The position numbers were made by a program, and so were the translations under genes. Positions 1 through 64,000 of a DNA stretch of 64,000 nucleotides are shown piece after piece. The stretch is from Haloarcula vallismortis ATCC 29715 (GTDB lineage Archaea; Halobacteriota; Halobacteria; Halobacteriales; Haloarculaceae). Position 1 is the first letter of the stretch; the number at the start of each line of letters is the position of its first letter. The stretch is taken from positions 1 through 64,000 of the forward strand of contig NZ_AOLQ01000056.1 in assembly GCF_000337775.1 (NCBI RefSeq), in the 5' to 3' direction. Below the pieces are notes generated by a model. That model saw only the letters and a list, made by a program, of their open reading frames with translations. It searched no databases and was not told where the DNA came from.

Positions 1-275
1 TCGTCGATGCCGTGCTCGACGAGGTCGCGGAGATACTCCGCAAAAGCTGGCGTCAACCGCTGATGGAATCCGCCGGGAGAGAGTGTCTCATCGGCAGTGG
101 CGTTGTAACTGCGCCGGAAGCCAGCGAGTGTTCGGCTCTCGCCTGCGGCGAAGCCGAACACGAATGACCACACGAGGGCGGGCATCTGTGCTTTCCTATT
201 GCGTTCGACCACGCCGAGTTCCTCGGCGTGCTCTTCGAGGAACTCAGATGGAAAAAGCGTAGTGAGCCGACGCAT
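1..275 (-). CDS. IS4/ISH8-type transposase, N-terminal fragment cut by window edge
   Basis: Reading the minus strand from an ATG at 275 gives about 91 codons without a stop up to the window edge. The start reads MRRLTTLFPSEFLEEHAEEL and continues through a stretch containing FGFAAGESRTLAGFRRSYN. I recognise this as the N-terminus of the haloarchaeal ISH8-like IS4-family transposase, a DDE enzyme that cuts and pastes its element. The catalytic residues lie further downstream, outside the window, so I cannot tell whether the element is intact. It is the only clear transposase in the window and marks a boundary of the ordinary gene order. Confidence 0.8.
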   Translation of the reverse strand, partial: MRRLTTLFPSEFLEEHAEELGVVERNRKAQMPALVWSFVFGFAAGESRTLAGFRRSYNATADETLSPGGFHQRLTPAFAEYLRDLVEHGID

Positions 276-742
276 AATTCGAGGTGAGGAGGCTTCGTTG
301 TGCACACTCGTTGCCTCCTCATTCCTTCCGAAAAGTAGCCTCGATAAGCCGCGGCTGTCACGCGGTTTCTCGACTAACTAAAGACGGATGAATCTACATG
401 TCTTCAGTATTCTATACAGGGTCGAACAGCGTGCTGCAGCTGGCGGCGTTCAGCTTGAGCACAGCTCCGACTCAGATGTGGTTCGGCTTCTGGATACGGG
501 CTCCAAGTTCTGAATTTGTCCTGTAACTACCCTCTCGGCGTCGCACCGTCACTGACTACAAGCGGGCCGATGGCTACACAATTCGCGCTCGTATGATCCA
601 GGCGAAGCTGGTATGGGTCAGACATAATTCCCTATCCAGTCTCGCCCATCCGCCTGCTGTTGTCTATGTGCCCCCGCAAACTCCGATTTTACTATCGCCG
701 TACCACGCCGGATTTTTACCCATCCACCATCTTCATAATCGT
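276..742. other. Gene-poor stretch between the transposase and maoC
   Basis: No convincing gene is visible here. The left part should contain the promoter side and one terminal inverted repeat of the insertion sequence, whose start codon is at 275. I could not define the repeat because the other end is outside the window. The right part precedes the MaoC gene and contains an AT-rich patch, gattttta, near 709-716, about 30 bp before the chosen start at 743, which could be its TATA box. Confidence 0.4.
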
Positions 743-1186
743 ATGCAATTTTACGAGGATATTTCGGTCGGCGACGTGCGAGAGTCAAGTGGATACACTG
801 TGTCGAAATCTGAGGTCGTGGAATTCGGCGAGAAGTACGACCCACAGCCGTTCCACACTGATGAGGAGGCAGCGAAGGACTCAGTCTTTGGCGGGCTGGT
901 CGCTTCTGGGTGGCAGACAGCCGCGATCTGTATGCGTCTCAACGTCGAGAACAGCGAAGACATTGCTACACAGGCTGGCGTCGGCGTCGATAATCTCCGC
1001 TGGCATCTACCGCTCCAACCCGGTGATACGCTACGATTACGAACGGAGATCATCGACAAGCGACCCTCCGACAGTGACCCAAGCCGGGGCTACCTCACCA
1101 CCCGCCACGAAGGCCGAAACCAGGATGACGAGCTGGTTATCTCATACGAAGCGACTGCCATGATTCGCCGCAAAGCTACCGAGTGA
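743..1186 (+). CDS. MaoC-like (R)-specific enoyl-CoA hydratase / dehydratase family protein
   Basis: This 147-residue protein has the single hot-dog fold size of the MaoC family. It begins MQFYEDISVGDVRESSGYTV, and the hydratase-type segment around residues 33-52 reads YDPQPFHTDEEAAKDSVFGG. That segment gives the Asp/His pair (D-x-x-x-x-H) used by (R)-hydratases, followed by GGLVASGWQT. Such enzymes add water to enoyl-CoA thioesters in the cytoplasm. An upstream in-frame ATG at 593 would add 50 non-family residues, so I use 743. The last 11 bases overlap the end of the convergent methyltransferase gene. Its substrate cannot be told from the sequence. Confidence 0.85.
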   Translation: MQFYEDISVGDVRESSGYTVSKSEVVEFGEKYDPQPFHTDEEAAKDSVFGGLVASGWQTAAICMRLNVENSEDIATQAGVGVDNLRWHLPLQPGDTLRLRTEIIDKRPSDSDPSRGYLTTRHEGRNQDDELVISYEATAMIRRKATE

Positions 1187-2075
1187 CGACACGGCCAAGG
1201 AAATCCAGTTGGTGCGTGTGGTACAGCAACTCAGCAGCATCGACCTGCTCACGCCGGGCCGCCAGCCAGTCGTCGAGCCCCTCGAAGTTGCGACCAACCA
1301 CCTCGCCGACCGCAGCCTCGATAGTGTCGAGAATGTATCGGAGAAAGTAGGCTTCATCAGCCGGATAGCTCCCGTCAATCGGTCTGACAATCCAGTCCGA
1401 GCCGGCCACCGCTGAAAGCGTTGTGCTGTCAAGCCGTTGAAGCCGAGCAAGCACGTCGCCGCCGGCCCGGCTGTCACCGCCTTGCTTCGCGTCCATATGC
1501 CTGTGGTAGTGCTGTTCGACCGTCCGGTCGGCCGGATGGCTCGGCTGGAAGCGGGTTGCCCCATCGAACGTGATTGGGAAGTAGTACAGGCCACCCGGCG
1601 CGAGCGGTTCGAGCAACGTCGGGAGCTCCCGCCGGTCGAGAATATCAAGCAGAGCAGCCCCGACGAGGAGGTCGTACTCGCTGTCAGCGGCCGTCGCGTG
1701 TGCCACCGCCTCCGCTTGAACCGTCTCAATCTCGACCCGTCGGTTTTCGCCTTCCACCGCGAGCGGACCGTTTGCCACCGACAGATGCCGGTCAGCGGCC
1801 CAGTCCCGGATGTGGTCGGGCAAGCGAGCGACGTTCTCTGATCGGACATCGACTGCAGTGTAGTGGACTTCTCCAGCAGGAAGCACGTCCCATTCGAGGA
1901 ACCGAGTGAGCATCGTGCCGATGCCGGCCCCGATATCGAGGATACGTAGCGGCCCGTTGACGGCGGCTGCTCGGTCGGCCAACTGCTCGCGGAGCATCTC
2001 GATCAGCCGGCGGTCCAGCGCGCGGTCGTCGACTGTCCGTTTTGCCCGGAGATATCGCTGGAACGACTCAGTCAT
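1176..2075 (-). CDS. Class I SAM-dependent methyltransferase
   Basis: The 299-residue product has a clear motif I at about residues 42-52, LRILDIGAGIGTML, followed by the acidic ribose-binding position in YTAVDVRSE. These mark a Rossmann-like S-adenosylmethionine domain. The motif-IV-like stretch LLVGAALLDIL and a post-motif PGGLYYFPITF are also visible. The start at 2075 overlaps the stop of the upstream glycosyltransferase in an ATGA, so the two are probably translationally coupled. It is the last gene of the minus-strand cluster that begins with the pterin-synthase-like gene. The acceptor is unknown; a glycosylated small molecule made by the neighbours is a reasonable guess. Confidence 0.85.
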   Translation of the reverse strand: MTESFQRYLRAKRTVDDRALDRRLIEMLREQLADRAAAVNGPLRILDIGAGIGTMLTRFLEWDVLPAGEVHYTAVDVRSENVARLPDHIRDWAADRHLSVANGPLAVEGENRRVEIETVQAEAVAHATAADSEYDLLVGAALLDILDRRELPTLLEPLAPGGLYYFPITFDGATRFQPSHPADRTVEQHYHRHMDAKQGGDSRAGGDVLARLQRLDSTTLSAVAGSDWIVRPIDGSYPADEAYFLRYILDTIEAAVGEVVGRNFEGLDDWLAARREQVDAAELLYHTHQLDFLGRVVTR

Positions 2076-3139
2076 GCCGGCACCTCCGCAGGCTGAACGA
2101 TAGCAGACAGCAGGCTGCGTACCCGCCCGACCGTCTCTTCCCAGTCCGGATGCGCCTCGTAGCTCTGTCTCGCTGCCCACCCCATCTCGGCCAAGCGGTC
2201 GCGGTCGGTGGCGAACCGCTCCAACTCGCGAGCGACGGCTGCAGAGTCGCCCGGGTCGACGAGTGCCCCCGTTTCGCCGTCGGTTACGACGTCGCTCGCC
2301 CCGCCAGCCCGGGTGGCCAGCGCTGGGAGGCCAAAGCTCATCCCCTCAAGATAGACGATGCCGAACCCCTCGTACCGGGACGGCACCGCGAGGACGTGGC
2401 TCGACCGGAGCGTGCGCTGTAGCTCGTCGTCCGCCAGTCGGCCCGTGAACGCTACGCGGTCATCCAGACCGTGGTCTCGGAGACGGTTCCGGACTGCATC
2501 GACGTGCCGGTCGTCGACGGCCCGACCGACTACGGTGAGGTCGATGTCGGCGTCAGCGCCCGCCACGCCATCGACGAGCGTATCCAACCCCTTTCGAGGT
2601 GTGATGTTTCCGACGAAAACCACTCGCAGCGGCTCGGTAGTAGCCCGCTCCGCAACCGTGGCTCGGTCGATTTCCGGCGCGAATCGGTCTCCGGCCGGCG
2701 GTGCGACGACGGTGTCGGCGGGGTCGACGCCAAGGTCCGAAACGGCACGTCGGGTGGTGGCGCTGTTACAGACAACTCCGTGGACCGTCCCGAGGTAACG
2801 ACGCTCTACCGCGCGGTACAGCGGGGCGAGTCGACGCGGCTCGCTTGCCCGCAGATGGTGGACGATGCTGACAACCGGGTAGGGGAGGGTGCGGTTCGTG
2901 TGAACAAGCGACGGGTGTGCGAGTTCGTCCTGTAACATGATGTCGACATCTACGTCCAGTTGTCGTCGGAGCTTGCGCGACCCGTTGTCGAGCAGCCCAC
3001 GGTGGTAGTTCCGCCAGGGGAGCTGGATACATTCGACAGTGTCGCCGGCCGCTCGAAGTCCCTCGATGAGTTTTCTATCGTAGCGAAACCCGCCCGACTG
3101 CTCGTCGAGGCTCCCGTACAGGGTCAGGCCGACTCTCAT
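2072..3139 (-). CDS. Family 4 glycosyltransferase (GT-B fold)
   Basis: This 355-residue protein has the standard GT4 layout. An N-terminal acceptor domain starts MRVGLTLYGSLDEQSGG, and a linker is followed by VVFVGNITPRKGLDTLV, the usual nucleotide-sugar domain entry. The C-terminal donor motif SRYEGFGIVYLEGMSFGLP carries the E-x7-E pair. No membrane segment is apparent, so it should be cytoplasmic or peripheral. It overlaps the upstream pterin-synthase-like gene by 4 bp and the downstream methyltransferase by 4 bp, so all three are expected on one transcript. Donor and acceptor are not readable from sequence; the context suggests a soluble cofactor or a lipid-linked sugar. Confidence 0.9.
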   Translation of the reverse strand: MRVGLTLYGSLDEQSGGFRYDRKLIEGLRAAGDTVECIQLPWRNYHRGLLDNGSRKLRRQLDVDVDIMLQDELAHPSLVHTNRTLPYPVVSIVHHLRASEPRRLAPLYRAVERRYLGTVHGVVCNSATTRRAVSDLGVDPADTVVAPPAGDRFAPEIDRATVAERATTEPLRVVFVGNITPRKGLDTLVDGVAGADADIDLTVVGRAVDDRHVDAVRNRLRDHGLDDRVAFTGRLADDELQRTLRSSHVLAVPSRYEGFGIVYLEGMSFGLPALATRAGGASDVVTDGETGALVDPGDSAAVARELERFATDRDRLAEMGWAARQSYEAHPDWEETVGRVRSLLSAIVQPAEVPA

Positions 3140-3513
3140 ACGGCGGCGTCGTAACTCGCAGCGGCGTCCTCGTCCTCCCAGACGGTGACCGATAGTTCAG
3201 TGACCGTCTCGTCGGTGACACGCGCAATGACGCGCTCGAAGATGACACGGGCAAACCGTTCCACGCTGGGATTATACCCCTCGAACTCTGGGAGGTCGTT
3301 GAGCAGTATGTCCTGATACCGGTCAGCGAGTGACGACAGGGCTGCCTCGGCGTTGTCGATGTCGACGATGTAGTCGAACTCGTTGAGTTCGGGACCACGG
3401 AAACACAGTTCGACCCGGTAGTGATGTGAATGCGGGTCACCTTCGGGGCCCGGGTCCGGGACAGTGAGGTAGTGCTGTGCCACGAACTCGGTCCGGACTG
3501 TCGTCGCGTACAT
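3136..3513 (-). CDS. 6-pyruvoyl-tetrahydropterin synthase family protein with altered active site
   Basis: The 125-residue length and the zinc histidines H14, H28 and H30 (in EGDPHSHHY) place this in the PTPS/QueD family, which acts on 7,8-dihydroneopterin triphosphate. In QueD the motif is C-x3-H-G-H; here Glu24 occupies the cysteine position. The usual D-H of the catalytic triad, in the segment before LLND, reads Q-D here. The substrate-anchoring Glu near the C-terminus (VWEDEDA) seems kept. A Glu in place of Cys is known from PTPS-III-type enzymes that cleave the side chain. This gene heads a block with a glycosyltransferase and methyltransferase rather than other queuosine or archaeosine genes, so a queD label would be unsafe. 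Confidence 0.8.
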   Translation of the reverse strand: MYATTVRTEFVAQHYLTVPDPGPEGDPHSHHYRVELCFRGPELNEFDYIVDIDNAEAALSSLADRYQDILLNDLPEFEGYNPSVERFARVIFERVIARVTDETVTELSVTVWEDEDAAASYDAAV

Positions 3514-3552
3514 GCCCGAACAGACGGCCGGGACCCACCTAAATCACGGGTG

Positions 3553-4533
3553 TCAGCTGTACGTCAACACTACCTGCACGGCGTCGTCTGGCCGGTTCGA
3601 CAGCAGCTGATACGCATCGCCTGCACGCTCGATGTCGATCTCGTGTGTCAACAGCGCCGAGAGGTCGGTGTCGCTCAACCACGACCGGACGACGTCCAGT
3701 CGGCGGTCCTTGTCCCAGCGGTCGGCGTGGTCCGGGTCGATGCGACTCACCTGGCTGCTGCGAACGCGAATGTGGCTCCGATGGAAGTGATGCCCGAGGT
3801 CCAGTGACACGCCTTTCGAGCCGTACCACGACCCGACGATGACCTGGCCCGCGTAGCCTGTGGCGTCGATAGCCCTGTCGAGTGCGGGTGGGTTCCCCGA
3901 AAGCTCGAACGTGATGTCGGCGTCGGTATCGCCGAGATTTTCGGGGGAGACCGAGCGGTCTGCCCCGAGTGCTTCCGAGAGCTGACGGCGGCTTGCACAG
4001 GGGTCGACCGTCACGAGTGACGCCAACGGAAAATCAGCCAGAAGTCCAGTCGTCAACAGTCCGACCGGGCCTTGGCCGAAGACGACCACCCGAGCGCCGA
4101 TACGCGGCCGGGCGTCCATCACGAAGTTAACCGCCGCCTCGACGTTCGGAATGAACACTGCCTGTTCTGGGGGTAACGTCGTTGGAATGAGCGACGACGG
4201 CTCGGCGAGAAAGTGACTCTCGTGTGGGTTAAACGCGAACACGCGACGGTCGAGCCAGCTGTCATCGACTTCGTCACCGATGGCGGTGACGCGGCCGATT
4301 GCGGCGTAGCCGTACTGCAGTGGATACGAGAACGTCCCATCTAAGGCGTCGATTGTCTCGTCGGTCGCGAACTCTGAATCAATCTCACCCCGGTACACCA
4401 GCAGCTCCGTTCCGGGACTGATTCCAGAGAGTTCTGTTCGGACACGGACCTGCGATGGTCCGGGGTCAGGCACTGCCTCCTCGTCGACCCTGACTGATTC
4501 AGCACCGGTAAAGTACAGTGTTCTGGCGAACAT
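3553..4533 (-). CDS. Medium-chain dehydrogenase/reductase without catalytic zinc ligands
   Basis: This 326-residue MDR-family oxidoreductase has a GroES-like N-terminal domain and a Rossmann domain with VVFGQGPVGLLTTG at about 145-158. The N-terminal segment SGISPGTELLVYRGE carries Ser where zinc alcohol dehydrogenases have the catalytic Cys. The whole protein resembles the BchC-like branch that reduces or oxidises hydroxyalkyl groups on ring systems. An in-frame start 17 codons upstream would add a basic, proline-rich extension, so I start at MFARTLYF. It lies 39 bp upstream of the pterin-synthase-like gene on the same strand and probably belongs to the same operon. Confidence 0.85.
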   Translation of the reverse strand: MFARTLYFTGAESVRVDEEAVPDPGPSQVRVRTELSGISPGTELLVYRGEIDSEFATDETIDALDGTFSYPLQYGYAAIGRVTAIGDEVDDSWLDRRVFAFNPHESHFLAEPSSLIPTTLPPEQAVFIPNVEAAVNFVMDARPRIGARVVVFGQGPVGLLTTGLLADFPLASLVTVDPCASRRQLSEALGADRSVSPENLGDTDADITFELSGNPPALDRAIDATGYAGQVIVGSWYGSKGVSLDLGHHFHRSHIRVRSSQVSRIDPDHADRWDKDRRLDVVRSWLSDTDLSALLTHEIDIERAGDAYQLLSNRPDDAVQVVLTYS

Positions 4534-4665
4534 TACACTATCTCTTGGAGGCGTGAATGGCCGGTGCCGGTGTTTCGATGCCAACTCTTCCGGACATGGC
4601 GACGGCTCCGGGAATACACATCTCCTACCCAGGCTTTCTCTGACTAAAAAGTACCTGACGATTGA

Positions 4666-5535
4666 CTACAAATATCCCAGTGACTCCAGCCGGCTCCTGT
4701 CGCTTTCGGCCCCGTAGACGCGCGACACTGGAAGCGGTTCAGGCGGACGCAGGTCGGGGTCACGGTGCCCGTGGTCGACACCGGTGACTTCGGCCCACGG
4801 TACTGCAAGCAGTGCCGGCACCGGCGTGTGCATCGGGTGCCCGTACAGCCCCCACTCCCCGAAGAGATTACCGTGATCGGCCGTGACGGCGATACGGCCG
4901 TCGACGTTTTCGGCCAGCGTCTCTACCTCGCGGAGAACGTATCGGAGGTTCGACTCGTATGCGTCCCAGACGCGGTCCGGCGAGATCTCGCCACGGCGGA
5001 GCGCGACCCACGGATTTGCCGTGTTGCTGTGGCGTCCGGTGCGGGCCAGCCCGCCGTCGTCGTCGAGTGGGTCAGGAACAAACGGGTGATGTGGCTGCAT
5101 GTAATGGACGACCAGTCGCTCGGGGTCCAGCCGCCGGGCAAGTCCGATGGCCCGGTCGGTTACGGCTTCAGCCGGGACAGTGTTTAGGTCACCGTCCCAC
5201 GCGTACTTCCAGACCTCGTCCAGCGCGGCGAAGGCGTCGGCATCGAGATACCGGTCGGTCCACGTATTGCCGGTGACCATGACGCTGTGGGCCGTCTCGG
5301 GGTGACCGAGAAACGTGTTTTCGAGCCATTCTGACGAGGAGCTTCCGACCGAGCGGACCGTCGATACAGCATCGAGCAGTTCGGAGTCCGGGGCGACCGC
5401 TCGAAGCAGGTCCGCTCGACAGGCATCAAGGACAACGAGCACGTCCCACTCGCGGTCATAGATGTTCGTTCCGTACGGAATCCGCCGGCCCAGCGCCTGC
5501 AATGCGCGCAAATACGCCGTTCCCAGCCGGCTCAT
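4666..5535 (-). CDS. Sulfatase-like hydrolase (alkaline phosphatase superfamily)
   Basis: The 289-residue product opens with MSRLGTAYLRALQALG and then the metal-binding strand DVLVVLDACRADLL. It has a serine-rich nucleophile region, SSSSEWLEN, and a second metal motif, AVTADHGNLFGEWG. These are the landmarks of the sulfatase / phosphonate monoesterase fold. The usual Cys/Ser-x-Pro-x-Arg formylglycine motif is not present, so true sulfatase activity is doubtful. It could be a phosphodiesterase or a transferase. The C-terminus SRLESLGYL is almost identical to that of the second sulfatase-like protein at 18740-20095. It starts 89 bp from the divergent fusion gene at 5625, with a shared promoter region between. 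Confidence 0.8.
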   Translation of the reverse strand: MSRLGTAYLRALQALGRRIPYGTNIYDREWDVLVVLDACRADLLRAVAPDSELLDAVSTVRSVGSSSSEWLENTFLGHPETAHSVMVTGNTWTDRYLDADAFAALDEVWKYAWDGDLNTVPAEAVTDRAIGLARRLDPERLVVHYMQPHHPFVPDPLDDDGGLARTGRHSNTANPWVALRRGEISPDRVWDAYESNLRYVLREVETLAENVDGRIAVTADHGNLFGEWGLYGHPMHTPVPALLAVPWAEVTGVDHGHRDPDLRPPEPLPVSRVYGAESDRSRLESLGYL

Positions 5536-5593
5536 CCCCGGTTCTGTCACGTCTGGCTTTGGACGGCGGCAAGTAAAATTCCACTGGCGATAT

Positions 5594-5603
5594 GATATAT
5601 ATG
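5594..5603 (+). promoter_or_regulatory. TATA-like box before the Gfo/Idh-AKR fusion gene
   Basis: The stretch gatatatatg is centred about 27 bp before the GTG start at 5625, in otherwise GC-rich DNA. That spacing fits a leaderless haloarchaeal transcript. An AT patch near 5570-5579 could serve the divergent sulfatase-like gene. Confidence 0.5.
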
Positions 5604-5624
5604 TGAGGACGCCTCCATTCCAGT

Positions 5625-7595
5625 GTGCATTGTCTGTTCGTCGGTGCGGGCAGTATCGCGGCGAAGTACGCGGCCGGGCTGGAAGACAGTCCGCTCTCGC
5701 TGGCGGGCGTCTGCGACCTCGAAGCAGACCGGGCGACGTCACTCGCCGCAGTGCACGACTGTCCGGCGTTTACCGACCTCGATACCGCGCTCACCGCCGT
5801 CGACGCGCCGCTTGTGGTCAACTTGACGAACCACGCTGCCCACGCATCGGTGACCAGAACGGCGCTCGAAGCAGAGCGACACGTTTACTCGCAGAAGCCG
5901 CTGGCGCTGGAAGAGACGGCGGCCGCGGAGCTACTGGCCCTATCCAGTGATAAGGACTTGGCGCTGGGCTGTGCCCCGGGGACGCCCGATGCGCCGTCGC
6001 AGCGTCGTGCCGGACGATTGCTCGCCGACGGTCGCATGGGACCCGTTCAGCTGGGCTATGCCCACGCCCACGTCGGCCGCGTGACCGAGTGGCACGACCG
6101 CCCCGATTCGTTTCTCTCTATCGGGCCGCTGTACGACGGCGGCGTCTACCCGCTTGCTTTGCTGGTGTCGTGGTTCGGTCCTGTCAAATCTGTCCAGTCC
6201 GCGACTGCACTCGATAGCTGGCCTGACCGGGAGCCAAAGCGGCCATCGGTCCCGAGTCATGTCGAGGCGATGCTTTCGTTTGACGGGGGACTGACAGTCC
6301 GGCTGACCGCGAGCTTCTACGCGCCACACCGGAGCCGCGAATTCTACGGGCTCGAACTTCACGGCGACGATGGGTCGGTGTACCTCCGTGGGACCGGCGC
6401 GATGGCCGACAGCCCCGAAGCCGTTCGCTACAGCCGCTCAGGTCGCGAATACATCGATGCTCCCGCCCAGCACCCAACGCAACCGTACCGCTATCTCGAT
6501 CCGGTCGAGTCCCTTGCGGACAGCGTCAACCGGGGGGCCCCATCGCGAGAGACGGGTCACCGTGGTGCCCATGTCGTTGCGGTCTGTAACGCGATTGAGG
6601 CGGCCGCGGAGACGGGTGAACCGAAGCCCGTGTCCGACTACGGGGTGGCGGCCACCCCTCCGCCAGCCCCGACCGTCACCCCAGACAGAGACCGCCACAG
6701 TGGACGGACGCGAGCTATTCGGCTCCCAGCTGTGGGCTTTGGCTGTTCCCGCTACCGTGACGGAACGTACGTCGACCGCGCGGACTCCATCGCGGCGGCC
6801 CTCGACGCCGGCTACCGTCTGCTCGACAGCGCCGAACTGTACGGCAATGAACACCGTATCGGCCGTATCCTTGCCGCTCCAGGCGCACCTGACCGGCATC
6901 GGGTGTTCGTGCTCGGGAAAGTCTGGCGCACGAACCACCGCCGAGAGCACATGCTGACGGCCTGTCGGGGTAGTCTCGACGAGCTCGGTATCGATACGTT
7001 CGACTGCTACGCGCTGCACTGGCCCGAAGCGTGGGCGCACCGCGGGCCACTGGAACGACTGGCTGAGAAACCGATCTCGCGTCAGGAGGCGTTGACCTTC
7101 CCCGAGGACGATGGGGGCGACATCGAGACGGACTCAGTGCCGCTCCAGCGCGCCTGGGAGAATCTGGAGGCGCTCCACGAACGGGGCTGGGCGCGCACAC
7201 TCGGCCTCTGTAACGTCTCGCGGACGCAACTGGAGACCGTCATCGATACTGGCAGTATCAGGCCGGCACTCGTCCAGATCGAGCGCCACCCGTACCAGCC
7301 ACAGACGGACCTCGTCGAGTACTGTCACGAGCGAGGCATTAGAGTCGTGGCCCACTCGCCGCTGTCAGCGCCCGGATTGCTCGGCGAGCCGGTCCTGACG
7401 GACATCGCGGCGGAGTGTGGCCTCTCGCCGGCCGGTGTAGTGCTGGCGTGGAACGTCACACAGGGGGTTGTTCCGATTCCGTCCAGCACGACATCGTCTC
7501 ATATCGTCGAAAACCTCGTCGCGGCTGGGCAGCGACTCGACACAGAGACGTGCGGTCGCATCGAGGCGCTTCAACAGCCGGATTTCGAGCGTTGA
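5625..7595 (+). CDS. Fusion of Gfo/Idh/MocA oxidoreductase and aldo-keto reductase
   Basis: This is one continuous 656-codon frame with two oxidoreductases. Residues 1 to about 340 form a Gfo/Idh/MocA domain with the Rossmann turn FVGAGSIAAKY and QKP at 90-92 in place of the usual EKP. DGGVYP at 171-176 places Tyr175 as the likely catalytic tyrosine, as in the glucose-fructose oxidoreductase branch. After a Pro-rich linker (about 341-362), residues 363-656 are an aldo-keto reductase. Its tetrad is complete: Asp401, Tyr406, Lys432 and His465. Both domains bind NAD(P)(H), so they may oxidise and reduce a shared sugar-like substrate. I use the GTG at 5625 because no upstream ATG stays open and a TATA box sits at the right distance. 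Confidence 0.88.
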   Translation: MHCLFVGAGSIAAKYAAGLEDSPLSLAGVCDLEADRATSLAAVHDCPAFTDLDTALTAVDAPLVVNLTNHAAHASVTRTALEAERHVYSQKPLALEETAAAELLALSSDKDLALGCAPGTPDAPSQRRAGRLLADGRMGPVQLGYAHAHVGRVTEWHDRPDSFLSIGPLYDGGVYPLALLVSWFGPVKSVQSATALDSWPDREPKRPSVPSHVEAMLSFDGGLTVRLTASFYAPHRSREFYGLELHGDDGSVYLRGTGAMADSPEAVRYSRSGREYIDAPAQHPTQPYRYLDPVESLADSVNRGAPSRETGHRGAHVVAVCNAIEAAAETGEPKPVSDYGVAATPPPAPTVTPDRDRHSGRTRAIRLPAVGFGCSRYRDGTYVDRADSIAAALDAGYRLLDSAELYGNEHRIGRILAAPGAPDRHRVFVLGKVWRTNHRREHMLTACRGSLDELGIDTFDCYALHWPEAWAHRGPLERLAEKPISRQEALTFPEDDGGDIETDSVPLQRAWENLEALHERGWARTLGLCNVSRTQLETVIDTGSIRPALVQIERHPYQPQTDLVEYCHERGIRVVAHSPLSAPGLLGEPVLTDIAAECGLSPAGVVLAWNVTQGVVPIPSSTTSSHIVENLVAAGQRLDTETCGRIEALQQPDFER

Positions 7596-7644
7596 GTGGT
7601 GCAACTGGCAGTATCGTTATGTGACTGAAACCCGAATGAAAAAC

Positions 7645-8028
7645 ATGGCCGCGACGGAGACACAGGGACGTTCACTCGATGTAGCTTCACTGGACAGCCG
7701 TCACTGGCTCGGTGTCGTCGCGGCACTGGTGTCGGCTGCGGTACACCTGCTGCTCGGCGTCAGACTGGCCCCATCCGGTCTGGGTATCAGCTTCATCCTC
7801 GCGGGGCTTGGGTTTCTCGGCGGTATCGCGCTGGTCGTCATAGGTATTCGTCGTCGCCTCGTCTGCGCTGTCGGTGTCCCGTTCACGCTCTCCCAGATAC
7901 TGCTGTGGTACTACGTCAACTTCGCCGCGGGGCCGAAATCGTTCCCGGCCGACGTCGGGACACTGGGTGCGGTCGACAAGGCCGCACAGCTAATCCTGCT
8001 GGCGGTCCTCGTTGCGCTCCTGCGATGA
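7645..8028 (+). CDS. Small integral membrane protein, function unknown
   Basis: The predicted 127-residue protein has a short polar N-terminus (MAATETQGRSLDVASLD) followed by about four hydrophobic segments, roughly residues 20-40, 47-67, 70-90 and 107-127. I see no catalytic or binding motif. An ATG three codons earlier (7636) and a GTG at 7621 are alternative starts. It lies 49 bp after the fusion gene on the same strand and 45 bp before the phosphatidyltransferase gene. Co-transcription with either is possible but not proven. Confidence 0.7.
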   Translation: MAATETQGRSLDVASLDSRHWLGVVAALVSAAVHLLLGVRLAPSGLGISFILAGLGFLGGIALVVIGIRRRLVCAVGVPFTLSQILLWYYVNFAAGPKSFPADVGTLGAVDKAAQLILLAVLVALLR

Positions 8029-8073
8029 ACTGTGCTACTATGACGGCGGCCAGACAGCGACGGGGAGGTGTCA

Positions 8074-8847
8074 ATGGCTGAGAAACACGGTGACGGTGCC
8101 GTTCCCGTCGAACTTTCGGTGGTCGGCGGATTCATTATCGCCGGGATTGTCGGCGTGTTGTTTCCCGCAGACGCGATGACCCACTGGATGTTCCACCCGG
8201 CGGTCGTTGCAGGCTGTTGTTGGGCCGGACAGCTGTGGTACGTCGGACGAAAGCTCAGTGTCACGCCGGCTACCGGCAGCTCCTGGCGCTACACCCTCGG
8301 GGTCGCGAACACCGTCACGCTACTTCGCGGTGGGCTTTATGCCGTCGTCGCTGGCTTTCTCGTGGTCCCGGCGACGACCGAGCTCGCGTGGGTCCCGGCG
8401 GCGTGCTACGGCGCTGGGGTCGTACTCGACAAGCTCGATGGCATCGTCGCCCGAACCGTCGGCGAACAGACCCAACTGGGCGCGCGGCTGGACATGGCGT
8501 TCGACACTTTCGGCTTCGTGGTCGCACCGCTTGTCGCAGTCCTCTGGGGCTCTCTCCCCGCTCTGTATCTCTCACTGTCGGCTGCTCGCTACGTCTACGT
8601 TGGTGGGATTCGCTGGCGGCGATACCGGAACCGGCCGGTCTTTGAGCGGCCTGACAGTGACCTCGGGAAGTATCTCGCCGGTGTCCAGATGGTGTTTATC
8701 ACTGTCGCACTCGTCCCGACGGCGCCGACGGGACTGGTCTTCAGGCTCACGCCGGTCGTCATCGCACCGTCGCTGATGGTGTTCTTCCGTGACTTCCTCG
8801 TCGCCAGCGGCCGACTTCCCCGTGAGTGGTTCGACCGGCAGCGTTGA
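8074..8847 (+). CDS. CDP-alcohol phosphatidyltransferase family membrane enzyme
   Basis: This 257-residue polytopic protein carries a perfect family signature, D-x2-D-G-x2-A-R-x8-G-x3-D-x3-D, in the segment starting LDKLDGIVAR and ending GARLDMAFD. Such enzymes displace CMP from a CDP-activated lipid with an alcohol acceptor, with two metal ions held by the aspartates. In haloarchaea the lipid donor would be CDP-archaeol. A GGGGAGG-like ribosome site lies just before the ATG at 8074, which decides against the GTG two codons earlier. The acceptor is not known. The neighbouring sugar-oxidoreductase fusion hints at a polar head group, but that is only context. Confidence 0.88.
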   Translation: MAEKHGDGAVPVELSVVGGFIIAGIVGVLFPADAMTHWMFHPAVVAGCCWAGQLWYVGRKLSVTPATGSSWRYTLGVANTVTLLRGGLYAVVAGFLVVPATTELAWVPAACYGAGVVLDKLDGIVARTVGEQTQLGARLDMAFDTFGFVVAPLVAVLWGSLPALYLSLSAARYVYVGGIRWRRYRNRPVFERPDSDLGKYLAGVQMVFITVALVPTAPTGLVFRLTPVVIAPSLMVFFRDFLVASGRLPREWFDRQR

Positions 8848-8872
8848 TACGTTTCTGTCCCTACTGTTTCGT

Positions 8873-9352
8873 ATGCTCTTCCCGACACACCTGCTCGTGG
8901 CCGCCCTTCTGGGACGGGTGTCGCGGTTGTCGCCGCTGTGGCTCGTGGTCGGGACCGCAGTGCCGGACGTGGTGGACAAGCCGCTAGGAGCGGTCGGTGT
9001 CACCGCTTTGTACCATTCAATCGGCCACTCTGCACTGCTCGTGGTCGTGGCGCTCCCGCTGGCTCTCTCAGGCCGGATTGGACTGTCAGTGGCAGCCGGC
9101 TGGGCGTTACATCTCCTCCTCGACACCGTCCACGTCGTTCTCAACGGACGCCCCGGCGACGCGGTTTTTCTGTTCTGGCCTGTTGTCACTCCGACGGACC
9201 CACTGGCGCTCCCACCGGGGTCGTTCTTCGTGTACTACCTCTGGAGCCCATCGTTCTTTCTCGAAGTCGCACTCTGGCTCACTGCCGTGGGACTGCTCGC
9301 CAGACACGTCACAGGCGGAGAGTATGCTAGCTCACGGGACCGAGTCGATTGA
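8873..9352 (+). CDS. Membrane-bound metal-dependent hydrolase family protein (DUF457/YdjM type)
   Basis: The 159-residue protein begins MLFPTHLLVAALLG and contains PDVVDKP, HSIGHSALL and HLLLDTVH, the conserved His/Asp positions of the YdjM/DUF457 family. These lie between four or so membrane segments. Members are presumed metal-dependent membrane hydrolases, but no substrate is established. The ATG at 8873 is 25 bp after the phosphatidyltransferase stop, so the two are probably in one operon. An upstream in-frame start overlapping the phosphatidyltransferase gene would add 28 non-family residues. Confidence 0.78.
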   Translation: MLFPTHLLVAALLGRVSRLSPLWLVVGTAVPDVVDKPLGAVGVTALYHSIGHSALLVVVALPLALSGRIGLSVAAGWALHLLLDTVHVVLNGRPGDAVFLFWPVVTPTDPLALPPGSFFVYYLWSPSFFLEVALWLTAVGLLARHVTGGEYASSRDRVD

Positions 9353-9820
9353 GCGTCTCAGGTGCTGTATGGAGACCAAGACCGCGTTAGCGACACTGCA
9401 ATGTGGTGTGTGGAGAGTCCCGACACTGTCGGACTGACTCAGTTCTGTCACCAGCCCAAACCGATAGAAAGTCCCTCGGCCGGCGACACCCCTTCTCATC
9501 GTAACTCTCTACGCAATCGGCACAGCGGCAGCGCCGGGTAGCGAGGGTCCACCGCATGCCGTGCACGAATCGAGGCCTGCATCAATGACCGACTCTTCCA
9601 ACTCTGTGCCCAGTTAGGTTGGGAACCTGATTCATGGCTGCAATATATTCCTGATTCTGAATTACGATTCGATAAAGTGCTCAGGGGACTCGGAACCCGG
9701 CTCAGTATCGAACTCGGGGAAACTCAGGCACAGAGACCGTCAAGATAACAACCACGCCTGACCGCTGCCATCTGCGACCCGATTGCGAGCGTTTGTTACC
9801 CGGCAGCCCGAAGCGGAGAC
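9353..9820. other. Intergenic stretch with a possible decayed reading frame
   Basis: No complete gene is visible. A plus-strand frame without a start codon runs open from about 9542 to a TAA at 9746-9748. It reads like real protein (RIEACINDRLFQLCAQLGWE is one segment) and then ends in GETQAQRPSR. It is preceded in frame by a TAG at 9539. It may be the 3' remnant of a lost gene. The rest shows no clear signal. Confidence 0.35.
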
Positions 9821-10045
9821 ATGGCCATCGAGCCACTGACAAACGACGAAGTTCTGGCAGTCCTCGAAGACTGTGAAATGACGGCGGTCCCGACAGCACA
9901 CATCTCTGCACGCCTTTCGGCCCCGAAACCGTATGTCACGACACACCTCCAGCAACTCGCTTTGAAAGGCGTCGTCGGGTTCAACACACACAGGGGTGTT
10001 CGCCGCTGGCGGCTTACAACCGCTGCGAGAGCATCACGTGAATAA
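9821..10045 (+). CDS. Small winged-helix DNA-binding protein
   Basis: This 74-residue protein has the layout of a minimal winged helix. It has a start MAIEPLTNDEVLAVLED, a helix-turn-helix in TAHISARLSAPKPYVTTHL, and a wing in VVGFNTHRGVRRWRL. Such small haloarchaeal regulators typically act as homodimers on nearby promoters. No ligand domain is present. It has no close same-strand partner: the next gene, at 10112-10543, is on the opposite strand. Its target is therefore unknown. Confidence 0.75.
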   Translation: MAIEPLTNDEVLAVLEDCEMTAVPTAHISARLSAPKPYVTTHLQQLALKGVVGFNTHRGVRRWRLTTAARASRE

Positions 10046-10111
10046 GGCACAGTACCCCTTTGCTGGTCTGGGCACGACTGTTTCAGAAAACCCCGAGGTA
10101 TGAACGCACGG

Positions 10112-10543
10112 CTATGTGTCGGCGCGAATATCCCGGTCAACGGCGTTCGTCGCAAGCGTGTCGAAGCAGTCCTGAGCAGCATCTGTCAGCCGGTACCGCT
10201 CGTGGACATCGTCCGGTTCTCTCCCGCGGCCGCTGGCCAGACCGACGACGTGAGCGATTTTCTCGTAGTTCTCTCTGACGAGCGAACCGACGAGATCGGG
10301 GAGTCCGGCGCGGCCGGCGAGTTCTTCAGCGGCTGCCCGCCCGGCGTACACCTGCCTGGCCGGCTGATCGACCAGCACCATCGCAAATGGTGGCTCGTCG
10401 AACTGCGCCGTCAGGAATGACTGGGCCGACTCATCGTACCACGAGATCGCGCCGATATCGTCGACCTGTTCGAGGGCTTTCGCGGCCACCGAGCAGTACG
10501 GACATTCACCGTCGTAGATGAGAACCGACCTGAATCTGGCCAT
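10112..10543 (-). CDS. DCC-family (DUF393) thiol-disulfide oxidoreductase-like protein
   Basis: The 143-residue protein begins MARFRSVLIYDGECPYCSVA, with the DGxCPxC signature of the DUF393/DCC family. The thioredoxin-like CPYC pair lies at about residues 14-17. The family is thought to carry out redox reactions, but substrates are poorly known. A TATA-like GGTATATGCG on the minus strand, centred near 10570, is about 27 bp before the start. This supports an own, leaderless promoter. It stands alone between two plus-strand genes. Confidence 0.85.
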   Translation of the reverse strand: MARFRSVLIYDGECPYCSVAAKALEQVDDIGAISWYDESAQSFLTAQFDEPPFAMVLVDQPARQVYAGRAAAEELAGRAGLPDLVGSLVRENYEKIAHVVGLASGRGREPDDVHERYRLTDAAQDCFDTLATNAVDRDIRADT

Positions 10544-10832
10544 ACGTGTAGTAGGGGTTCTTGCCGCATATACCGTTGGATTGAAGGCGATAATTCAGTC
10601 GTAGCTTGCGGCCGATTCGGTCAGTGGATTCATATCTTCGAGCCAGTGAGTACAGTGGTCGTACGGTCCGTTTAGACCGAGTATGATTGTAGAGTCCAGT
10701 GTCTACTCAATACGGCGGTTTCGTCCCAAATTATGATCCAGCAGTCCAGTTAGAAAATAATTAATATTTTATATTTATGCTTTGATGTAATATGCGAATG
10801 CCCTCCAAGGATACCTCGATTAGGACGAAATC

Positions 10833-11312
10833 ATGGGTGCTCGAATAGGTCAGCCAGTCCCCGAGAATGCGCGGAATCGGGCTATCGTAGCTGTCTCAAC
10901 CTTTGTGCTCGGAGCGGTTTTACTGAGTAACTGGATTACTGCAACCGGACCCTACTTTCTCCACCCCAGCTACGTGTCGCTAGCGACACTCGTATCGTTC
11001 TTGCTTGGAACCGGATTCGTCCTGACTTCGATATACCTGATTTACACGCTCGGTGAGTACTCTACTACTACCGGCCGAGGTTCATTCGACTCAGAAGCGG
11101 AGAACGCCTCGTCACCGATTGATCTGCTCCGCGAGCAGTACGCAATGGGTGAAATTACTGACGAGGAATTCGAACATCGGCTGAATACGCTGCTCCAACT
11201 CGAAGACACTGATCAGCAGGGACAGTCAGAAGCACCACAGTATAACGACTCGATAGATAGCACAGCCAGTTCCGACCCCACAGCAGAACTGAACATGGAA
11301 CAAAGCCGGTGA
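10833..11312 (+). CDS. SHOCT-domain membrane protein
   Basis: The 159-residue product has two hydrophobic segments at about 18-38 and 47-70. A SHOCT module follows at about 93-117, reading IDLLREQYAMGEITDEEFEH. SHOCT is a short C-terminal helix pair found on many haloarchaeal membrane proteins and thought to mediate assembly. The remainder is an acidic, Ser/Gln-rich tail. An AT-rich promoter-like region (aattaatattttatattta, 10757-10775) lies upstream. No enzymatic motif is seen. Confidence 0.75.
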   Translation: MGARIGQPVPENARNRAIVAVSTFVLGAVLLSNWITATGPYFLHPSYVSLATLVSFLLGTGFVLTSIYLIYTLGEYSTTTGRGSFDSEAENASSPIDLLREQYAMGEITDEEFEHRLNTLLQLEDTDQQGQSEAPQYNDSIDSTASSDPTAELNMEQSR

Positions 11313-11431
11313 CCTGCTTTCGGTGTAATTAGACCGACGGCTAGCTCAGGATGACAACTGGACTGCTGCATACGTATGTACTGTCCCGTCCAATCGTTTC
11401 GTTCATATGCCACTAGCAATCACCACGGATA

Positions 11432-12730
11432 ATGCCCTCCACCAGGCGGGTTCTCTCTACAGAGGATAGCCGTCGGACAGAGCTACTTGGCACTATCGCC
11501 TCGAACTCGCTTCCGATTGTTGGTGTTACGCTCCTCGACTGGAGTGCGGCTGCAGTGCTGTTTCTGTATTGGCTTGAACTTGGCGTCGACTCGGTCTGGG
11601 CACTTGTCCGGGCAGTGTTTGCTGGCCGCCCACCGGATATCGAGACTGGCACTGTACTTATTGGGGCACTGGCGGAACGACAGTTCGCCCTCTCTGTCCC
11701 GCGAACCGGTCTGCAGGTCTACCTCACGACGTTGCTCGTACTCCCGGTTACTGTTCTCATTCTGGCAGTCGTGTGGTTGTTTACTGGGGCCCTCCTCATC
11801 GGTCCACTGCCGGAGCCCAGCACAGAGACGGTAACTGGTGTGTTGCTGGCAACTACCGGGATTTTCGTTCTGACGGGTGTTACGACGGTGCGGAAGTACT
11901 TCTACAGTGGGGAGTATCGGAAACACAACTCGACGACGGCGTTTCGTGGCCTGTTACCCCGGATAGTGACCGTCTTTTTCGGCGGCATACTCACTCTGGC
12001 GCTGCTAGCAGCAGCTACGGAGGGTCCTGAAGCAGAACTTGGCAGTCTTGACCCGACCATTGTCGGACTGCCGATGGTACTCATGGTTGTCTGCTTCAAA
12101 TTCACCGCTGACTTCCTGGGTGTCTATAGCGACCGACTTGCCGTCTATTTCAAGTCGTACGATCAGGAATACGGCTGGCAAACGGCCCCGCCGAAGGCAC
12201 AATCCATCGACGCGGCGTTCACTGATCCACCTGAGCGCGTTCGCCCGGCTCGCTGGGGACGAGTCATCGGTGGTGTCCTCCGATTCCCACACCACCCGGG
12301 AAGCGTGCTTCTCTGCGGAATGGGGCTTCTCGTTGCGGTCCTGTTTGCCATTGGCAGTGCGTGGGATATCGTTGCCGTGGTGGTTACGGCAAGCGTTAGT
12401 ATTCCGGTTTGCCTGCTGTGTCTCGACCAGTTGTTGCGATACGGGGCCATCGAGTATCGAACCGATGTTGACGATGGGTCGCTTGTCGCATACGACCGTC
12501 TGTTTGACACGGCACTCTGGCGCATCGAGTCGTGGGAGGAAAGTGGTCTCCGCGTTGAGACGACGCCGCTCGATTCGCTGCTCGGCACAGAGACGGTCAC
12601 TATCGAACACGCCGAGAACGAGTACATACTGCCACACCTATCTGATGCCGCCCCAGTCGAAGCGGTGTTTGATCGACAGCCCGAGCGTTCAGAGCAAATA
12701 ATTCCCGGTCGGGCCGGTCTACTCGGATGA
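11432..12730 (+). CDS. Polytopic membrane protein, DUF6498 type
   Basis: This 432-residue protein has about eight hydrophobic segments, starting with NSLPIVGVTLLDW and a following AVLFLYWLELGVDSVW. The latter is the conserved opening of haloarchaeal DUF6498 proteins. The middle has a soluble loop around residues 235-275 and the C-terminal 100 residues are hydrophilic and acidic. No function is established. It is transcribed in the same direction as the SHOCT protein 119 bp upstream, but an independent promoter is possible. Confidence 0.75.
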   Translation: MPSTRRVLSTEDSRRTELLGTIASNSLPIVGVTLLDWSAAAVLFLYWLELGVDSVWALVRAVFAGRPPDIETGTVLIGALAERQFALSVPRTGLQVYLTTLLVLPVTVLILAVVWLFTGALLIGPLPEPSTETVTGVLLATTGIFVLTGVTTVRKYFYSGEYRKHNSTTAFRGLLPRIVTVFFGGILTLALLAAATEGPEAELGSLDPTIVGLPMVLMVVCFKFTADFLGVYSDRLAVYFKSYDQEYGWQTAPPKAQSIDAAFTDPPERVRPARWGRVIGGVLRFPHHPGSVLLCGMGLLVAVLFAIGSAWDIVAVVVTASVSIPVCLLCLDQLLRYGAIEYRTDVDDGSLVAYDRLFDTALWRIESWEESGLRVETTPLDSLLGTETVTIEHAENEYILPHLSDAAPVEAVFDRQPERSEQIIPGRAGLLG

Positions 12731-12758
12731 GTTGTCTGAGTGGCCTCTGAAGGCGTCG

Positions 12759-13385
12759 CTATCTCTCCTCGGACGTGTTGCTGTCGGTCCACAGGTCGTG
12801 GCCGACGACAAGCGCCATGCCACTCGTCGGGACGACCAACAGCAGCCTGCCAGCGGGTGAGAGGTCAATGCCCGCCATCGAGAGACCGATGTATGCAACA
12901 GCGAGTACTGGCGGGACAGTGAGTGCGGCACCGAGCCGAGTACTGTCTGCCCGGAGGTAGCCGATGCCCCAGCCGACGAGGCCTATGACTATGAGCGGAA
13001 TCGCAAGCGCCCAGATGAGGAAGGCGGTGAGTTCTCGCCCGATATCGTTCGGGCCGGCTGTGGTGAACAACAGGGTTCCGAGCACACAGGCCCCAGCCCC
13101 GAAGAGAGCGCCGAATGCAAGTGCGCGCTGCAGATTTGACATCGACGGGCTGTCACGCCTGAACACTGCAGTTAGGCCGACTGCCAGTAGCGCGTTCGCG
13201 CTTATGATGAGTCCGGGTCTGAGCGTCTGTTGGACCCAGATCGCACTAAACGACGGTGGATCGAACACGTACGAATCTCCCGGCCGCGGTGTCGGCCAGA
13301 GTTCAAGTGGCACTGTGGTGATGAGCAGACAAACTGCACTCAGCCCGAGAAGCGGACCAGCGATTCGGTATGAGCGACGCAACAT
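12759..13385 (-). CDS. Membrane protein of unknown function
   Basis: The predicted 208 residues form about six membrane segments: 8-28, 56-75, 85-108, 118-142, 150-170 and 176-195. The loops are short. I recognise no family. It starts 6 bp after the stop of the PQQ-like lipoprotein gene on the same strand, so the two are very likely co-transcribed, the lipoprotein first. A role at the membrane together with that lipoprotein is plausible but unsupported by motifs. Confidence 0.7.
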   Translation of the reverse strand: MLRRSYRIAGPLLGLSAVCLLITTVPLELWPTPRPGDSYVFDPPSFSAIWVQQTLRPGLIISANALLAVGLTAVFRRDSPSMSNLQRALAFGALFGAGACVLGTLLFTTAGPNDIGRELTAFLIWALAIPLIVIGLVGWGIGYLRADSTRLGAALTVPPVLAVAYIGLSMAGIDLSPAGRLLLVVPTSGMALVVGHDLWTDSNTSEER

Positions 13386-13391
13386 CGCAGG

Positions 13392-14615
13392 TCACGCACC
13401 TCCGAGAGCCACGACAGTTCCGTCTGGAGCGACGCCCACGACTCCGCCGTCGAGTACTGCCAGTGAGACAGCCTGATACTCGACAGGATACTGCCACACT
13501 GCCTCACCGAAGCGCGTGGTGAACGCGGTGAGGCCATTCTCGCGCTGGAACGTAAACACAGCGTCGGCAGCCGCGGCAGTCACTGCTCCACCGAGATTGA
13601 TTTCCGAGCACCACCGGGGCTTCGGTGGGCCGTCATCGACGCGGTCGAAGGCGAACGTCGCACTGGCGGACTCACCAGGGCGCTCAATTGCGTACACGCT
13701 CTCTGGCGTCACGACTGGGCACTCAAGCGACCGCCTGTCGTCGAGACGCCACTGCTCGGTCCCGTCTGTGAGTGAGCGGCCGAGCAAGTCGCCGTACGTG
13801 TTGCTCACGTAGACCGTCCCATCGGACACGACAGGATATCCATCAGGTCGGTCCGAGTGGCTCCACTGGACCGCACCGGTTGCGGCATCCACCGCCACTA
13901 TCTGCTCACCGGCGATAACGACAGTGCCATCGGTCACGGCCAGCCTCGTCCCGTCAGCGGTTGCCGTCCACTGCCGGTGGCCGTCGTCGATATCGAATCT
14001 CGCTACCCCATCAGTCATGGGAACGAACAGGGCGTCGTCAGTCACTGTCGGCACGCCTGCCCCCGCTGTGTCAGTGTTTCGCCACGCAACAGCACCGTCC
14101 GCCACGTCAAGCGCTGCGATACCGTCCGTTGTCGCGAGAAAGACACGACCGTCTGCCAGCACTGGTGGCGCTGGTTCGTCTCCGATGTCGACCACCGACG
14201 GGACTGTCGCCGGTGTGAGCGCACGCCGCCACTGTTCCGACCCGTCACGGAGCGACAGCGCGACGACATCGGTCGACGTCGCCAGCACGACAGTCTCGTC
14301 TGCGACGACGACCGCGCTTGCACCCAGCTCGTCACCGCCAGTAGTGGACGCAGAAATATCCGCCTGCCATCTAACTGATGGTGTCGCTGATTCCATCTGG
14401 ACCGGCGCATAGCCCGTGTTCGCTGCGTCGAACCGCGGTACGGGCCACGACCCGTCGGGCATTGTCTCGAAGCCGGAGTTATCGATACCCGGTGCAACGG
14501 TATGTGAGGGGTCTGGAGCGCCGTCATCGGGACACGTCGACGAACAGCCAGCGACGCTGGCGACCGTTCCGGTGGCGACCATTCCGAGGAATGTCCGCCG
14601 CAATGTGGAGGGCAT
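13392..14615 (-). CDS. PQQ-like beta-propeller lipoprotein
   Basis: The 407-residue protein has a twin-arginine leader (STLRRTFLGMVATG) with a lipobox ending VAGC, predicting Tat export and lipid anchoring outside the cell. The rest is a repeated PQQ/BamB-like propeller, with recurring blade motifs such as GSEQWRRAL, GAVAWRN, GAVQWSHSD and GTEQWRLDD. PQQ-coordinating enzyme residues are not evident, so a binding or scaffold role is more likely than dehydrogenase activity. I start at the ATG at 14615 because it puts the Tat motif at the N-terminus. It is followed 6 bp later by a membrane protein gene. Confidence 0.82.
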   Translation of the reverse strand: MPSTLRRTFLGMVATGTVASVAGCSSTCPDDGAPDPSHTVAPGIDNSGFETMPDGSWPVPRFDAANTGYAPVQMESATPSVRWQADISASTTGGDELGASAVVVADETVVLATSTDVVALSLRDGSEQWRRALTPATVPSVVDIGDEPAPPVLADGRVFLATTDGIAALDVADGAVAWRNTDTAGAGVPTVTDDALFVPMTDGVARFDIDDGHRQWTATADGTRLAVTDGTVVIAGEQIVAVDAATGAVQWSHSDRPDGYPVVSDGTVYVSNTYGDLLGRSLTDGTEQWRLDDRRSLECPVVTPESVYAIERPGESASATFAFDRVDDGPPKPRWCSEINLGGAVTAAAADAVFTFQRENGLTAFTTRFGEAVWQYPVEYQAVSLAVLDGGVVGVAPDGTVVALGGA

Positions 14616-14813
14616 CGACTGCTCGTTCCGGTAGCTCCACAAAAAATGTTGATATGATATTCCAATGAGTGAGAATTTCTACTTCGGTGACTACGACGGC
14701 GCATCGGCCGTCGAGCCACTGGTCTGAGTGAACCTACGCTACTATGCATTTCGACAGCTTATGCCGGCGGTAAATCCAGCAAAGCTTAGTAAATCGTTCC
14801 TGATAGCGTTTCT

Positions 14814-15026
14814 ATGGCCGAAACGACACTCGCCACGATGGATGAATTACTGGAGGGCGCATTAGATGACGTGGACGACCCTGAAGTCCGATACAAACTC
14901 AGAAGTGCGCGACAGCTTCTCCAAGTCGTCCAACAGCGACAGGATCTCATCGATGAAGCCATCGACACTGCCGTTGAAGATGAGGAGATACTGCAAAACC
15001 TCCGCGACCTCGGCTATACTGAGTAA
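14814..15026 (+). CDS. Small conserved-looking acidic helical protein
   Basis: The 70-residue product is acidic and helical, with MAETTLATMDELLEGALDDV at the start and heptad-like Leu/Val spacing in the middle. It contains no known motif. I cannot assign it. The codon pattern (GC at third positions) and length look like a real haloarchaeal gene. It sits 63 bp before the MTH865-like gene on the same strand. Confidence 0.6.
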   Translation: MAETTLATMDELLEGALDDVDDPEVRYKLRSARQLLQVVQQRQDLIDEAIDTAVEDEEILQNLRDLGYTE

Positions 15027-15089
15027 TACGACACTGGCTGTCTGCTGACACAGAACAAGTCTTTTGCCGCTCTCAACCAAGTGTCTGGC

Positions 15090-15353
15090 ATGACAGCAGA
15101 TACTGCTGAGCAGCTCAGATCGGAGTTAGAGACGGTTTTCACGAACGCAGAGTACCCCATTGAAGAACCGATGGAACTGGTGCCAGTCCTGCCAGACGGC
15201 CCAAGTACGACATTTGAGGCAGGTGACGTACGCGTCGGGGTGATGGACTTCGGCGCAGAGTACGCCGACTATCAGGAGTACCCGTACGAGACGGCGGAGG
15301 CTCTCATCGACGACCTGATGACCGGGTTCCGGGAGGAAGGACTGTTCGACTAA
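15090..15353 (+). CDS. MTH865-like family protein
   Basis: The 87-residue protein matches the small MTH865-like family in length and layout. It has a start MTADTAEQLRSELETVF, a central FEAGDVRVGVMDFGAEY, and a closing helix ETAEALIDDLMTGF. The structural prototype from Methanothermobacter has an EF-hand-like helix arrangement, but no function is known. A GTG three codons earlier could also serve as start. It may be co-transcribed with the small helical protein upstream. Confidence 0.65.
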   Translation: MTADTAEQLRSELETVFTNAEYPIEEPMELVPVLPDGPSTTFEAGDVRVGVMDFGAEYADYQEYPYETAEALIDDLMTGFREEGLFD

Positions 15354-15458
15354 GCGGGACTTTCCTCACACCACTTAACTGCGTGGTGGGTATTCGCAAC
15401 TCGACAGTGGCAACGGCGCAGTACCAACAACTATGAGAGTATTTTCGATGACGCCGTT

Positions 15459-15656
15459 TCAGGCCTTTGGCTCGTACCCCGCGTCCTCCACAGCGGTGAC
15501 GAGTTGCTCGATGCTGATGTCGCCGTCGACAGCCACCTGTTCGGCGTCTCTGTCGGCTTCAGCGTCTTGCACCCCAGCGAGCGCTTCGATGGCCTCCTCG
15601 ACGGCCTGTTCACAGTGACCACAACTCATTCCGCCAACAGCCAACGTCGTGGACAT
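15459..15656 (-). CDS. Heavy-metal-associated (HMA) copper chaperone-like protein
   Basis: The 65-residue protein is a single HMA domain with GGMSCGHCEQAVEEAI, the M-x-C-x2-C metal site at about residues 10-15. A C-terminal AVEDAGYEPKA follows. Such ferredoxin-like domains bind Cu(I) and hand it to P-type ATPases or other copper proteins in the cytoplasm. No copper ATPase lies next to it in the window; the sco1-type gene at 43 kb is the nearest copper-linked candidate. It stands alone on the minus strand. Confidence 0.88.
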   Translation of the reverse strand: MSTTLAVGGMSCGHCEQAVEEAIEALAGVQDAEADRDAEQVAVDGDISIEQLVTAVEDAGYEPKA

Positions 15657-16198
15657 AGCGATTCTGACGAAGACTGCATGGGACTTCTCGGTTACGAATT
15701 AACTAGCAAAAAGCCAGTACATTGTCTCACAAAAATACAAATATTATACATTAGAACCATATATTGCAATCAGGTTTTCATCAATCTGCTGCCGGGTTTA
15801 GTCCAGAAGATAATTTGTTCGAGTGCGGTGGCATATGGGACAGCTTGTGCTGTCACTGAAAGCCACAACTACCTATTATCCGTCTGGTAATGGTGCTCGG
15901 AGGGTCTGGGACCCAGCGAAACAATCAGTGACTCACCCTCGTCTGCTGATGTACCGGAATACAGAACCCCTCAGTGTGGATGACGACACTTACACTGGGT
16001 CACACACCGCCGACCCGCCTCGTTCCCGATACCTCGTTCGCTCTTTTGGTTGAAACACTGTCAGTATGTCATTTATCTGTACTACGGTGCTCAAATCGTA
16101 CTGAATACTAGTGTCTATCCGTGCGCTGCCCGGTGTGAGGGCATCAAGTTTGATAATTTCATGAACAGTACTATAATTTCTGAGCGTTTTCTAAAGCC
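15657..16198. other. AT-rich gene-poor region upstream of the transducer gene
   Basis: About 540 bp carry no convincing gene. The left part is markedly AT-rich (around 15720-15790), unlike the flanking coding DNA. A 76-codon frame on the plus strand (15823-16053) has no family features and is probably chance. The right end contains the transducer promoter, described separately. Confidence 0.5.
16170..16179 (+). promoter_or_regulatory. TATA-like box of the chemotaxis transducer gene
   Basis: The stretch actataattt is centred about 24 bp before the ATG at 16199. That spacing matches a leaderless archaeal promoter. Confidence 0.45.
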
Positions 16199-18112
16199 AT
16201 GGCAAATCGTAACATGACAGGTGCTGGGAACATCGGAAGACAGGACACCACCACTGGTGGTGGTAGCTTCCTCTCGACCATCCCGGACGGGAGTTCAATT
16301 CCCGATGAGACGTGGCAACGCCGGCATAAATATTTCCTCATCACAGTTCTGTCACATATCCCGTTTCTGTTAGTGTTAGGGCTCGTTGAGACAGCACAGA
16401 GTCCGATTATCGGCGCAACCATCCCCGCTGTACCGACCGGACGGGTGCTCCTTCAGATCGGAATCATCGCTGGGTTTGCCTTCGCCGCCGCTCTTCCGCA
16501 ACTCAGCCGTCGAGTGCGAACCGTGCTATCGGTCACAGCACTCGCCTTTTGTACCGGCACGCTCGTGCACTTCAGCGGTGGGTACATCGAGGCACACTTC
16601 CACTTCTTCATCGCAATCGGGATTGCCGCGGTCTATGAAGACTGGATTCCGTTCGGCATTGGCATCGCGTACGTCGTCGTGAGTCACATTATCTTCGGGA
16701 TCATCGACCCCACGTCGGTGTACAACCACACGGCAGCGCAACTGAATCCAATCGCCTGGGGCGCTGTTCACGGTGGTTTCGCCGCAATGCTAGCTATCTC
16801 ACTGACGATTCACCTGAGTTCCATCGAGAGGTCCCGACAAAAGGCACAGACGGAGATTGAGCGCGCTCGTAAACGCGCGAACAAGATCGATAACCTCGAA
16901 GAGGAGCGGGCTGAAATCGAACAGCAGCGCGAAGAAGCACAACGCCTCAGAGACGAGGCTGAGCAGGAGCGTGAAGAGGTCGCTGCGCTCAACAGCCACC
17001 TCGAACTGAAAGCCCAGACGTACAAAGACGCGATGGAGGAAATGGCAGACGGCGACTTCACAACGCGCGTTGATTCGGACAGTATGAACGACTCGATGGC
17101 TGAAATCGGCGTCGCGTTCAACGGTATGGCGGACGAACTCGAAGCGACGCTCGGCGAGATTCAGTCGTTCGCTGCTGCCGTCGATAGTCAGGTCACGGAA
17201 TCGGATTCGGCACTGCAGGAAGTCGCGACAGCGAGCGACGGAGTGAGCAGTTCTATCCAACAGATTGCTGCCGGCGCTGACGAACAGCGGGGAATGGTCG
17301 AGGAGGCAAGCGCCGAGGTCTCGAACTTTTCAGCGGCGGTCGAGGAGATCGCGGCGTCGGCTGATGAAGTCGCACAGACGTCCGCCGAGACCGCTACAAT
17401 CGCAACCGATGGGCAGTCACTCGCCGAAGACACGCTAACTGATGCCAAAGACGTCAAGGCGTCGATCGATGAGACCGTCAAAACAGTGACTGAACTCGAC
17501 GACCAGATGACAGAGATCGCGACGATAGTGGACTTCATCTCCGACATTGCGGAACAGACGAACATGCTCGCGCTGAACGCGAACATCGAAGCGGCCCGCG
17601 CCGGGACCTCCGGGACGGGAGATGCAGGCGACGGCTTCGCCGTTGTGGCTGACGAGGTAAAGACGCTGGCCGACGAGACACAGGAGTCTGCAGGCAATAT
17701 CCGAACCCGAATCGAAAACATTCAGGCCCAGACCGGCACTGTCGTCAGTCAGGTCGAACGGGCGAGTGAGCTAGTCGAAAAAGAGATCGAAGCCGTCGAG
17801 AGGGCTGTTACTGCGTTCGAGCGGGTTGCCGAGAATGCGGCGGAAACCGATACCGGTGTCCAGGAGATCAGCGACACGACTGACAGTCAGGCGGCGACCA
17901 GTGAAGGTGTTGTGTCGATGATTGACGAAGTGGCCGAGATCAGTGTTGAGTCTGCAAGTGAGACGGAATCCGTGTCCGCAACGGTCGAAGAACAAACGGC
18001 CTCTATCACCGAAGTGAGCAACCGGATGGAGTCGCTGTCTGAGCAGGCCCAACAGCTCGAAGCGCTGGTCGGGTCATTCAGCGTCGGGACCGACGCTGCT
18101 CAGTCACAGTAG
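16199..18112 (+). CDS. Methyl-accepting chemotaxis transducer with His-rich six-helix membrane domain (HtrVIII-like)
   Basis: The 637-residue protein has six hydrophobic segments between about residues 43 and 205. Histidines are clustered in or near them, in LSHIPFLL, VHFSGG, EAHFHFF, VSHIIFG and YNHTAAQ. This resembles the Halobacterium aerotaxis transducer HtrVIII, whose membrane histidines are proposed to hold haem. A long Glu/Arg-rich coiled coil (about 210-275) leads into a HAMP-like segment and the signalling domain. Its hairpin tip reads IAEQTNMLALNANIEAARAG (about 455-474). It should relay an oxygen or redox-type signal to CheA. No other che genes are nearby. Confidence 0.85.
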   Translation: MANRNMTGAGNIGRQDTTTGGGSFLSTIPDGSSIPDETWQRRHKYFLITVLSHIPFLLVLGLVETAQSPIIGATIPAVPTGRVLLQIGIIAGFAFAAALPQLSRRVRTVLSVTALAFCTGTLVHFSGGYIEAHFHFFIAIGIAAVYEDWIPFGIGIAYVVVSHIIFGIIDPTSVYNHTAAQLNPIAWGAVHGGFAAMLAISLTIHLSSIERSRQKAQTEIERARKRANKIDNLEEERAEIEQQREEAQRLRDEAEQEREEVAALNSHLELKAQTYKDAMEEMADGDFTTRVDSDSMNDSMAEIGVAFNGMADELEATLGEIQSFAAAVDSQVTESDSALQEVATASDGVSSSIQQIAAGADEQRGMVEEASAEVSNFSAAVEEIAASADEVAQTSAETATIATDGQSLAEDTLTDAKDVKASIDETVKTVTELDDQMTEIATIVDFISDIAEQTNMLALNANIEAARAGTSGTGDAGDGFAVVADEVKTLADETQESAGNIRTRIENIQAQTGTVVSQVERASELVEKEIEAVERAVTAFERVAENAAETDTGVQEISDTTDSQAATSEGVVSMIDEVAEISVESASETESVSATVEEQTASITEVSNRMESLSEQAQQLEALVGSFSVGTDAAQSQ

Positions 18113-18185
18113 CCAGAGTTCCCCACACTTCCAGTTTGCGTCTATACCGACAACTGCAGCCTGTAACCACCGACGAAACACACGC

Positions 18186-18620
18186 TTACTCTGACTCGGA
18201 AACGTCGACAGTGAGGACTGGAACGGACGATTTTGTGACGACCTTCTGTGCTGTGCTCCCGAGCATATTCTTTTCATATTGGTCTGCCTGCGTTCCCATC
18301 GTAATCAGGTCGATGTCGGCGTCCTCAACATATGACACAATGTGGTCCGCTGGTTTGCCTCGCTGTGTAGCTGTCGTCACTTCGATGCCTTCCTGTTCCA
18401 GTGTGTCTCGGACTGCCGACGTGGCTTCTTCGCCCTCCGCTCGTAGGTTCTCCAGTACTTCGTCCTGCATCTCATCGGCCATCGACAGGAATGCCCGGTC
18501 GTCAATGACATACAGCGCATGGACGGTGACATCCCGTCCGTCAGCAATATCGATTGTATGTTCCAGTACCTGTTTCATTGACGCACTTCCATCCGTCGGA
18601 ACGAGAATATCGCTATACAT
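18186..18620 (-). CDS. Universal stress protein UspA family
   Basis: This 144-residue single-domain UspA protein starts MYSDILVPTDGSASM and ends VPVLTVDVSESE, both typical. The ATP-binding loop region reads ITMGTQADQYEKNMLGSTAQ. The canonical G-x2-G-x9-G-S/T is only partly kept, with Ala in place of the second glycine, so nucleotide binding may be altered. It stands between the convergent transducer gene and the same-strand sulfatase-like gene 119 bp away, and is probably a single-gene unit. Confidence 0.88.
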   Translation of the reverse strand: MYSDILVPTDGSASMKQVLEHTIDIADGRDVTVHALYVIDDRAFLSMADEMQDEVLENLRAEGEEATSAVRDTLEQEGIEVTTATQRGKPADHIVSYVEDADIDLITMGTQADQYEKNMLGSTAQKVVTKSSVPVLTVDVSESE

Positions 18621-18739
18621 CGTTCGTATAAATCAAGTTAGTACAAACATCCCTTTCGATTCTGTCCAGCGTTCCGAAATATGGCCGCCGTATCGCGAAC
18701 GGGGATGCCACTGCTCGGCCCGGTCTTGTTGAAACCCAT

Positions 18740-20095
18740 TCAAAGATAGCCGAGCCGTTCAAGCCGTGACTTGACATCGATGTCGTCGAAGCCATCGATG
18801 TCGTATTCCGCCATCTCGTCTTCTCCGGCAGCGAGTTCGGTGATGTCGAGTGTCTCACTGTGCTCTGCGGAGTCAGCGATAACGTCGGACGGCGGGCGGT
18901 CGATAGGGGTCCCGTCACTTGGCTCGGACCGCCGACCATGCACGACCGCCTCGTACTCGTCATCCCCCCACGCTGCGCGCTTGTAAACGGTGTCGCCGGG
19001 CCCGTCTTGATACACGAGCGACGCAGACTGTCGGAATCGGTCCGGTTCGTCAGTGTACTGTTCGGCGTACTCCGCCGTCTGTCCGGTCGGTGGTGCTTGG
19101 TACGCAGTTGTCTGGCCATCGGGTGCGAGGAACCACCCGGAATCGTCCTCATCGCCGTCGAAGGCGGCTAGCACGGCGTCGGGGAACCGTGCCAACGTTG
19201 CCAGCGACTCGATTCGCTGTCTATCGCTCTGCCCCGGACCGCTGACGACCAGCGGCACGTGAAACAGTTCCTCTTGGGTCCCCATCCCGTGCATGACGGC
19301 AGGTGGCTCAGTAGCCGCCTGTGGTGGTTCCCCGAACCCGTCACCGTGGTCCGATGTGATGACAACGAGCGTCTCGTCTAAAACACCGCGTGCCTCCAGA
19401 GTACCGATTACCTGTTCCAGAATGGCGTCGGTCTGTCGAATCGCCCCGTCGTACAGCGGTTCGAGCAGTTGTCCGACGCCCGCCGGAAGTTGCTCTCCGT
19501 AGACGCTCCACTCCCACTTGATCGGGAGTTCGTCGTGCATCGCCCAGTAAAAGTCCGTGCCCCACTCATCGTAGGCGTCCCGCGTCGCGTACGGCATATG
19601 CGCGTCCATCAGATTCAGGCACGCCGCCCAGGACTCCGTCTGTTCGTCGACCCACTCAGTTAGCTTATCAGCGTACCAGAAGCCGTCGACGCCGTTGCGT
19701 GTCTCGGACGGGTCGTCGACGTCTGTCGAGTCGGGCCGCTCCGTGACGACGGTCTCGAAGCTGTCACTGAGGCCGGACGGGTGCACCGTGAGATACGGGT
19801 TCTCGGTGAAGACGCCGGTCTCGTAACCCTCCCCGTCGAGGAAATCAAAGATGGTCTGTCCGGGTTCCAGCCGCTCGGTAATCCGGAGCGTATGGCCCTC
19901 AGATGGGACACCGGTGAACAGACTCGTATGGGCCGGTAGCGACCAGCTTGCGGTCGTCCGTGCCTGTGTGTACACCGTCGCCTCACGACTGAATGCTTCG
20001 AGAAAGGGTGTGGTCCTGCGTCGATGACCTAACAGCGAGGTGTTCGCCGCGCGTACGCAGTCGAGAACGACGAGTAACACGTTTGGCCGACCCAT
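18740..20095 (-). CDS. Sulfatase family hydrolase
   Basis: The 451-residue protein opens with MGRPNVLLVVLDCVRAANTS. It has the nucleophile region ASWSLPAHTSLFTG at about 50-63, the DAHMPY segment, and VITSDHGDGFGEP for metal binding. The Ser-x-Pro-x-His variant is common in haloarchaeal members of this family, and whether it is matured to formylglycine is unknown. The long C-terminal third is acidic. The last residues SRLERLGYL repeat those of the protein at 4666-5535. I start at the ATG at 20095 rather than an upstream TTG. No signal peptide is seen, so the enzyme should be cytoplasmic. Confidence 0.85.
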   Translation of the reverse strand: MGRPNVLLVVLDCVRAANTSLLGHRRRTTPFLEAFSREATVYTQARTTASWSLPAHTSLFTGVPSEGHTLRITERLEPGQTIFDFLDGEGYETGVFTENPYLTVHPSGLSDSFETVVTERPDSTDVDDPSETRNGVDGFWYADKLTEWVDEQTESWAACLNLMDAHMPYATRDAYDEWGTDFYWAMHDELPIKWEWSVYGEQLPAGVGQLLEPLYDGAIRQTDAILEQVIGTLEARGVLDETLVVITSDHGDGFGEPPQAATEPPAVMHGMGTQEELFHVPLVVSGPGQSDRQRIESLATLARFPDAVLAAFDGDEDDSGWFLAPDGQTTAYQAPPTGQTAEYAEQYTDEPDRFRQSASLVYQDGPGDTVYKRAAWGDDEYEAVVHGRRSEPSDGTPIDRPPSDVIADSAEHSETLDITELAAGEDEMAEYDIDGFDDIDVKSRLERLGYL

Positions 20096-20232
20096 TGTCA
20101 ACCTTCAGAAGGTGTCCACGGCAAAAGTATGTTCTGTAATCGCTACTTTCACCACAGCACTGGTGGGCCGTCTCGACACGTATAGGATTCACATAGACTG
20201 TCCGAATCAGGCCCCGCGTGAGTATATTTTAT

Positions 20233-20658
20233 ATGGGTCGACAGTATGGTAATAATCACGTGGTAAAATCGACGGTCCGGTTTCCCGAAGCGGTGATAGA
20301 CTGCGTCGAGGAGATGGTAGCGGAGGGTGTCTTCTCGAACAAGTCCGAGTTCCAGCGGTTCGCCGTTGAGTACGTTCTTTCGGAGATTGAGGACTACGAA
20401 CCCGAGATGGTTGATTTCGACGAACTCCAGAAAGAGGTCTTCCAACACCAGCCGGCTACCAACGGTCCCGAGATGTCGCCGGAGATCAACGAGAACTTCT
20501 ATGAGAACGCCGCGCGCGTCCGACAGTTCGCGATTCGCGGTGACATCGAGACGGCAGAGGAGTACATCGACACTGCCTACCCCGTCACCGACCCCCGCTG
20601 TTTGCTCCTCGACGACTTACTCGAACCCTACCGACAGCGCGAAACCGCCGACGAATAG
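20233..20658 (+). CDS. Ribbon-helix-helix transcriptional regulator
   Basis: The 141-residue protein has an N-terminal RHH domain: VKSTVRFPEAVIDCVEEMV forms the ribbon and first helix, followed by FSNKSEFQRFAVEYVL. RHH proteins bind operator DNA as dimers through the beta ribbon. The C-terminal 95 residues are acidic and helical and lack a recognised ligand domain. A TATA-like tatattttatat overlaps the region just before the ATG at 20233. A GTG at 20218 is an alternative start. It resembles the longer RHH regulators of haloarchaea such as those near cell-division genes, but no ftsZ is nearby. Confidence 0.75.
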   Translation: MGRQYGNNHVVKSTVRFPEAVIDCVEEMVAEGVFSNKSEFQRFAVEYVLSEIEDYEPEMVDFDELQKEVFQHQPATNGPEMSPEINENFYENAARVRQFAIRGDIETAEEYIDTAYPVTDPRCLLLDDLLEPYRQRETADE

Positions 20659-20716
20659 CCCTTGGGCTGATACTCGGTTGCCTCACTGTATCTTGCAGAC
20701 AGTCTTTCCCGGAGCG

Positions 20717-21796
20717 TCAGTCGTCGTCAGCGCGGGCCTCTGGCGTCGCCTCCGAGCGTGGCCCGGCGGCGTGTCCCTCGTGTGTCAGCGCTGTTGCGAA
20801 CAGCTCCGCCGAGACTGCGGGAACGTCCACGTCCTCGACCGCTCCCTCGGACTCGATTTCGTCAACTGAACGCGGGTATTTCCTGAGGTCTTTGTGGATC
20901 GCTATGCCTGCATCAGCCCCCTCACCCATCGCAATCGGGATCTGGTTGTGGCCCGGCGTGAGATCACCAACGGCGTAGACCCCGGAGACACTGGTCTCGC
21001 CGTGGTCGTCGACTGCCACCGTCCCGTCGTCGTTTCTATCGAGCCCCAGTTCATCGGCCAGTTCCGCGTGGTAGTTCGACCCCAGCATCGGGAAGCCGCC
21101 CTTGTACTCCCGAACGCTCCCGTCTTCGAACTCGTAGGCTGAGAGCCAGCCGTCGTCGTCAGTCTGCTTGCCCGACAGCTCTGTATCGATGATTTCGACC
21201 GGGTGATTGTCGAGCATCGTCTGCGTCTCGTCGCTCCACTCCGGCTCTTCACCGCGGGTCAGTATGTCCACGTCGTCGGTGTAGTTCAGCATAATCATCG
21301 CGACGTGGGCCGCGGCTTCGCCGGTGCCCATGACGAAGACCGGTTCGCCGACGAACATGAACGCGTCACAGTGGAGACACCAGTGCAGCCCCTTGCCAGT
21401 GCGCGGCAACGGCGGGTCCGGACGCTCGTCGGCGAACCCGGTCGCCAGGACGACCCGCTTGACCGCTAGTTCGTCGTCATCCGTCGTCACCGTGAATCCG
21501 TCCTCGTCCCCGTTTGCGAGTGGCTCGACCGACTCCACGAAGCCTCGCTCGTAGGTCCCGCCGTAATCCTGCACCTGCTCGCGGGCAGTTTCTAAGAACT
21601 CGTTCCCCGAAACGTCCTCAGTGACGCCGATGACGTTGTGCGTGTCGGTCATCATCGCGGCGCGGCCGCCACCGCGGTTGATGACAATCGTGTCCATCCC
21701 GAGTCGAGTGGCGTATAGCGCGCTCGTCAGCCCGGCCGGCCCACCGCCGACCACGGCCACATCGTAATCGTACTCTCCGTCAGTATACATTACCAT
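20717..21796 (-). CDS. FAD-dependent NAD(P) oxidoreductase, thioredoxin-reductase-like
   Basis: This flavoprotein of about 359 residues starts with the FAD-binding fold DVAVVGGGPAGLTSALYATR. It has an NAD(P) region FVMGTGEAAAHVAMI and a final FAD motif GVYAVGDLTPGHNQIP. The segment GLHWCLHCDAFMF holds a C-x2-C pair at the position of the thioredoxin reductase disulfide (CxxC before D), so redox chemistry on a thiol partner is likely. A haloarchaeal extension of about 60 residues rich in Glu/Asp follows. An ATG at 21790 or a TTG at 21811 are other starts; 21796 is preceded by an AT-rich box about 25 bp upstream. Confidence 0.85.
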   Translation of the reverse strand: MVMYTDGEYDYDVAVVGGGPAGLTSALYATRLGMDTIVINRGGGRAAMMTDTHNVIGVTEDVSGNEFLETAREQVQDYGGTYERGFVESVEPLANGDEDGFTVTTDDDELAVKRVVLATGFADERPDPPLPRTGKGLHWCLHCDAFMFVGEPVFVMGTGEAAAHVAMIMLNYTDDVDILTRGEEPEWSDETQTMLDNHPVEIIDTELSGKQTDDDGWLSAYEFEDGSVREYKGGFPMLGSNYHAELADELGLDRNDDGTVAVDDHGETSVSGVYAVGDLTPGHNQIPIAMGEGADAGIAIHKDLRKYPRSVDEIESEGAVEDVDVPAVSAELFATALTHEGHAAGPRSEATPEARADDD

Positions 21797-21909
21797 ACCG
21801 TACGTGCTCAAGCAATAAAAACAGCAGAACGGCGGGGACCTACACAGCGATCTGACGCCGGTGAGTCACGGTTTGAGTGACGCAAACGACAGGTTCGTTG
21901 GGACCTGTC

Positions 21910-22584
21910 TCACCCGGGACCGAGAGCTGCGATGTCGGCCCCGACTGTCGCCTGTGCATCAGCTGGGTTCGGGTCACTGTCTGCGAGATGCGTCCACTCG
22001 TGGGTCGGGAGCGTTGATAGGTGGTCAGTAATTGCGGTACTGTATGGCGTCGCTTGCACGGTGCTCTCCTTGTCCCTCCAGATATGGTTGATGACGGTCA
22101 TCGAATCGATACGTATCTCGACTGTATCGGGGTCACACCGCGCAGCCAGCGCCTGCAGTCCGAGGTGGAGAGCAGCGTATTCTGCGACGTTGTTGTTCGT
22201 CCGGGAGCCGACCGGACGCCCGAGTCGGGCAATCGGTGTTTCGTCCGCCTGAATCACCGCTCCGGCACCGGCCGGGCCGTTACTGTGTGCGCTGCCGTCC
22301 ACATAGAGAACTACCTGTGACACTTCAGAAGTAGCCGCGTCCTGCTGTGACGGGGGCGGGCCAGATTCCACAAGCCCGTCGATTGCAGTCCGTATTTCAT
22401 CGGCGGACGTTTCCGGGTCGAATAGGCCACCGTAGCCAGCAACGGCAGCATTGATGGCATCGATAGCGGGGGTGAGTTCGTATCGATACAGGGCCAGGAG
22501 CTCGTCGACCCGCGTTGCCAGCGGCGAGAGCGTCTCCGATGGCAGCCGCTCTCTGTCACCTGCTGGCTCGTTGTGACGGTCCAT
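21910..22584 (-). CDS. Ribonuclease HI family protein
   Basis: The 224-residue product has an N-terminal helical part (1-85) and a C-terminal RNase H domain. The four acidic positions are visible: Asp in LYVDGSAHSNGPAGAGAVI, Glu in NNNVAEYAAL, Asp in IRIDSMTVINHI, and a final Asp in PNPADAQATVGADI. This domain cleaves RNA of RNA-DNA hybrids. The N-terminal part is not a typical hybrid-binding domain. A second, more divergent RNase H-fold protein lies at 27320-27766. The gene is 85 bp from the divergent HflX-like gene. Confidence 0.85.
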   Translation of the reverse strand: MDRHNEPAGDRERLPSETLSPLATRVDELLALYRYELTPAIDAINAAVAGYGGLFDPETSADEIRTAIDGLVESGPPPSQQDAATSEVSQVVLYVDGSAHSNGPAGAGAVIQADETPIARLGRPVGSRTNNNVAEYAALHLGLQALAARCDPDTVEIRIDSMTVINHIWRDKESTVQATPYSTAITDHLSTLPTHEWTHLADSDPNPADAQATVGADIAALGPG

Positions 22585-22669
22585 CAACGAACGGTAACCG
22601 CGGCTCCCTCAAAGACACTTCGCCGCGACAGGCCCAAGACCTGCAGGAACATATAGCAACTGTCGGCTG

Positions 22670-23770
22670 ATGACTGCGCCAACACTTCTTGTGAGCCAGT
22701 CCGGACGGCTTACTCACGGCCTGTCAGCCGTGGCTTCGGCACAGACCGATGGGCCGGTTGTGACACTCACCACTGACTGTCCGGAAGACAACCAGTACTA
22801 CCTTTCACCTGCAACTATCGAAACAATCGAGCGGCGCTATCCCGACGATGATACCGCGCCTGCTACTGTTGTTGTCGATGGACAGATGCACCCGGGACAG
22901 CACGTTGACTTACGGTCTCGACTCGAACCTGTCACTGTTCGTGACGTGCGTGCCGCCGTCTGGGAGTGGCTTGGCGAAGCAAACCCCGTTGCGGCGACGT
23001 GTCTCGAACTACAGCACGCTCGAATTGCCCGCCGTGGGGCTGCCGCCGCGCAGCGCGAGGCGGCTGACCGCGGCCCGTCCGGCACAAGTGGCTCTGTCGC
23101 GGCATATGACGAACAGATACAGCAGTTGCGGGACACACTCGCGGCGCAACAGACAGCAGCCTCCCAGCGGATTCAGACCGGCTACTCGGACGTTGACGGG
23201 CGGATAGTGCTGCTTGGCCGGGTCACTGCGCCGACGACGCCTCTCTGGGCCGCCCTCACCGAGACAACTGCAACTGCTACCGCCGGCCGTCCAGCGCAGC
23301 CAACGACGGCGACGACGACGGTCGGACCACACACACTCGCCGTGACCGACACGCCCGGGATACCCGGAACTCACGGCATTCCGGACTGGCTGGGACGGGC
23401 ACTCCCCGGCCTGACGGCGGCAATCGAACAGGCGACGTGTGTCCTGTGCGTCGGCGAGGGCCGTGAGAGCCTGCGTGCCGCGGTCGCCGAAGAGTTCGAC
23501 GTCCGGTGTCGTGCACTGCCGTCCGACACCGAGTCTACGGCCCGTGAAACGCTCAAAGCGACGCTCGACACGTCGGAGCTTGCTATCAAACTCCCGTATA
23601 GTGACCCGGCGCATACGCTTGTTTCTGAGCTATACGAAGAAGCGACCGTGCATACGGTCGAATACGACGATGCGATCTATCTTCACGTAGCGGTGTCACA
23701 AGCCGCGAATCGTGACCTGCGACGCCGTGTCTCCGCAGTCGATGGCGACATACAGGCATACGATGGGTAG
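22670..23770 (+). CDS. HflX-like protein lacking the GTPase P-loop
   Basis: The 366-residue protein follows the HflX plan. Its N-terminal domain contains VVVDGQMHPGQHVDLRSRLE (about 67-86, close to the HflX segment VFDGELSPSQ). A helical coiled region follows (about 106-170), then a G-domain-like part. The G1 loop should read GxxxxGKS; here the segment GRIVLLGRVTAPTTPLW (177-193) has no Gly-Lys-Ser. The G3 motif DTPG is present at 227-230, but N-K-x-D is absent. It therefore probably cannot bind GTP in the usual way and may be a ribosome- or regulator-type pseudo-GTPase. The high Ala/Thr content suggests fast divergence. Confidence 0.7.
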   Translation: MTAPTLLVSQSGRLTHGLSAVASAQTDGPVVTLTTDCPEDNQYYLSPATIETIERRYPDDDTAPATVVVDGQMHPGQHVDLRSRLEPVTVRDVRAAVWEWLGEANPVAATCLELQHARIARRGAAAAQREAADRGPSGTSGSVAAYDEQIQQLRDTLAAQQTAASQRIQTGYSDVDGRIVLLGRVTAPTTPLWAALTETTATATAGRPAQPTTATTTVGPHTLAVTDTPGIPGTHGIPDWLGRALPGLTAAIEQATCVLCVGEGRESLRAAVAEEFDVRCRALPSDTESTARETLKATLDTSELAIKLPYSDPAHTLVSELYEEATVHTVEYDDAIYLHVAVSQAANRDLRRRVSAVDGDIQAYDG

Positions 23771-23894
23771 TGTGGTATCCGTGCGACACCTGTTATGCGA
23801 CCCCAGCTCCGGCTCTCTCTGGTGACGAATACGATTGCCTCTCGGGCCAGACCACACGGACAGCGTTATTCTCCCGGAGAACTGTGTGTTCCAC

Positions 23895-24221
23895 ATGGGG
23901 CAGACGACGCTACACGGGGTTGATATTGCGTCGCTCCGGGAGACGTATCTGCGGAAGGTCACTGAAACCCTCCCGCAACGAGCCCGGGCGCGTGGAGACT
24001 GGCCGATCTGTCAGGACCACTGTTTCAGTCGCGTCGTCCTCGACAACGTGTTCGAAGACGAGTGGTACGACCACGTCGACGGACGGCCGGCGTACGAACA
24101 TCTCTCGGTGGCAGAACTCAGACAGGCTATCGAGATCGCCGACCGAATGCTCGATGGGGAGCGTCCCACGGTCGTCGAGCTACACACTAACTCGCTGCAG
24201 TGGCGTGGGAAAACCGAGTAG
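23895..24221 (+). CDS. Conserved haloarchaeal protein of unknown function
   Basis: The 108-residue protein has the look of a conserved haloarchaeal family, with GDWPICQDHCFSRVVLDNVF in the middle followed by EWYDHVDGRPAYEHLS. It is compact, with a Trp/His/Cys-rich centre (W-P-x-C-x2-H-C). The rich set of aromatic and His residues could form a metal or ligand site. I cannot name the family. An in-frame start 20 codons earlier is possible, but the ATG at 23895 precedes the conserved-looking part. Confidence 0.7.
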   Translation: MGQTTLHGVDIASLRETYLRKVTETLPQRARARGDWPICQDHCFSRVVLDNVFEDEWYDHVDGRPAYEHLSVAELRQAIEIADRMLDGERPTVVELHTNSLQWRGKTE

Positions 24222-24328
24222 CCAGTGCTGTGGGGCTCGACGGCGGCTGACGCATCGCTCGACTCGGCGACTCGAATCTGTGGATAGGAGCTGCAATAAG
24301 TCGTACTGCCGTATCGAGTAACCAACTG

Positions 24329-24658
24329 ATGACTATCGACCGGGTCGAAGTAAGTCATACTGCTGCAGAGAAAGCAGACCGATATCTGTCCCCAGCACAA
24401 CTCGAAACGGTTCTGCGGGAACACACTGGGTACGTCTGCCGACGCACGTCACCGAACCACGACAATCTCTACCCGGACAATGAATTCACACTGCGCGGTG
24501 AGTTCTATGGACTCTCGCTCGATATTGTATTCGCCGTCGAAAGCGACCGCGTCGCAGTCATCACACAGATGTCACAGCACAGTGACAGCCTGCGCGGGCA
24601 ATTCTACGAGTACGTCGGAGACACCGCCGAGGACGCGATTACGCACGCCCGATTGTAG
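24329..24658 (+). CDS. Small protein of unknown function
   Basis: The 109-residue product begins MTIDRVEVSHTAAEKADRYL and is followed by a His/Tyr-rich middle and a beta-strand-rich end, FYGLSLDIVFAV and RVAVITQMSQH. The alternating pattern suggests a small alpha/beta domain. I see no diagnostic motif. It lies between the previous unknown protein and the sugar dehydrogenase gene, all on the plus strand but with gaps above 100 bp. Co-transcription is therefore uncertain. Confidence 0.6.
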   Translation: MTIDRVEVSHTAAEKADRYLSPAQLETVLREHTGYVCRRTSPNHDNLYPDNEFTLRGEFYGLSLDIVFAVESDRVAVITQMSQHSDSLRGQFYEYVGDTAEDAITHARL

Positions 24659-24799
24659 TGTGGCCACAGCGCGGTTCCGGAAGCTGGCCTCGTCAGGCTG
24701 GCAACGAGTCCGCTATCGACTGCCGACACAGTCAGTGTGGGCCGACTGCACGCAGTTGGGACCGCAGTTAACAGCACTGAGACCGTAGCCGTGGCTACG

Positions 24800-26008
24800 A
24801 TGGACAGACGGACATTCCTCGCTGTGAGCGGACTTACGGTGGCTGGCACACTCACAGGCTGTAGTACTCCCAGTGACGACCAGCAAGGTGACGGCGCTAC
24901 AGCGACGGATGCCGGACAGACTGACAGTTCAGAGACGGCTGTGGCCGTCGAAACCGTCGCTGACGGACTCGAATCGCCCTGGAGCATCACGCCGCTGCCT
25001 GCCGGTTCGCAGGTGCTGGTCACTGAGCGCGTCGGCCGCGTGGTGCTGGTCGATTCGGACGACAGCACGGTCACGCCTGTCAGTGGCGCACCGTCAGTGT
25101 ACGCGAGCGGTCAGGGCGGGATGCTCGATGCGGTGCTCCATCCTGACTTTCCGGATCCGGCATGGGTCTATCTGACATATTCGAAGGCTAACGACAGCGG
25201 TGCGTCGGCCACGCATCTGGGGCGTGGTCGCCTCAACGTAACTGAGGCGCAGTTTGAGACATTCGAACAACTCCACGTTGCCGAGCCGTTCGTCGACTCT
25301 GACGGACACTTCGGCTCCCGCGTCGTCTTCGGCCCGGAGGAGTTGCTGTACATGACTGTCGGTGACCGACAGTTCAAGGATTTCGGGCCTGACCACGTCG
25401 CACAAGACAGGACAAACGAGCTCGGGACTACGCTTCGACTGACGCCCTCGGGCGGGATTCCCGAGTCGAACCCCTTCACCGACGACCCCAACGCCGTCGA
25501 CTCGATCCTCAGCTACGGCCACCGCAACGCCCAGGGGATGACCGTCCACCCCGACACCGGCGCTATCTGGCAGGCCGAGTTCGGGGAACAGGACGGCGAC
25601 GAAATCAACATCGTCGAACGGGGCGGTAACTACGGCTGGCCTATCGCCGACGAGGGCTGTACCTACGGCAGCGGCGACCCTATCGGCGTCAGCCACGCGG
25701 AGCGTGACGATGTCGTCGCACCGGTCTATTCGTGGGACTGCGGGTCGGGGGGATTCCCGCCCAGCGGTGCGACCTTCTACACCGGTGACGCCTTCCCGGA
25801 GTGGACTGGCGACCTGCTCGTCGGCGGACTGGCCTCACAATACCTCGCCCGGTTCACTGTCGACGGACGCACGGTCGAGGAAGCGACGCCGCTCCTCGAC
25901 GGCCGCGGGTGGCGAATCCGCGATGTCGCCGTCGAACCCGGCACTGAGCACGTCCTCGCTGTAATCGACGCTCCAAGCGCACCGCTCGTTCGACTCCGTC
26001 CCGCCTGA
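24800..26008 (+). CDS. PQQ-dependent sugar dehydrogenase-like lipoprotein (Asd/GDH-B family)
   Basis: The 402-residue protein has a Tat leader (MDRRTFLAVSG) and a lipobox ending TGC. After a Thr/Asp-rich linker comes a six-bladed propeller of the soluble glucose/aldose sugar dehydrogenase family. Visible landmarks are SPWSITPLPAG, GGMLDAVLHPDF, DSDGHFGSRVVFG, SYGHRNAQGMTVHPDTG, QDGDEINIVERGGNYGWP and VAPVYSWDCGSGG. The conserved His in DGHFGSR and Arg in GHRNAQG match the PQQ/calcium site of the family. It likely oxidises aldoses outside the membrane, passing electrons to the respiratory chain. The ATG at 24800 puts the RR motif at the very start. Confidence 0.88.
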   Translation: MDRRTFLAVSGLTVAGTLTGCSTPSDDQQGDGATATDAGQTDSSETAVAVETVADGLESPWSITPLPAGSQVLVTERVGRVVLVDSDDSTVTPVSGAPSVYASGQGGMLDAVLHPDFPDPAWVYLTYSKANDSGASATHLGRGRLNVTEAQFETFEQLHVAEPFVDSDGHFGSRVVFGPEELLYMTVGDRQFKDFGPDHVAQDRTNELGTTLRLTPSGGIPESNPFTDDPNAVDSILSYGHRNAQGMTVHPDTGAIWQAEFGEQDGDEINIVERGGNYGWPIADEGCTYGSGDPIGVSHAERDDVVAPVYSWDCGSGGFPPSGATFYTGDAFPEWTGDLLVGGLASQYLARFTVDGRTVEEATPLLDGRGWRIRDVAVEPGTEHVLAVIDAPSAPLVRLRPA

Positions 26009-26038
26009 GCGGAGAGCACGCCTTCACAATGGTATAGC

Positions 26039-26812
26039 CTACGCCGATTCCGGGTCGCTGGCAGCATCGTTCCCAACAGCGCTCCGGAACTTCTGGGCTG
26101 ACAACGTCAGGTACTCCGGGTCGTCGGTGAACACCTCGATTGTGGCGGTGGCATCATCGACGGTGTCTGCGAGTGCAGTACCAATGGGACCGTACTCCAC
26201 ATCGCCGCTGCCGACTGGAATGTGCGTGTCCCCGCGGTGACGCGCCCCGTGGACGTGCAGGTGTTCAACGAGGTCGCCATACGAGTCGAGGAACTCGGCG
26301 ACGCCCTCTGCTCCGGCTTCCAGATACGCGTAGCCAACATCGAGACAGATCGCGACGTCGGCTCGCGTCGCCAGGTCACCGAGGCGGTGGAGTTCGACAC
26401 CACCGGCGTACCCGACTGTTTCAAAACAGACTGTAACGTCGCGCGACCGGCCGCATGCAGCTAATTCCGACATCCGATCGGTCAATCGGTCTGTTGCGTG
26501 GCCGGCGCCACGCGCGCTGGGATGGGCAACAGCCGTGTGTGCATCGAGGGATGCCGCTGTTTTTAGTACCCTGTCGAGATATGCGACCGTTTCGTCGTCG
26601 ATCCGGTCTACCGGGGTAGATAACGGCTGTCTGTACGGCAGGTGGACCACCGCAGACAGATTGTGCCTGCTGAATCGCTCAGCGAGACGGTCTGTATCGA
26701 TGTCAGCGAGAGGCAGTTCGCCTTCGCCGAGAGCGATTTCGGCGAAGCTAAACCTGGACGGCAATGACTCGATTCGCTCGACGTAGGGGCCAGTCGACGC
26801 ACCGATGTCCAT
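26039..26812 (-). CDS. Sugar phosphate isomerase/epimerase-like TIM-barrel protein
   Basis: The 257-residue protein resembles the xylose isomerase-like TIM barrel family (AP endonuclease 2 family). Landmarks are VVHLPYRQPLS, TAVAHPSARG, VCFETVGYAGG with the metal Glu, ICLDVGYAYL with the Asp, and LHVHGARHRGDTHIPVGSGDV with the H-x-H and the late metal residues. This gives a full E-D-H-E-type metal site. Members isomerise or epimerise sugars or act as DNA lyases, and I cannot decide the substrate. It faces the sugar dehydrogenase gene convergently, 30 bp away. Confidence 0.82.
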   Translation of the reverse strand: MDIGASTGPYVERIESLPSRFSFAEIALGEGELPLADIDTDRLAERFSRHNLSAVVHLPYRQPLSTPVDRIDDETVAYLDRVLKTAASLDAHTAVAHPSARGAGHATDRLTDRMSELAACGRSRDVTVCFETVGYAGGVELHRLGDLATRADVAICLDVGYAYLEAGAEGVAEFLDSYGDLVEHLHVHGARHRGDTHIPVGSGDVEYGPIGTALADTVDDATATIEVFTDDPEYLTLSAQKFRSAVGNDAASDPESA

Positions 26813-26907
26813 GCATCGCGTACGTGCCTCAGGCTCAAAACAACCGACATTGGCTACGTGACATCCTCCGCACCAGCTCCCCCTATATGCAAATACCAGC
26901 TAAGCAG

Positions 26908-27189
26908 TTACGGCTCTCGCCGCTTGGCGACTCGTCTCGTATAGACGCCGGCGACGAGCAACAGACAGACGAGCGTCAACAGCGTCACTACCTGTGGGAC
27001 GTTCCCGTTACGGAACGCGGGCCAAATGAACAGGGAAATCCCGGCCGCGGCGAAGACGTGCGCACCGAGGACTATCTGTGAGAGCGAAAACGGGCCCGGG
27101 ACCGGCTCTCGGTCCGTCGCAGCGGCGTTTGATACCTGCTGGTCGAGTTCAGGGTCCAGATACTCCTCGACGTTACTATCGTCTCCCAT
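26908..27189 (-). CDS. Small two-helix membrane protein
   Basis: The 93-residue protein starts MGDDSNVEEYLDPELDQQVS, a polar acidic N-terminus. It has two membrane segments at about 40-58 and 67-85 (SLSQIVLGAHVFAAAG and VVTLLTLVCLLLVAG), then a short basic end RRVAKRREP. The charge distribution suggests the N-terminus is outside or cytoplasmic depending on pairing. No family is recognised. Longer in-frame starts would add a poorly coding stretch. Confidence 0.7.
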   Translation of the reverse strand: MGDDSNVEEYLDPELDQQVSNAAATDREPVPGPFSLSQIVLGAHVFAAAGISLFIWPAFRNGNVPQVVTLLTLVCLLLVAGVYTRRVAKRREP

Positions 27190-27319
27190 ACACGTGTACA
27201 CGGCTCGCTGATGCTTATCGGCTGTGCCTGCCCGTTCCAACAGACGGGTGTGTTCGAGGACTGCGCTGTCGGCTATCGGGAGGACGTGTAAACAGCGTTG
27301 CGCGTTCTGCAGCGGGGCG

Positions 27320-27766
27320 TTAGTCAGACAGTCGGTGTGGGCGTGCCGCGAGAGCGTGTGCACGCTGATTTTTGCCCCGCTTCACGCAGCGATACGACAC
27401 CTGAGGCACATCGGCGAGGGCGTCCCGGACGATGCTCACGCGGCGACGCCGGACGGCATCACCCGGAGTGGCGTCACGGCTCGGGTCGACAGCCTGGATA
27501 ACCGCTGCAGCGTCGCCCCGGACGTGGACGCTGCTGACCTCGCGGTGTGTCGCGAGCGCAGCGACAGCGCGAGCCCCGGCGACCAGCGCCCGGAACTCGA
27601 CGTGGGTGCTTGAGACGAACGTCGAAAGCGAGCGCGAGCCCTCGATTAACCGTCGTCCGGCCTCGACGACGTAGCCGATAGCTGCGGCCCGCGGTGAGAC
27701 GTTCGCGGGGCCGTAATGCACGCTGCCGTCGAACCTGAGAACCAGGGAGAGTCCCAGCCCGGTCAT
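27320..27766 (-). CDS. Divergent RNase H-fold protein
   Basis: The 148-residue protein has an RNase H-like arrangement. It has Asp in LRFDGSVHYGP, Glu in STHVEFRALVAGARAV, Asp in VHVRGDAAAVIQAV, and a C-terminal segment VKRGKNQRAHALA where the final acidic residue is replaced by the N-x-x-A-H pattern. Such reverse-transcriptase-like RNase H domains occur in many archaea as small stand-alone proteins. Whether it cleaves RNA is open. The start at 27766 (MTGLGLSLVLRF) places strand one at the N-terminus; an in-frame start 16 codons earlier is possible. Confidence 0.75.
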   Translation of the reverse strand: MTGLGLSLVLRFDGSVHYGPANVSPRAAAIGYVVEAGRRLIEGSRSLSTFVSSTHVEFRALVAGARAVAALATHREVSSVHVRGDAAAVIQAVDPSRDATPGDAVRRRRVSIVRDALADVPQVSYRCVKRGKNQRAHALAARPHRLSD

Positions 27767-28021
27767 GTAATCCCTCGACTTTGCTCTGGCGACACTGGGC
27801 TGGAGAGAGACCAAGCGTCAGTCTGTAGCTCACGGCATTTCGAGCCGCCGTGAGTCGGGTCGTCAGTCGCTGTGAACGGCCTCACACTACCGTCTGTCCG
27901 TCTGTGTAGACTATCGCTACCCTGGAGTAGCGGATATCCTGCAAGAGGAACAGCCGACAGTATCGGTAGTCGTTGCGATACCCATCTCATGGTCACTGAT
28001 GGTAGTTCGTAGACCGCTCCC

Positions 28022-28201
28022 CTACTTCGATTGCTCGCTGATGGTCTCTACGAGCTGCTTTCCGACTGACTGTGTGGTCCCGTCAGTAAGTTCGAGGATG
28101 TACATACTCCCAACGTCCTCGTAGCCATCGACCGCGAGTTCAACCGCGTCACCGTCAGTGAGGACGTGCGGGTCAGAAAACGTGACAGTGTGTCCAACCA
28201 T
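28022..28201 (-). CDS. Small protein of unknown function, 59 residues
   Basis: The product starts MVGHTVTFSDPHVLTDGDAV and contains alternating hydrophobic strands (VELAVDGY, MYILELTDG), a pattern typical of a small beta-barrel. Length and codon use fit a real gene. No motif allows assignment. An upstream start four codons earlier is possible. The stretch 27767-28021 in front of the RNase H-like gene shows nothing else. Confidence 0.6.
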   Translation of the reverse strand: MVGHTVTFSDPHVLTDGDAVELAVDGYEDVGSMYILELTDGTTQSVGKQLVETISEQSK

Positions 28202-28381
28202 ACGTTTCAGCAAAGGGTTGAACGGTTATTACGCCTTTGTCGCTTGGCGTGAGCCGAGAGTACACAGACCCTACCACCGCTGGCCCGCTTTCACCACAGA
28301 CACGGAGCCAGATGACGTGTTGGTCTGGAAGCGACTATCTCCAACCGGGCCATTTTTGCTCCTAAGCGCGCTAAAAAGTGT

Positions 28382-28558
28382 GTGAACCAGACTGCTATTC
28401 TCCACACTGCGTTCGGCGTCCTGCTCGTCGCTGGGTTCCTCGCTTCGGGACAGCTCCTGAGCTATGGCCTGTACGGACTGGGAGCCGTGTGTTTCATCGC
28501 CGGCATCGTCCTCGCACAGCGAGACGGCGACGGGTCAGACGCCGCTGACAGCGCCTGA
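28382..28558 (+). CDS. Tiny membrane protein, 58 residues
   Basis: A GTG-started frame reads MNQTAILHTAFGVLLVAGFL, a likely membrane segment, then a second segment through LYGLGAVCFIAGIVLAQ. It ends in an acidic DGDGSDAADSA tail and a TGA at 28556. Two short helices joined by a tight turn are typical of small haloarchaeal membrane proteins. There is no other evidence of function. The AT-rich ctaaaaag just before the start is too close to be a normal TATA box, so the start is tentative. Confidence 0.55.
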   Translation: MNQTAILHTAFGVLLVAGFLASGQLLSYGLYGLGAVCFIAGIVLAQRDGDGSDAADSA

Positions 28559-28666
28559 TACCGGCACCGGTGACACTGTAGCTGGTAGCTCGATACGACG
28601 GGTAGGTTCCGAGGCAATCCCATGCTACTGGGGTCCTCCCTCGGCTGTGCGCGGGCTGTTCCCCCG

Positions 28667-29407
28667 TTAGGCCTCCTGTAGACGGCCACCATCAATAGCG
28701 ACGTTCTGGCCGGAAATGTAGTCGGCCGCGTCACTACAGAAGAACAGAATCGGCGCGGCGACGTCCTCGAATGTGGCCGGTCGCCCGCGCGGGAACTCCG
28801 AGACGTCGACGACGGTATTTTCGACGGCGAACGGCGACACGGCGTTGACTGTGATTCCGTCGTCCTGTGTATCGTACGCTAACGTTCGCGTGAACTGCAG
28901 GACTGCCTTCTTTGCCGCGAAATATGGGAAGTTCATCGGCACTGCCCTGTCATCTCGGGCATCCGCTACACCAAAATTGACGATGCGGCCCCACCCGCCT
29001 GCCCGCATTGACGGGAGCGCCCGTTGCGAGCAGAGATACGTCGAGTACAGACACCCCTCGACCGCGGTCTTCCACTCGTCGAGGGACAGCTCGTCCCACC
29101 GCCCCTGTGGAAGCGGCCCGACAGCGTTGACCAGGATATCGACGGTTCCCAGTTCCGATTCGCAGTCCGAGAACAGCGCATCGACGGATTCAGGCGCTGT
29201 TACGTCTCCGTGCACAGTTGCCGCCTCGACGCCGTGCTCCCGTGCGTCGGCCGCTGTCTCTGCCGCCGCTGTCTCGCTCGTCCGGTAGTGCACAGCGACA
29301 TCGGCACCGGCAGCCGCCAACTCGAGAAGCACTTCGCGACCGACCCGCTTTGCGGACCCCGTCACGAGAGCGGTACGCCCGTCCAACTCAGGCTGAATTG
29401 CTACCAC
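28667..29407 (-). CDS. Short-chain dehydrogenase/reductase (SDR) family
   Basis: The 246-residue SDR has the nucleotide motif ALVTGSAKRVGREV, the NAVGPL segment for NNAG, and Y-x3-K in FPYFAAKKAVLQF. It ends in the usual SGQNVAIDGG cofactor-loop region. The upstream catalytic Ser is not obvious: the strand reads IVNFGVADA. The motif TGSAKRVG and the PYFAAKKA stretch resemble pteridine reductase-like and short-chain reductases that use NADPH. A GTG at 29407 is the likely start. The pteridine-reductase resemblance is notable next to the pterin-synthase-like gene 25 kb away, but the link is weak. Confidence 0.8.
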   Translation of the reverse strand: MVAIQPELDGRTALVTGSAKRVGREVLLELAAAGADVAVHYRTSETAAAETAADAREHGVEAATVHGDVTAPESVDALFSDCESELGTVDILVNAVGPLPQGRWDELSLDEWKTAVEGCLYSTYLCSQRALPSMRAGGWGRIVNFGVADARDDRAVPMNFPYFAAKKAVLQFTRTLAYDTQDDGITVNAVSPFAVENTVVDVSEFPRGRPATFEDVAAPILFFCSDAADYISGQNVAIDGGRLQEA

Positions 29408-29670
29408 CCCTCAACGCACGGCTGGTGACGGCAAAAATGCGAGGGTGTATCGGTACCCGCGAACGCTGGTCGCCGCTTTGCTTGGAACATGTGTATCAGC
29501 AACGGACACGAGCAGTTCGCCGGGGTGGATTCCAGTCCGCAGTCTTACAGCAAACAGGCAGGTCGGAAGCGCTGTGTCTCACATGACGGTTATCGCAACG
29601 GTCCGTTGTCTACCGACCCCGGTGTCGGCCTGCTCCGGAAACAGTCTCCAACAATCAGTATCAGTCTCGA

Positions 29671-30114
29671 TCAGGTGCCTTCGTCATCCGGACCGTCTCC
29701 CTCGTCACTGCTGCTGTCGTCCTCGCGTTCGGGTTCGCCGTCGGCACTGTGCTCATCTGCCGGCTCAGCCTCGCCCTCGTCCTCCACCGTATCATCGCCT
29801 TCGTCCTCTCCCGTCTCCTCGCCCTCTGCCATATCATCGCTTTCATCCTCTTGTGTATCGTCGCCTTCGGCGTCCGACGTATCGATTGTGATCGGCTCGT
29901 CACTAGGTGGCTCGTACCCGGCGCTCGCTTCCTGCGATGCGGCACCGGCGACGTATCCTGCCGTCCCACCGACGAGTCCACCGACGACAGCGCCGGGAAC
30001 GCCGCCGCGCTTGAGCCCGGCAACTGTCCCGACAAAGCCGCCGACAAACGATAGCGCCGCGGGGTTCGGCTCAGTAGCTGGCGGTTCCGTGGCATCGTGC
30101 TGTTCCGATGTCAT
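29671..30114 (-). CDS. Glycine-zipper membrane protein with long acidic tail
   Basis: The 147-residue protein has a polar start MTSEQHDATEPPATEPNPAA, then a glycine-rich hydrophobic segment (FVGGFVGTVAG and VVGGLVGGTAGYVAGA, about 22-60). A Glu/Asp/Ser/Thr-rich low-complexity tail fills the remaining 80 residues. The glycine-zipper pattern suggests a membrane-associated or self-assembling segment. The tail is unusually acidic even for haloarchaea. No function is assigned. Confidence 0.65.
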   Translation of the reverse strand: MTSEQHDATEPPATEPNPAALSFVGGFVGTVAGLKRGGVPGAVVGGLVGGTAGYVAGAASQEASAGYEPPSDEPITIDTSDAEGDDTQEDESDDMAEGEETGEDEGDDTVEDEGEAEPADEHSADGEPEREDDSSSDEGDGPDDEGT

Positions 30115-30253
30115 GCTGTATCTTCTGTTCTGGAGACACAAATGGTGTCGCACAGCTGGTGGACAACACTACCGCTTGGACCCGTTCACGACGCAAGCCG
30201 CCCCAGCAGTAGGTACTTTCACACGGGCTGAGAACGAGTGTTCTGCATCTGAC

Positions 30254-30329
30254 ACTGTTGGCTGTGACTGGTGCGAGATATTCGCCACCCTGGGCTGGCG
30301 AAATTCTCCACGGACTCACAGCCGACAGT
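30254..30329. repeat. Imperfect 76-bp palindrome
   Basis: Two 38-bp arms meet near 30291. Reading the right arm in reverse complement, 27 of 38 positions match, including an exact block GGCTGTGA and an ATTCGCCA / TTTCGCCA block. It begins ACTGTTGG and ends CCGACAGT. No gene occupies it; it lies between the methyltransferase gene end (30383) and the start region of the glycine-zipper gene. It could be a terminator-like hairpin, a small RNA hairpin or a MITE-like remnant. Confidence 0.6.
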
Positions 30330-30382
30330 ATGTGACGCTTGTGACGCAGCTATCGCCCTGCCAACGTATTCGAGGCCTCTGG

Positions 30383-30991
30383 CTATTCGTGCTGTGCGAT
30401 GACAGCGACAAGCGGGTCGGTTTCCGGGTGCGCCTCGACTATCTCCGTTACTGACAGCCCGCCGGCTCGGCAGTACGCTTCGACTAGAGAGGTCCGTTCC
30501 GTCATGTCGGCAACGCGCCAGGCTCGGACTGCTTTCGTGGGGAACATCCGGTTCGTGAAGCTGATGACGACGCATCCACCAGGGGCCAAAACGCGGCTGA
30601 ACTCGCTGAACACGGCACCGGGGTACTGGAGGTACTGGACGGATAACGCACACAGCACCGCGTCAAACGTGTTGTCATCGAGAGGGAGCGACTGGTCCCG
30701 GTTCAGGTTCTGGACGAACCACTCATCGAGTGCGTCGTTGGCCGTGAGCTCGGCTTCGTTGAGTCCGTGACCGACAGTGCGACCGTAGTCGCCGTCCGGC
30801 AGGTGTGAGACCCAGCTACTCATCGCGTCGAAGATCCGGTCGCCGGAGGACAACACCGAATCGTAGACATCCGTCAACCGCCTGTGGAACCCTTCATCAG
30901 CGTGCCTGACGAACCTTGGGCTGCCGTAGAACTCCCCGTCGTCGCCGTCGTCTCGCTGCGACCGCCCCAGAGCGGTGAGAACTGCCTCCAT
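30383..30991 (-). CDS. Class I SAM-dependent methyltransferase-like protein
   Basis: The 202-residue protein keeps the second half of a methyltransferase, LPLDDNTFDAVLCALSVQYL and FSEFSRVLAPGGCVVISF, the latter the usual post-motif. The N-terminal SAM-binding glycine motif is not clear. The region around YGRTVGHGLNEAELTAND is where motif I (GxGxG) would be expected, and it is degenerate. A start at 30991 (MEAVLTALG) is chosen over one 8 codons upstream. Cofactor binding is uncertain. It could be a catalytically reduced methyltransferase fold. Confidence 0.7.
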   Translation of the reverse strand: MEAVLTALGRSQRDDGDDGEFYGSPRFVRHADEGFHRRLTDVYDSVLSSGDRIFDAMSSWVSHLPDGDYGRTVGHGLNEAELTANDALDEWFVQNLNRDQSLPLDDNTFDAVLCALSVQYLQYPGAVFSEFSRVLAPGGCVVISFTNRMFPTKAVRAWRVADMTERTSLVEAYCRAGGLSVTEIVEAHPETDPLVAVIAQHE

Positions 30992-31114
30992 ATCACTGGT
31001 TAGCGCTGCAGTCAAAAAACCGGCTCGGCAGGTCTGTCGATAGTGGGCTCTGTAGTAAAGGCTCGCTGACGAGTATCTGTTACGGGGAATCCGGCCTTGG
31101 TCACGGGACAGCGG

Positions 31115-31306
31115 CTACAGATATGTCAGATATAGAATCGCGAGTAGCAACAGAAGTCCAGTGATCGTAATAACGAGAGATGGACGGAGGAGCCGTTCCT
31201 TCATCGACGGCTCGTGGACCGCGAACGTCTCCGCCCCGCACTGTTCGCACTTACCCGGATGAGATGCGTACCGAAAGCCGCAGTTCGTACACTGCCACCA
31301 AGACAC
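31115..31306 (-). CDS. Small zinc-ribbon protein with C-terminal membrane anchor
   Basis: The 63-residue protein has a zinc ribbon with two C-x2-C knuckles (WWQCTNCGFRYASH and GKCEQCGAETF) in the first 27 residues. A membrane segment follows at about 42-62. Tail-anchored ribbons of this kind are common in haloarchaea, but functions are not known. A purely structural zinc role is likely. Confidence 0.75.
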   Translation of the reverse strand: MSWWQCTNCGFRYASHPGKCEQCGAETFAVHEPSMKERLLRPSLVITITGLLLLLAILYLTYL

Positions 31307-31490
31307 AGGGTGTCGTTGGAGCTGTAGCTACCTGAAGCCATGGCATACTGTCGAATCCCGGTAACTGTCACGGTCATCGCCTCTGCGTTCACTCCCGGGA
31401 ACGAATCCACACCAATCAATCACGAGCTAAATTCCGAGTTCGTGAGAATACTGTTGGGTTTTAATCCAGTATCAGTTATATATTCGGCGT

Positions 31491-31940
31491 ATGAGTAGAG
31501 AGTACCAACCGTTATTGGGTGGAGAAGTGGACGAATCGGATGTAGACGAAGTGCTGGTGGAGAGCGGCGTCGGCGTCCTGTCGATGGCCGTCGATGGTGT
31601 GCCCTACGGTGTGCCATTGTCCTTCGGATACGACGGCGATGACACGCTGTACTTCGTGTTCTTGGGCGCAAGTGCTGAACTCAGAAAGGAGATGTACGCA
31701 GAGCAGACCGATGTGGCGAGTTTCACCACGTTCGATGTCGACCCGAACGGGGCATGGCGGAGCGTGATTGTCGCTGGACCGCTCAACCGCATCAGTATCG
31801 ATGATTGGGACACCGCGCGTGAAGCGCTCGCCGACAACGCGTACCAATCGAACCTCCTCTCCGAGTACGAACTACAGGAAAACCCCAACGTGTGGGCACT
31901 CGAAATAGCGGAACGCTCAGGGCGCGCCGTCGGTCAGTAG
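31491..31940 (+). CDS. Pyridoxamine 5'-phosphate oxidase family flavin-binding protein
   Basis: The 149-residue protein has the split-barrel layout of the PPOX/flavin-nucleotide-binding family. VDEVLVESGVGVLSMA and PYGVPLSFGYDGDDTLYFV carry the first strands, and AELRKEMYAEQTDVASF the FMN phosphate-binding helix region. A WRSVIVAGPL strand follows. Related small haloarchaeal proteins bind FMN or F420 and have unknown substrates. A TATA-like tatatattc lies just before the ATG at 31491. Confidence 0.82.
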   Translation: MSREYQPLLGGEVDESDVDEVLVESGVGVLSMAVDGVPYGVPLSFGYDGDDTLYFVFLGASAELRKEMYAEQTDVASFTTFDVDPNGAWRSVIVAGPLNRISIDDWDTAREALADNAYQSNLLSEYELQENPNVWALEIAERSGRAVGQ

Positions 31941-32081
31941 TGTCACCGTCGGGGCGTCGCTGGTGGGCTCCGGGAGCCCAATGCCTACTCCTGACGGATA
32001 TGGAACCGTGCCTCGGGGGCCGGGACGAAAATCGGACTGACGCCAGTGGCAGCGATAGACGCCGATAAAAACGCTGCTGGG

Positions 32082-33188
32082 TCAGTCGTCGGCGGGCGTC
32101 TCGGCTTCTTCCGTGGGACCGAGCGGTTCCTTGGGCTTGATCGGGTCGCCCGATTCGAGTCCCTTCTCGGCGAGTGCCATACTCCCCATGACCTCGATAA
32201 TGAGGCGGTTGGCCAGCCCGCTGGTGACACCGCCGTTGTAGGAGCTACTGTCGCTTGTGTCGTAGGCCGGCGAAACCTCGACCACGTCGAAGCCGAAGTC
32301 CTCGGGGTCGAGCGCCTTGACGACTTCACGGACCATGTAGATAGCCTCACGCGGGATGAGGCCACCGGGTTCGGGTTCGCCGGTGCCGGGCGCGTAGGCC
32401 GGTTCCATCACGTCCACGTCGAAGGAGACCCACACGGCGTCGGTGCCGTCGGTGGCCCGTTGGACCGCGTCTGCGACGATGTCGTCGAGGTCCATATTGC
32501 CGACCTCCATGGAGGTGTACCACTTCATGTCGGCCTCTCGCATCTCCTCGTAGGTGTCCGGGCCGGGCCAGAAGCCACGCGGGCCGATGAGGGTGTAGTT
32601 CTCGCCGGCCATGAGGTCGTCGTCGAAGACGCGCTTGACCCACGCGCCGTGGTCGTACTCGAAGCCGGTCAGCCCCTCGTCACCGGTGTCGGCGTGACAG
32701 TCGAAGTGAATCAGCCCGATGTCGTCGTAGTCGTTCGCTTCGGCCCAGCCCTTGATATCAGGGTAGGAGATGGAGTGGTCACCGCCGATGACGATAGGCG
32801 TGGCCTGTTCGCTGATCTCGTAGACGGCGTCCTCGATGTTCAGTTGGCTCTGGCGAGTGTCGCCGGGGGAGACAGCCGCGTCACCGGTGTCGGCGACGCT
32901 GAACGTGTCGAAGGGGTCGACGCCGGTCTCGATGTTGAAGTGTTCGTAGGGGGGCGAGGGCACTGTCGAGGCGGCCCGAACGGCACGCGGACCGTACCGA
33001 GTCCCCGGACGGATGGTCGTCGCCGTGTCCAGCGGTGCGCCGAGGATGCCGATGTCGACGTCCTCCTCGTCGAGGGCGTCGCGTTCGACCTCCGGGAGCT
33101 TGAGGAACGTCGGGATACCGCTGAAGATGGGTTCGTTCGCTTCCTTGTGCTTGTCGCCGTAGATGTCGTCGCCGTTTCGGTCGGTCAT
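32082..33188 (-). CDS. Agmatinase/ureohydrolase family protein
   Basis: The 368-residue protein has the complete dinuclear metal set of the arginase/agmatinase family: IVIGGDHS, IHFDCHADTG, and VSFDVDVMEPAYAPGTGEPE. These hydrolyse guanidino groups (agmatine, arginine, formiminoglutamate, guanidinobutyrate or guanidine) to urea and an amine. A long acidic tail, TEEAETPADD, follows. I start at MTDRNGDD (33188) because the preceding in-frame part is basic and unlike the family. The window also has a formamidase and two transporters nearby, so use of a nitrogen-rich substrate is plausible. The exact substrate is not decided by sequence alone. Confidence 0.88.
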   Translation of the reverse strand: MTDRNGDDIYGDKHKEANEPIFSGIPTFLKLPEVERDALDEEDVDIGILGAPLDTATTIRPGTRYGPRAVRAASTVPSPPYEHFNIETGVDPFDTFSVADTGDAAVSPGDTRQSQLNIEDAVYEISEQATPIVIGGDHSISYPDIKGWAEANDYDDIGLIHFDCHADTGDEGLTGFEYDHGAWVKRVFDDDLMAGENYTLIGPRGFWPGPDTYEEMREADMKWYTSMEVGNMDLDDIVADAVQRATDGTDAVWVSFDVDVMEPAYAPGTGEPEPGGLIPREAIYMVREVVKALDPEDFGFDVVEVSPAYDTSDSSSYNGGVTSGLANRLIIEVMGSMALAEKGLESGDPIKPKEPLGPTEEAETPADD

Positions 33189-33381
33189 GATGTGGTAGTT
33201 TTCCGGATTCGAACTGGTCGAACCCGGCGCGTTTGTCGACAGAAGTAGATGCTTGCGAACTACGGATAAGCGTTCCTTCGAATGTGTAAAACCCACTCCT
33301 ATGACCACGAGTGGACATGTACCGTGGGAGTTTCCTTAAGGAATTTAATCAGCGGGTCACCCGTCGGCCGCTGGGCGGCAG

Positions 33382-34398
33382 TTACTCCCCGGTGACAAGC
33401 GAGGGGTCGTTCCGAAAGGCCAGATGTGTCGCGACCGAGAGGCTATCGCGGGCGTGTCTGGCGCTTCGCTCCAGCAGGACGACGGCACGTTGGAGCGCCA
33501 GCAGCGGTTCGGGCCGCTCGGCTTCGAGGTGGGCGTTCAGGTCGGCAATACGGTCGTCGACCAGGTCGAACGCGGCGCGGGCGTCTTCGGTCGCATCGTA
33601 GTCCGGCGTCGTTACCGCTGAGCGGGTGGCACTGGCGGCGTCGTCGAGTGCGTCCCCGAGTTCGGTGAGTTTCGACGCGGTCGTCTGGTCGGGCGTCGCC
33701 GAATCGGTCGCCAGGCCCGCGATCTCGATGGCAGTGTCGGTCATCAGCACCACGTCCTGTGCGACCGAGCGGTAGCCGATGAGGGGAAAGCCCGTCTCCA
33801 ATCCGACGGCCTGGTTCAGCCGCGGGTTCCGATAGATGGTAAACACTAGGCGCAGGAACAGGTAAAAGAGCTTCTCGACCTGCTCCTGGCGGCCCTCAAC
33901 GGTCTCGACGAGGGTGGTGTCTCCCTCGATAAGCGCGGAAATCGCGTCCCCGCGTATCACTGCCTCAGTACGGCTGAGTCGGCCAAGCAGCGTCGGGAGG
34001 TCGAAGTCCTCCGGTGCGACCGAACACCGGACCGTCACCGTCGTTTCGGCCTGTTCGACGATGCCGAGTCCCATCAGTCGGCGCTCGGCGTTCATCACGG
34101 CGTTGCGGTGTTCGAGACCCAGTGGCGCTGTCGCCTCGACCCGGATGAGCTGTCGGCCCAGAACGTACTGCGTGATGATAGCCCGTTCGAGCGCGCCGGC
34201 GGTCAGCGCGTCGGCGTCGATAGTCGCCTCTACGTCCTCGATGGTTGGCTGTTCGGGGACGACGAGCAGCGACCCGCCGTTCTCGTCGCGCTGGACGATG
34301 ACTTCATCACCCTTCGAGATGTCGTGTTGGCGCGCCCAGTCGACGGGTACCGTCACTGCCAGCGTGGAGGAGCCTAACTGCTGTACCTTCCGTTTCAT
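33382..34398 (-). CDS. AbrB-PhoU fusion-type phosphate/transport regulator
   Basis: The 338-residue protein has an N-terminal SpoVT/AbrB swapped-hairpin domain (VQQLGSSTLAVTVPVDWARQ), then two PhoU-like helical bundles. This architecture is the common haloarchaeal PhoU-domain regulator, usually placed near transporter genes. An ATG at 34398 gives MKRKVQQLGSS; a GTG seven codons upstream is the alternative. It is divergent from the sodium:solute symporter gene, with a 418-bp region between, so it may regulate that transporter. Confidence 0.82.
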   Translation of the reverse strand: MKRKVQQLGSSTLAVTVPVDWARQHDISKGDEVIVQRDENGGSLLVVPEQPTIEDVEATIDADALTAGALERAIITQYVLGRQLIRVEATAPLGLEHRNAVMNAERRLMGLGIVEQAETTVTVRCSVAPEDFDLPTLLGRLSRTEAVIRGDAISALIEGDTTLVETVEGRQEQVEKLFYLFLRLVFTIYRNPRLNQAVGLETGFPLIGYRSVAQDVVLMTDTAIEIAGLATDSATPDQTTASKLTELGDALDDAASATRSAVTTPDYDATEDARAAFDLVDDRIADLNAHLEAERPEPLLALQRAVVLLERSARHARDSLSVATHLAFRNDPSLVTGE

Positions 34399-34816
34399 TC
34401 GAATCGGGTCGGGCGTCACTGTTTAGTCCTCTCTTGTTTTCGAGGTATGTCCATCGAATTCTCTACCTGTTGTCCGATTGGGGCGTATTTTCTACTTTGG
34501 GTCGACACAAATACTCCAAAGGCGTACAGAAGTGAATGAAATTTCACTCGGCTCTGGCTACAGTATTAAAACAGTTCTAGGAAACTCAGTCGATAGATAC
34601 TGTACATGTATCCACCTACCTGTGACTACAGTGCATGGGCGTTGCGGGATAACTCTACTGTGTAAACAATACTGTCACAACTCCTTTATGCAGTGCTCAA
34701 AACGAAACTCATGTGACTCAATACCGTCCAAATCGAAACCTGTTCGGGGCTAATGCTGGTGGAACGTGCGCTCATATCAACTATATCTGGTCAATTGTCA
34801 GCGGAGGTGGGTCGCC
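34399..34816. other. Promoter-bearing gene-poor region before the symporter gene
   Basis: This stretch has no supported gene. Its middle is markedly AT-rich (34545-34620) and contains several TATA-like patches. It holds the promoters of the divergent regulator and symporter genes. A GGAGGTGG ribosome site at about 34802-34809 precedes the GTG at 34817 and supports that start over a GTG 17 codons upstream. Confidence 0.5.
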
Positions 34817-36379
34817 GTGAGCGTCATTCTCTACGGCCTCGCTGCCACCATCGTGACGATGATGGCAATCGGGTTCTACGTCGCCAAGAAGGTCAAGGGC
34901 GACAGCATCAACTACATCGTCGCCGGCCGGGGACTCATTCTCCCGCTGGCCGCGGCGACGTTGATGGCGCAGTCGCTTGACTCGAACGCGACGCTCGGCA
35001 ACACCGACCTCGCGGCTGGCTTCGGCTTCTGGGCCGGCGCGGCCCTGCCCGTTGGGCTGGCGCTCTGTCTGTTCCTCACTGGGCTGTTCTTCGCGAAACC
35101 GATGAACCGACTCAACCTCACGACGCTGCCGGACTTCTACCGCCGGAAGTACGGCCGCACCGCCGAAATCGTCGCGAGTGTGATTATGTCCGTCGCCTAC
35201 GCGTTCCTGCTTGCGGGGAACCTCGTCGCCGGCGGCTACCTCTTCCAGATTTTCGTCGGAACGAGCTTCCAGTTGGGCGTGTTCATCATCGCCGGGCTCG
35301 TGCTCGCGTACACCGTCGCCGGCGGGCTGTTCTCGGTGGCCTACACCGACGTAATCCAGGCAGGGATCGCGTTCGTCGGCTCCATCGCGCTCATTGTCTA
35401 CATCACGGCTAACTACGGCCTCACGATCCCCTCCGGGATGGGGCCGACCAACCTCGGACAACTCACCGACCCGAGCCAGGGGGCGTACATCAACCTCGCC
35501 ACCATCGTCGCTCTTGGTCTCGGTGACATCGTCGCCATCGACTTCATGGAGCGGGTATTCGCGGCTGATAGCCCGGAAACCGCACAGAAAGCCTGCTTCA
35601 TCGGGGCCGCCGGTACGCTCGTCATCGGCGTCCCGTTTTCCGTCGTCGCGCTGTCGGCAAACCCGATTCTCGCCTCGCTCGGTGTCGAGGCCGGGAACCA
35701 GGCCGTGCTGTACACGCTACTCCAGAACGCCATTCCTCCGTGGCTGGCCGCACTCGTCCTCGCCGGTATCGTCGCCGCCTCGTTCTCGACAAGCGACGGC
35801 GCGATACTGGGAACGTCGGCGGTCATCGCCCGGAACATCGGCAACATCCGCGTCGACGAAGAGAGTACTGCCAGCCCGGCGACGGCCGCGGACGGCGGCG
35901 TCGACGGGGGCTTCTTCGGCTCGGAGAGCGACAAACTGCTCACCGTCACGCGCCTGATGTCCGTACCGATTACGCTGCTGGGTGTGTTCCTCGCGATACG
36001 GGTGTCTGCGACCGGGATGTTGCTCGTGCTGGCGTTCGACATCATGCTGGCCGGCGCGTTCGTCCCGCTCGTGATGGGGCTGTACTGGTCCGATATCGCA
36101 ACCACGCCGGCGGCACTCGGCTCGATGGTCGCCGGCTCCGCGACCCGTCTCGTACTCTTCGTGCTGGTGCCGACGACGTACGCCTACGAGAACACGCTCC
36201 TGTACATCCCCAACGATATCTTCACTGCCGCCTTCGACGGCCTTCCGACGTTCATCGCCGCCGCGGTGGGGCTCGTGTCGTTCCTCGTCATCGCTTACGT
36301 CACCAAGGACGACTACCCGATATACAGCGTCGAGAAACAGAGCAACCCCAACATCGTAGCTGGCGGCGAAGAGGACTGA
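34817..36379 (+). CDS. Sodium:solute symporter (SSS family)
   Basis: The 520-residue protein has about thirteen membrane segments in the LeuT-like SSS plan. Examples are INYIVAGRGLILPLAAATLM, FWAGAALPVGLALCLFLTG, a TDLAAGFGF segment and the typical SVAYTDVIQAGIAFVG. The SSS member VAASFSTSDGAILGTSAVIARN (about 322-343) contains the conserved Ser/Thr sodium-site region. The substrate could be proline, urea, choline or another small solute. The nearby agmatinase-type and formamidase genes make urea or an amide plausible. It starts at a GTG with a strong ribosome site. Confidence 0.88.
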   Translation: MSVILYGLAATIVTMMAIGFYVAKKVKGDSINYIVAGRGLILPLAAATLMAQSLDSNATLGNTDLAAGFGFWAGAALPVGLALCLFLTGLFFAKPMNRLNLTTLPDFYRRKYGRTAEIVASVIMSVAYAFLLAGNLVAGGYLFQIFVGTSFQLGVFIIAGLVLAYTVAGGLFSVAYTDVIQAGIAFVGSIALIVYITANYGLTIPSGMGPTNLGQLTDPSQGAYINLATIVALGLGDIVAIDFMERVFAADSPETAQKACFIGAAGTLVIGVPFSVVALSANPILASLGVEAGNQAVLYTLLQNAIPPWLAALVLAGIVAASFSTSDGAILGTSAVIARNIGNIRVDEESTASPATAADGGVDGGFFGSESDKLLTVTRLMSVPITLLGVFLAIRVSATGMLLVLAFDIMLAGAFVPLVMGLYWSDIATTPAALGSMVAGSATRLVLFVLVPTTYAYENTLLYIPNDIFTAAFDGLPTFIAAAVGLVSFLVIAYVTKDDYPIYSVEKQSNPNIVAGGEED

Positions 36380-36463
36380 GCCGAGGGTATCCGCGCTCTA
36401 CCTGTCGATACCGTTCGCTCCCAGTTCACAGCAGTACCGATTCGATGCGCGCCTACAGCCACC

Positions 36464-36940
36464 TCAGACAAGCCGGGGCAGTCGGGTCGTCTCCTCGGTG
36501 GACTCTTCCGCCATCACGGGGACCTCTCGCCAGTTAACCACGCCCAGTCGGAACAGCCGGTAACTGTAGGGCTCTCCGTGCGGGGCGAACACGACGAGTG
36601 CAAAGCGATCGCGGATGTTTCGCCGGTCGGTACCCGTCAGGCCGGACGGTGTTGACGCCGACGTGTGTGAGTGATAGAACACGCGGGGCTCCGGCGGCAC
36701 GTCATCGGTGGCCGTGGCGACGAACCGACGCCGCGGCCTCGGGGAGACATTGTCGAGCGGGACGTGGTCAGTCGCGTACAGCCGGTCATCCCGTCGCGTA
36801 CACGCCAGGTAGCCGCCGGCCTCGTGGGGATGACTCGCCGCGATACGTGCCGCTATCGCGTCCCGGATTTCGTCGGGAATTGTGAGCGCTCGGACCCGAT
36901 GGCTGAAACGCACAGTACTATGGGTACGTGATGTAGCCAT
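36464..36940 (-). CDS. JAB/MPN-type metalloprotease-like protein with altered JAMM motif
   Basis: The 158-residue protein matches JAB/MPN domains. A Glu-bearing segment SHPHEAGGYLACTRRDDRL and RVFYHSHTSASTPSGLTGTD give the H-x-H of the JAMM metal site. In canonical JAMM, H-x-H-x7-S-x2-D follows; here the Ser/Asp spacing is two residues longer and the Ser position is Thr. Haloarchaeal relatives remove ubiquitin-like SAMP tags from proteins. Whether this member is catalytically active is doubtful. No sampylation gene is nearby. Confidence 0.75.
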   Translation of the reverse strand: MATSRTHSTVRFSHRVRALTIPDEIRDAIAARIAASHPHEAGGYLACTRRDDRLYATDHVPLDNVSPRPRRRFVATATDDVPPEPRVFYHSHTSASTPSGLTGTDRRNIRDRFALVVFAPHGEPYSYRLFRLGVVNWREVPVMAEESTEETTRLPRLV

Positions 36941-37045
36941 AGAGGTGTTTCGACTGGCAGACAGTGGTATCGCGGGTCCCGCCCGCAGCGCCCGGTCTCC
37001 ATCTCGTCGGCGGTTTTATCCGACAGCTGAGATAACTGGTGTCAT

Positions 37046-38476
37046 ATGACTGACCGGCCTGTCGACGTGGAACCAGCGGGCGAGAACGTCGCCGGTGAGG
37101 CACCTGTCGAGGAGCCGGAAGCCGTCACCGACGACGCGGTCGTCCACGACGACGACGTTGAGCTCGAACGGACAATCGGGTTGGTCGGCGGGCTGGCAAT
37201 CGGTATCGGGACGATGATCGGGGCCGGAATCTTCGTCTTTCCCGGGTTAGCGGCCGCCAACGCTGGGCTGGCAGCGACGCTCTCGTTCGCAATCGGTGGG
37301 CTGGTCGCGTTGCTCGTGGCGCTTCCGACCTCCGAACTCGCCACGGCGATGCCCCGGAGCGGCGGCGGGTACTACTTCATCTCGCGAGGAATGGGAACGG
37401 CGTATGGCGCAATCGTGGGCCTCGGACTGTGGCTGGGGCTGATGTTCGCATCCGCGTTCTATCTGGTCGGACTCGGTCACTACGCGAGCGCCGTGTTCAC
37501 TGAGCTCAACATCTCACTCCCGTTCAGTCCAGTCATCGGCATCGGGCTGCTGTTCGGGGTCGCGCTGACGGCACTCAGTATCGGCGGCACGGAAAACACT
37601 GCGAAGATTCAGAACGCGGTGGTCGGGATTCTCCTCGTCGTGCTCACAGCGTTCCTTTCTTACGGTGTTCTCGATGCTGTGGGGGTGTTCGGTGGCGGAA
37701 CCGTTCCGGAACAGTTCTTCTCCAGAGGATACTTCCGGGTGTTGACGACCGCGGCGCTCGTGTTCACGTCGTACTTGGGGTTCGCGCAGGTCGCTACTGT
37801 CGCGGGTGAAATCAAACAGCCGGGCAGGAATCTGCCGCTGGCGATGGTGGGGTCGGTCCTGACTGTCACCGTCTTTTATGTTGTCACAATTTTCGTCGCG
37901 ACCAGCGCGTTCGGCGCTGCACGACTGGGAGCGTTCGGGGAGACAGCGATGGTCGAAGTCGCCCGTGACTTCCTCGGGTTGCCCGGTGCGGTCGCGATTC
38001 TGGGTGCCGGGCTGCTGGCGACGTTTTCGAGCGCGAACGCGTCGATTCTTAGCGCTTCGCGGGCGGTCTACGCTCTGAGCCGTGATGCCCTGCTCCCCAG
38101 AAAGGCGAGCGAGGTCAACCTTCGGTACGGCACTCCGCACGTCGCGTTGCTCTCCGCTGGCGGACCGATTCTCGTCCTCGTCGCGACTGGCCGGGTCGAA
38201 CTGCTGGCTGAGGTTGCCTCGTTTCTTCACCTGATTATGTACGGGCTGATGTGTATCGCCCTGATCGTGTTGCGCCGTCGGAACCCCGAGTGGTACTCGC
38301 CCAGCTATCGGGTGCCGGGCTATCCGGTGGTCCCGGGTATGGGTGCGTTCGCGAGCTTCGGACTAATTGTCTTCATGCAGCCCGCATCTATCGGTATCGG
38401 CATCGTGGTCATGCTCGCCTCGTACCTCTGGTACCGTTATTACGCTGGGGATGTGACACTCAAAGGAGACATCTAA
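37046..38476 (+). CDS. APC superfamily amino acid permease
   Basis: This 476-residue protein has about twelve membrane segments. The first carries the APC glycine motif [16 protein letters not shown], and [20 protein letters not shown] has the conserved GE..xP-type region. A 42-residue acidic cytoplasmic N-terminus precedes. Haloarchaeal APC permeases are often coupled to a UspA protein, as here: the next gene starts 2 bp after the stop. Substrate is probably a cationic or small amino acid, but the sequence does not fix this. Confidence 0.88.
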
Positions 38477-38478
38477 TT

Positions 38479-39213
38479 ATGACGGACCGACCATCGATAC
38501 TCGTCCCGATCCGCGTGCTCGAAGGAGAATCGGTCCCTGAGGGTATCCCTGAGCTACTTGCGCATACCCACGTCGTCCTGCTGGGGTATCACGTCATCCC
38601 AGAACAGACTGCCCCCGGACAGGCCCGGATGCAGTTCGAGGACCGGGCCGTGGGGCGGCTCGATGAGTACGAAGAGATGTTCGAGGAGGCCGGAGCCACT
38701 GTCGAGCGGCGGCTCGTGTTCACCCATAACGGCCAGAAGACGATTGACCGCATGATCTACGAGCACGACTGCATGGCCGTTCTCGTTCCGAACGCCACGG
38801 GGCCAGTCGAAGACGTGCTGGTCCCGGTCCGCGGGGCCATCGGGGTTGACCGCCTTTCCCGTGTCGTCGCGAGTGTGTTCGGAGCGACGGACGCCGACGT
38901 GACGTTGTATCACGTTGCGGCCGAAGACACGACGGACGACGATATCCAGACACTTCTCAGTGGAATGACGGACCGTCTGGTGGAGTTCGGGATGGATTCG
39001 TCGACTATCGAGACGCGGATCGACCGCGACCGGAAACCCCTTGACGCAATTGTGGACGTGGCTGATTCGTTTGACGCGGTCGTGATGGGTGAAACCGACC
39101 CGTCGCTGACGACGTTCGTGTTCGGGATGCCGGCCGATCAGGTCGCCGACCGGTTTCTCGGACCGGTGTTTGTGGTCCAGCGCGAACGCGCTTCAGCGGA
39201 CGAAGACGGGTAA
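38479..39213 (+). CDS. Two-domain UspA-like protein paired with the APC permease
   Basis: The 244-residue protein starts MTDRPSILVPIRVLEGESVP and repeats the Usp fold in two halves, the second beginning VLVPVRGAIGVDRLSRVV. Only 2 bp separate it from the permease stop, so the pair is translationally coupled. Such proteins are presumed to control the permease through adenylate binding. The canonical ATP-loop glycines are not clear. Confidence 0.82.
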   Translation: MTDRPSILVPIRVLEGESVPEGIPELLAHTHVVLLGYHVIPEQTAPGQARMQFEDRAVGRLDEYEEMFEEAGATVERRLVFTHNGQKTIDRMIYEHDCMAVLVPNATGPVEDVLVPVRGAIGVDRLSRVVASVFGATDADVTLYHVAAEDTTDDDIQTLLSGMTDRLVEFGMDSSTIETRIDRDRKPLDAIVDVADSFDAVVMGETDPSLTTFVFGMPADQVADRFLGPVFVVQRERASADEDG

Positions 39214-39276
39214 CTCACCCTGATTCAGTATCCGGCCGGCTGGATAGCCGTCTGTGTCTGCACACCTGTCATGCCC

Positions 39277-40902
39277 TCAATGTCCCACCGCCCACGGGTA
39301 GCCACCCGTTGCCGTGTGAGCGTGGTCGTGTTCACCGTCGGCTCCGCGCTCGCCTGCGCTGGTCCGCACGATGTCGTCGACTCGAAGGATCTGTGTCACG
39401 ACGGCGACTGCCCGTTGCAGTGCACTCTTGAACACCATCGATGGTTCCAGAACACCCGCTACAATCATATCGCGTGGATTGCCATCAGGACCGACACCGA
39501 CCGTCTCTGAGCCGGCGTCGTGTCGCTGTCTTATCGCTGTCAGCGTGTCCAGTGGGTCCGTACCCGCGTTCGAGGCCAGTGTCCGTGGGAGCGATTCCAG
39601 CGCGGTTCCGAACCCATCGAAGACGAGCTGTGTCCGGTCCGGTATCCCACTGGACAGGGCGGCGAGCTCCATAGCCAGCGCGGCCGGCACCGCACCCCCG
39701 CCCGGAACGAACGTGCCACCGTCGAGTGTACCGCGGATGACATCGATACAGTCTGTCACGATGCGGCGGACCTCCTCCGCGACGTGTGGCGTGCCGCCAC
39801 GGAGCAGTACTGTTCTTCGTTGCTCCTCGGGGCAGCCCTGCAGCACGAGTGTCTGAGTCGTCCCGACCGTCCGCCGTGTGACTGACTCGACAGTACCGGT
39901 GTCATCCTCGGTAAGTTCATCGACGGACATGACCGGCGTGCTCCCCGTCGCCCGTGCGATAACGTCAAACTCGTCCCGCCGGGTCCGTTCGACGGGGAGC
40001 ACACCACGCTGGGCGAGTGCGGTTCTGACCGCTTCGTCGATTGATTTCTGACAGATTATAACGGTCGCGCCTGACTGTACCACCTGCTCTACGAGGTCCG
40101 TTTTGCGCTCCCGCTCGTAGTCCTGCAACGCGCTCCGTTGGGTGGTGTCCCGGACCTCCACCGACTGGACGCGGTCCGACTCCTCGATACCGATTTCGCC
40201 GTCGACCATCGCGACGGCTGGCTCGTCGTCAGTTTCGGCGCGCGGGTGGAGCGCTTCCAGAGCAGTCGAAGAACTCTTTAGATCGACCACGACGCCGTCA
40301 AGGCACGCTGACTCGCGGAGTTCGCCGCCGTGATAGGACCTGAGTGTGAGTTTCGACGTGTCGAATTCGACGGCCTCCAGTGCGTTGAGGGTCAGTTCGG
40401 CGAACCGGTCGGTCGACACGTCGTCCCAGCGCCCCGTGACAGCGGTCTTTGCAATCTGTGTCAGCCGGTCGTCGTGTCGGCAGTCGAGGCCACGCTCGTA
40501 CTGCCCGAACTGGTCGAGGGCGGCCTCTGCAGCTTTGACGTAGCCGTCGACGATTGTTGTCGGATGGAGCCCATCCGAACGGAGTGTCGCAGCCTCGTCG
40601 AGGAGTGCGCCGACGAGCACGACAGCTGTCGTTGTCCCGTCCCCAACGGCGCTGTCCTGTGCGGCCGCGGCCCGTTCGACCAGCCGGCCGACCGGATGGG
40701 TGATGTCCATCCACTCGACGATGCTCGACCCGTCGTTGGAGACGATGACCGTTCCGTTCTCGCCGACGACCATCTTGTCCAGCCCGTTGGGCCCGAGCGT
40801 CGTCCGGATTGTGTCGGCGAGTTCCCCGGCAGGCGTCTGTGTGTCGTTTCGCTCGCTGGTGTCGCTATCGCCGTCGACGTCACCGGTCGTATCTCCCAGC
40901 AT
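39277..40902 (-). CDS. Divergent group II chaperonin (thermosome-like) subunit
   Basis: The 541-residue protein matches thermosome subunits throughout. The N-terminal segment DTIRTTLGPNGLDKMVVGEN, the ATPase motif SAVGDGTTTAVVLVG with the essential Asp, LRGGTPHVAEEVRRIVTD, and FVPGGGAVPAALAMELA are visible. Compared with normal subunits the N-terminus is shorter and the C-terminus is not the Gly/Met-rich tail. Instead it ends HDHAHTATGGYPWAVGH. It could form a specialised or mixed ring. The haloarchaea usually have other, more typical thermosome genes elsewhere. No chaperone partner is nearby. Confidence 0.82.
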   Translation of the reverse strand: MLGDTTGDVDGDSDTSERNDTQTPAGELADTIRTTLGPNGLDKMVVGENGTVIVSNDGSSIVEWMDITHPVGRLVERAAAAQDSAVGDGTTTAVVLVGALLDEAATLRSDGLHPTTIVDGYVKAAEAALDQFGQYERGLDCRHDDRLTQIAKTAVTGRWDDVSTDRFAELTLNALEAVEFDTSKLTLRSYHGGELRESACLDGVVVDLKSSSTALEALHPRAETDDEPAVAMVDGEIGIEESDRVQSVEVRDTTQRSALQDYERERKTDLVEQVVQSGATVIICQKSIDEAVRTALAQRGVLPVERTRRDEFDVIARATGSTPVMSVDELTEDDTGTVESVTRRTVGTTQTLVLQGCPEEQRRTVLLRGGTPHVAEEVRRIVTDCIDVIRGTLDGGTFVPGGGAVPAALAMELAALSSGIPDRTQLVFDGFGTALESLPRTLASNAGTDPLDTLTAIRQRHDAGSETVGVGPDGNPRDMIVAGVLEPSMVFKSALQRAVAVVTQILRVDDIVRTSAGERGADGEHDHAHTATGGYPWAVGH

Positions 40903-40933
40903 TAGTGTCGACAGTCGGCGTTGTCTTCAGCCC

Positions 40934-42208
40934 TCATTCCAGCGGGTCGTCGGTGACACAGAGGTCACCGCGGTCAGCGCTGTTGTGTTCGATGCCCGTC
41001 GGCGACGCGTCGAACTCGAACGCGCCCGTCGGGAGCGCCAGCGTCGAACAGGCGTTTGGCACGTCCACGACGCCGCTCTGTCGCCCTTCGACCGGGACGG
41101 TCCCGAGGATGTGCAGCGCCTGCTGGCCGGTGTAGCCGAACTGCTTGAGGTAGTCGATGGCCTGGAGGCAGGCCCGCCGGTAGGCAGTATGCGAATCGAT
41201 GTACTTCTGTTCGCCGTCCTCCGTGACGGAGTAGCCACAGAAGGTGACGTAGTCCTCGAAGTTCGGTCCACGGTGGCCCGGCTCGAAGATCGGATGGTCG
41301 ACGCCGAACTTCTCCATCCCGTCTTTCACGAGGTCGAATTCGAGGTCGACGTAGGCGGCCATCTCGATGGCGCCACAGAAAGATATCTCACCGTCCCCCT
41401 GCGAGGCGTGGAAGTCGCCGATGCCGAACTTCGCGCCCTCGACGTAGACCGGGAAATACACCGTCGACCCGATAGAGAGGTCTTTGATGTCGTGGTTGCC
41501 GCCGTGTTCTCGGGGTGGGACGGTTCGGGCCGCGACCTCCGCGGCCTCCTCGGCCTCGTCGGGGTCCATCTCGCCCATGAGCGCCCCATCGGGCGTTGGC
41601 GGATTCGCCACGGCTGGCTCTGCCTCCCCAGTCGGATGGTTCGGTATCGACTCGGGGTCCTCGGCGTGTTTGTCGATGAGTTCCTGTTCCCGTTCGTTCC
41701 ACGCTTCCAGCAGCTCTTCGCTGGGCGCACATCCTGCGAGGCCGGGGTGAATCTTCCCCTCGTACTCGACAGCAGGGATGTGTCGCGAGGAGACTGTGTA
41801 GCCGTCGATGTCCCAGATTGATTTCGCCGCCTTGGGGAAGTGGTCGGTCAGGAAGCCACCACCGTTTTGCTGGGAGAACGTGCCCGTGAAGCCGAACTCC
41901 GAGCGGTCGTTGAGCGGCCCCATGTCGTGGAACTCGACTTTCAGCAGGTCACCCGGTTCGGCCCCGTTCACATGCACCGGCCCCGCGAGATAGTGAACCT
42001 GCGAGAGATCAACGTCGCGGACCTCGTTGGCGTTGTCGTTGTCGGTTATCTGCCCACCGGTCCAGTCGAGAGCCTCCAGTCGCATGCTCTCGCCCGGGTC
42101 CGCTTCGACGACCGCCGGGATGTCCGGGTGCCACCGATTGAACGGGTTTGCGCCCGGCTGTTCGTCTGGCGCGCTGTCGACATCGACCTCGAACTTCGCT
42201 TCTGGCAT
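40934..42208 (-). CDS. Acetamidase/formamidase family amidase
   Basis: The 424-residue protein belongs to the FmdA/AmdA family. Diagnostic segments are HYLAGPVHVNGAEPGDLLKV, and FGIGDFHASQGDGEISFCGA carrying the H-x3-Q-G-D-G-E core. The family hydrolyses formamide or acetamide to ammonia plus formate or acetate, in the cytoplasm. The gene reads out of a promoter in the AT-rich 42209-42612 region. It lies 31 bp from the chaperonin gene on the same strand. Together with the ureohydrolase and symporter it suggests use of amide or guanidino nitrogen, which is inference. Confidence 0.88.
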   Translation of the reverse strand: MPEAKFEVDVDSAPDEQPGANPFNRWHPDIPAVVEADPGESMRLEALDWTGGQITDNDNANEVRDVDLSQVHYLAGPVHVNGAEPGDLLKVEFHDMGPLNDRSEFGFTGTFSQQNGGGFLTDHFPKAAKSIWDIDGYTVSSRHIPAVEYEGKIHPGLAGCAPSEELLEAWNEREQELIDKHAEDPESIPNHPTGEAEPAVANPPTPDGALMGEMDPDEAEEAAEVAARTVPPREHGGNHDIKDLSIGSTVYFPVYVEGAKFGIGDFHASQGDGEISFCGAIEMAAYVDLEFDLVKDGMEKFGVDHPIFEPGHRGPNFEDYVTFCGYSVTEDGEQKYIDSHTAYRRACLQAIDYLKQFGYTGQQALHILGTVPVEGRQSGVVDVPNACSTLALPTGAFEFDASPTGIEHNSADRGDLCVTDDPLE

Positions 42209-42612
42209 TACGACAACAGTATCGGATAGGATACATATAAGTGTTCGGCTGATTGACGTTTAACAAATACACTTCTGAATCGGGAGACGAAACACTGCTA
42301 AGCTATACTCTGTTATATAACTACAAATCTGGGCTATTCGGGGTAGAATATACACACCTACTATTCTCAAAATATCTCTGTCGCTTCGAATAGTCTCGCT
42401 CGTGATAGTGAATTATGTTCACGTACCACAATTCGTCCTCACAGTGTCTCAGTTGCTGCACCACAGCTATCCGGAGTCAATGAGACGACTGATCAGGGTA
42501 CGTGGTCCGGGCAAGACCCGGTATCTTGGGGGAGTGGGCACGCCACATCGTTCGACCGGATCGTTCAAGCATTCAGAATAAAGTTCGTCCAGATTATCAT
42601 TCTGGATGCCAT
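42209..42612. other. AT-rich intergenic region with a dyad before the HIT gene
   Basis: No gene is supported in these 404 bp. The left part is AT-rich with several TATA-like patches (ttatataac near 42313-42321) for the formamidase promoter. Near the right end an 11-bp dyad spans 42569-42609 and overlaps the likely TATA of the HIT gene. Confidence 0.5.
42569..42609. promoter_or_regulatory. Dyad near the HIT gene start
   Basis: Arms GCATTCAGAAT (42569-42579) and ATTCTGGATGC (42599-42609) match at 10 of 11 positions around a 19-base centre. The left arm includes an AT-rich patch (cagaataaag) at a TATA-like distance from the ATG at 42613. It could be an operator or a hairpin near the translation start. 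Confidence 0.4.
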
Positions 42613-43020
42613 ATGCCTCCATGTGCTTTCTGCGATATTGTGCAGGGGAAGGCGCCGGCTCACCGTGTTTATGCGGACGAACAGACGCTCGCTTTCCTCG
42701 ATACGGCCCCAGCCAACCCCGGTCACGTCCTGGTGATTCCGACAACTCACCACGAGACGCTGACGGATATGAATGAGGAGCGTGTTGGAGCTGTGTTCCA
42801 GACCGCTCGACGGATCGCGTCGGCTATCGAATCGGCGTACGCCCCAGACGGCCTGAACATTGTCCAGTCAAACGGTGCTGCCGCTGGACAGGAAGTCTAC
42901 CACGCTCACGTTCATGTTATCCCACGGTACAGCGGGGATGACGTACTGCTTCAGTGGGCGTCCGGAGACGCTGCTGATGGCGCACAGCGAACAGCCAGTA
43001 CCCTGCAGGACGAACTGTGA
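42613..43020 (+). CDS. HIT family nucleotide-binding hydrolase
   Basis: The 135-residue protein has CAFCDIVQGKAPAHRVYADE at the start and the histidine triad YHAHVHVIPRY (H-x-H-x-H) at about 97-107. HIT enzymes hydrolyse or transfer nucleotides, for example AMP conjugates. The C-x2-C of the N-terminal segment may hold zinc, as in several family members. The ATG at 42613 places this motif at the N-terminus; an upstream in-frame extension is not family-like. Confidence 0.88.
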   Translation: MPPCAFCDIVQGKAPAHRVYADEQTLAFLDTAPANPGHVLVIPTTHHETLTDMNEERVGAVFQTARRIASAIESAYAPDGLNIVQSNGAAAGQEVYHAHVHVIPRYSGDDVLLQWASGDAADGAQRTASTLQDEL

Positions 43021-43258
43021 AACATGGTAGAGCTGGCTCGGCCGTAGGTGGTACACAGCCACTCGTAAACTGTGATACATACTGCGAATACGAGAATCCC
43101 CTCAGGCCTCCGGAGCCCGACCGGGTCCGGAAAAGGTCTCCTTCAGTGCGCTGTGGTCTTAGTGCTCTCACAGCCCGAAATGATGCGAAAGCAGGCGAGA
43201 GACGGTTTACGAGAGTCACACCAGATTAGCCAAATATTCGAGGGCACAAACACCGTGT

Positions 43259-43936
43259 ATGCACCGACGCACGGTTCTCAAATCGACCGGTGCGGTTGGA
43301 ACAATCGTCGGAGTCGCCGGCTGTCTCGGCAGCGGTAGCTTCGGCGATTCGAATCCCGACGTCGCCCTCGAAGAGCCCGACCGGGAGTTCGAGAGCAGCG
43401 ACGTTCCGTATCCTGCATGGGGCGAACGGGTTCCGGACGTAAGTCTCTCGCTGCCGACCGGTTCACGGGATATCCGGTTGCGCGATATTGAGACGCCAGC
43501 ACTGCTCACGTTCTTCTACAGCCACTGCCAGACCGTCTGTCCGGTACTCATCGCAACGCTGCGGAACGTCCAGAGCCACGCAGAGAACAACGGCTACGCT
43601 GATGCGGTCCGGTTCCTCCCGATGACCTTCGATCCCACCCGTGACACTGCAGAACGACTCGGGGCGTATGCCGACGAGATGAACGTCGACGCTGAGAGCG
43701 AGAACTGGCAGTTCCTTCGACCAGCGTCGAAACAGCGCGCGAAGGATGTCATACAGGACCAGTTCGGTGTTGTATTCCAGCGCACCGAACCAGCGGACAT
43801 GGATATGTACATGTTCACGCACACAGCACTGACGCTACTCGTCAACGCTGATGGGTTCATCGAGCGTGCATACCGCTCGAAATCGCCGGACGAAGAAACC
43901 ATTATTGCTGACCTGAAGACGGTGAGAAACGCGTGA
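43259..43936 (+). CDS. SCO1/SenC family copper/redox lipoprotein
   Basis: The 225-residue protein has a Tat leader (MHRRTVLKSTGAVG) with a lipobox ending AGC. It is followed by a thioredoxin fold with C-x3-C in FFYSHCQTVCPVLIATLRN and a conserved His in FTHTALTLLV. These are the copper ligands of Sco proteins, which mature the CuA centre of cytochrome oxidase or act as thiol oxidoreductases outside the membrane. It overlaps the next gene by 4 bp (GTGA), forming the first cistron of a sco1-tlpA-ccdA operon. Confidence 0.9.
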   Translation: MHRRTVLKSTGAVGTIVGVAGCLGSGSFGDSNPDVALEEPDREFESSDVPYPAWGERVPDVSLSLPTGSRDIRLRDIETPALLTFFYSHCQTVCPVLIATLRNVQSHAENNGYADAVRFLPMTFDPTRDTAERLGAYADEMNVDAESENWQFLRPASKQRAKDVIQDQFGVVFQRTEPADMDMYMFTHTALTLLVNADGFIERAYRSKSPDEETIIADLKTVRNA

Positions 43937-44460
43937 ACCGTCGGCAGGTCGTTGCTGCGATGACCGGGCTCGGCCTCACCGGCGGGAGTCTCTGGGTTGC
44001 CCGAAACGGGCTGTCGGGTATCCAGTCTCGGGGGACTGACCAGCTTCCGATTCGCGTGGAGACTCTTGCGGCAGAGGGGTCGTTGGCAGGCGAGACGCCC
44101 GTACCGACGCCGGGGACGGTCACGGTGGTCGACCTCTTCGCCACGTGGTGTGCCCCCTGTGACGACCAACTCGAGATACTGGACGCCATCCGGCCCGAGT
44201 ATCCGGCGGTGTCGTTCGTCTCAGTGACGAACGAGCGGCCGAGTGAGACACTGACAAGAGCTGATATCAGCGAGTGGTGGAATCGCAACGGCGGTGCCTG
44301 GACCGTCGGACTGGACCCCGGTAGCGAGTTATTGGCGGCGTTCGGAGCGGACGGGCTCCCGTACATCGCGATTGTCGACGAGAGCGGGACCGTCCAGTTC
44401 GGCCACAGCGGGCTTGCCGATGAAGAAACGCTTCGGGCCGAACTTGACGCAGTGGTGTAA
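43933..44460 (+). CDS. TlpA-like membrane-anchored thioredoxin
   Basis: The 175-residue protein begins with a Tat-like RR motif (MNRRQVVAAMTG), which here probably acts as an exported signal or anchor. The domain has VVDLFATWCAPCDDQLEILD with WCAPC and a cis-Pro region GLPYIAIVDESG. Such proteins reduce disulfides outside the cell. The GTG start lies inside the stop of the sco1 gene and the stop is 1 bp before the ccdA start. The function, feeding electrons to Sco/cytochrome maturation, follows from the operon. Confidence 0.88.
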   Translation: MNRRQVVAAMTGLGLTGGSLWVARNGLSGIQSRGTDQLPIRVETLAAEGSLAGETPVPTPGTVTVVDLFATWCAPCDDQLEILDAIRPEYPAVSFVSVTNERPSETLTRADISEWWNRNGGAWTVGLDPGSELLAAFGADGLPYIAIVDESGTVQFGHSGLADEETLRAELDAVV

Positions 44461-44461
44461 G

Positions 44462-45121
44462 ATGCCTGGCGTTGCCGTACTCGGGACACTCGCGTTTGCC
44501 GCGGGCGCAGGCATCACGACGTTTTTCGCCCCGTGTGCGTTCCCGCTTCTCCCGGGCTACGTCGGATACTACCTTCGCGAGAGCGACGGGGACGTGGGTA
44601 TGCTGCCGCCTGCCACCGCCGCTGCTTTCGGGGCGCTTGGTGCGCTCACCCTCGTCGCTCTGCTCGTTCTCGCGCTCGGGCAACCACTGAAAAACGCCCT
44701 CCCAATGCTCGAACCGGTCATCGGAGTCGGTCTGATCGTGTTCGGCGTCGTGATGCTCCTGAACAGGGAGCCCGAGCTCCGTGTCCCGTTGCCACAGCGA
44801 CCGGCGTCGGTAACCGGCTTTGGTGTGTTCGGTGCTGTGTACGCAGTCGCCGCAGCCGGATGTGTCGTGCCGCTGTTCTTCGGTGTGGTAACCCAGGCGC
44901 TGGCACTGCCAGTCCAGGCAAGCGTCATCGTCCTCACAGTGTACGCGCTCGGGGTCGCGCTTCCGCTTGTCGGCGTGACGTTGCTCGCGGGCGTTGGCAT
45001 CGGCCTCTGGCGTACCTTCGGCACGTACCTGCAACGAATGCATCAAGTCGCGGCCGTCGTGATGATACTGGCCGGGGGCGGACAGGTCTACCTTGCAGTG
45101 TTCGAACTCAGTGTGCTGTAG
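44462..45121 (+). CDS. ccdA: CcdA-type cytochrome c biogenesis / thiol electron transport membrane protein
   Basis: The 219-residue protein has six membrane segments and the CcdA signature TTFFAPCAFPLLPGYVGYYL. A second Cys lies in a membrane segment, AAAGCVVPLFFGV, forming the redox pair. CcdA takes electrons from cytoplasmic thioredoxin across the membrane to exported thioredoxin-like proteins. It is the third gene of the sco1-tlpA-ccdA operon, with only 1 bp between the tlpA stop and this ATG, which supports its role with the upstream exported redox proteins. Confidence 0.9.
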   Translation: MPGVAVLGTLAFAAGAGITTFFAPCAFPLLPGYVGYYLRESDGDVGMLPPATAAAFGALGALTLVALLVLALGQPLKNALPMLEPVIGVGLIVFGVVMLLNREPELRVPLPQRPASVTGFGVFGAVYAVAAAGCVVPLFFGVVTQALALPVQASVIVLTVYALGVALPLVGVTLLAGVGIGLWRTFGTYLQRMHQVAAVVMILAGGGQVYLAVFELSVL

Positions 45122-45237
45122 TTTCAATCGAATGGTGGCACCCTTCGCAAACGTGGGCTCGCGCTGGTAGTCCCACGAGGAGACACAGATTCACATCACA
45201 AGCGACTTATCGGGATGTTGATTATTTTGGCACAGCA

Positions 45238-46248
45238 ATGCGTTGTTCCCGCCGCCACGCCCTCCGACTCATCGGCGCGTCCGGGATGCTCACCGCAACC
45301 GCCGGTTGTCTCAATTCGGGCAGTCTCGACGACTACGCGCTCATCGCCAGCGAACTGGACCTCTCGTCAGTTAGGCGGCCCTACCTCTGGCCCGATCCAA
45401 CCGCCATCGAAGCGACCACCAGGGTCGACTTTACTACCGAGACGAAACAGCAGTATACGTCCGAACTGTACGATACGGGTAGTGTTACGGTCCAACAGTG
45501 GCCGCTCGTCGGACGCGACCGGTGGGGCAACGACACGCGGCCGCGCCCGACGTTTCTCCAGCGGGACGGCATCTTCTATCAGGTCCAGATCAGCGAGGAA
45601 CGCCGGCTCGACCGGGACCGCTGGCACTTTGCGGTCACACGGACCGACGAATCACCCGCGGATGACGCCACAGTCGAACGGCCCCCTTTCGACCGTTCAT
45701 CACAGGACAAACGCATACTAGAGGCGGCACTTGACGCAGTCTATGCGGGCAACGATGGATTTCTCGGCGACCCGCAGTTCGAGGACCTCCAGACTGTCGA
45801 GTATCACCAGCATCTCGACGCCGAAGCCAGTGCGCTCGTCCCATCGCCGCCGTTCGACTACGTTGAGCGGGGGGAGGAGTACTTCCGGCCCGTCACGGAG
45901 CAGCGGACGGTAACTGTCCCGGAGTGGACGTACACTCTCGAGGAAATCTCGACCAATCGAGCGACCTTCGAGGAGTACGCGCGAACGGCGATTCTGGAAC
46001 TCGATCTGAGTTCACGCGACCTCTCAGAGGCCGCTCGTGGCGTGATAGACGACGCCATCAGCGAGGAGCCTCGCCGCTACGAAGAGGGCGCACCGCCTTC
46101 TGACGGACTTGCTGAGGTCCTAGACGCACTCGGTATCGCCGGCGACCTCCAGCCCATAGACAGCTACGACGACCGGGTCGACTTCCGGGGTGTCGTCGCC
46201 GAATACGAGGGCACAGTCTATCGGTTTAGTTTGATCGTGACGCCCTGA
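45238..46248 (+). CDS. Tat lipoprotein of unknown function
   Basis: The 336-residue protein has an RRHALRLIGASG leader and a lipobox TATAGC, predicting Tat export and lipid anchoring. The mature part is rich in acidic and aromatic residues (DLSSVRRPYLWPDP, GRDRWGNDTRPRPTF, VPEWTYTLEEIS) with no recognised domain. A TATA-like gattattttg is 17-27 bp before the ATG at 45238. The frame is open far upstream, through the overlapping ccdA gene, but the leader fixes the start. Its neighbours suggest a cell-surface role only. Confidence 0.7.
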   Translation: MRCSRRHALRLIGASGMLTATAGCLNSGSLDDYALIASELDLSSVRRPYLWPDPTAIEATTRVDFTTETKQQYTSELYDTGSVTVQQWPLVGRDRWGNDTRPRPTFLQRDGIFYQVQISEERRLDRDRWHFAVTRTDESPADDATVERPPFDRSSQDKRILEAALDAVYAGNDGFLGDPQFEDLQTVEYHQHLDAEASALVPSPPFDYVERGEEYFRPVTEQRTVTVPEWTYTLEEISTNRATFEEYARTAILELDLSSRDLSEAARGVIDDAISEEPRRYEEGAPPSDGLAEVLDALGIAGDLQPIDSYDDRVDFRGVVAEYEGTVYRFSLIVTP

Positions 46249-46278
46249 CTGGTCGTCACCGGCTGGAACTCTGCGAAA

Positions 46279-47109
46279 TTACGGGGGACTAGTCGAGTGT
46301 CGACGTGTGGAACTCTTGGTCGCGTTCTCGGAAGCAACCGCTCGGGCAGTGTCGACCCAACTGTGGTCCGGAAACGGAGCGGGACGAACGTCGTACGTGT
46401 ACCGGTCTGCCCGTCCATCTCTGTCAAACGTGATGTCGAACGCGTAGACGATTCCGTCCTCGGCTCCAAGCTTGAGCGTGCCGTTGCGAAGCGATGGAGC
46501 GTCGTCGACAGCGGTCGCTCGCTTGCCCGTGACACGATACGTGATGACGGGGATGCCGTGGTGAGTCGTCCTGTTGGTGGCTGTCCACGTATACCCGTCG
46601 AGCAGGTCAGGATGTCGACCGATGTTCGTGGGCGCAATCTGTCCGTAGTGTGGGTCGTACCGGTAATACGCGTCGGTCGCGTTGTGGTAGACGTAGCTGT
46701 CGTCCGATTCCAGTTCCTCCCGCTGGCGTTCGTCCGGAATACCGTCGGCCGGCTGAACGGCCGCGTACGTCGTCCCGTTGCGATAGACTGTCGCGTTGTG
46801 CCACCGGTCGGCGAGTATCTCCCCCGTGGTGGAGTTGATATAGTAATCGCCTTCTATGAGCGGGCGGTCGGGTGGTGCGGTGAAGATGATCGCGTACGAG
46901 TTCCAGTGTTCACGAGGTGTGTGAGAAACGTTCGCATCGTTCGTAGCAAGTGCCGAGAAGTTGATGTGGTTCGGTCCTGCCCCTGTAGGATACGTTCCGG
47001 CTGACCCAGGTGCTGTTGTTTGCGGGAACCAGAGGGCTGTGAAAGCGACCAGTCCGACACTGATTGCGACGAGCGCGACGGCGAGACCGATGACGTAGCG
47101 ACGGTCCAT
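46279..47109 (-). CDS. Secreted/anchored protein of unknown function (DUF7537-like)
   Basis: The 276-residue protein has an N-terminal membrane anchor (MDRRYVIGLAVALVAISVGL) and then a surface domain with many predicted N-glycosylation sites (N-V-S, N-S-T, N-A-T, N-G-T). Alternating strands and PHYGQIAPTNIGRHPDLLDG resemble small haloarchaeal anchored lipoprotein-like domains. No cysteine follows the leader. The function is unknown. The gene is convergent with the lipoprotein gene upstream and is followed by the 5S region on its upstream side. Confidence 0.7.
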   Translation of the reverse strand: MDRRYVIGLAVALVAISVGLVAFTALWFPQTTAPGSAGTYPTGAGPNHINFSALATNDANVSHTPREHWNSYAIIFTAPPDRPLIEGDYYINSTTGEILADRWHNATVYRNGTTYAAVQPADGIPDERQREELESDDSYVYHNATDAYYRYDPHYGQIAPTNIGRHPDLLDGYTWTATNRTTHHGIPVITYRVTGKRATAVDDAPSLRNGTLKLGAEDGIVYAFDITFDRDGRADRYTYDVRPAPFPDHSWVDTARAVASENATKSSTRRHSTSPP

Positions 47110-47364
47110 ACCGGGTCAAACCACAGCGTCAGTAAGTAAGTGCCCAAGACTCAAAACAGAGCTTGTGTGTTACGGCGGGCCACACATAGGCCTCCGCTGT
47201 GTGGGATACGCTCTCTGCGCTACCCATACTGCTCCGCTATCGACTGGCCGTTCCTCTCTCAGCACCGACGACAACGGACCAGCTATGTGTGGCGAATCCA
47301 GTGGACTCTATGCCGAACTACAGCAAAGCCGCGTCGCTCATCGATACTTATGAAAGGTATGAAT

Positions 47365-47486
47365 GGTGGCGGCGAACCGCGTTTCCCAGAGGCTCGCGCA
47401 CTCCAGTACTCCCCGGAACGCTGGTGGGCTTATCTTCCGTGTTCGGGATGGGTACGGGAGGCAACCCCACCGCTGTGGCCGCCTAT
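47365..47486 (-). rRNA. Stand-alone 5S ribosomal RNA gene
   Basis: Read on the minus strand, 122 nt begin ATAGGCGGCCACAGCGG and end GGTTCGCCGCCACC, and the inside contains CCCGTACCCATCCCGAACAC and AGCGTTCCGGGGAGTACTGG. As I remember the Haloarcula 5S (122 nt), it matches except for position 1 (A for T) and one C to G change at 47380 (AAACGCGG for AAACCCGG). The second change should break a pair in the helix formed with CCGGG. No 16S, 23S or tRNA gene flanks it. A TATA-like box lies 26 bp upstream. It is either a functional orphan copy or a slowly decaying one. Confidence 0.9.
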
Positions 47487-47824
47487 ACATGCTTTCTGCC
47501 GGCCACACCTATAAGAGTAGCTACTTGGGGACGAGAGCCGTGGAACAGCGTCCGCATCATCTGCTCGATAGAACACGTCCAAACAGAGCAGGTTTGGTCT
47601 AGTATGTCTGGAATCGAGACTGTCGAATCGGCGGCCACCACGGTGCAGTACGTCTGGGTCTCATCGAGTTGGAGTCGGTCACGCTGGGAAAGCTGTGCAG
47701 GCGCGGTGAGAAAATCGGTCGAGCCACTTCGACTGGAGTCACTGATGCCAGCCCGCCCTTTCTTCGGGTGAATCCACTCCTGTGAGAGCGTCACCAGTTC
47801 GGGCGACTGGTGTGTGAATCTCGG
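47487..47824. other. Region upstream of the 5S gene
   Basis: Apart from the promoter of the 5S gene, nothing is firmly supported in 47487-47824. A minus-strand frame (about 47483-47794) would overlap that promoter and the 5S start and shows no family features. The stretch 47110-47364 beyond the 5S 3' end also has no clear gene, tRNA or T-rich terminator. Confidence 0.45.
47509..47515 (-). promoter_or_regulatory. TATA-like box upstream of the 5S rRNA gene
   Basis: On the minus strand the box reads CTTATAG, about 26 bp before the 5S start at 47486. This is the expected archaeal promoter distance and supports independent transcription of the orphan 5S gene. Confidence 0.5.
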
Positions 47825-49150
47825 TCAGCGGGCCGCTGCTGGAACGCCGAGCGAGACGCCGGCGAGGAAAATCGGCAGGCCGGCAACGACAACGGCGACG
47901 GCGCTGGCCGTGGCGACGGGGATGAACAGCACGCCCAGTCCAAACGGTACAGGTAGTACCGGGAGCGCCGGTAGCATCGCCAGCACGAACCCGACAGCGG
48001 CCGTCTTCATCGCTAGCCGACGGTTCCCGTGGCCGACTGCGTACCCGGCCGGCAGAAGTACAAACGCGGGGCCGAGAATCAACAGTGCTGACACCGGGAG
48101 CGCGGAGCCGTCACTGACGACCATCGGAGCCGCCGCTATCGTCGCTCCCAGCGCGATGACCGCACCGATTACTGCGCCGCCAACGACTGTCCGATAGCTT
48201 GTGCGCTCACGGATACGTCGCTGTGAAAGGGCTATTCCACACACGAACAGCGCAGTGCCACCGCCGAACAGCGGTGCTGCTGTGCCACCCAACCGTAACA
48301 CGCCCATCGCTCCGAGAAGCGACAGGGCAGTTGCTAACGCGCCGAAGCCAGCGAATACGATGCCGGCGGAGTTCCGTACTCGTTTGAAATCCCAATCTAG
48401 CCGGGTGACGCCTCCGGCGGCAGCGCCAACCAGGAGGGTAAACGCTGCTGCGGGGAACATGATGAATGCGAGCGCCTTCACCGCCATCACGGGACCGAGA
48501 AGCGCTCCGACCGCGAGAAGGCTCAACAGCGGTCCAATGGCTGTCTCACGGGGGACGAACGTCACGATACGCCCGTCGTTGAGTTCGGTCAGCGTCATCC
48601 GCTGCCCGTCGGCTGAGACGGTCGCGCCGTCGATGGCCTGCCCGACTCGCATCCCGTCAGGAGCAACAACGGCGAGTCGGTCAGCGCCGAGGCCATCGAG
48701 ATTCCGATAACCGTGTGCCTCGGTAAACTCGCCGGTCCGGACCGTCCCGCCGACGGACTGCTCGGCGAAGTCGGCCTCGCGGTAGCGCAGCGTCATGACG
48801 CCGTCGCCAGACACGTTCGCGCTCAGGAGCTCGGTGTCCCACATCGCCCTATCGGCGATAGCGGTCCGAAGGCTCTCGTTCGCCCGAAGACGTGCGATTC
48901 CATCCGAGCCAGACAGCCGGTTGTGGACAACCCACGTTGCGCTTCCGTTGGTGTGGACGGCGACAGTTGCGTTGCTCTGTGTGACAGTGACCGACACACC
49001 GTGGGCGTCGGCCGTCGATTCGAACGAGTCGCCGCACGCATCACACAGCGGTCGCGGCGGCGGCGCTGCGCCAGCGGGCATGGCAGTTCCAAGGAGCAGC
49101 ACACAGACCAGACAGAGGAGGGGGAGGTGGTGGCGTCGATTCGGGACCAT
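47825..49150 (-). CDS. Exported/membrane protein with extracellular domain and about seven membrane helices
   Basis: The 441-residue protein has a signal peptide (HLPLLCLVCVLLLGTAMPAG) and an extracellular part with CDACGDSF that could form a disulfide or metal site. About seven membrane segments follow from residue 205. The ATG at 49150 has GAGGGAG seven bases upstream, which decides it against an ATG at 49171. The family is not recognised. It diverges from the ABC transporter genes. Confidence 0.7.
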   Translation of the reverse strand: MVPNRRHHLPLLCLVCVLLLGTAMPAGAAPPPRPLCDACGDSFESTADAHGVSVTVTQSNATVAVHTNGSATWVVHNRLSGSDGIARLRANESLRTAIADRAMWDTELLSANVSGDGVMTLRYREADFAEQSVGGTVRTGEFTEAHGYRNLDGLGADRLAVVAPDGMRVGQAIDGATVSADGQRMTLTELNDGRIVTFVPRETAIGPLLSLLAVGALLGPVMAVKALAFIMFPAAAFTLLVGAAAGGVTRLDWDFKRVRNSAGIVFAGFGALATALSLLGAMGVLRLGGTAAPLFGGGTALFVCGIALSQRRIRERTSYRTVVGGAVIGAVIALGATIAAAPMVVSDGSALPVSALLILGPAFVLLPAGYAVGHGNRRLAMKTAAVGFVLAMLPALPVLPVPFGLGVLFIPVATASAVAVVVAGLPIFLAGVSLGVPAAAR

Positions 49151-49589
49151 GTAGTATCTCCCTCTTGTCATGTGTTAAGAACTATCGATTACTCAAACAA
49201 CGGTTATACCAACATTGGTAGCCGGTGACAGCGGGACTAATACACCTCTGACAGTTCAGTACATATCGTGTCGGCTACACCGCTGTATTCAGCTATCGGT
49301 GGTTCCGGCGTGACGGCTGAGCGGAGCGGCCGACGCCTGGGCCACTCGATTGCCCTTGACGCCCACTCGATTCCATCGGGATGCGTGCAGCGATTAATGC
49401 CGAAACCGCTGTCGCGTTTGCGGCGAGTGGTCAGAAATGTGGTCTCGCCGTCGATGAACCCGATACCACAGAGCACAGACTCGGAAGTTTAGATGCATCT
49501 GTCAGTCAAACCATTAATAGATCATCTGGACTGTTCTTACACAGTATAACAACTTATACCGACACAACAACGATGATAGGCAGAACGCC
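49151..49589. other. Intergenic region before the ABC transporter genes
   Basis: I see no gene here. The right end has an AT-rich patch (acttatacc at about 49552-49560), about 30 bp before the GTG at 49590, which may be its TATA box. Short AT-rich stretches near 49190 could serve the divergent gene. Confidence 0.4.
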
Positions 49590-50336
49590 GTGACAGCAAT
49601 CGAGATCGAGTCGCTCCGGAAGTCATACGGCGACATGACCGCGATAGCAGACCTGTCGCTGCGCATCGACGATGGTGAGTTCTTCGGCTTGCTCGGGCCC
49701 AACGGGGCCGGCAAGACCACGACCATGGAGATACTCACCGGGCAGCTGAGTCCGGATAGCGGGCAGGCAACAGTACTCGGTGCCGACCCTGCAGCCCAGC
49801 CCACGGTGGTCCGCGAACGGGCGGGAATTCTACCCGAAAAGGAGTCACCACCGAGTTTCATGACGCCGCGCGAGTACTTCGATTTTGTCGGTGCAATCCG
49901 GGATATACCCGCTGACGCGGTGACAGCGCAGACCGAGTCGTGGGCCGACCGGCTCGGCTTTACCGCGAAGCTCGACACGCTGTCTTCGGACCTTTCGCGG
50001 GGCCAACAGCAGAAAGTGATGATCGCCGGCGCGTTCTTCCACGAGCCGGATGTCGTGTTCATCGACGAACCGCTGGCGAATCTCGACCCGATTGTTCAGG
50101 AGCGGGTCAAGCGCTTCCTGCGCTCGTACCGGGACGCCGGCAACACAATTGTCGTCACCACACACGGCGTGGATGTCGCCGCTGAACTCTGTTCGCGGGT
50201 CGGAGTGATGTACGAAGGTGACCTCGTCGCCGATGTCCGACCGGCAGCACTCGATGCCGATGAGACGCTCCTCGACGTGTTTCTGGACACCGTCGACGCA
50301 ACAGTGGACCGGGAAGAACAAACTGTTGATATATGA
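49590..50336 (+). CDS. ABC transporter ATP-binding protein (ABC-2 exporter type)
   Basis: The 248-residue ATPase has Walker A GPNGAGKTT, the signature SSDLSRGQQQKVMIAG, Walker B VVFIDEPLANLDP and the H-loop TTHGVD. The signature's second Gly is Arg (LSRGQ), as in many ABC-2 type ATPases. A GTG start is used. It overlaps the permease by 4 bp (ATGA). The pair forms an exporter of unknown substrate. Confidence 0.9.
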   Translation: MTAIEIESLRKSYGDMTAIADLSLRIDDGEFFGLLGPNGAGKTTTMEILTGQLSPDSGQATVLGADPAAQPTVVRERAGILPEKESPPSFMTPREYFDFVGAIRDIPADAVTAQTESWADRLGFTAKLDTLSSDLSRGQQQKVMIAGAFFHEPDVVFIDEPLANLDPIVQERVKRFLRSYRDAGNTIVVTTHGVDVAAELCSRVGVMYEGDLVADVRPAALDADETLLDVFLDTVDATVDREEQTVDI

Positions 50337-51766
50337 GTGACGGACGGGTGCGCAGGGTGTTCGTCGAGATGCTCCGCGAGGAGTGGCGACTCCACAGCCG
50401 GCTCTTCCGTGGTAGTCACTTCTCCTTGTTTCCGGTGTTCATCTGCCTACTCGTTGGCGGCGCAGCCAAGCTGCTGACCGTTACCGGGACCGAACCGCAA
50501 ACCGTGTTCGCTGGTCTTCATGCACTGGTGTTCGTCTTCGGACTCCACACGGGATCTATCGGCTTTGTGGGACGCGATGCTATTCAGAACCTCCTCGGTG
50601 ACGTGACGCTGCTGGTGTTCTCTGCCCGCACGCTCCCGCTATCGCAGACCACGCTGCTGGGACTGTTCGTCGTCAAGGACAGTGTCTACTACGCTGTACT
50701 GTTTCTGCTACCGATCTCTGTCGGAACGGCGCTTGCAGTGCGGGGAATCGCTGGACCTCTTCTTGTCGTTGAGACCAGTACCTTTCTGTGGACGACACTG
50801 GCACTGATGTTCGTCTTCGGAATGGGAACGACGATTGCAGCGCTCGGTCTCGCTGGGCGGGGCGTCCCCGGACTGGCGCTACTCGTGGCCCCGCTCGTCG
50901 CTGTCGGTGCAGCGGTAGTCAGTGGTGTCGATATCGTTTCTTACACCCCCTATGGCCTGTTTCTCACCCAGACACCCCTGCGGGTCGGTACGACAGCTAC
51001 CGGTATCGTCGGCGTCTTTCTGCTGGGCGCAGTCACTTTCGATGCGACCGCGCCTCGTCCCGCTCAAACGGTCGAACCGGCCTTTGGCCGCTGGTGGCGA
51101 CGGCTCGGCGACCCAGTTGCAACGAAGAGCCTGCTCGACATCCACCGGAGCGCAGGCGGGTTCGGGAAGGTTTTCTTTTCGGCGGCGGTGCTGTTCGGCG
51201 TCACTGCCGCACTGGTCGATTTCGCCGGACAGATCACGGGAGTACCGCCGTCCACTGGTATCTCATTCGGTGCGATTCTCGGGCTCTCGGGGTTTACCAC
51301 ATACAACTGGCTCACGCAATCCGACGACGTCTCCCTGTATTTCACCCATCCGCTCTCTGTAAGAGCCGTTTTCGCGGGGAAGTTCCGGGCATTCCTCCTG
51401 CTCGGCCCGCTGGTGGGCCTCGCCTTCTACGCACTCGCACTCGTCTGGCGTGGCGGGCCGGTCGCTGAGGCCACTGTCGGGGCTGTCTTGCTTGTCGGCG
51501 TCGCCTGCTACATCTTCGGCACCACCGTCTATCTCACCGGCCTCTCTCCGAACGAGTTTCTCTTCGATACGGCACTGTTCGCTGTTTTCGGCGCGGCAAT
51601 GGTCCTCCCGCTGGTCCCGATACTCATTGCCGGATTCGCTATCTCGCCGCTGTCTGGGACGGTGCTTGCCGCGCTCGGTGGGTCTGGTGGCGTCTTGGGC
51701 GCTGTCGGTGTCGGTCTCTACCGTCGGTCGGTACCGAAGTGGGCGACGCGGTATCGACAGGCGTGA
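50333..51766 (+). CDS. ABC-2 type exporter permease
   Basis: The 477-residue protein has about twelve hydrophobic segments after a basic cytoplasmic start (MSDGRVRRVFVEMLREEWRL). This is typical of the large haloarchaeal ABC-2 permeases. The start overlaps the ATPase stop in an ATGA. No substrate domain is visible. Export of a peptide, lipid or ion is possible. Confidence 0.85.
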   Translation: MSDGRVRRVFVEMLREEWRLHSRLFRGSHFSLFPVFICLLVGGAAKLLTVTGTEPQTVFAGLHALVFVFGLHTGSIGFVGRDAIQNLLGDVTLLVFSARTLPLSQTTLLGLFVVKDSVYYAVLFLLPISVGTALAVRGIAGPLLVVETSTFLWTTLALMFVFGMGTTIAALGLAGRGVPGLALLVAPLVAVGAAVVSGVDIVSYTPYGLFLTQTPLRVGTTATGIVGVFLLGAVTFDATAPRPAQTVEPAFGRWWRRLGDPVATKSLLDIHRSAGGFGKVFFSAAVLFGVTAALVDFAGQITGVPPSTGISFGAILGLSGFTTYNWLTQSDDVSLYFTHPLSVRAVFAGKFRAFLLLGPLVGLAFYALALVWRGGPVAEATVGAVLLVGVACYIFGTTVYLTGLSPNEFLFDTALFAVFGAAMVLPLVPILIAGFAISPLSGTVLAALGGSGGVLGAVGVGLYRRSVPKWATRYRQA

Positions 51767-51871
51767 GTGGTCGGCTGTGTAGCATAACCTGACTGCGATA
51801 CTCCAAACGGACAGCAGCGGTCGTACTGCTGTGTTCGAATAGCTTTTATTCGTCAGTATTGCCACTGGGAT

Positions 51872-52690
51872 ATGGACCGCCGTACTGCGAGGCTACTCAA
51901 CGGTTTGCTGGCGCTGTGTTGTCTCACGCTTGTCTTCGCGGCTGTGTCTCCGTTCGCCACTATCGACCCGCACTCGAAGAACCCGGTGGATGAACGGTTC
52001 ACGGTGCCTGAATCCGACGAATACCGGGCAACTGGTGCGGTTGTCGCGGACAGTGAGACAGCACTCGAATTCGAGGGCGCTGTGACCGCTGGCGGCGGGC
52101 GCTACCTGTCTCTTGGCGAAGGAACTGTCCGAACTGAACAGTATCAGGCGTCGCCGGGCGACCCGGTTTACAGGCGTATCATTGTCGAGGATGACAGCCG
52201 CACCGACCGTCGACGAGCGCAGATCCAGAGCGAGCCCGGTTGGGAACTCCTTCGGGAGAACCAGACCGATGGGGCCGCCGAGTTCATCGTCAAGCAGGAT
52301 TCAAATGATCTGGCAGGCGATGTTTCGGGAGCGGCGTCGGTAGTGGTCATGAGCCTGTATCTCGTCGGATACGAACAGGAAGCCGACACGGCTCAGGCAG
52401 CGACGGTCTACAAACCGAAAAACGGCTGGTACGAGGGGCGGAAAGCGTACCACGTCACCGGGACTACAGGGACCGTGCGAACAGTCGGTGACACGACTGC
52501 CGTTCGCTCCGCAAGAGTTACGTTGAATCTGACGAGACCAGCGGGGACGTATGCGGAACTCGCTCTGGTGAGACTGACTGGCGACGCGCCGAAGACGTAC
52601 CACCTCTCCTTCGAGTTCGAGTCGGGCGAGACGACAGTGCGTCGGCCGGCGTGGGTCACCGAGGTCAGAACCGACTCGGACGACAGATAG
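51872..52690 (+). CDS. Membrane-anchored surface protein of unknown function
   Basis: The 272-residue protein has an N-terminal anchor (RLLNGLLALCCLTLVFAAVS), then a surface domain of alternating strands. A second hydrophobic stretch lies at about 146-160 (AASVVVMSLYLVGYE). Nothing identifies a family. It lies 105 bp after the ABC permease on the same strand and could be part of the transporter unit. Confidence 0.7.
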   Translation: MDRRTARLLNGLLALCCLTLVFAAVSPFATIDPHSKNPVDERFTVPESDEYRATGAVVADSETALEFEGAVTAGGGRYLSLGEGTVRTEQYQASPGDPVYRRIIVEDDSRTDRRRAQIQSEPGWELLRENQTDGAAEFIVKQDSNDLAGDVSGAASVVVMSLYLVGYEQEADTAQAATVYKPKNGWYEGRKAYHVTGTTGTVRTVGDTTAVRSARVTLNLTRPAGTYAELALVRLTGDAPKTYHLSFEFESGETTVRRPAWVTEVRTDSDDR

Positions 52691-52906
52691 TCAGCGACGC
52701 ATCGGAACAGATGACGACGTTGTACAGGCTGTGTGAAGCCGCTGTCTCTCGGCGAACCGTATGAAATCGACGCTGAAGCGCTGTGTCCGGAGATACAGGA
52801 ATCAGTATGGAAACCTCCGTTTGGCCTTCCCGCCGCGAAGTGAAACCGCCGTGTCTGGCGAGTGTATGACCGGCTTTATTTCCTTCCCTGTGAACCTTCG
52901 GACAGA

Positions 52907-53458
52907 ATGGCATCCTACGATGCATTTGACCCGGCCGTCGAGATAAACGGGCAAACGGTACGTACGATAGTCCAGGAGGCGATGGGAAAGTTCTCAGAGG
53001 AGTACCGGGAGCGGGCGCTGACGGCACTTGCTGCGGAGGGAATCACCGAGCCAGCGGCTGACGAGTGGTACCCACAACAGGCCTGGCTGAACGCGTTCGA
53101 GACGATTGCCGATGACCTACAACCGCATGTCCTCGACCGACTCGGCGAACAGATTCCCCGCGTCGCGGACTGGCCGAACGATTTCGATACTGTTCCGGAC
53201 GGCCTCAAGTCGATAGATGAGGCCTACCAGCGTAATCACCGTGGCGGGGACATCGGACAGTATCGTTTCAAATCGCTGGGGAATCAGACCGGCGAAGTGA
53301 CGTGTGAGAACCCGTATCCGTGCTTGTTTGATCGTGGTCTCATCCGTGGGGTTGCCCAGCAGTACGCGCCGGTCGACGCGTTCGTGTTCCTCGAAGAAAC
53401 GGGTGAAACGTGTCGTCGGAACGGGGACGATGCGTGTACCTATACGGTCTACTGGTAG
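52907..53458 (+). CDS. Cys-containing sensor-like protein (V4R/DUF2378-like, uncertain)
   Basis: The 183-residue protein starts MASYDAFDPAVEINGQTVRT. Its C-terminal part reads CENPYPCLFDRGLIRGVAQQ and later GETCRRNGDDACTYTVYW. The Asn-Pro-Tyr-Pro-x-x-Phe-Asp segment and the closing Cys-x7-Cys-x-Tyr-x-x-x-Trp resemble small-molecule-binding V4R or DUF2378 domains, which often bind haem, NO or hydrocarbons. I am not sure of the assignment. It is convergent with the GbsR-like gene, 6 bp away. An upstream in-frame start is possible but adds non-conserved residues. Confidence 0.55.
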   Translation: MASYDAFDPAVEINGQTVRTIVQEAMGKFSEEYRERALTALAAEGITEPAADEWYPQQAWLNAFETIADDLQPHVLDRLGEQIPRVADWPNDFDTVPDGLKSIDEAYQRNHRGGDIGQYRFKSLGNQTGEVTCENPYPCLFDRGLIRGVAQQYAPVDAFVFLEETGETCRRNGDDACTYTVYW

Positions 53459-53464
53459 CGGTGA

Positions 53465-53968
53465 CTATCGCTCGTAGGTCTCAAGTGCCTCACGGAGTTC
53501 GGCGGCCGAGTACTCCGACGCGAGCTGTACGATCTCTTCTAGGTCTTCGTACGTCTCTCGGAGCTCTCGAATGCGTTCTTGCTCGCGAGTCTCAGTCGCC
53601 ACCTGTTCTTCGGCCCGGTGGATGGTCCTGAGCGTCGTCTGGACTTCCCGCTGGATGTATTGCTGGAACACGTCCTGCAGAATAAACCAGACTTCACGTT
53701 CAGCCTCGAACCGGACCCGCCTGCCGCCCCCCGTCGACGACTTGCGGTGGATGAGCCCGATACGCGACAGCGTCCGTGTGACGTTACTGACCGTCGATTT
53801 CGCGTAGCCCGTCTCGTCGACGAGTTCTGGAATGGAAAGCGGGTCTGATGCGAAGTACAGCACACCGTATATACGCCCGGAACTTCGGCTGAGACCGTAC
53901 ACCTCGGCCGACTGCTCCATCGATTCGATGACGCGTTCCCGTGCGACCGAACTGTCAGCATCACTCAT
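53465..53968 (-). CDS. GbsR/MarR-like winged-helix regulator
   Basis: The 167-residue protein resembles GbsR: LSRSSGRIYGVLYFASDPLS leads into the helix-turn-helix IPELVDETGYAKSTVSNVTR, followed by a wing and a C-terminal coiled coil (about 100-165). GbsR-type regulators control choline/betaine uptake genes. No osmolyte transport gene is adjacent, so its target is unknown. It faces the Cys-containing sensor-like gene. Confidence 0.85.
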   Translation of the reverse strand: MSDADSSVARERVIESMEQSAEVYGLSRSSGRIYGVLYFASDPLSIPELVDETGYAKSTVSNVTRTLSRIGLIHRKSSTGGGRRVRFEAEREVWFILQDVFQQYIQREVQTTLRTIHRAEEQVATETREQERIRELRETYEDLEEIVQLASEYSAAELREALETYER

Positions 53969-54112
53969 GCATCCGAACCGGCTGCCCTGTTTGCCGCCTG
54001 TCCTGCTGCGTCATACTTCTGGGTATTAATTCCGTAAGTATTAAATTGTTTGATTGGTTTGTTCGGATTGAGCCGAACAAGCAGAAACAGTCGCCAACAC
54101 CCCCAACAATCA

Positions 54113-54466
54113 ATGGCAAGTGTCTTCCCCCACCACCCACCGGTTGACTATGCACCCCGAGAGCAGACGAGCGTCGTAGTCAACGGTACCGAACCGACTG
54201 ACGTTCTGCAGATTCTCTCGTCCGAGGCCGCTCAGGAGGTACTGGGGGCGGTCAGGGATGAACCGAAGACCGCATCGGATATTGCCGACGCAGTCGACCG
54301 CTCGCTCCAGAGCGTCTCCTATCATCTCGACCGCCTCTGTGAAGCTGACCTTATCGAACCTGCCGAAACATGGTACTCTGAGAAAGGGACGGAGATGACG
54401 GTGTACGCCCTCGCCACGGAACGACTTGTCGTGCAACTCGGTGGCAGCGCTGACCGGTCCGTGTAG
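54113..54466 (+). CDS. ArsR-like winged-helix regulator
   Basis: The 117-residue protein has a winged helix at about 33-95: ILSSEAAQEVLGAVRDEPKT, then SDIADAVDRSLQSVSYHLDRL, and a wing. The fold is typical of haloarchaeal ArsR-family regulators without clear metal cysteines. The ATG at 54113 fits the family; earlier in-frame starts add unlikely residues. It is followed by the fructosamine kinase-like gene 119 bp downstream on the same strand. Confidence 0.8.
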   Translation: MASVFPHHPPVDYAPREQTSVVVNGTEPTDVLQILSSEAAQEVLGAVRDEPKTASDIADAVDRSLQSVSYHLDRLCEADLIEPAETWYSEKGTEMTVYALATERLVVQLGGSADRSV

Positions 54467-54585
54467 CGACACTGGCCGTTTCGACGCTGCCTGTAACTGG
54501 GTTCGCAGTTTAGTCCAGACAGCCCCGGTTTCGCTGTCGGGACAGAGACAAACAGACCTATTGGATCGCTTTTCGTACGCCAAAT

Positions 54586-55461
54586 ATGGACGACGGGACG
54601 GGCACGGAACGACCGAAGGCGACAGTACTACAGCGGGTTTCGAGCGTACTAGACGCCGATGCGCACGACGCAACGGAACTCGATGGCGGAGAAGTTGGGT
54701 CGGTCTACCGTGTGTCGTTTTCCGACCGCCCTGACGTAGCGGTGAAGGTCGACGACTCGCCACTCGGAATCGAGGCGGCAATGCTTCAGTACCTCGACCG
54801 TAGCACGCCGCTGCCCGTACCAGCGGTCCTCCACGTCGAACCGGAACTGCTGGTGATGTCGTTCATCGGTGGCGACGACCGGTTCTGCGAGCGGGCTGAA
54901 CGCGACCTCGCGCGCCACATCGCGTCTCTCCACGCTGTCTCGGCTGAGGCCTTTGGCTTTCCGTTCGATACCCTCTCGGGCCCGTTCAGCCAGCCAAACC
55001 CATGGACTGATTCGTGGGTCGACTTCTTCCGCGAGCGACGGCTACTCCCGTTCGCAAGGGCTGCACGGAACGCTGGCGTCCTGCCAGCCACCGAGTTCGA
55101 CCGGGTGCAGCAACTGGCGGACACGCTCGACACCCGACTCGTCGAACCGGCCACGCCGTCGCTGCTGCACGGCGATATCTACCCCGGAAACGTTGTCGTG
55201 GCCGACGGAACCGTTCGCGCCGTCCTCGACCCGGCGATATATTTCGGCCACGCCGAACTGGACTTGGCGTACGTCAGCCGACTGGAGTCAATCGGTGACG
55301 CCTTCTTCGATGAATACTGCCGCCACCGTGACATCTCGGCGGGATACTTCGAGAAACGACGCGACGTATACGTCGCATTCCACGCGCTAGAGAACGTCCG
55401 GTTTTTCGGCGACGACGGACTCCCGAGGCTCGAGAGTGCGTTGGACCGTCTCGGTCTATAA
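54586..55461 (+). CDS. Fructosamine/ketosamine-3-kinase-like protein (APH fold)
   Basis: The 291-residue protein has the APH/fructosamine kinase layout. Visible are a glycine-rich entry DGGEVGSVYRVSFSD, the ATP lysine in VAVKVDDSP, LLHGDIYPGNVVV (catalytic loop), and AVLDPAIYFGHAELDLAY (the Mg-binding DPA-x-Y-x-G-H-x-E-x-D-L-A motif of FN3K). Such enzymes phosphorylate fructosamines to reverse protein glycation. A sugar porter lies convergently downstream, 42 bp away. Confidence 0.85.
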   Translation: MDDGTGTERPKATVLQRVSSVLDADAHDATELDGGEVGSVYRVSFSDRPDVAVKVDDSPLGIEAAMLQYLDRSTPLPVPAVLHVEPELLVMSFIGGDDRFCERAERDLARHIASLHAVSAEAFGFPFDTLSGPFSQPNPWTDSWVDFFRERRLLPFARAARNAGVLPATEFDRVQQLADTLDTRLVEPATPSLLHGDIYPGNVVVADGTVRAVLDPAIYFGHAELDLAYVSRLESIGDAFFDEYCRHRDISAGYFEKRRDVYVAFHALENVRFFGDDGLPRLESALDRLGL

Positions 55462-55503
55462 AAGCCAAAACGGTGGCCTTCGCCTCCCGTTCTGATACCC
55501 GGT

Positions 55504-56883
55504 TCAGTCAGCCAGCGAGATGTTCTGCCGGAGGTCGTCTTCGATTGCCTCCAGCGTCCGGCCCTTCGTTTCGGGGACGTAGCTGTAGACAAACACCAGT
55601 CCCACGAGACTACAGAGGCCAAACAGCCAGAACGTCGCAGCGGTTCCGACGCCGTCTGTCAGAACGGGGAACGTCAGCGATACGAGGAGATTTGCACCCC
55701 AGTTGGCGACGGTGACGACACCCATCGCTGACCCGCGAACGGACAGCGGGTATATTTCTGAGATCAGGAGCCAGAAGACCGGGCCGAGCCCGATGGCGAA
55801 GAAGGACACGAACAGCATCAGACTGATCGTGGCGATGATGCCGAGGCCCCCGCCGAGACCGGGGAGGTAGAACACGGTACCGAGGACGACGAGTGTCGCA
55901 ACCATCCCACCGACACCGACAAGGAGCAGTCGGCGACGACCGACACGGTCGACGAGCAGGATCGCCACGACGGTCATCACCACGTTGATCGTCCCGATTC
56001 CGACTGTCGCAAGGATCGAGGCTACGTTCCCGAGGCCGGTAGACTCGAGAATCGTCGGGGCGTAGTAAATGACCGCGTTGATGCCGGTAATCTGCTGGAA
56101 CACGGCGAGTCCGAGCCCGACCACGAGTGCTGGGCGGAGCCACGGAGCCAGCAGGTCCCGAACGCCGGTTTCGGACTGTGTCTCGACGGTCTCTTCAATC
56201 TCGTCGAGTTCCTGCTCGACGCCACTGGACCGTGTCCGCTCGAGGACCGCTCTGGCCTCGTCTTTCTGCCCATGCTCGAAGAGCCAGCGTGGGCTCTCGG
56301 GCATTTTCAGGATGCCGATGGCGAGCACGACGGCCGGGACCATCCCGGCACCGAGCATCCAGCGCCACGCGCCGGCGTCGGCGAACGCGTAATTGACGAA
56401 ATACGAGAGCAGGATTCCGGTGGTCACCATGAGCTGATTGAGCGAGGTGAGCCCGCCGCGAATGCTGGGCGGCGCGATTTCGGAGATGTACAGCGGCCCA
56501 ACGATTGAGGCGAAGCCGATGGCGACGCCGTCGATAAGCCGACCGGCGACGAGGACGGGGACGTTCGGCGCGACGGCCATCGTGAACGACCCGACGAAGA
56601 ATACGATGGCCGCAATGAGGATGAGGCGGCGGCGACCGAGACGGTCGGCTAACTGGCCACCCACGGCCGCACCGGCCGCGGCCCCGGCCATCGCGCCACT
56701 GACGATGATCCCCTCGACGAGCGGCGACATGACGAACGAGTCCTGAATGAACAGGAACGCGCCCGAGATGATCCCGGTGTCGAACCCGAACAACAGTCCG
56801 TTCAGCGCAGCTAACGCGGAGACGACGTAAATGAACCGGTCGCCGTCACCGCGGAGGACATTACGGATGGTGGCTGTGGACAT
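55504..56883 (-). CDS. MFS sugar porter
   Basis: The 459-residue protein has twelve membrane segments and the sugar porter signatures. DRLGRRRLILI follows TM2, PESPRWLFEHG follows TM6, DRVGRRRLLLVG follows TM8, and PETKGRTLE closes the last helix. It should be a proton-sugar symporter or facilitator. The AT-rich region 56884-56910 before the ATG at 56883 fits a promoter. The fructosamine kinase-like gene opposite may be functionally linked through sugar metabolism. Confidence 0.9.
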   Translation of the reverse strand: MSTATIRNVLRGDGDRFIYVVSALAALNGLLFGFDTGIISGAFLFIQDSFVMSPLVEGIIVSGAMAGAAAGAAVGGQLADRLGRRRLILIAAIVFFVGSFTMAVAPNVPVLVAGRLIDGVAIGFASIVGPLYISEIAPPSIRGGLTSLNQLMVTTGILLSYFVNYAFADAGAWRWMLGAGMVPAVVLAIGILKMPESPRWLFEHGQKDEARAVLERTRSSGVEQELDEIEETVETQSETGVRDLLAPWLRPALVVGLGLAVFQQITGINAVIYYAPTILESTGLGNVASILATVGIGTINVVMTVVAILLVDRVGRRRLLLVGVGGMVATLVVLGTVFYLPGLGGGLGIIATISLMLFVSFFAIGLGPVFWLLISEIYPLSVRGSAMGVVTVANWGANLLVSLTFPVLTDGVGTAATFWLFGLCSLVGLVFVYSYVPETKGRTLEAIEDDLRQNISLAD

Positions 56884-57031
56884 CTATGTAAAATTGAACT
56901 CGAATCTGTGTAAAAGTCTTTCCAAGTCTATTTGCACGACGGCGGAGCCTCGGGGTGACCTGCTTTCGGTGCGGGACTGATATTCAGCTACAGCCGTCAG
57001 CGCACGGGTCCGGGATGAGCGACCATTCCTA

Positions 57032-58237
57032 TCACTCAACTGCACCTTCTGTAATGACTTTCGCGAGGTGCTCCCGGTCGAACAGATGCGTCTCTGTAAA
57101 CTCTTCAGGGAAGTAGCGCTTTGCGTACCGTTCAATCATAAACAGGTTATGCAGCGGGCCGGTGTAGATCGGGCCACCCCGAAACACCCTGTCATTCTGG
57201 ACGGCCCGCAACTGGCTGCCCACTTCGTGGTCTTTCATGTACCCGAGCACTGAGTTCTCGAACTCCTCACGGGTCTTCCCTTCTCGATGATATCGCAGAA
57301 GCAGTGAGTCAGGGTCTATCTCCAGTAACGTCTCGTAATCGAGCGATTCTGAGCCGGAGTACCCCTCGACTCCAGTATCGGCAAAGGCGTCGGAAATTCC
57401 GAGCGTGTGGAAGTGTTCCTTGTTTGCCCCGTTTCCGCTGATCCGATATGGCGTGAAATCCTCCGGTTTCTCGCCGGCGAACACCAGCGCGGCGTTTGGT
57501 CTGTCCGCTGGTGCCGGGAGCCGAGCCTGCACCGTTTCGACCAGTTCGTCATGTACCGAGCGGATCGCCTCGAAGCGCGCCCGTTCCTGAACCATCTCTG
57601 CGACTTTCTCGAACGCCTCGTACAGGCTGTAGTACTGGTAGTCGTGCCAGTCGTCGGTCCGCCGGAAGATGAGATTCCCGAGAAACGGCGCGACGTTCTC
57701 CTGAATCTCTGTGAGGTCAGACTGCTCCCACGCCCCGAGCCAGTCGATGAGTGCGTTGGGATCGATGAGGTGCAGGTCGGCGTCTATCTCGTAGAACAGC
57801 TCCTTCGAGACGCCGTCGTTCCAGAGCTGTGTGAGCCCGTCGAGGTCGATAGACACTCCATCTAGTTCCTCGTAGTGCAGCGTCTTGTACCGCCCACGGT
57901 ACCAGATTGACTGCACTGCGTCGCCGTGGCCGAGTGCGACCAACATATCGATGTAGTCCGCGGTGAACGGGGCGATTGTCTCGGGTACAGAGTCGAACTC
58001 GACGGTACCGACTGGCTCCATCGTCACCGAATACGACCCGTCGGAACCCGCTGATGCGGTCGCAGTAGCGCTTGTTTCGGTATCCGTGGCAGTGTCGCTG
58101 GCCTCCGTCGCTGACGACTCCTGACCGCTGTCGCCCAAGCATCCGGCGACCACTCCGCCACCAACGAGCGCCCCACTACCTTTCACAATGTCTCTCCGTG
58201 TCAGTCGCTCGAACGGTGCGGTATCCGAGTCTGTCAT
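57032..58237 (-). CDS. Iron-type ABC substrate-binding lipoprotein, third of three tandem copies
   Basis: The 401-residue protein has a Tat leader (RRDIVKGSGALVGG) with a lipobox VAGC, then a Ser/Thr/Glu-rich linker and a helical-backbone FhuD/BtuF-like domain. Landmarks are VPETIAPFTADYIDMLVALG, WHDYQYYSLYEAFEKVAEM and a LLEIDPDSLLLR. It starts in an ATGA overlap with the previous copy. The domain should bind a ferric siderophore or similar cargo at the cell surface. No permease or ATPase is in this window. It is the last of the operon. Confidence 0.85.
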   Translation of the reverse strand: MTDSDTAPFERLTRRDIVKGSGALVGGGVVAGCLGDSGQESSATEASDTATDTETSATATASAGSDGSYSVTMEPVGTVEFDSVPETIAPFTADYIDMLVALGHGDAVQSIWYRGRYKTLHYEELDGVSIDLDGLTQLWNDGVSKELFYEIDADLHLIDPNALIDWLGAWEQSDLTEIQENVAPFLGNLIFRRTDDWHDYQYYSLYEAFEKVAEMVQERARFEAIRSVHDELVETVQARLPAPADRPNAALVFAGEKPEDFTPYRISGNGANKEHFHTLGISDAFADTGVEGYSGSESLDYETLLEIDPDSLLLRYHREGKTREEFENSVLGYMKDHEVGSQLRAVQNDRVFRGGPIYTGPLHNLFMIERYAKRYFPEEFTETHLFDREHLAKVITEGAVE

Positions 58238-59424
58238 TCGAACTCACCTGTGACAATATCGGCGAGTTGCTGCCGGTCGAAGAGTTCGGCGTCGGAAGTC
58301 ACGTCGCCGAAAACATCCGGATAGAGCTGTTGGGCCGCCCGTTCGGTCAAGAAGAAATTGTGAATCGGACCCTGGCGGAGGTAGCCGCCGCGATACACGC
58401 GCCCGTTCTGTACCGCAGTCAGTTGACTGCCGACGCTGTGGTCTTGCATGAACTGCAGGACGGTCTCCCGGAACTCGGTCGCTGATTTCCGCTCGTGGCC
58501 GCGGATGAGGATAACGTCTGGATCGACCGACAGAAGCGTTTCGTAGTCGTATTCGCCCCGATTGGTCGTACTGAGGTTGTCGATATCGGTTCCGGCAAGC
58601 GCATCAGTAACGCCGAGGTCACGCCATTGTTTCTTGCTCGTGCCCTTGTCGCTCAGGCGATAGGGGGAGAACGATTCCGGTTCGTCGCTTCCCTCATACG
58701 TAAGAAGGACGTTTGGACGCTCCTCCGCCGGCGGGAGTTGATTCTGCAGGTCTGTGATATAGTCGTCGTGCAGTTGTTTGAACGTCTCGTAGCGCTCCCG
58801 TTCCTGAAAGACCTCCGCGACCGTCTCGAAGGCCTCATAAAGCGTGTAATACCGGTAATCGTGCCACTCATCGGAGCGACGGAATATCATGTTTCCGACG
58901 AACGGAGCGACGTTCTCGGCGATCTCGTCGACGTCTGACTGGGACCAGTCGAACCAGTTGACGAGCATCTGTGGGTCATAGAGGTGCACGTCGCTGTCGA
59001 GTTCGTAGAACTCCTCTTTCGTTCGGACCGCTGGATTCGCGTCGATTGTCCCCTGATCGACGGACACACCGGGGAGCTCATCGTAGACGTACGTGTAGTA
59101 GCGGTCTGCCCCGCCGAGACCTGTGAGGCCATCGGCCTGCCCGAGGGCCACGCCCATATCGGCGTAGGCGCCACCGTAAGGAAGCCATCGCTCGGGCATC
59201 GTCTGGAACGTCACTTCACCGACTGGCTCCATGGAGACGGTATATGCTTCCGTCTCTGTTGCTGTGGCTGTCTCAGCTGTCGCTCCGTTCTCGGTGGCAG
59301 TGGTTTCTGTCGCGGTATCGCCAGCACAGCCGGCGAGCAAACTGCCGCCCGCGATTACCCCGGCCCCCTTGATGTAGTCTCTGCGTGTCGGCCGTTCACG
59401 CGGCGTTTTTTCGCCGTCAGTCAC
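58234..59424 (-). CDS. Iron-type ABC substrate-binding lipoprotein, second of three tandem copies
   Basis: The 396-residue protein starts with GTG overlapping the previous stop (GTGA) and ends in an ATGA overlap. It has a Tat motif RRDYIKGAGVIAGG and lipobox LAGC. The segment WHDYRYYTLYEAFETVAEVF is nearly the same as in the neighbouring copies, as are LLSVDPDVILIRG and the closing region LFDRQQLADIV. The three copies arose by duplication. The differing binding-pocket parts suggest different cargo or different stages. Confidence 0.85.
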   Translation of the reverse strand: MTDGEKTPRERPTRRDYIKGAGVIAGGSLLAGCAGDTATETTATENGATAETATATETEAYTVSMEPVGEVTFQTMPERWLPYGGAYADMGVALGQADGLTGLGGADRYYTYVYDELPGVSVDQGTIDANPAVRTKEEFYELDSDVHLYDPQMLVNWFDWSQSDVDEIAENVAPFVGNMIFRRSDEWHDYRYYTLYEAFETVAEVFQERERYETFKQLHDDYITDLQNQLPPAEERPNVLLTYEGSDEPESFSPYRLSDKGTSKKQWRDLGVTDALAGTDIDNLSTTNRGEYDYETLLSVDPDVILIRGHERKSATEFRETVLQFMQDHSVGSQLTAVQNGRVYRGGYLRQGPIHNFFLTERAAQQLYPDVFGDVTSDAELFDRQQLADIVTGEFE

Positions 59425-60671
59425 TGTTTCTCACCCGTTATTATGTCAGCAACGCGCTGGCGGTCGAACAGCTGTTCCTCGGCGGGAATTTCGGGATAGG
59501 GACCCCCGTCGACGTAGCCCGGCCACTCACCGAACTCGTCGGGATACAGCTGTTTCGCGGTCATCTCCGTCTGGAACAGGTTCAGAATCGGCCCCTGTCG
59601 ACGAGCCCCCTGAGCGAATATTCGCCCTTGCTTGACGGCGGTGAGTTTCCTCGTCACCTCGTCGTTTTCCAATTGTGACCGAATCTCGTCGAGATTGTGG
59701 GACCCTGCCATTGGTCCGAGGACAAGCAGCACGTCCGGATCGGCTTCAAGCAGCAGTTCGGAGTCGAGCGTGATGTTCCGACCGTCATCGCCGTACCCGT
59801 CACCGACGGCATCGGCTAACGCATCGGTCGCACCCAGCGGGCGGGTGTGGGCAGCGTAGTAGCCCGGATGGTTCATCTTATAGCCCCAGACGTCCTCGCC
59901 GGATGTGGAGAACAGGACCAGGGCGGCGCTCGGTCGGTCACCTTCCGGCGGAAGGCCCGCGGCAATGGTCTCCATCATCGAATCGCGGACAGAGCTGAAC
60001 GCCCCGTATCGCTCCCCTTCTCGGAAGACCTCGGCGAGCTTTCCGAAGATCTCCCAGAGCGTGTAGTATTCGTACGTATCCGACCAGCCGGATGGCGGGT
60101 CCTGGTGCGTGCCGCTGAGTGTGTTTCCGAACCACGGGCCAACGTTCGACCCAATTTCCCGGAGGCTGCTGTTGTCCCACCCCTCGGCTGTCGCAACCTT
60201 TGCCGGGTCAGCTATGTGGACATCGCTGTCGAGTTCGTACAGTTCCTCCTTCGATGGTGGCCACGAGGAATACAGGTCCTCCCAGTCGATTGAGACTCCG
60301 TCGAGTCGGTGAAGGAACTTCTGATACAGCGACTGGTGGTACCCGGGCGCGTGCATGGCGTTAATCGCGTCGCCTCGACCGAGTGCGACCAGCATATCTA
60401 CGTGATGGCCCAGTATCGTGAACACGTTCTGGGGAACCGATTCGAACTCGACGGTCCCCGCGGGTGACATTGTAACAGAGTACCCGTCGTCACCCGCTGT
60501 CGGTTCGGCTGTTGCGGACGACTGTCCTCCCGAGTCTGTCCGGGACGGGGCTGACTCTGGGTCGGACTGATTGACACAGCCCGCTAGCAAGCCGCCAGCC
60601 ACCGCTGCGCCGCTATACTTCATGTAGTCACGTCTCGTCGGGGACTTGTGGTCCGGATAGTCTTTCGACAT
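59421..60671 (-). CDS. Iron-type ABC substrate-binding lipoprotein, first of three tandem copies
   Basis: The 416-residue protein is the first cistron behind the promoter. It has RRDYMKYSGAAVAGG and a lipobox LAGC, a Ser/Asp/Thr-rich linker, and the binding domain with VPQNVFTILGHHVDMLVALG, YEYYTLWEIFGKLAEVF and LLEADPDVLLVLGPMAGS. It ends in a GTGA overlap with the next copy. The start at 60671 is 25 bp from a TATA box, so the mRNA is probably leaderless. Two DtxR-like dyads flank that box, indicating iron control. The permease may be elsewhere. Confidence 0.87.
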   Translation of the reverse strand: MSKDYPDHKSPTRRDYMKYSGAAVAGGLLAGCVNQSDPESAPSRTDSGGQSSATAEPTAGDDGYSVTMSPAGTVEFESVPQNVFTILGHHVDMLVALGRGDAINAMHAPGYHQSLYQKFLHRLDGVSIDWEDLYSSWPPSKEELYELDSDVHIADPAKVATAEGWDNSSLREIGSNVGPWFGNTLSGTHQDPPSGWSDTYEYYTLWEIFGKLAEVFREGERYGAFSSVRDSMMETIAAGLPPEGDRPSAALVLFSTSGEDVWGYKMNHPGYYAAHTRPLGATDALADAVGDGYGDDGRNITLDSELLLEADPDVLLVLGPMAGSHNLDEIRSQLENDEVTRKLTAVKQGRIFAQGARRQGPILNLFQTEMTAKQLYPDEFGEWPGYVDGGPYPEIPAEEQLFDRQRVADIITGEKQ

Positions 60672-60676
60672 AAATG

Positions 60677-60690
60677 TTAGGCCAGCCTAA
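60677..60690. promoter_or_regulatory. DtxR/IdeR-like dyad at the transcription start region
   Basis: TTAGGCCAGCCTAA is a near-perfect inverted repeat (TTAGGC / GCCTAA) lying between the TATA box and the start codon of the first binding-protein gene. It matches the general DtxR/IdeR/SirR operator form. A bound iron repressor here would block transcription initiation. Confidence 0.7.
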
Positions 60691-60700
60691 AAATATATAA
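60691..60700 (-). promoter_or_regulatory. TATA box of the iron-binding protein operon
   Basis: On the minus strand this reads TTATATATTT and is centred about 25 bp before the ATG at 60671. It lies directly next to the DtxR-like dyad. Confidence 0.65.
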
Positions 60701-60712
60701 CTGCTTCGGAAT

Positions 60713-60726
60713 TTAGGTGCGCCTGA
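60713..60726. promoter_or_regulatory. Second, weaker DtxR-like dyad
   Basis: TTAGGTGCGCCTGA has the same half sites (TTAGG and CCTgA) around a 4-bp centre. It lies on the far side of the TATA box from the first dyad, 36 bp away centre to centre. Together they could bind two repressor dimers. Confidence 0.5.
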
Positions 60727-60980
60727 AAGCGAGGCGCTGCTGTGGATTTCACCCGACCATCTCGGCAGTACACCTGGCGGGAAACCGTCGTGGACTGTCT
60801 TCTACCTCCATACGACATTGCAGCGACACAATGACTCGCTGTGACACCAGAATCGGGCCTGACCTATCGGATGATATTCGTGTCCAGAGCGGCCGAAACC
60901 CCTCCGCATTGTTGACAGCCACAGCAGCGGTATCGGGAGAACGTACAACAGTAAAGTGTCCTTGCTGTGGACACACTAGT

Positions 60981-61454
60981 ATGACTGACGAGGAGATCGA
61001 CGACGTGGACAGAGCAATCCTGTATGCACTACAGGAGGACGCTCGAAATATGTCGTCCGGGGACATCGCAGAGCGAACCGATACATCTGACAGTACCGTC
61101 CGAAAGCGAATCAACCATTTGGAGTCCAGAGAGGTCATCAAAGGCTACAGCGCTGATGTGGACTATCAGCAAGCAGGCTACCCGCTCCGGATGCTGCTTT
61201 ACTGTACTGCGTCGATTCCCGACCGGGGCGATTTAATCCCGAAAGTCCTCGATATAGACGGTGTGGTATCGGTACAGGAACTGGTCACCGGCGAGAAGAA
61301 CCTCCTCGTGACGGCTGTCGGTGAATCGGATAGCGACATCACCCCAGTCGCGCAGGCGCTCCTCGATATTGGACTAACGGTGGCCGACGAAGTTCTCGTC
61401 CGAAGCCACGAGACCACGCCCTTCGGTAAGTTCGATCCCGATCACGAGAGCTAA
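60981..61454 (+). CDS. Lrp/AsnC family regulator
   Basis: The 157-residue protein has the Lrp layout. VDRAILYALQEDARNMSSGD and ERTDTSDSTVRKRINHLESR form the helix-turn-helix, and REVIKGYSADVDY the linker. The RAM domain contains IDGVVSVQELVTGEKNLLVTAVG. It may sense an amino acid or other small ligand. The start at 60981 is the first ATG of the family-like part. It lies upstream of the DabB-DabA genes, with a 369-bp gap. Confidence 0.87.
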   Translation: MTDEEIDDVDRAILYALQEDARNMSSGDIAERTDTSDSTVRKRINHLESREVIKGYSADVDYQQAGYPLRMLLYCTASIPDRGDLIPKVLDIDGVVSVQELVTGEKNLLVTAVGESDSDITPVAQALLDIGLTVADEVLVRSHETTPFGKFDPDHES

Positions 61455-61823
61455 CTGAGGTCGGTGCTGCTGTTGTGGTGCCGGTAGCCGACAACTGCGT
61501 AGCCGGGACAACATGCCCGGGCGAGTCATTGAACTGACTGCCTCGTCTTCTATACCGGGCGCATACTCGAGCGGCCACAACGAACAGTCTGGTAATCTCG
61601 CCGTCTACCATACCCAACTAATCCTCGACAGCCGAGTCTGTGTCTCTGTGAGCAGTGACCCGTTTCGCGGGAGGATCGTTGGTTCAGGCTGTGAAGCACC
61701 TGATTACGACCATGGTAGTGGTTTTCGGCTGCGCACCATTCAAAAAACATAATGTTCTATAATATACTTTTTCAGGAACGAATTGGTAGTATAGAAGAAT
61801 TTAATAACCAGTACGTTCGCACT
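61455..61823. other. Intergenic region with the promoter of the dab genes
   Basis: I see no gene. The right end is strongly AT-rich: a run with tctataatatactttttc near 61756-61773, and tttaataacc at 61800-61809, about 20-24 bp before the ATG at 61824, which is a likely TATA box. The rest shows no clear signal. Confidence 0.5.
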
Positions 61824-63377
61824 ATGGGTGAAGACAACCAGAACCGGTCAATCACAGTCCGTGATTACCGTGACCGGTTACGAACAACGATGTCAGGACA
61901 CAACTCACCGAAAATGGTCGGATCACTCCCGGACACGGCGGCTGACTCGCCGCTCGTGCCCGTCGCACTCACATGGCTCGTGTGGTCGATGTTCGCCGCG
62001 AGCATTGCTGTGCTTGCTGTCCGGGTCCGAACCGGGTTCGCCTGGGAGATACCCGGTGTGGTCGCCATCGACGGGCTGACCGTCCTGATGTGGGTGGTCG
62101 TCACCTTCTTCAGCGGTATCGTTCACAGCTACTCACGTCGCTATCTGGCTGGTAGTCGCCTCAAAACGCCCTTTTTCGCTACCGTGTTCGGCTTCACAGT
62201 GGTTGTGATGGGGCTGGTCGCGGCTGACCACCTCGCCCTGTTCGGGACGCTGTGGCTCGCAATGGGGCTGCTGATGGCGAAACTCATCGGTATCGTCAGC
62301 GGCTGGGACCAGGCACAGGCAGCTGCCACGGTCGCCCGCAAGTACTTCATCGCCAGCAGCGGGCTTCTCGCCGTCGCGCTGACGGCACTGTGGTGGGTGA
62401 CCGGCGCGACATCGGTCTCAGGAATCACGGCGGCTGCCGACTCATTCGGTGGCCCGGCGTGGCTGGTCGCCGCAGGCGCACTCGTGCTTGCAGCGATGAT
62501 TCAGTCCGCCCTCATCCCATTTCAGGGCTGGCTCCTGTCCTCGATGACCGCCCCGACGCCCGCGTCGGCGCTGATGCACGCCGGGTTCGTCAACGCAGGC
62601 GGCATCCTGCTGACCCGCTTTGCGCCGGTCATCACTGTCGACCCCGCGCTCATGCTTGCAATCGTCGGCGTCGGCGGCGCCAGCGCCATCGGCGGGAAAC
62701 TCCTGAAATCAGTGCAGACGGACATCAAGGGCAAACTCGGCTGTTCGACGATCGGACAGATGGGGTTCATGATTATGCAGGCCGGCCTCGGCTTCTTCGG
62801 AGCGGCTATCACCCACCTCATCCTGCACGGCTTCTACAAGGCCTACCAGTTCCTCAGCGCCGGCGGACAGGTCGAACACGCTAGCCCGAGCGAGGGGACG
62901 CCACACACAATCGGAACGACGGCGAGCATCGCCGGCATCGTCGTCACACTGCTGACTGGCATCGCCGGCGGCGCGGTGTTTGCACTGTTGACAGGCAAAG
63001 GAATGAAGTTCGACAGTGGTCTCCTGCTGACGTTCTTCGTAGTGTTTACGACGCTTCATGCAGCCCGCAACGCCGTCCAGCAGACCACGCTTCCGAGAGT
63101 GGCCCGCTACGGGGCCGTCCCGGTGGTTTTCTTCCCGGCCATCGTCGTCTACGCCGCAGTCTACACGAGCGTTTCGGGGCTCATGCCTGTCAGTCCCGCA
63201 ACGACCGAACTGACGCTGCTACACGGCATCATCGCCGCCGTCTTTGTTGGCATTTACACCGCCATCGAGACCGGTATCCACGAGCGCAGCCAGCGCCTCT
63301 ACGTGGTGTTGCTGAACGCCGGCCAGCCGGCAGCCGACACTGTGCTGACCACGACGGAGGACTACAATGAGTACTGA
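61824..63377 (+). CDS. DabB-type inorganic carbon pump membrane subunit (NuoL-like)
   Basis: The 517-residue protein is a proton-conducting NuoL/MrpA-like membrane protein with about fourteen segments. Landmarks are the VVVTFFSGIVHSYSRRYLAG segment, IPFQGWLLSSMTAPTPASAL and MHAGFVNAGGILLTRF. In the DAB system it couples ion flow to the DabA carbonic anhydrase-like subunit. The stop overlaps the dabA-like start by 11 bp. A start at 61752 would add a non-family extension; 61824 has a TATA box at leaderless distance. Confidence 0.85.
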   Translation: MGEDNQNRSITVRDYRDRLRTTMSGHNSPKMVGSLPDTAADSPLVPVALTWLVWSMFAASIAVLAVRVRTGFAWEIPGVVAIDGLTVLMWVVVTFFSGIVHSYSRRYLAGSRLKTPFFATVFGFTVVVMGLVAADHLALFGTLWLAMGLLMAKLIGIVSGWDQAQAAATVARKYFIASSGLLAVALTALWWVTGATSVSGITAAADSFGGPAWLVAAGALVLAAMIQSALIPFQGWLLSSMTAPTPASALMHAGFVNAGGILLTRFAPVITVDPALMLAIVGVGGASAIGGKLLKSVQTDIKGKLGCSTIGQMGFMIMQAGLGFFGAAITHLILHGFYKAYQFLSAGGQVEHASPSEGTPHTIGTTASIAGIVVTLLTGIAGGAVFALLTGKGMKFDSGLLLTFFVVFTTLHAARNAVQQTTLPRVARYGAVPVVFFPAIVVYAAVYTSVSGLMPVSPATTELTLLHGIIAAVFVGIYTAIETGIHERSQRLYVVLLNAGQPAADTVLTTTEDYNEY

Positions 63378-64000
63378 ATCCACCATCCACGACAGTATCG
63401 ACACCGCAGCGACCACCGTCGGCTCACTCTGGCCAATCCACTCGTTTGTGACGGCAAACCCCCTCGCGGGGTTCGAGGATCAGGAGTTCAGTGAGGCGGT
63501 TGCGCAGGCGGCCGACCTGCTGGGCGGCCGTGGCTACCCCAGCGCCGAGACGTTCCGTGCGGCGCTGCAGCGCGGCCAGATCGATCTGGAGATTCTCGAC
63601 GCGGAGCTCTCCGAAGCCGGCTACGAAAACGACCCAGAGACACTGCTCGACCGGATGGCCGAAGTAACCGATGCAACGGACAGTGACCCCGACACGTCCA
63701 CGGATCGCGTCGACCAAGTGTTGACAAAATGGCTGTCGGCGTTCCTCGACGAAGGGAGCGCCCACTGGTCGATGCCGAACCGCAAAGCGGGGTTCTACAC
63801 TGCCTTCCGCGGGGTTGCCGAACACGACAGCGAGGTTCCTAGCGAGGGGATTATCACCGACCTGCCGGAGACGCCGACCGAGACCATTGAAACGGTGCTC
63901 GCGTCGTACTCAGAGAGCCAGTGGGTGCCTATCTTCGAGCAGCAACTGGCCGCCCTCCCGGGCTGGACGGGACTTATCAAGCAGCGTGCCGACGACGACG
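63367..64000 (+). CDS. DabA-type (DUF2309) inorganic carbon pump subunit, cut by window edge
   Basis: From the ATG at 63367, 634 bases remain open to the window end (about 211 codons). The start reads MSTESTIHDSIDTAATTVGS, followed by WPIHSFVTANPLAGFEDQEF, the recognisable N-terminus of the DUF2309/DabA family. DabA is a zinc carbonic-anhydrase-like cytoplasmic subunit that turns CO2 into bicarbonate in an energy-coupled pump. The zinc site lies beyond the window. The 11-bp overlap with the dabB-like gene shows coupled expression. Confidence 0.87.
   Translation, partial: MSTESTIHDSIDTAATTVGSLWPIHSFVTANPLAGFEDQEFSEAVAQAADLLGGRGYPSAETFRAALQRGQIDLEILDAELSEAGYENDPETLLDRMAEVTDATDSDPDTSTDRVDQVLTKWLSAFLDEGSAHWSMPNRKAGFYTAFRGVAEHDSEVPSEGIITDLPETPTETIETVLASYSESQWVPIFEQQLAALPGWTGLIKQRADDD

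Follow-up and report, generated by a model that had tools for sequence, protein, structure and literature searches.

Three tandem binding-protein genes of Haloarcula vallismortis as a probable iron-repressed set of siderophore receptors sharing a distant FecCD transporter

How does a haloarchaeal cell use three binding-protein genes that lie end to end with no importer of their own kind beside them? The genes occupy part of a 64,000-nucleotide stretch of Haloarcula vallismortis ATCC 29715 (contig NZ_AOLQ01000056.1, positions 1 to 64,000; here the window, on contig C56) and encode three related binding proteins (SBPs; Table 1). The original prediction proposed either a relay among them or a group of binding proteins with related cargo, possibly served by one transporter at another locus; the second proposal is well supported by the comparisons below, while the relay is unsupported. 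The answer that we consider likely is that iron represses the genes as one operon, whose three products would be ferri-siderophore receptors that probably differ in cargo, use one shared FecCD transporter and scavenge foreign siderophores.

Table 1. Genes of the array and elements of its promoter, with positions in the window.
Feature	Position	Strand	Description
SBP3	59421..60671	-	Array gene 1; Tat lipoprotein; class III (PF01497-like) binding protein; 416 aa
SBP2	58234..59424	-	Array gene 2; GTG start within the SBP3 stop; Tat lipoprotein; PF01497; 396 aa
SBP1	57032..58237	-	Array gene 3; ATG overlaps the SBP2 stop; Tat lipoprotein; PF01497; 401 aa
Perfect iron box TTAGG-N4-CCTAA	60677..60690		Between the TATA-like element and the SBP3 start codon
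Second iron box, one mismatch	60713..60726		36 bp farther upstream
TATA-like element TTATATAT	60693..60700	-	About 25 bp from the ATG; read from the sequence and the compared promoters

Gene coordinates and signal motifs confirm that three Tat lipoproteins stand here in tandem: both junctions (SBP3/SBP2 and SBP2/SBP1) are 4 bp overlaps (GTGA and ATGA), and each protein carries at its N terminus, as judged by eye, the TRRDY or TRRDI form of the twin-arginine motif together with a lipobox (LAGC/VAGC). Against the PF01497 (Peripla_BP_2) profile, SBP1 scores 52.3 and SBP2 57.7 bits; SBP3, at 26.5 bits, lies just under the cut-off of 27.5, but in its predicted fold it resembles solved proteins of this kind. 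Pairwise comparison, which had been proposed as a check, puts the mature proteins at 38–49% identity (SBP2–SBP1 48.6%, SBP1–SBP3 41.2%, SBP2–SBP3 38.1%). The near-identical WHDY-x-YY-S/T-L-Y/W-E segment that all three were said to share is exact in SBP1 (WHDYQYYSLYE) and SBP2 (WHDYRYYTLYE), while its SBP3 counterpart reads WSDTYEYYTLWE, and segments of this type characterize the family as a whole, as seen in 71 aligned members, rather than the array. SBP2 is 85–88% identical to annotated plasmid copies in Haloarcula hispanica, Haloarcula marismortui and Haloarcula sinaiiensis. The overlap between neighbouring genes is retained at 11 of 11 SBP3–SBP2 and 11 of 11 SBP2–SBP1 junctions. As a separate observation, GGTGA occurs in the last nine codons of 19 of 61 family genes with another gene of the set behind them and of three of the 38 with none, a count that covers 99 of 107 SBP open reading frames related by descent and is only suggestive of a Shine–Dalgarno sequence.

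The position of the TATA-like element relative to the ATG would fit a leaderless transcript. Both iron boxes are retained before all 12 related arrays compared (11 in genomes of the genus, plus that of H. hispanica), and the compared promoters give neither SBP2 nor SBP1 an iron box of its own. Perfect TTAGG-N4-CCTAA sites number 16 in the 3.92 Mb genome, against two for a reversed control pattern, and seven of these sites lie in front of the array, four solo SBP genes, the operon on contig C54 described below and the C54 SBP. We take this type of palindrome to be the FerR motif of the haloarchaeal FerR/Idr, DtxR-family regulon, and the genome holds four DtxR-family genes above the PF01325 cut-off. 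From these sequence features we infer that iron would repress the array through a DtxR-family regulator of the FerR/Idr type.

The three copies are old. A maximum-likelihood tree of 98 SBPs (eight of 107 open reading frames without the start motif were dropped, leaving 99, and one further protein of less than 300 aa) places them in separate clades of 14 (SBP1), 15 (SBP2) and 12 (SBP3) rows, each with support of 100/100, and joins the SBP3 clade to C54-type SBPs (97/69). By our reading of the gene neighbourhoods, a tandem of at least two close array orthologs occurs in 13 of the 32 genomes of the genus, our own included. A recent tandem duplication without conservation, the case that would have told against the original prediction, is ruled out by these three fully supported clades, with orthologs in many genomes, and by the recurrence of the array in Haloarcula. 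Median dN/dS values for the three copies (0.086, 0.080 and 0.139; permease 0.052) indicate purifying selection on all of them; a single SBP1 pair among 66 has a value of 2.39, which we count against our reading. These results also bear on the possibility of dosage, in which the three proteins would bind the same siderophore and raise the number of receptors on the cell surface. Such a role would suit their common fold and common promoter, but at the identities given above and in separate old clades the copies are unlike recent ones kept for dosage; we regard it as improbable, and think that the three probably bind different iron carriers.

If the array encodes receptors, where is the pump? Profile searches found no FecCD permease on contig C56 or within the window, which agrees with the original statement that no permease or ATPase lies there as far as FecCD permeases are concerned; the window does contain an ABC ATPase (49590–50336) with an ABC-2-like membrane protein (50333–51766; the label is our own reading), both unrelated to the array. 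We thus rejected an overlooked permease beside the array, given that C56 has no FecCD gene and that this ATPase pairs with a different membrane protein. The array is flanked by DabA/DabB-type genes on one side and by a sugar porter (an MFS protein at 55504–56883) and a fructosamine kinase on the other, and the surrounding gene order matches that of H. hispanica pHH400.

Elsewhere in the genome (a draft of 69 contigs, 99.8% complete), eight members of the SBP family were found, three in the array and one each on contigs C42, C65, C38, C54 and C15; four weaker matches, confined to short stretches near the start, were left out of this count. FecCD permeases above the cut-off number two, on C54 and C69. 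The search for a lone permease/ATPase pair, as the original prediction had proposed, yielded a single siderophore-type operon, on C54, which consists of an FAD oxidoreductase, a permease, an ATPase and an SBP. The C69 permease appears to be of the B12 type: its relatives, 37–42% identical to the C54 permease, are present in 31 of the 32 genomes of the genus, and two genomes of good completeness with a C69-type permease carry no SBP of the array family.

A similar surplus of receptors is seen across the genus, where the SBP family is present in 29 of the 32 genomes and totals 221 SBPs against 51 siderophore-type permeases (tallied by hand at 56% identity or more, with split pieces merged, partial matches in G005 and G026 counted as one each and the 37–42% group set aside as B12-type). 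SBPs outnumber permeases in 25 of the genomes; in the other seven they do not, which counts against our reading, as do the two siderophore-type permeases in each of G007 and G008 and the three in G028, all of which hold array relatives. At least five SBPs and one siderophore-type permease are found together in seven genomes, our own among them.

Relatives of each array protein are encoded in permease operons. SBP1-clade genes directly follow the ATPase gene in G006 and G015; an SBP2-clade gene follows the ATPase gene in Halobacterium hubeiense, with another downstream of the permease gene in G009; and an SBP3-clade gene lies upstream of those for an FAD oxidoreductase and a permease in G016. 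The operons of G009 and G016 have no visible ATPase, so subunits can evidently be scattered, a point that we also count against our reading. Two glutamates, E77 and E235, one per lobe, are invariant in 71 of 71 aligned SBPs, and arginines 96, 99 and 336 of the C54 permease align (counted by hand) with BtuC 56, 59 and 295; presumably these form docking pairs as in BtuCD-F. It is from the receptor and permease counts, the common boxes and the kinship with SBPs of permease operons that we derive pump sharing. With the single FecCD/ATPase operon and the purifying selection, this evidence favours related cargo and one distant transporter, as originally suggested.

The array is variable in content. 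All three genes are intact in nine of the 13 arrays. In G020, SBP3 is interrupted by a TAG codon; G024 lacks SBP1; in G031, SBP3 is followed by a chimera of an SBP2-type signal and an SBP1-type mature part, with no separate SBP2; and G012 carries SBP2 and SBP1 orthologs alongside two other SBPs. Beyond these 13, an FAD oxidoreductase gene in G021 is followed by less closely related SBP2-clade and SBP1-clade genes, arranged as in the array. Such variation weighs against a relay, in which the lipoproteins would pass iron or siderophore along before the permease and all three would be needed together. The strict gene overlap would suit this arrangement, and an excerpt of PMC13293324 cites Bacillus cereus YxeB as working by a shuttle with exchange of iron; nevertheless, some relatives lack one array gene or have a broken copy of it (G024, G031, G020), and each clade is represented in some permease operon from which the other two clades are absent, which makes a relay very unlikely.

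What, then, do the receptors carry? The AlphaFold models of SBP2 (pLDDT 93.8) and SBP3 (pLDDT 92.6; pTM 0.92 each) both have the class III binding-protein fold with its long linking helix. Foldseek matches them best to periplasmic binding proteins that are either unnamed or assigned to iron/siderophore, among them PiaA with ferrichrome, CeuE, YfiY with schizokinen, HtsA with staphyloferrin A and VatD with Desferal, at moderate TM-scores (about 0.5–0.77), and the family profile retrieved 16 PDB sequences named as iron/siderophore binding or periplasmic binding proteins. More specific hints come from siderophore synthesis genes: in Halostagnicola larsenii an SBP2-clade gene adjoins one for IucA/IucC, while others lie inside IucA/IucC clusters of G007, G001 and G020; siderophores of the citrate-hydroxamate type are suggested as the SBP2 ligand, a lead that applies to SBP2 alone. 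One of the four IucA/IucC-linked SBPs tested, that of G028, falls outside the SBP2 clade and counts against our reading. Our genome itself contains no IucA/IucC, present in 15 of the 32 genomes, and no NRPS condensation domain. The cell is thus unlikely to make a siderophore of either class, and other organisms are the probable source of the cargo. SBPs are more numerous in genomes that have IucA/IucC than in those that do not, which runs against a simple rule of piracy.

Among NCBIfam models, that of the F420-0 binding protein (TIGR03868) is the sole match of SBP1 and SBP3 and the better of two for SBP2, with scores for the three copies of 35.9, 20.9 and 26.8 bits that lie far under its cut-off of 392.4, and we rejected this assignment. 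Despite that top match, it is scarcely credible that the proteins bind other cargo (F420-0 precursor, cobamide or haem) or act as receptors for chemotaxis transducers, in the manner of Halobacterium BasB and CosB, since the iron boxes, the permease and synthetase linkage and the fold matches indicate ferri-siderophores and the annotation near the H. hispanica array includes no transducer.

The mechanism that we favour, with three ferri-siderophore receptors and one shared transporter, would begin with iron scarcity, upon which a FerR/Idr-type repressor of the DtxR family would come off the two boxes that flank the TATA element. The derepressed promoter would then yield a single transcript of the three genes, with the GTGA and ATGA overlaps coupling translation of SBP3, SBP2 and SBP1. 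After export through the Tat pathway, each lipoprotein would be tethered on the outer side of the membrane and bind its own ferri-siderophore; once loaded, it would dock through the two invariant glutamates on the C54 FecCD permease, and the C54 ATPase would drive import. The other five paralogs, which have this box as well, would supply the C54 pump too. A broader reading, for and against which we find the case evenly balanced, treats the array as a movable cassette of receptors: in haloarchaea, tandem siderophore-receptor genes would be lost, fused and added while one pump is conserved, and a species that lacks the usual synthetases would exploit many foreign siderophores via a single permease serving eight receptors. 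The modular changes at issue are the loss of SBP1, the SBP2/SBP1 chimera, the broken SBP3 and the addition of a fourth gene. With one permease and eight receptors under the same box, the array offers a clean test of receptor number per FecCD pump, aided by natural relatives without single array members, and foreign siderophore use may be a main iron route in some haloarchaea.

A limited literature search found no permease-less SBP array in archaea, and several known systems share parts of the arrangement. Haloferax volcanii, according to excerpts of an account that cites Leyn and Rodionov (2015), has 11 paralogous FhuD proteins and two permeases, with all fhu genes or operons preceded by a ferR signal and five of the 11 FhuD up more than fourfold on iron starvation (PMC11349517). 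It thus resembles our genome in its many paralogous siderophore-binding proteins, few permeases and iron-regulon signals; it differs in having a predicted siderophore synthesis cluster and also IucA/IucC, the latter absent from our genome, and those excerpts mention no permease-less tandem array. IucA/IucC genes have also been noted, in an excerpt of PMC3102087, in soil and sediment haloarchaea. On pSTJ001 of Halobacterium hubeiense, an operon encodes an SBP, an FAD oxidoreductase, a FecCD permease, an ATPase and four SBPs; as in our array the SBPs are in tandem, one of them a 77% relative of SBP2, but they are joined to a permease and an ATPase, whereas those of the window are not. In Staphylococcus aureus, as described in excerpts of PMC9598555, FhuD1 and FhuD2 are iron-regulated lipoprotein receptors that are encoded outside fhuCBG, differ in hydroxamate range and are used for foreign siderophores. 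They parallel the array in being encoded away from the permease/ATPase operon, yet number two and are under Fur control, as against eight receptors here, three in an overlapping array, with DtxR-type boxes. Several receptors per pump are therefore already known, H. volcanii being such a system; what the array adds is a tandem set that is conserved, modular and co-regulated and that belongs to a genome lacking the usual synthetases.

The FecCD operon on contig C54 (locus L027), the genome's one siderophore-type operon of its kind, stops after one SBP gene; a second SBP is present in relatives (L062, L063, L071, L064), and the DNA past the C54 stop is still similar to the start of their second SBP gene. 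No ATPase adjoining the permease was found in the permease operons of L061 (genome G009) and L065 (G016). An FAD-dependent oxidoreductase adjoins the FecCD permease in L027, holds the equivalent position in several permease operons, and is also found in one SBP array without a permease (L055). We regard the enzyme encoded beside the permease as a candidate ferri-siderophore reductase.

In relative G031, one receptor is a chimera: its Tat signal and linker are of SBP2 type and its mature domain is of SBP1 type, as might result from recombination between tandem copies with loss of SBP2. Adjoining the receptor array in the window are a proton-antiporter-like gene and a DabA gene, the latter probably encoding an inorganic carbon transporter; their position relative to the array is identical in H. 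hispanica.

Iron boxes also occur on contig C4 of G000, where two perfect copies (spacing 36 bp) precede the gene of a DtxR-family repressor by ~390 bp, and another perfect copy directly precedes a gene whose lipoprotein-like product contains DUF5059 and a copper-binding domain.

Coordinates of the features discussed (each locus in its own numbering)
Feature	Locus	Positions
FAD-dependent oxidoreductase	L027	6203-7189
Similarity to second SBP gene	L027	10583 on
Chimeric receptor	L066	8490-9662
Antiporter-like and DabA genes	window	61752-63999
Iron-box pair	L092	4180-4229
DtxR-family repressor	L092	3369-3791
Iron box and lipoprotein-like protein	L093	4576-7063
ABC exporter-like protein	L058	5862-7805
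ABC exporter-like protein	L064	3886-5835
ABC exporter-like protein	L097	2015-3949
ABC exporter-like protein	L098	14091-15968
ABC exporter-like protein	L099	9384-11318
ABC exporter-like protein	L100	8398-10311

Genes for an ABC exporter-like protein adjoin clusters of the siderophore synthetases IucA/IucC and also lie within permease operons (L058, L064, L097-L100). All three proteins checked (L058, L064, L097) carry both PF00664 and PF00005. We see in this protein a candidate for siderophore export, as an alternative to the RND protein that has been put forward in H. volcanii.
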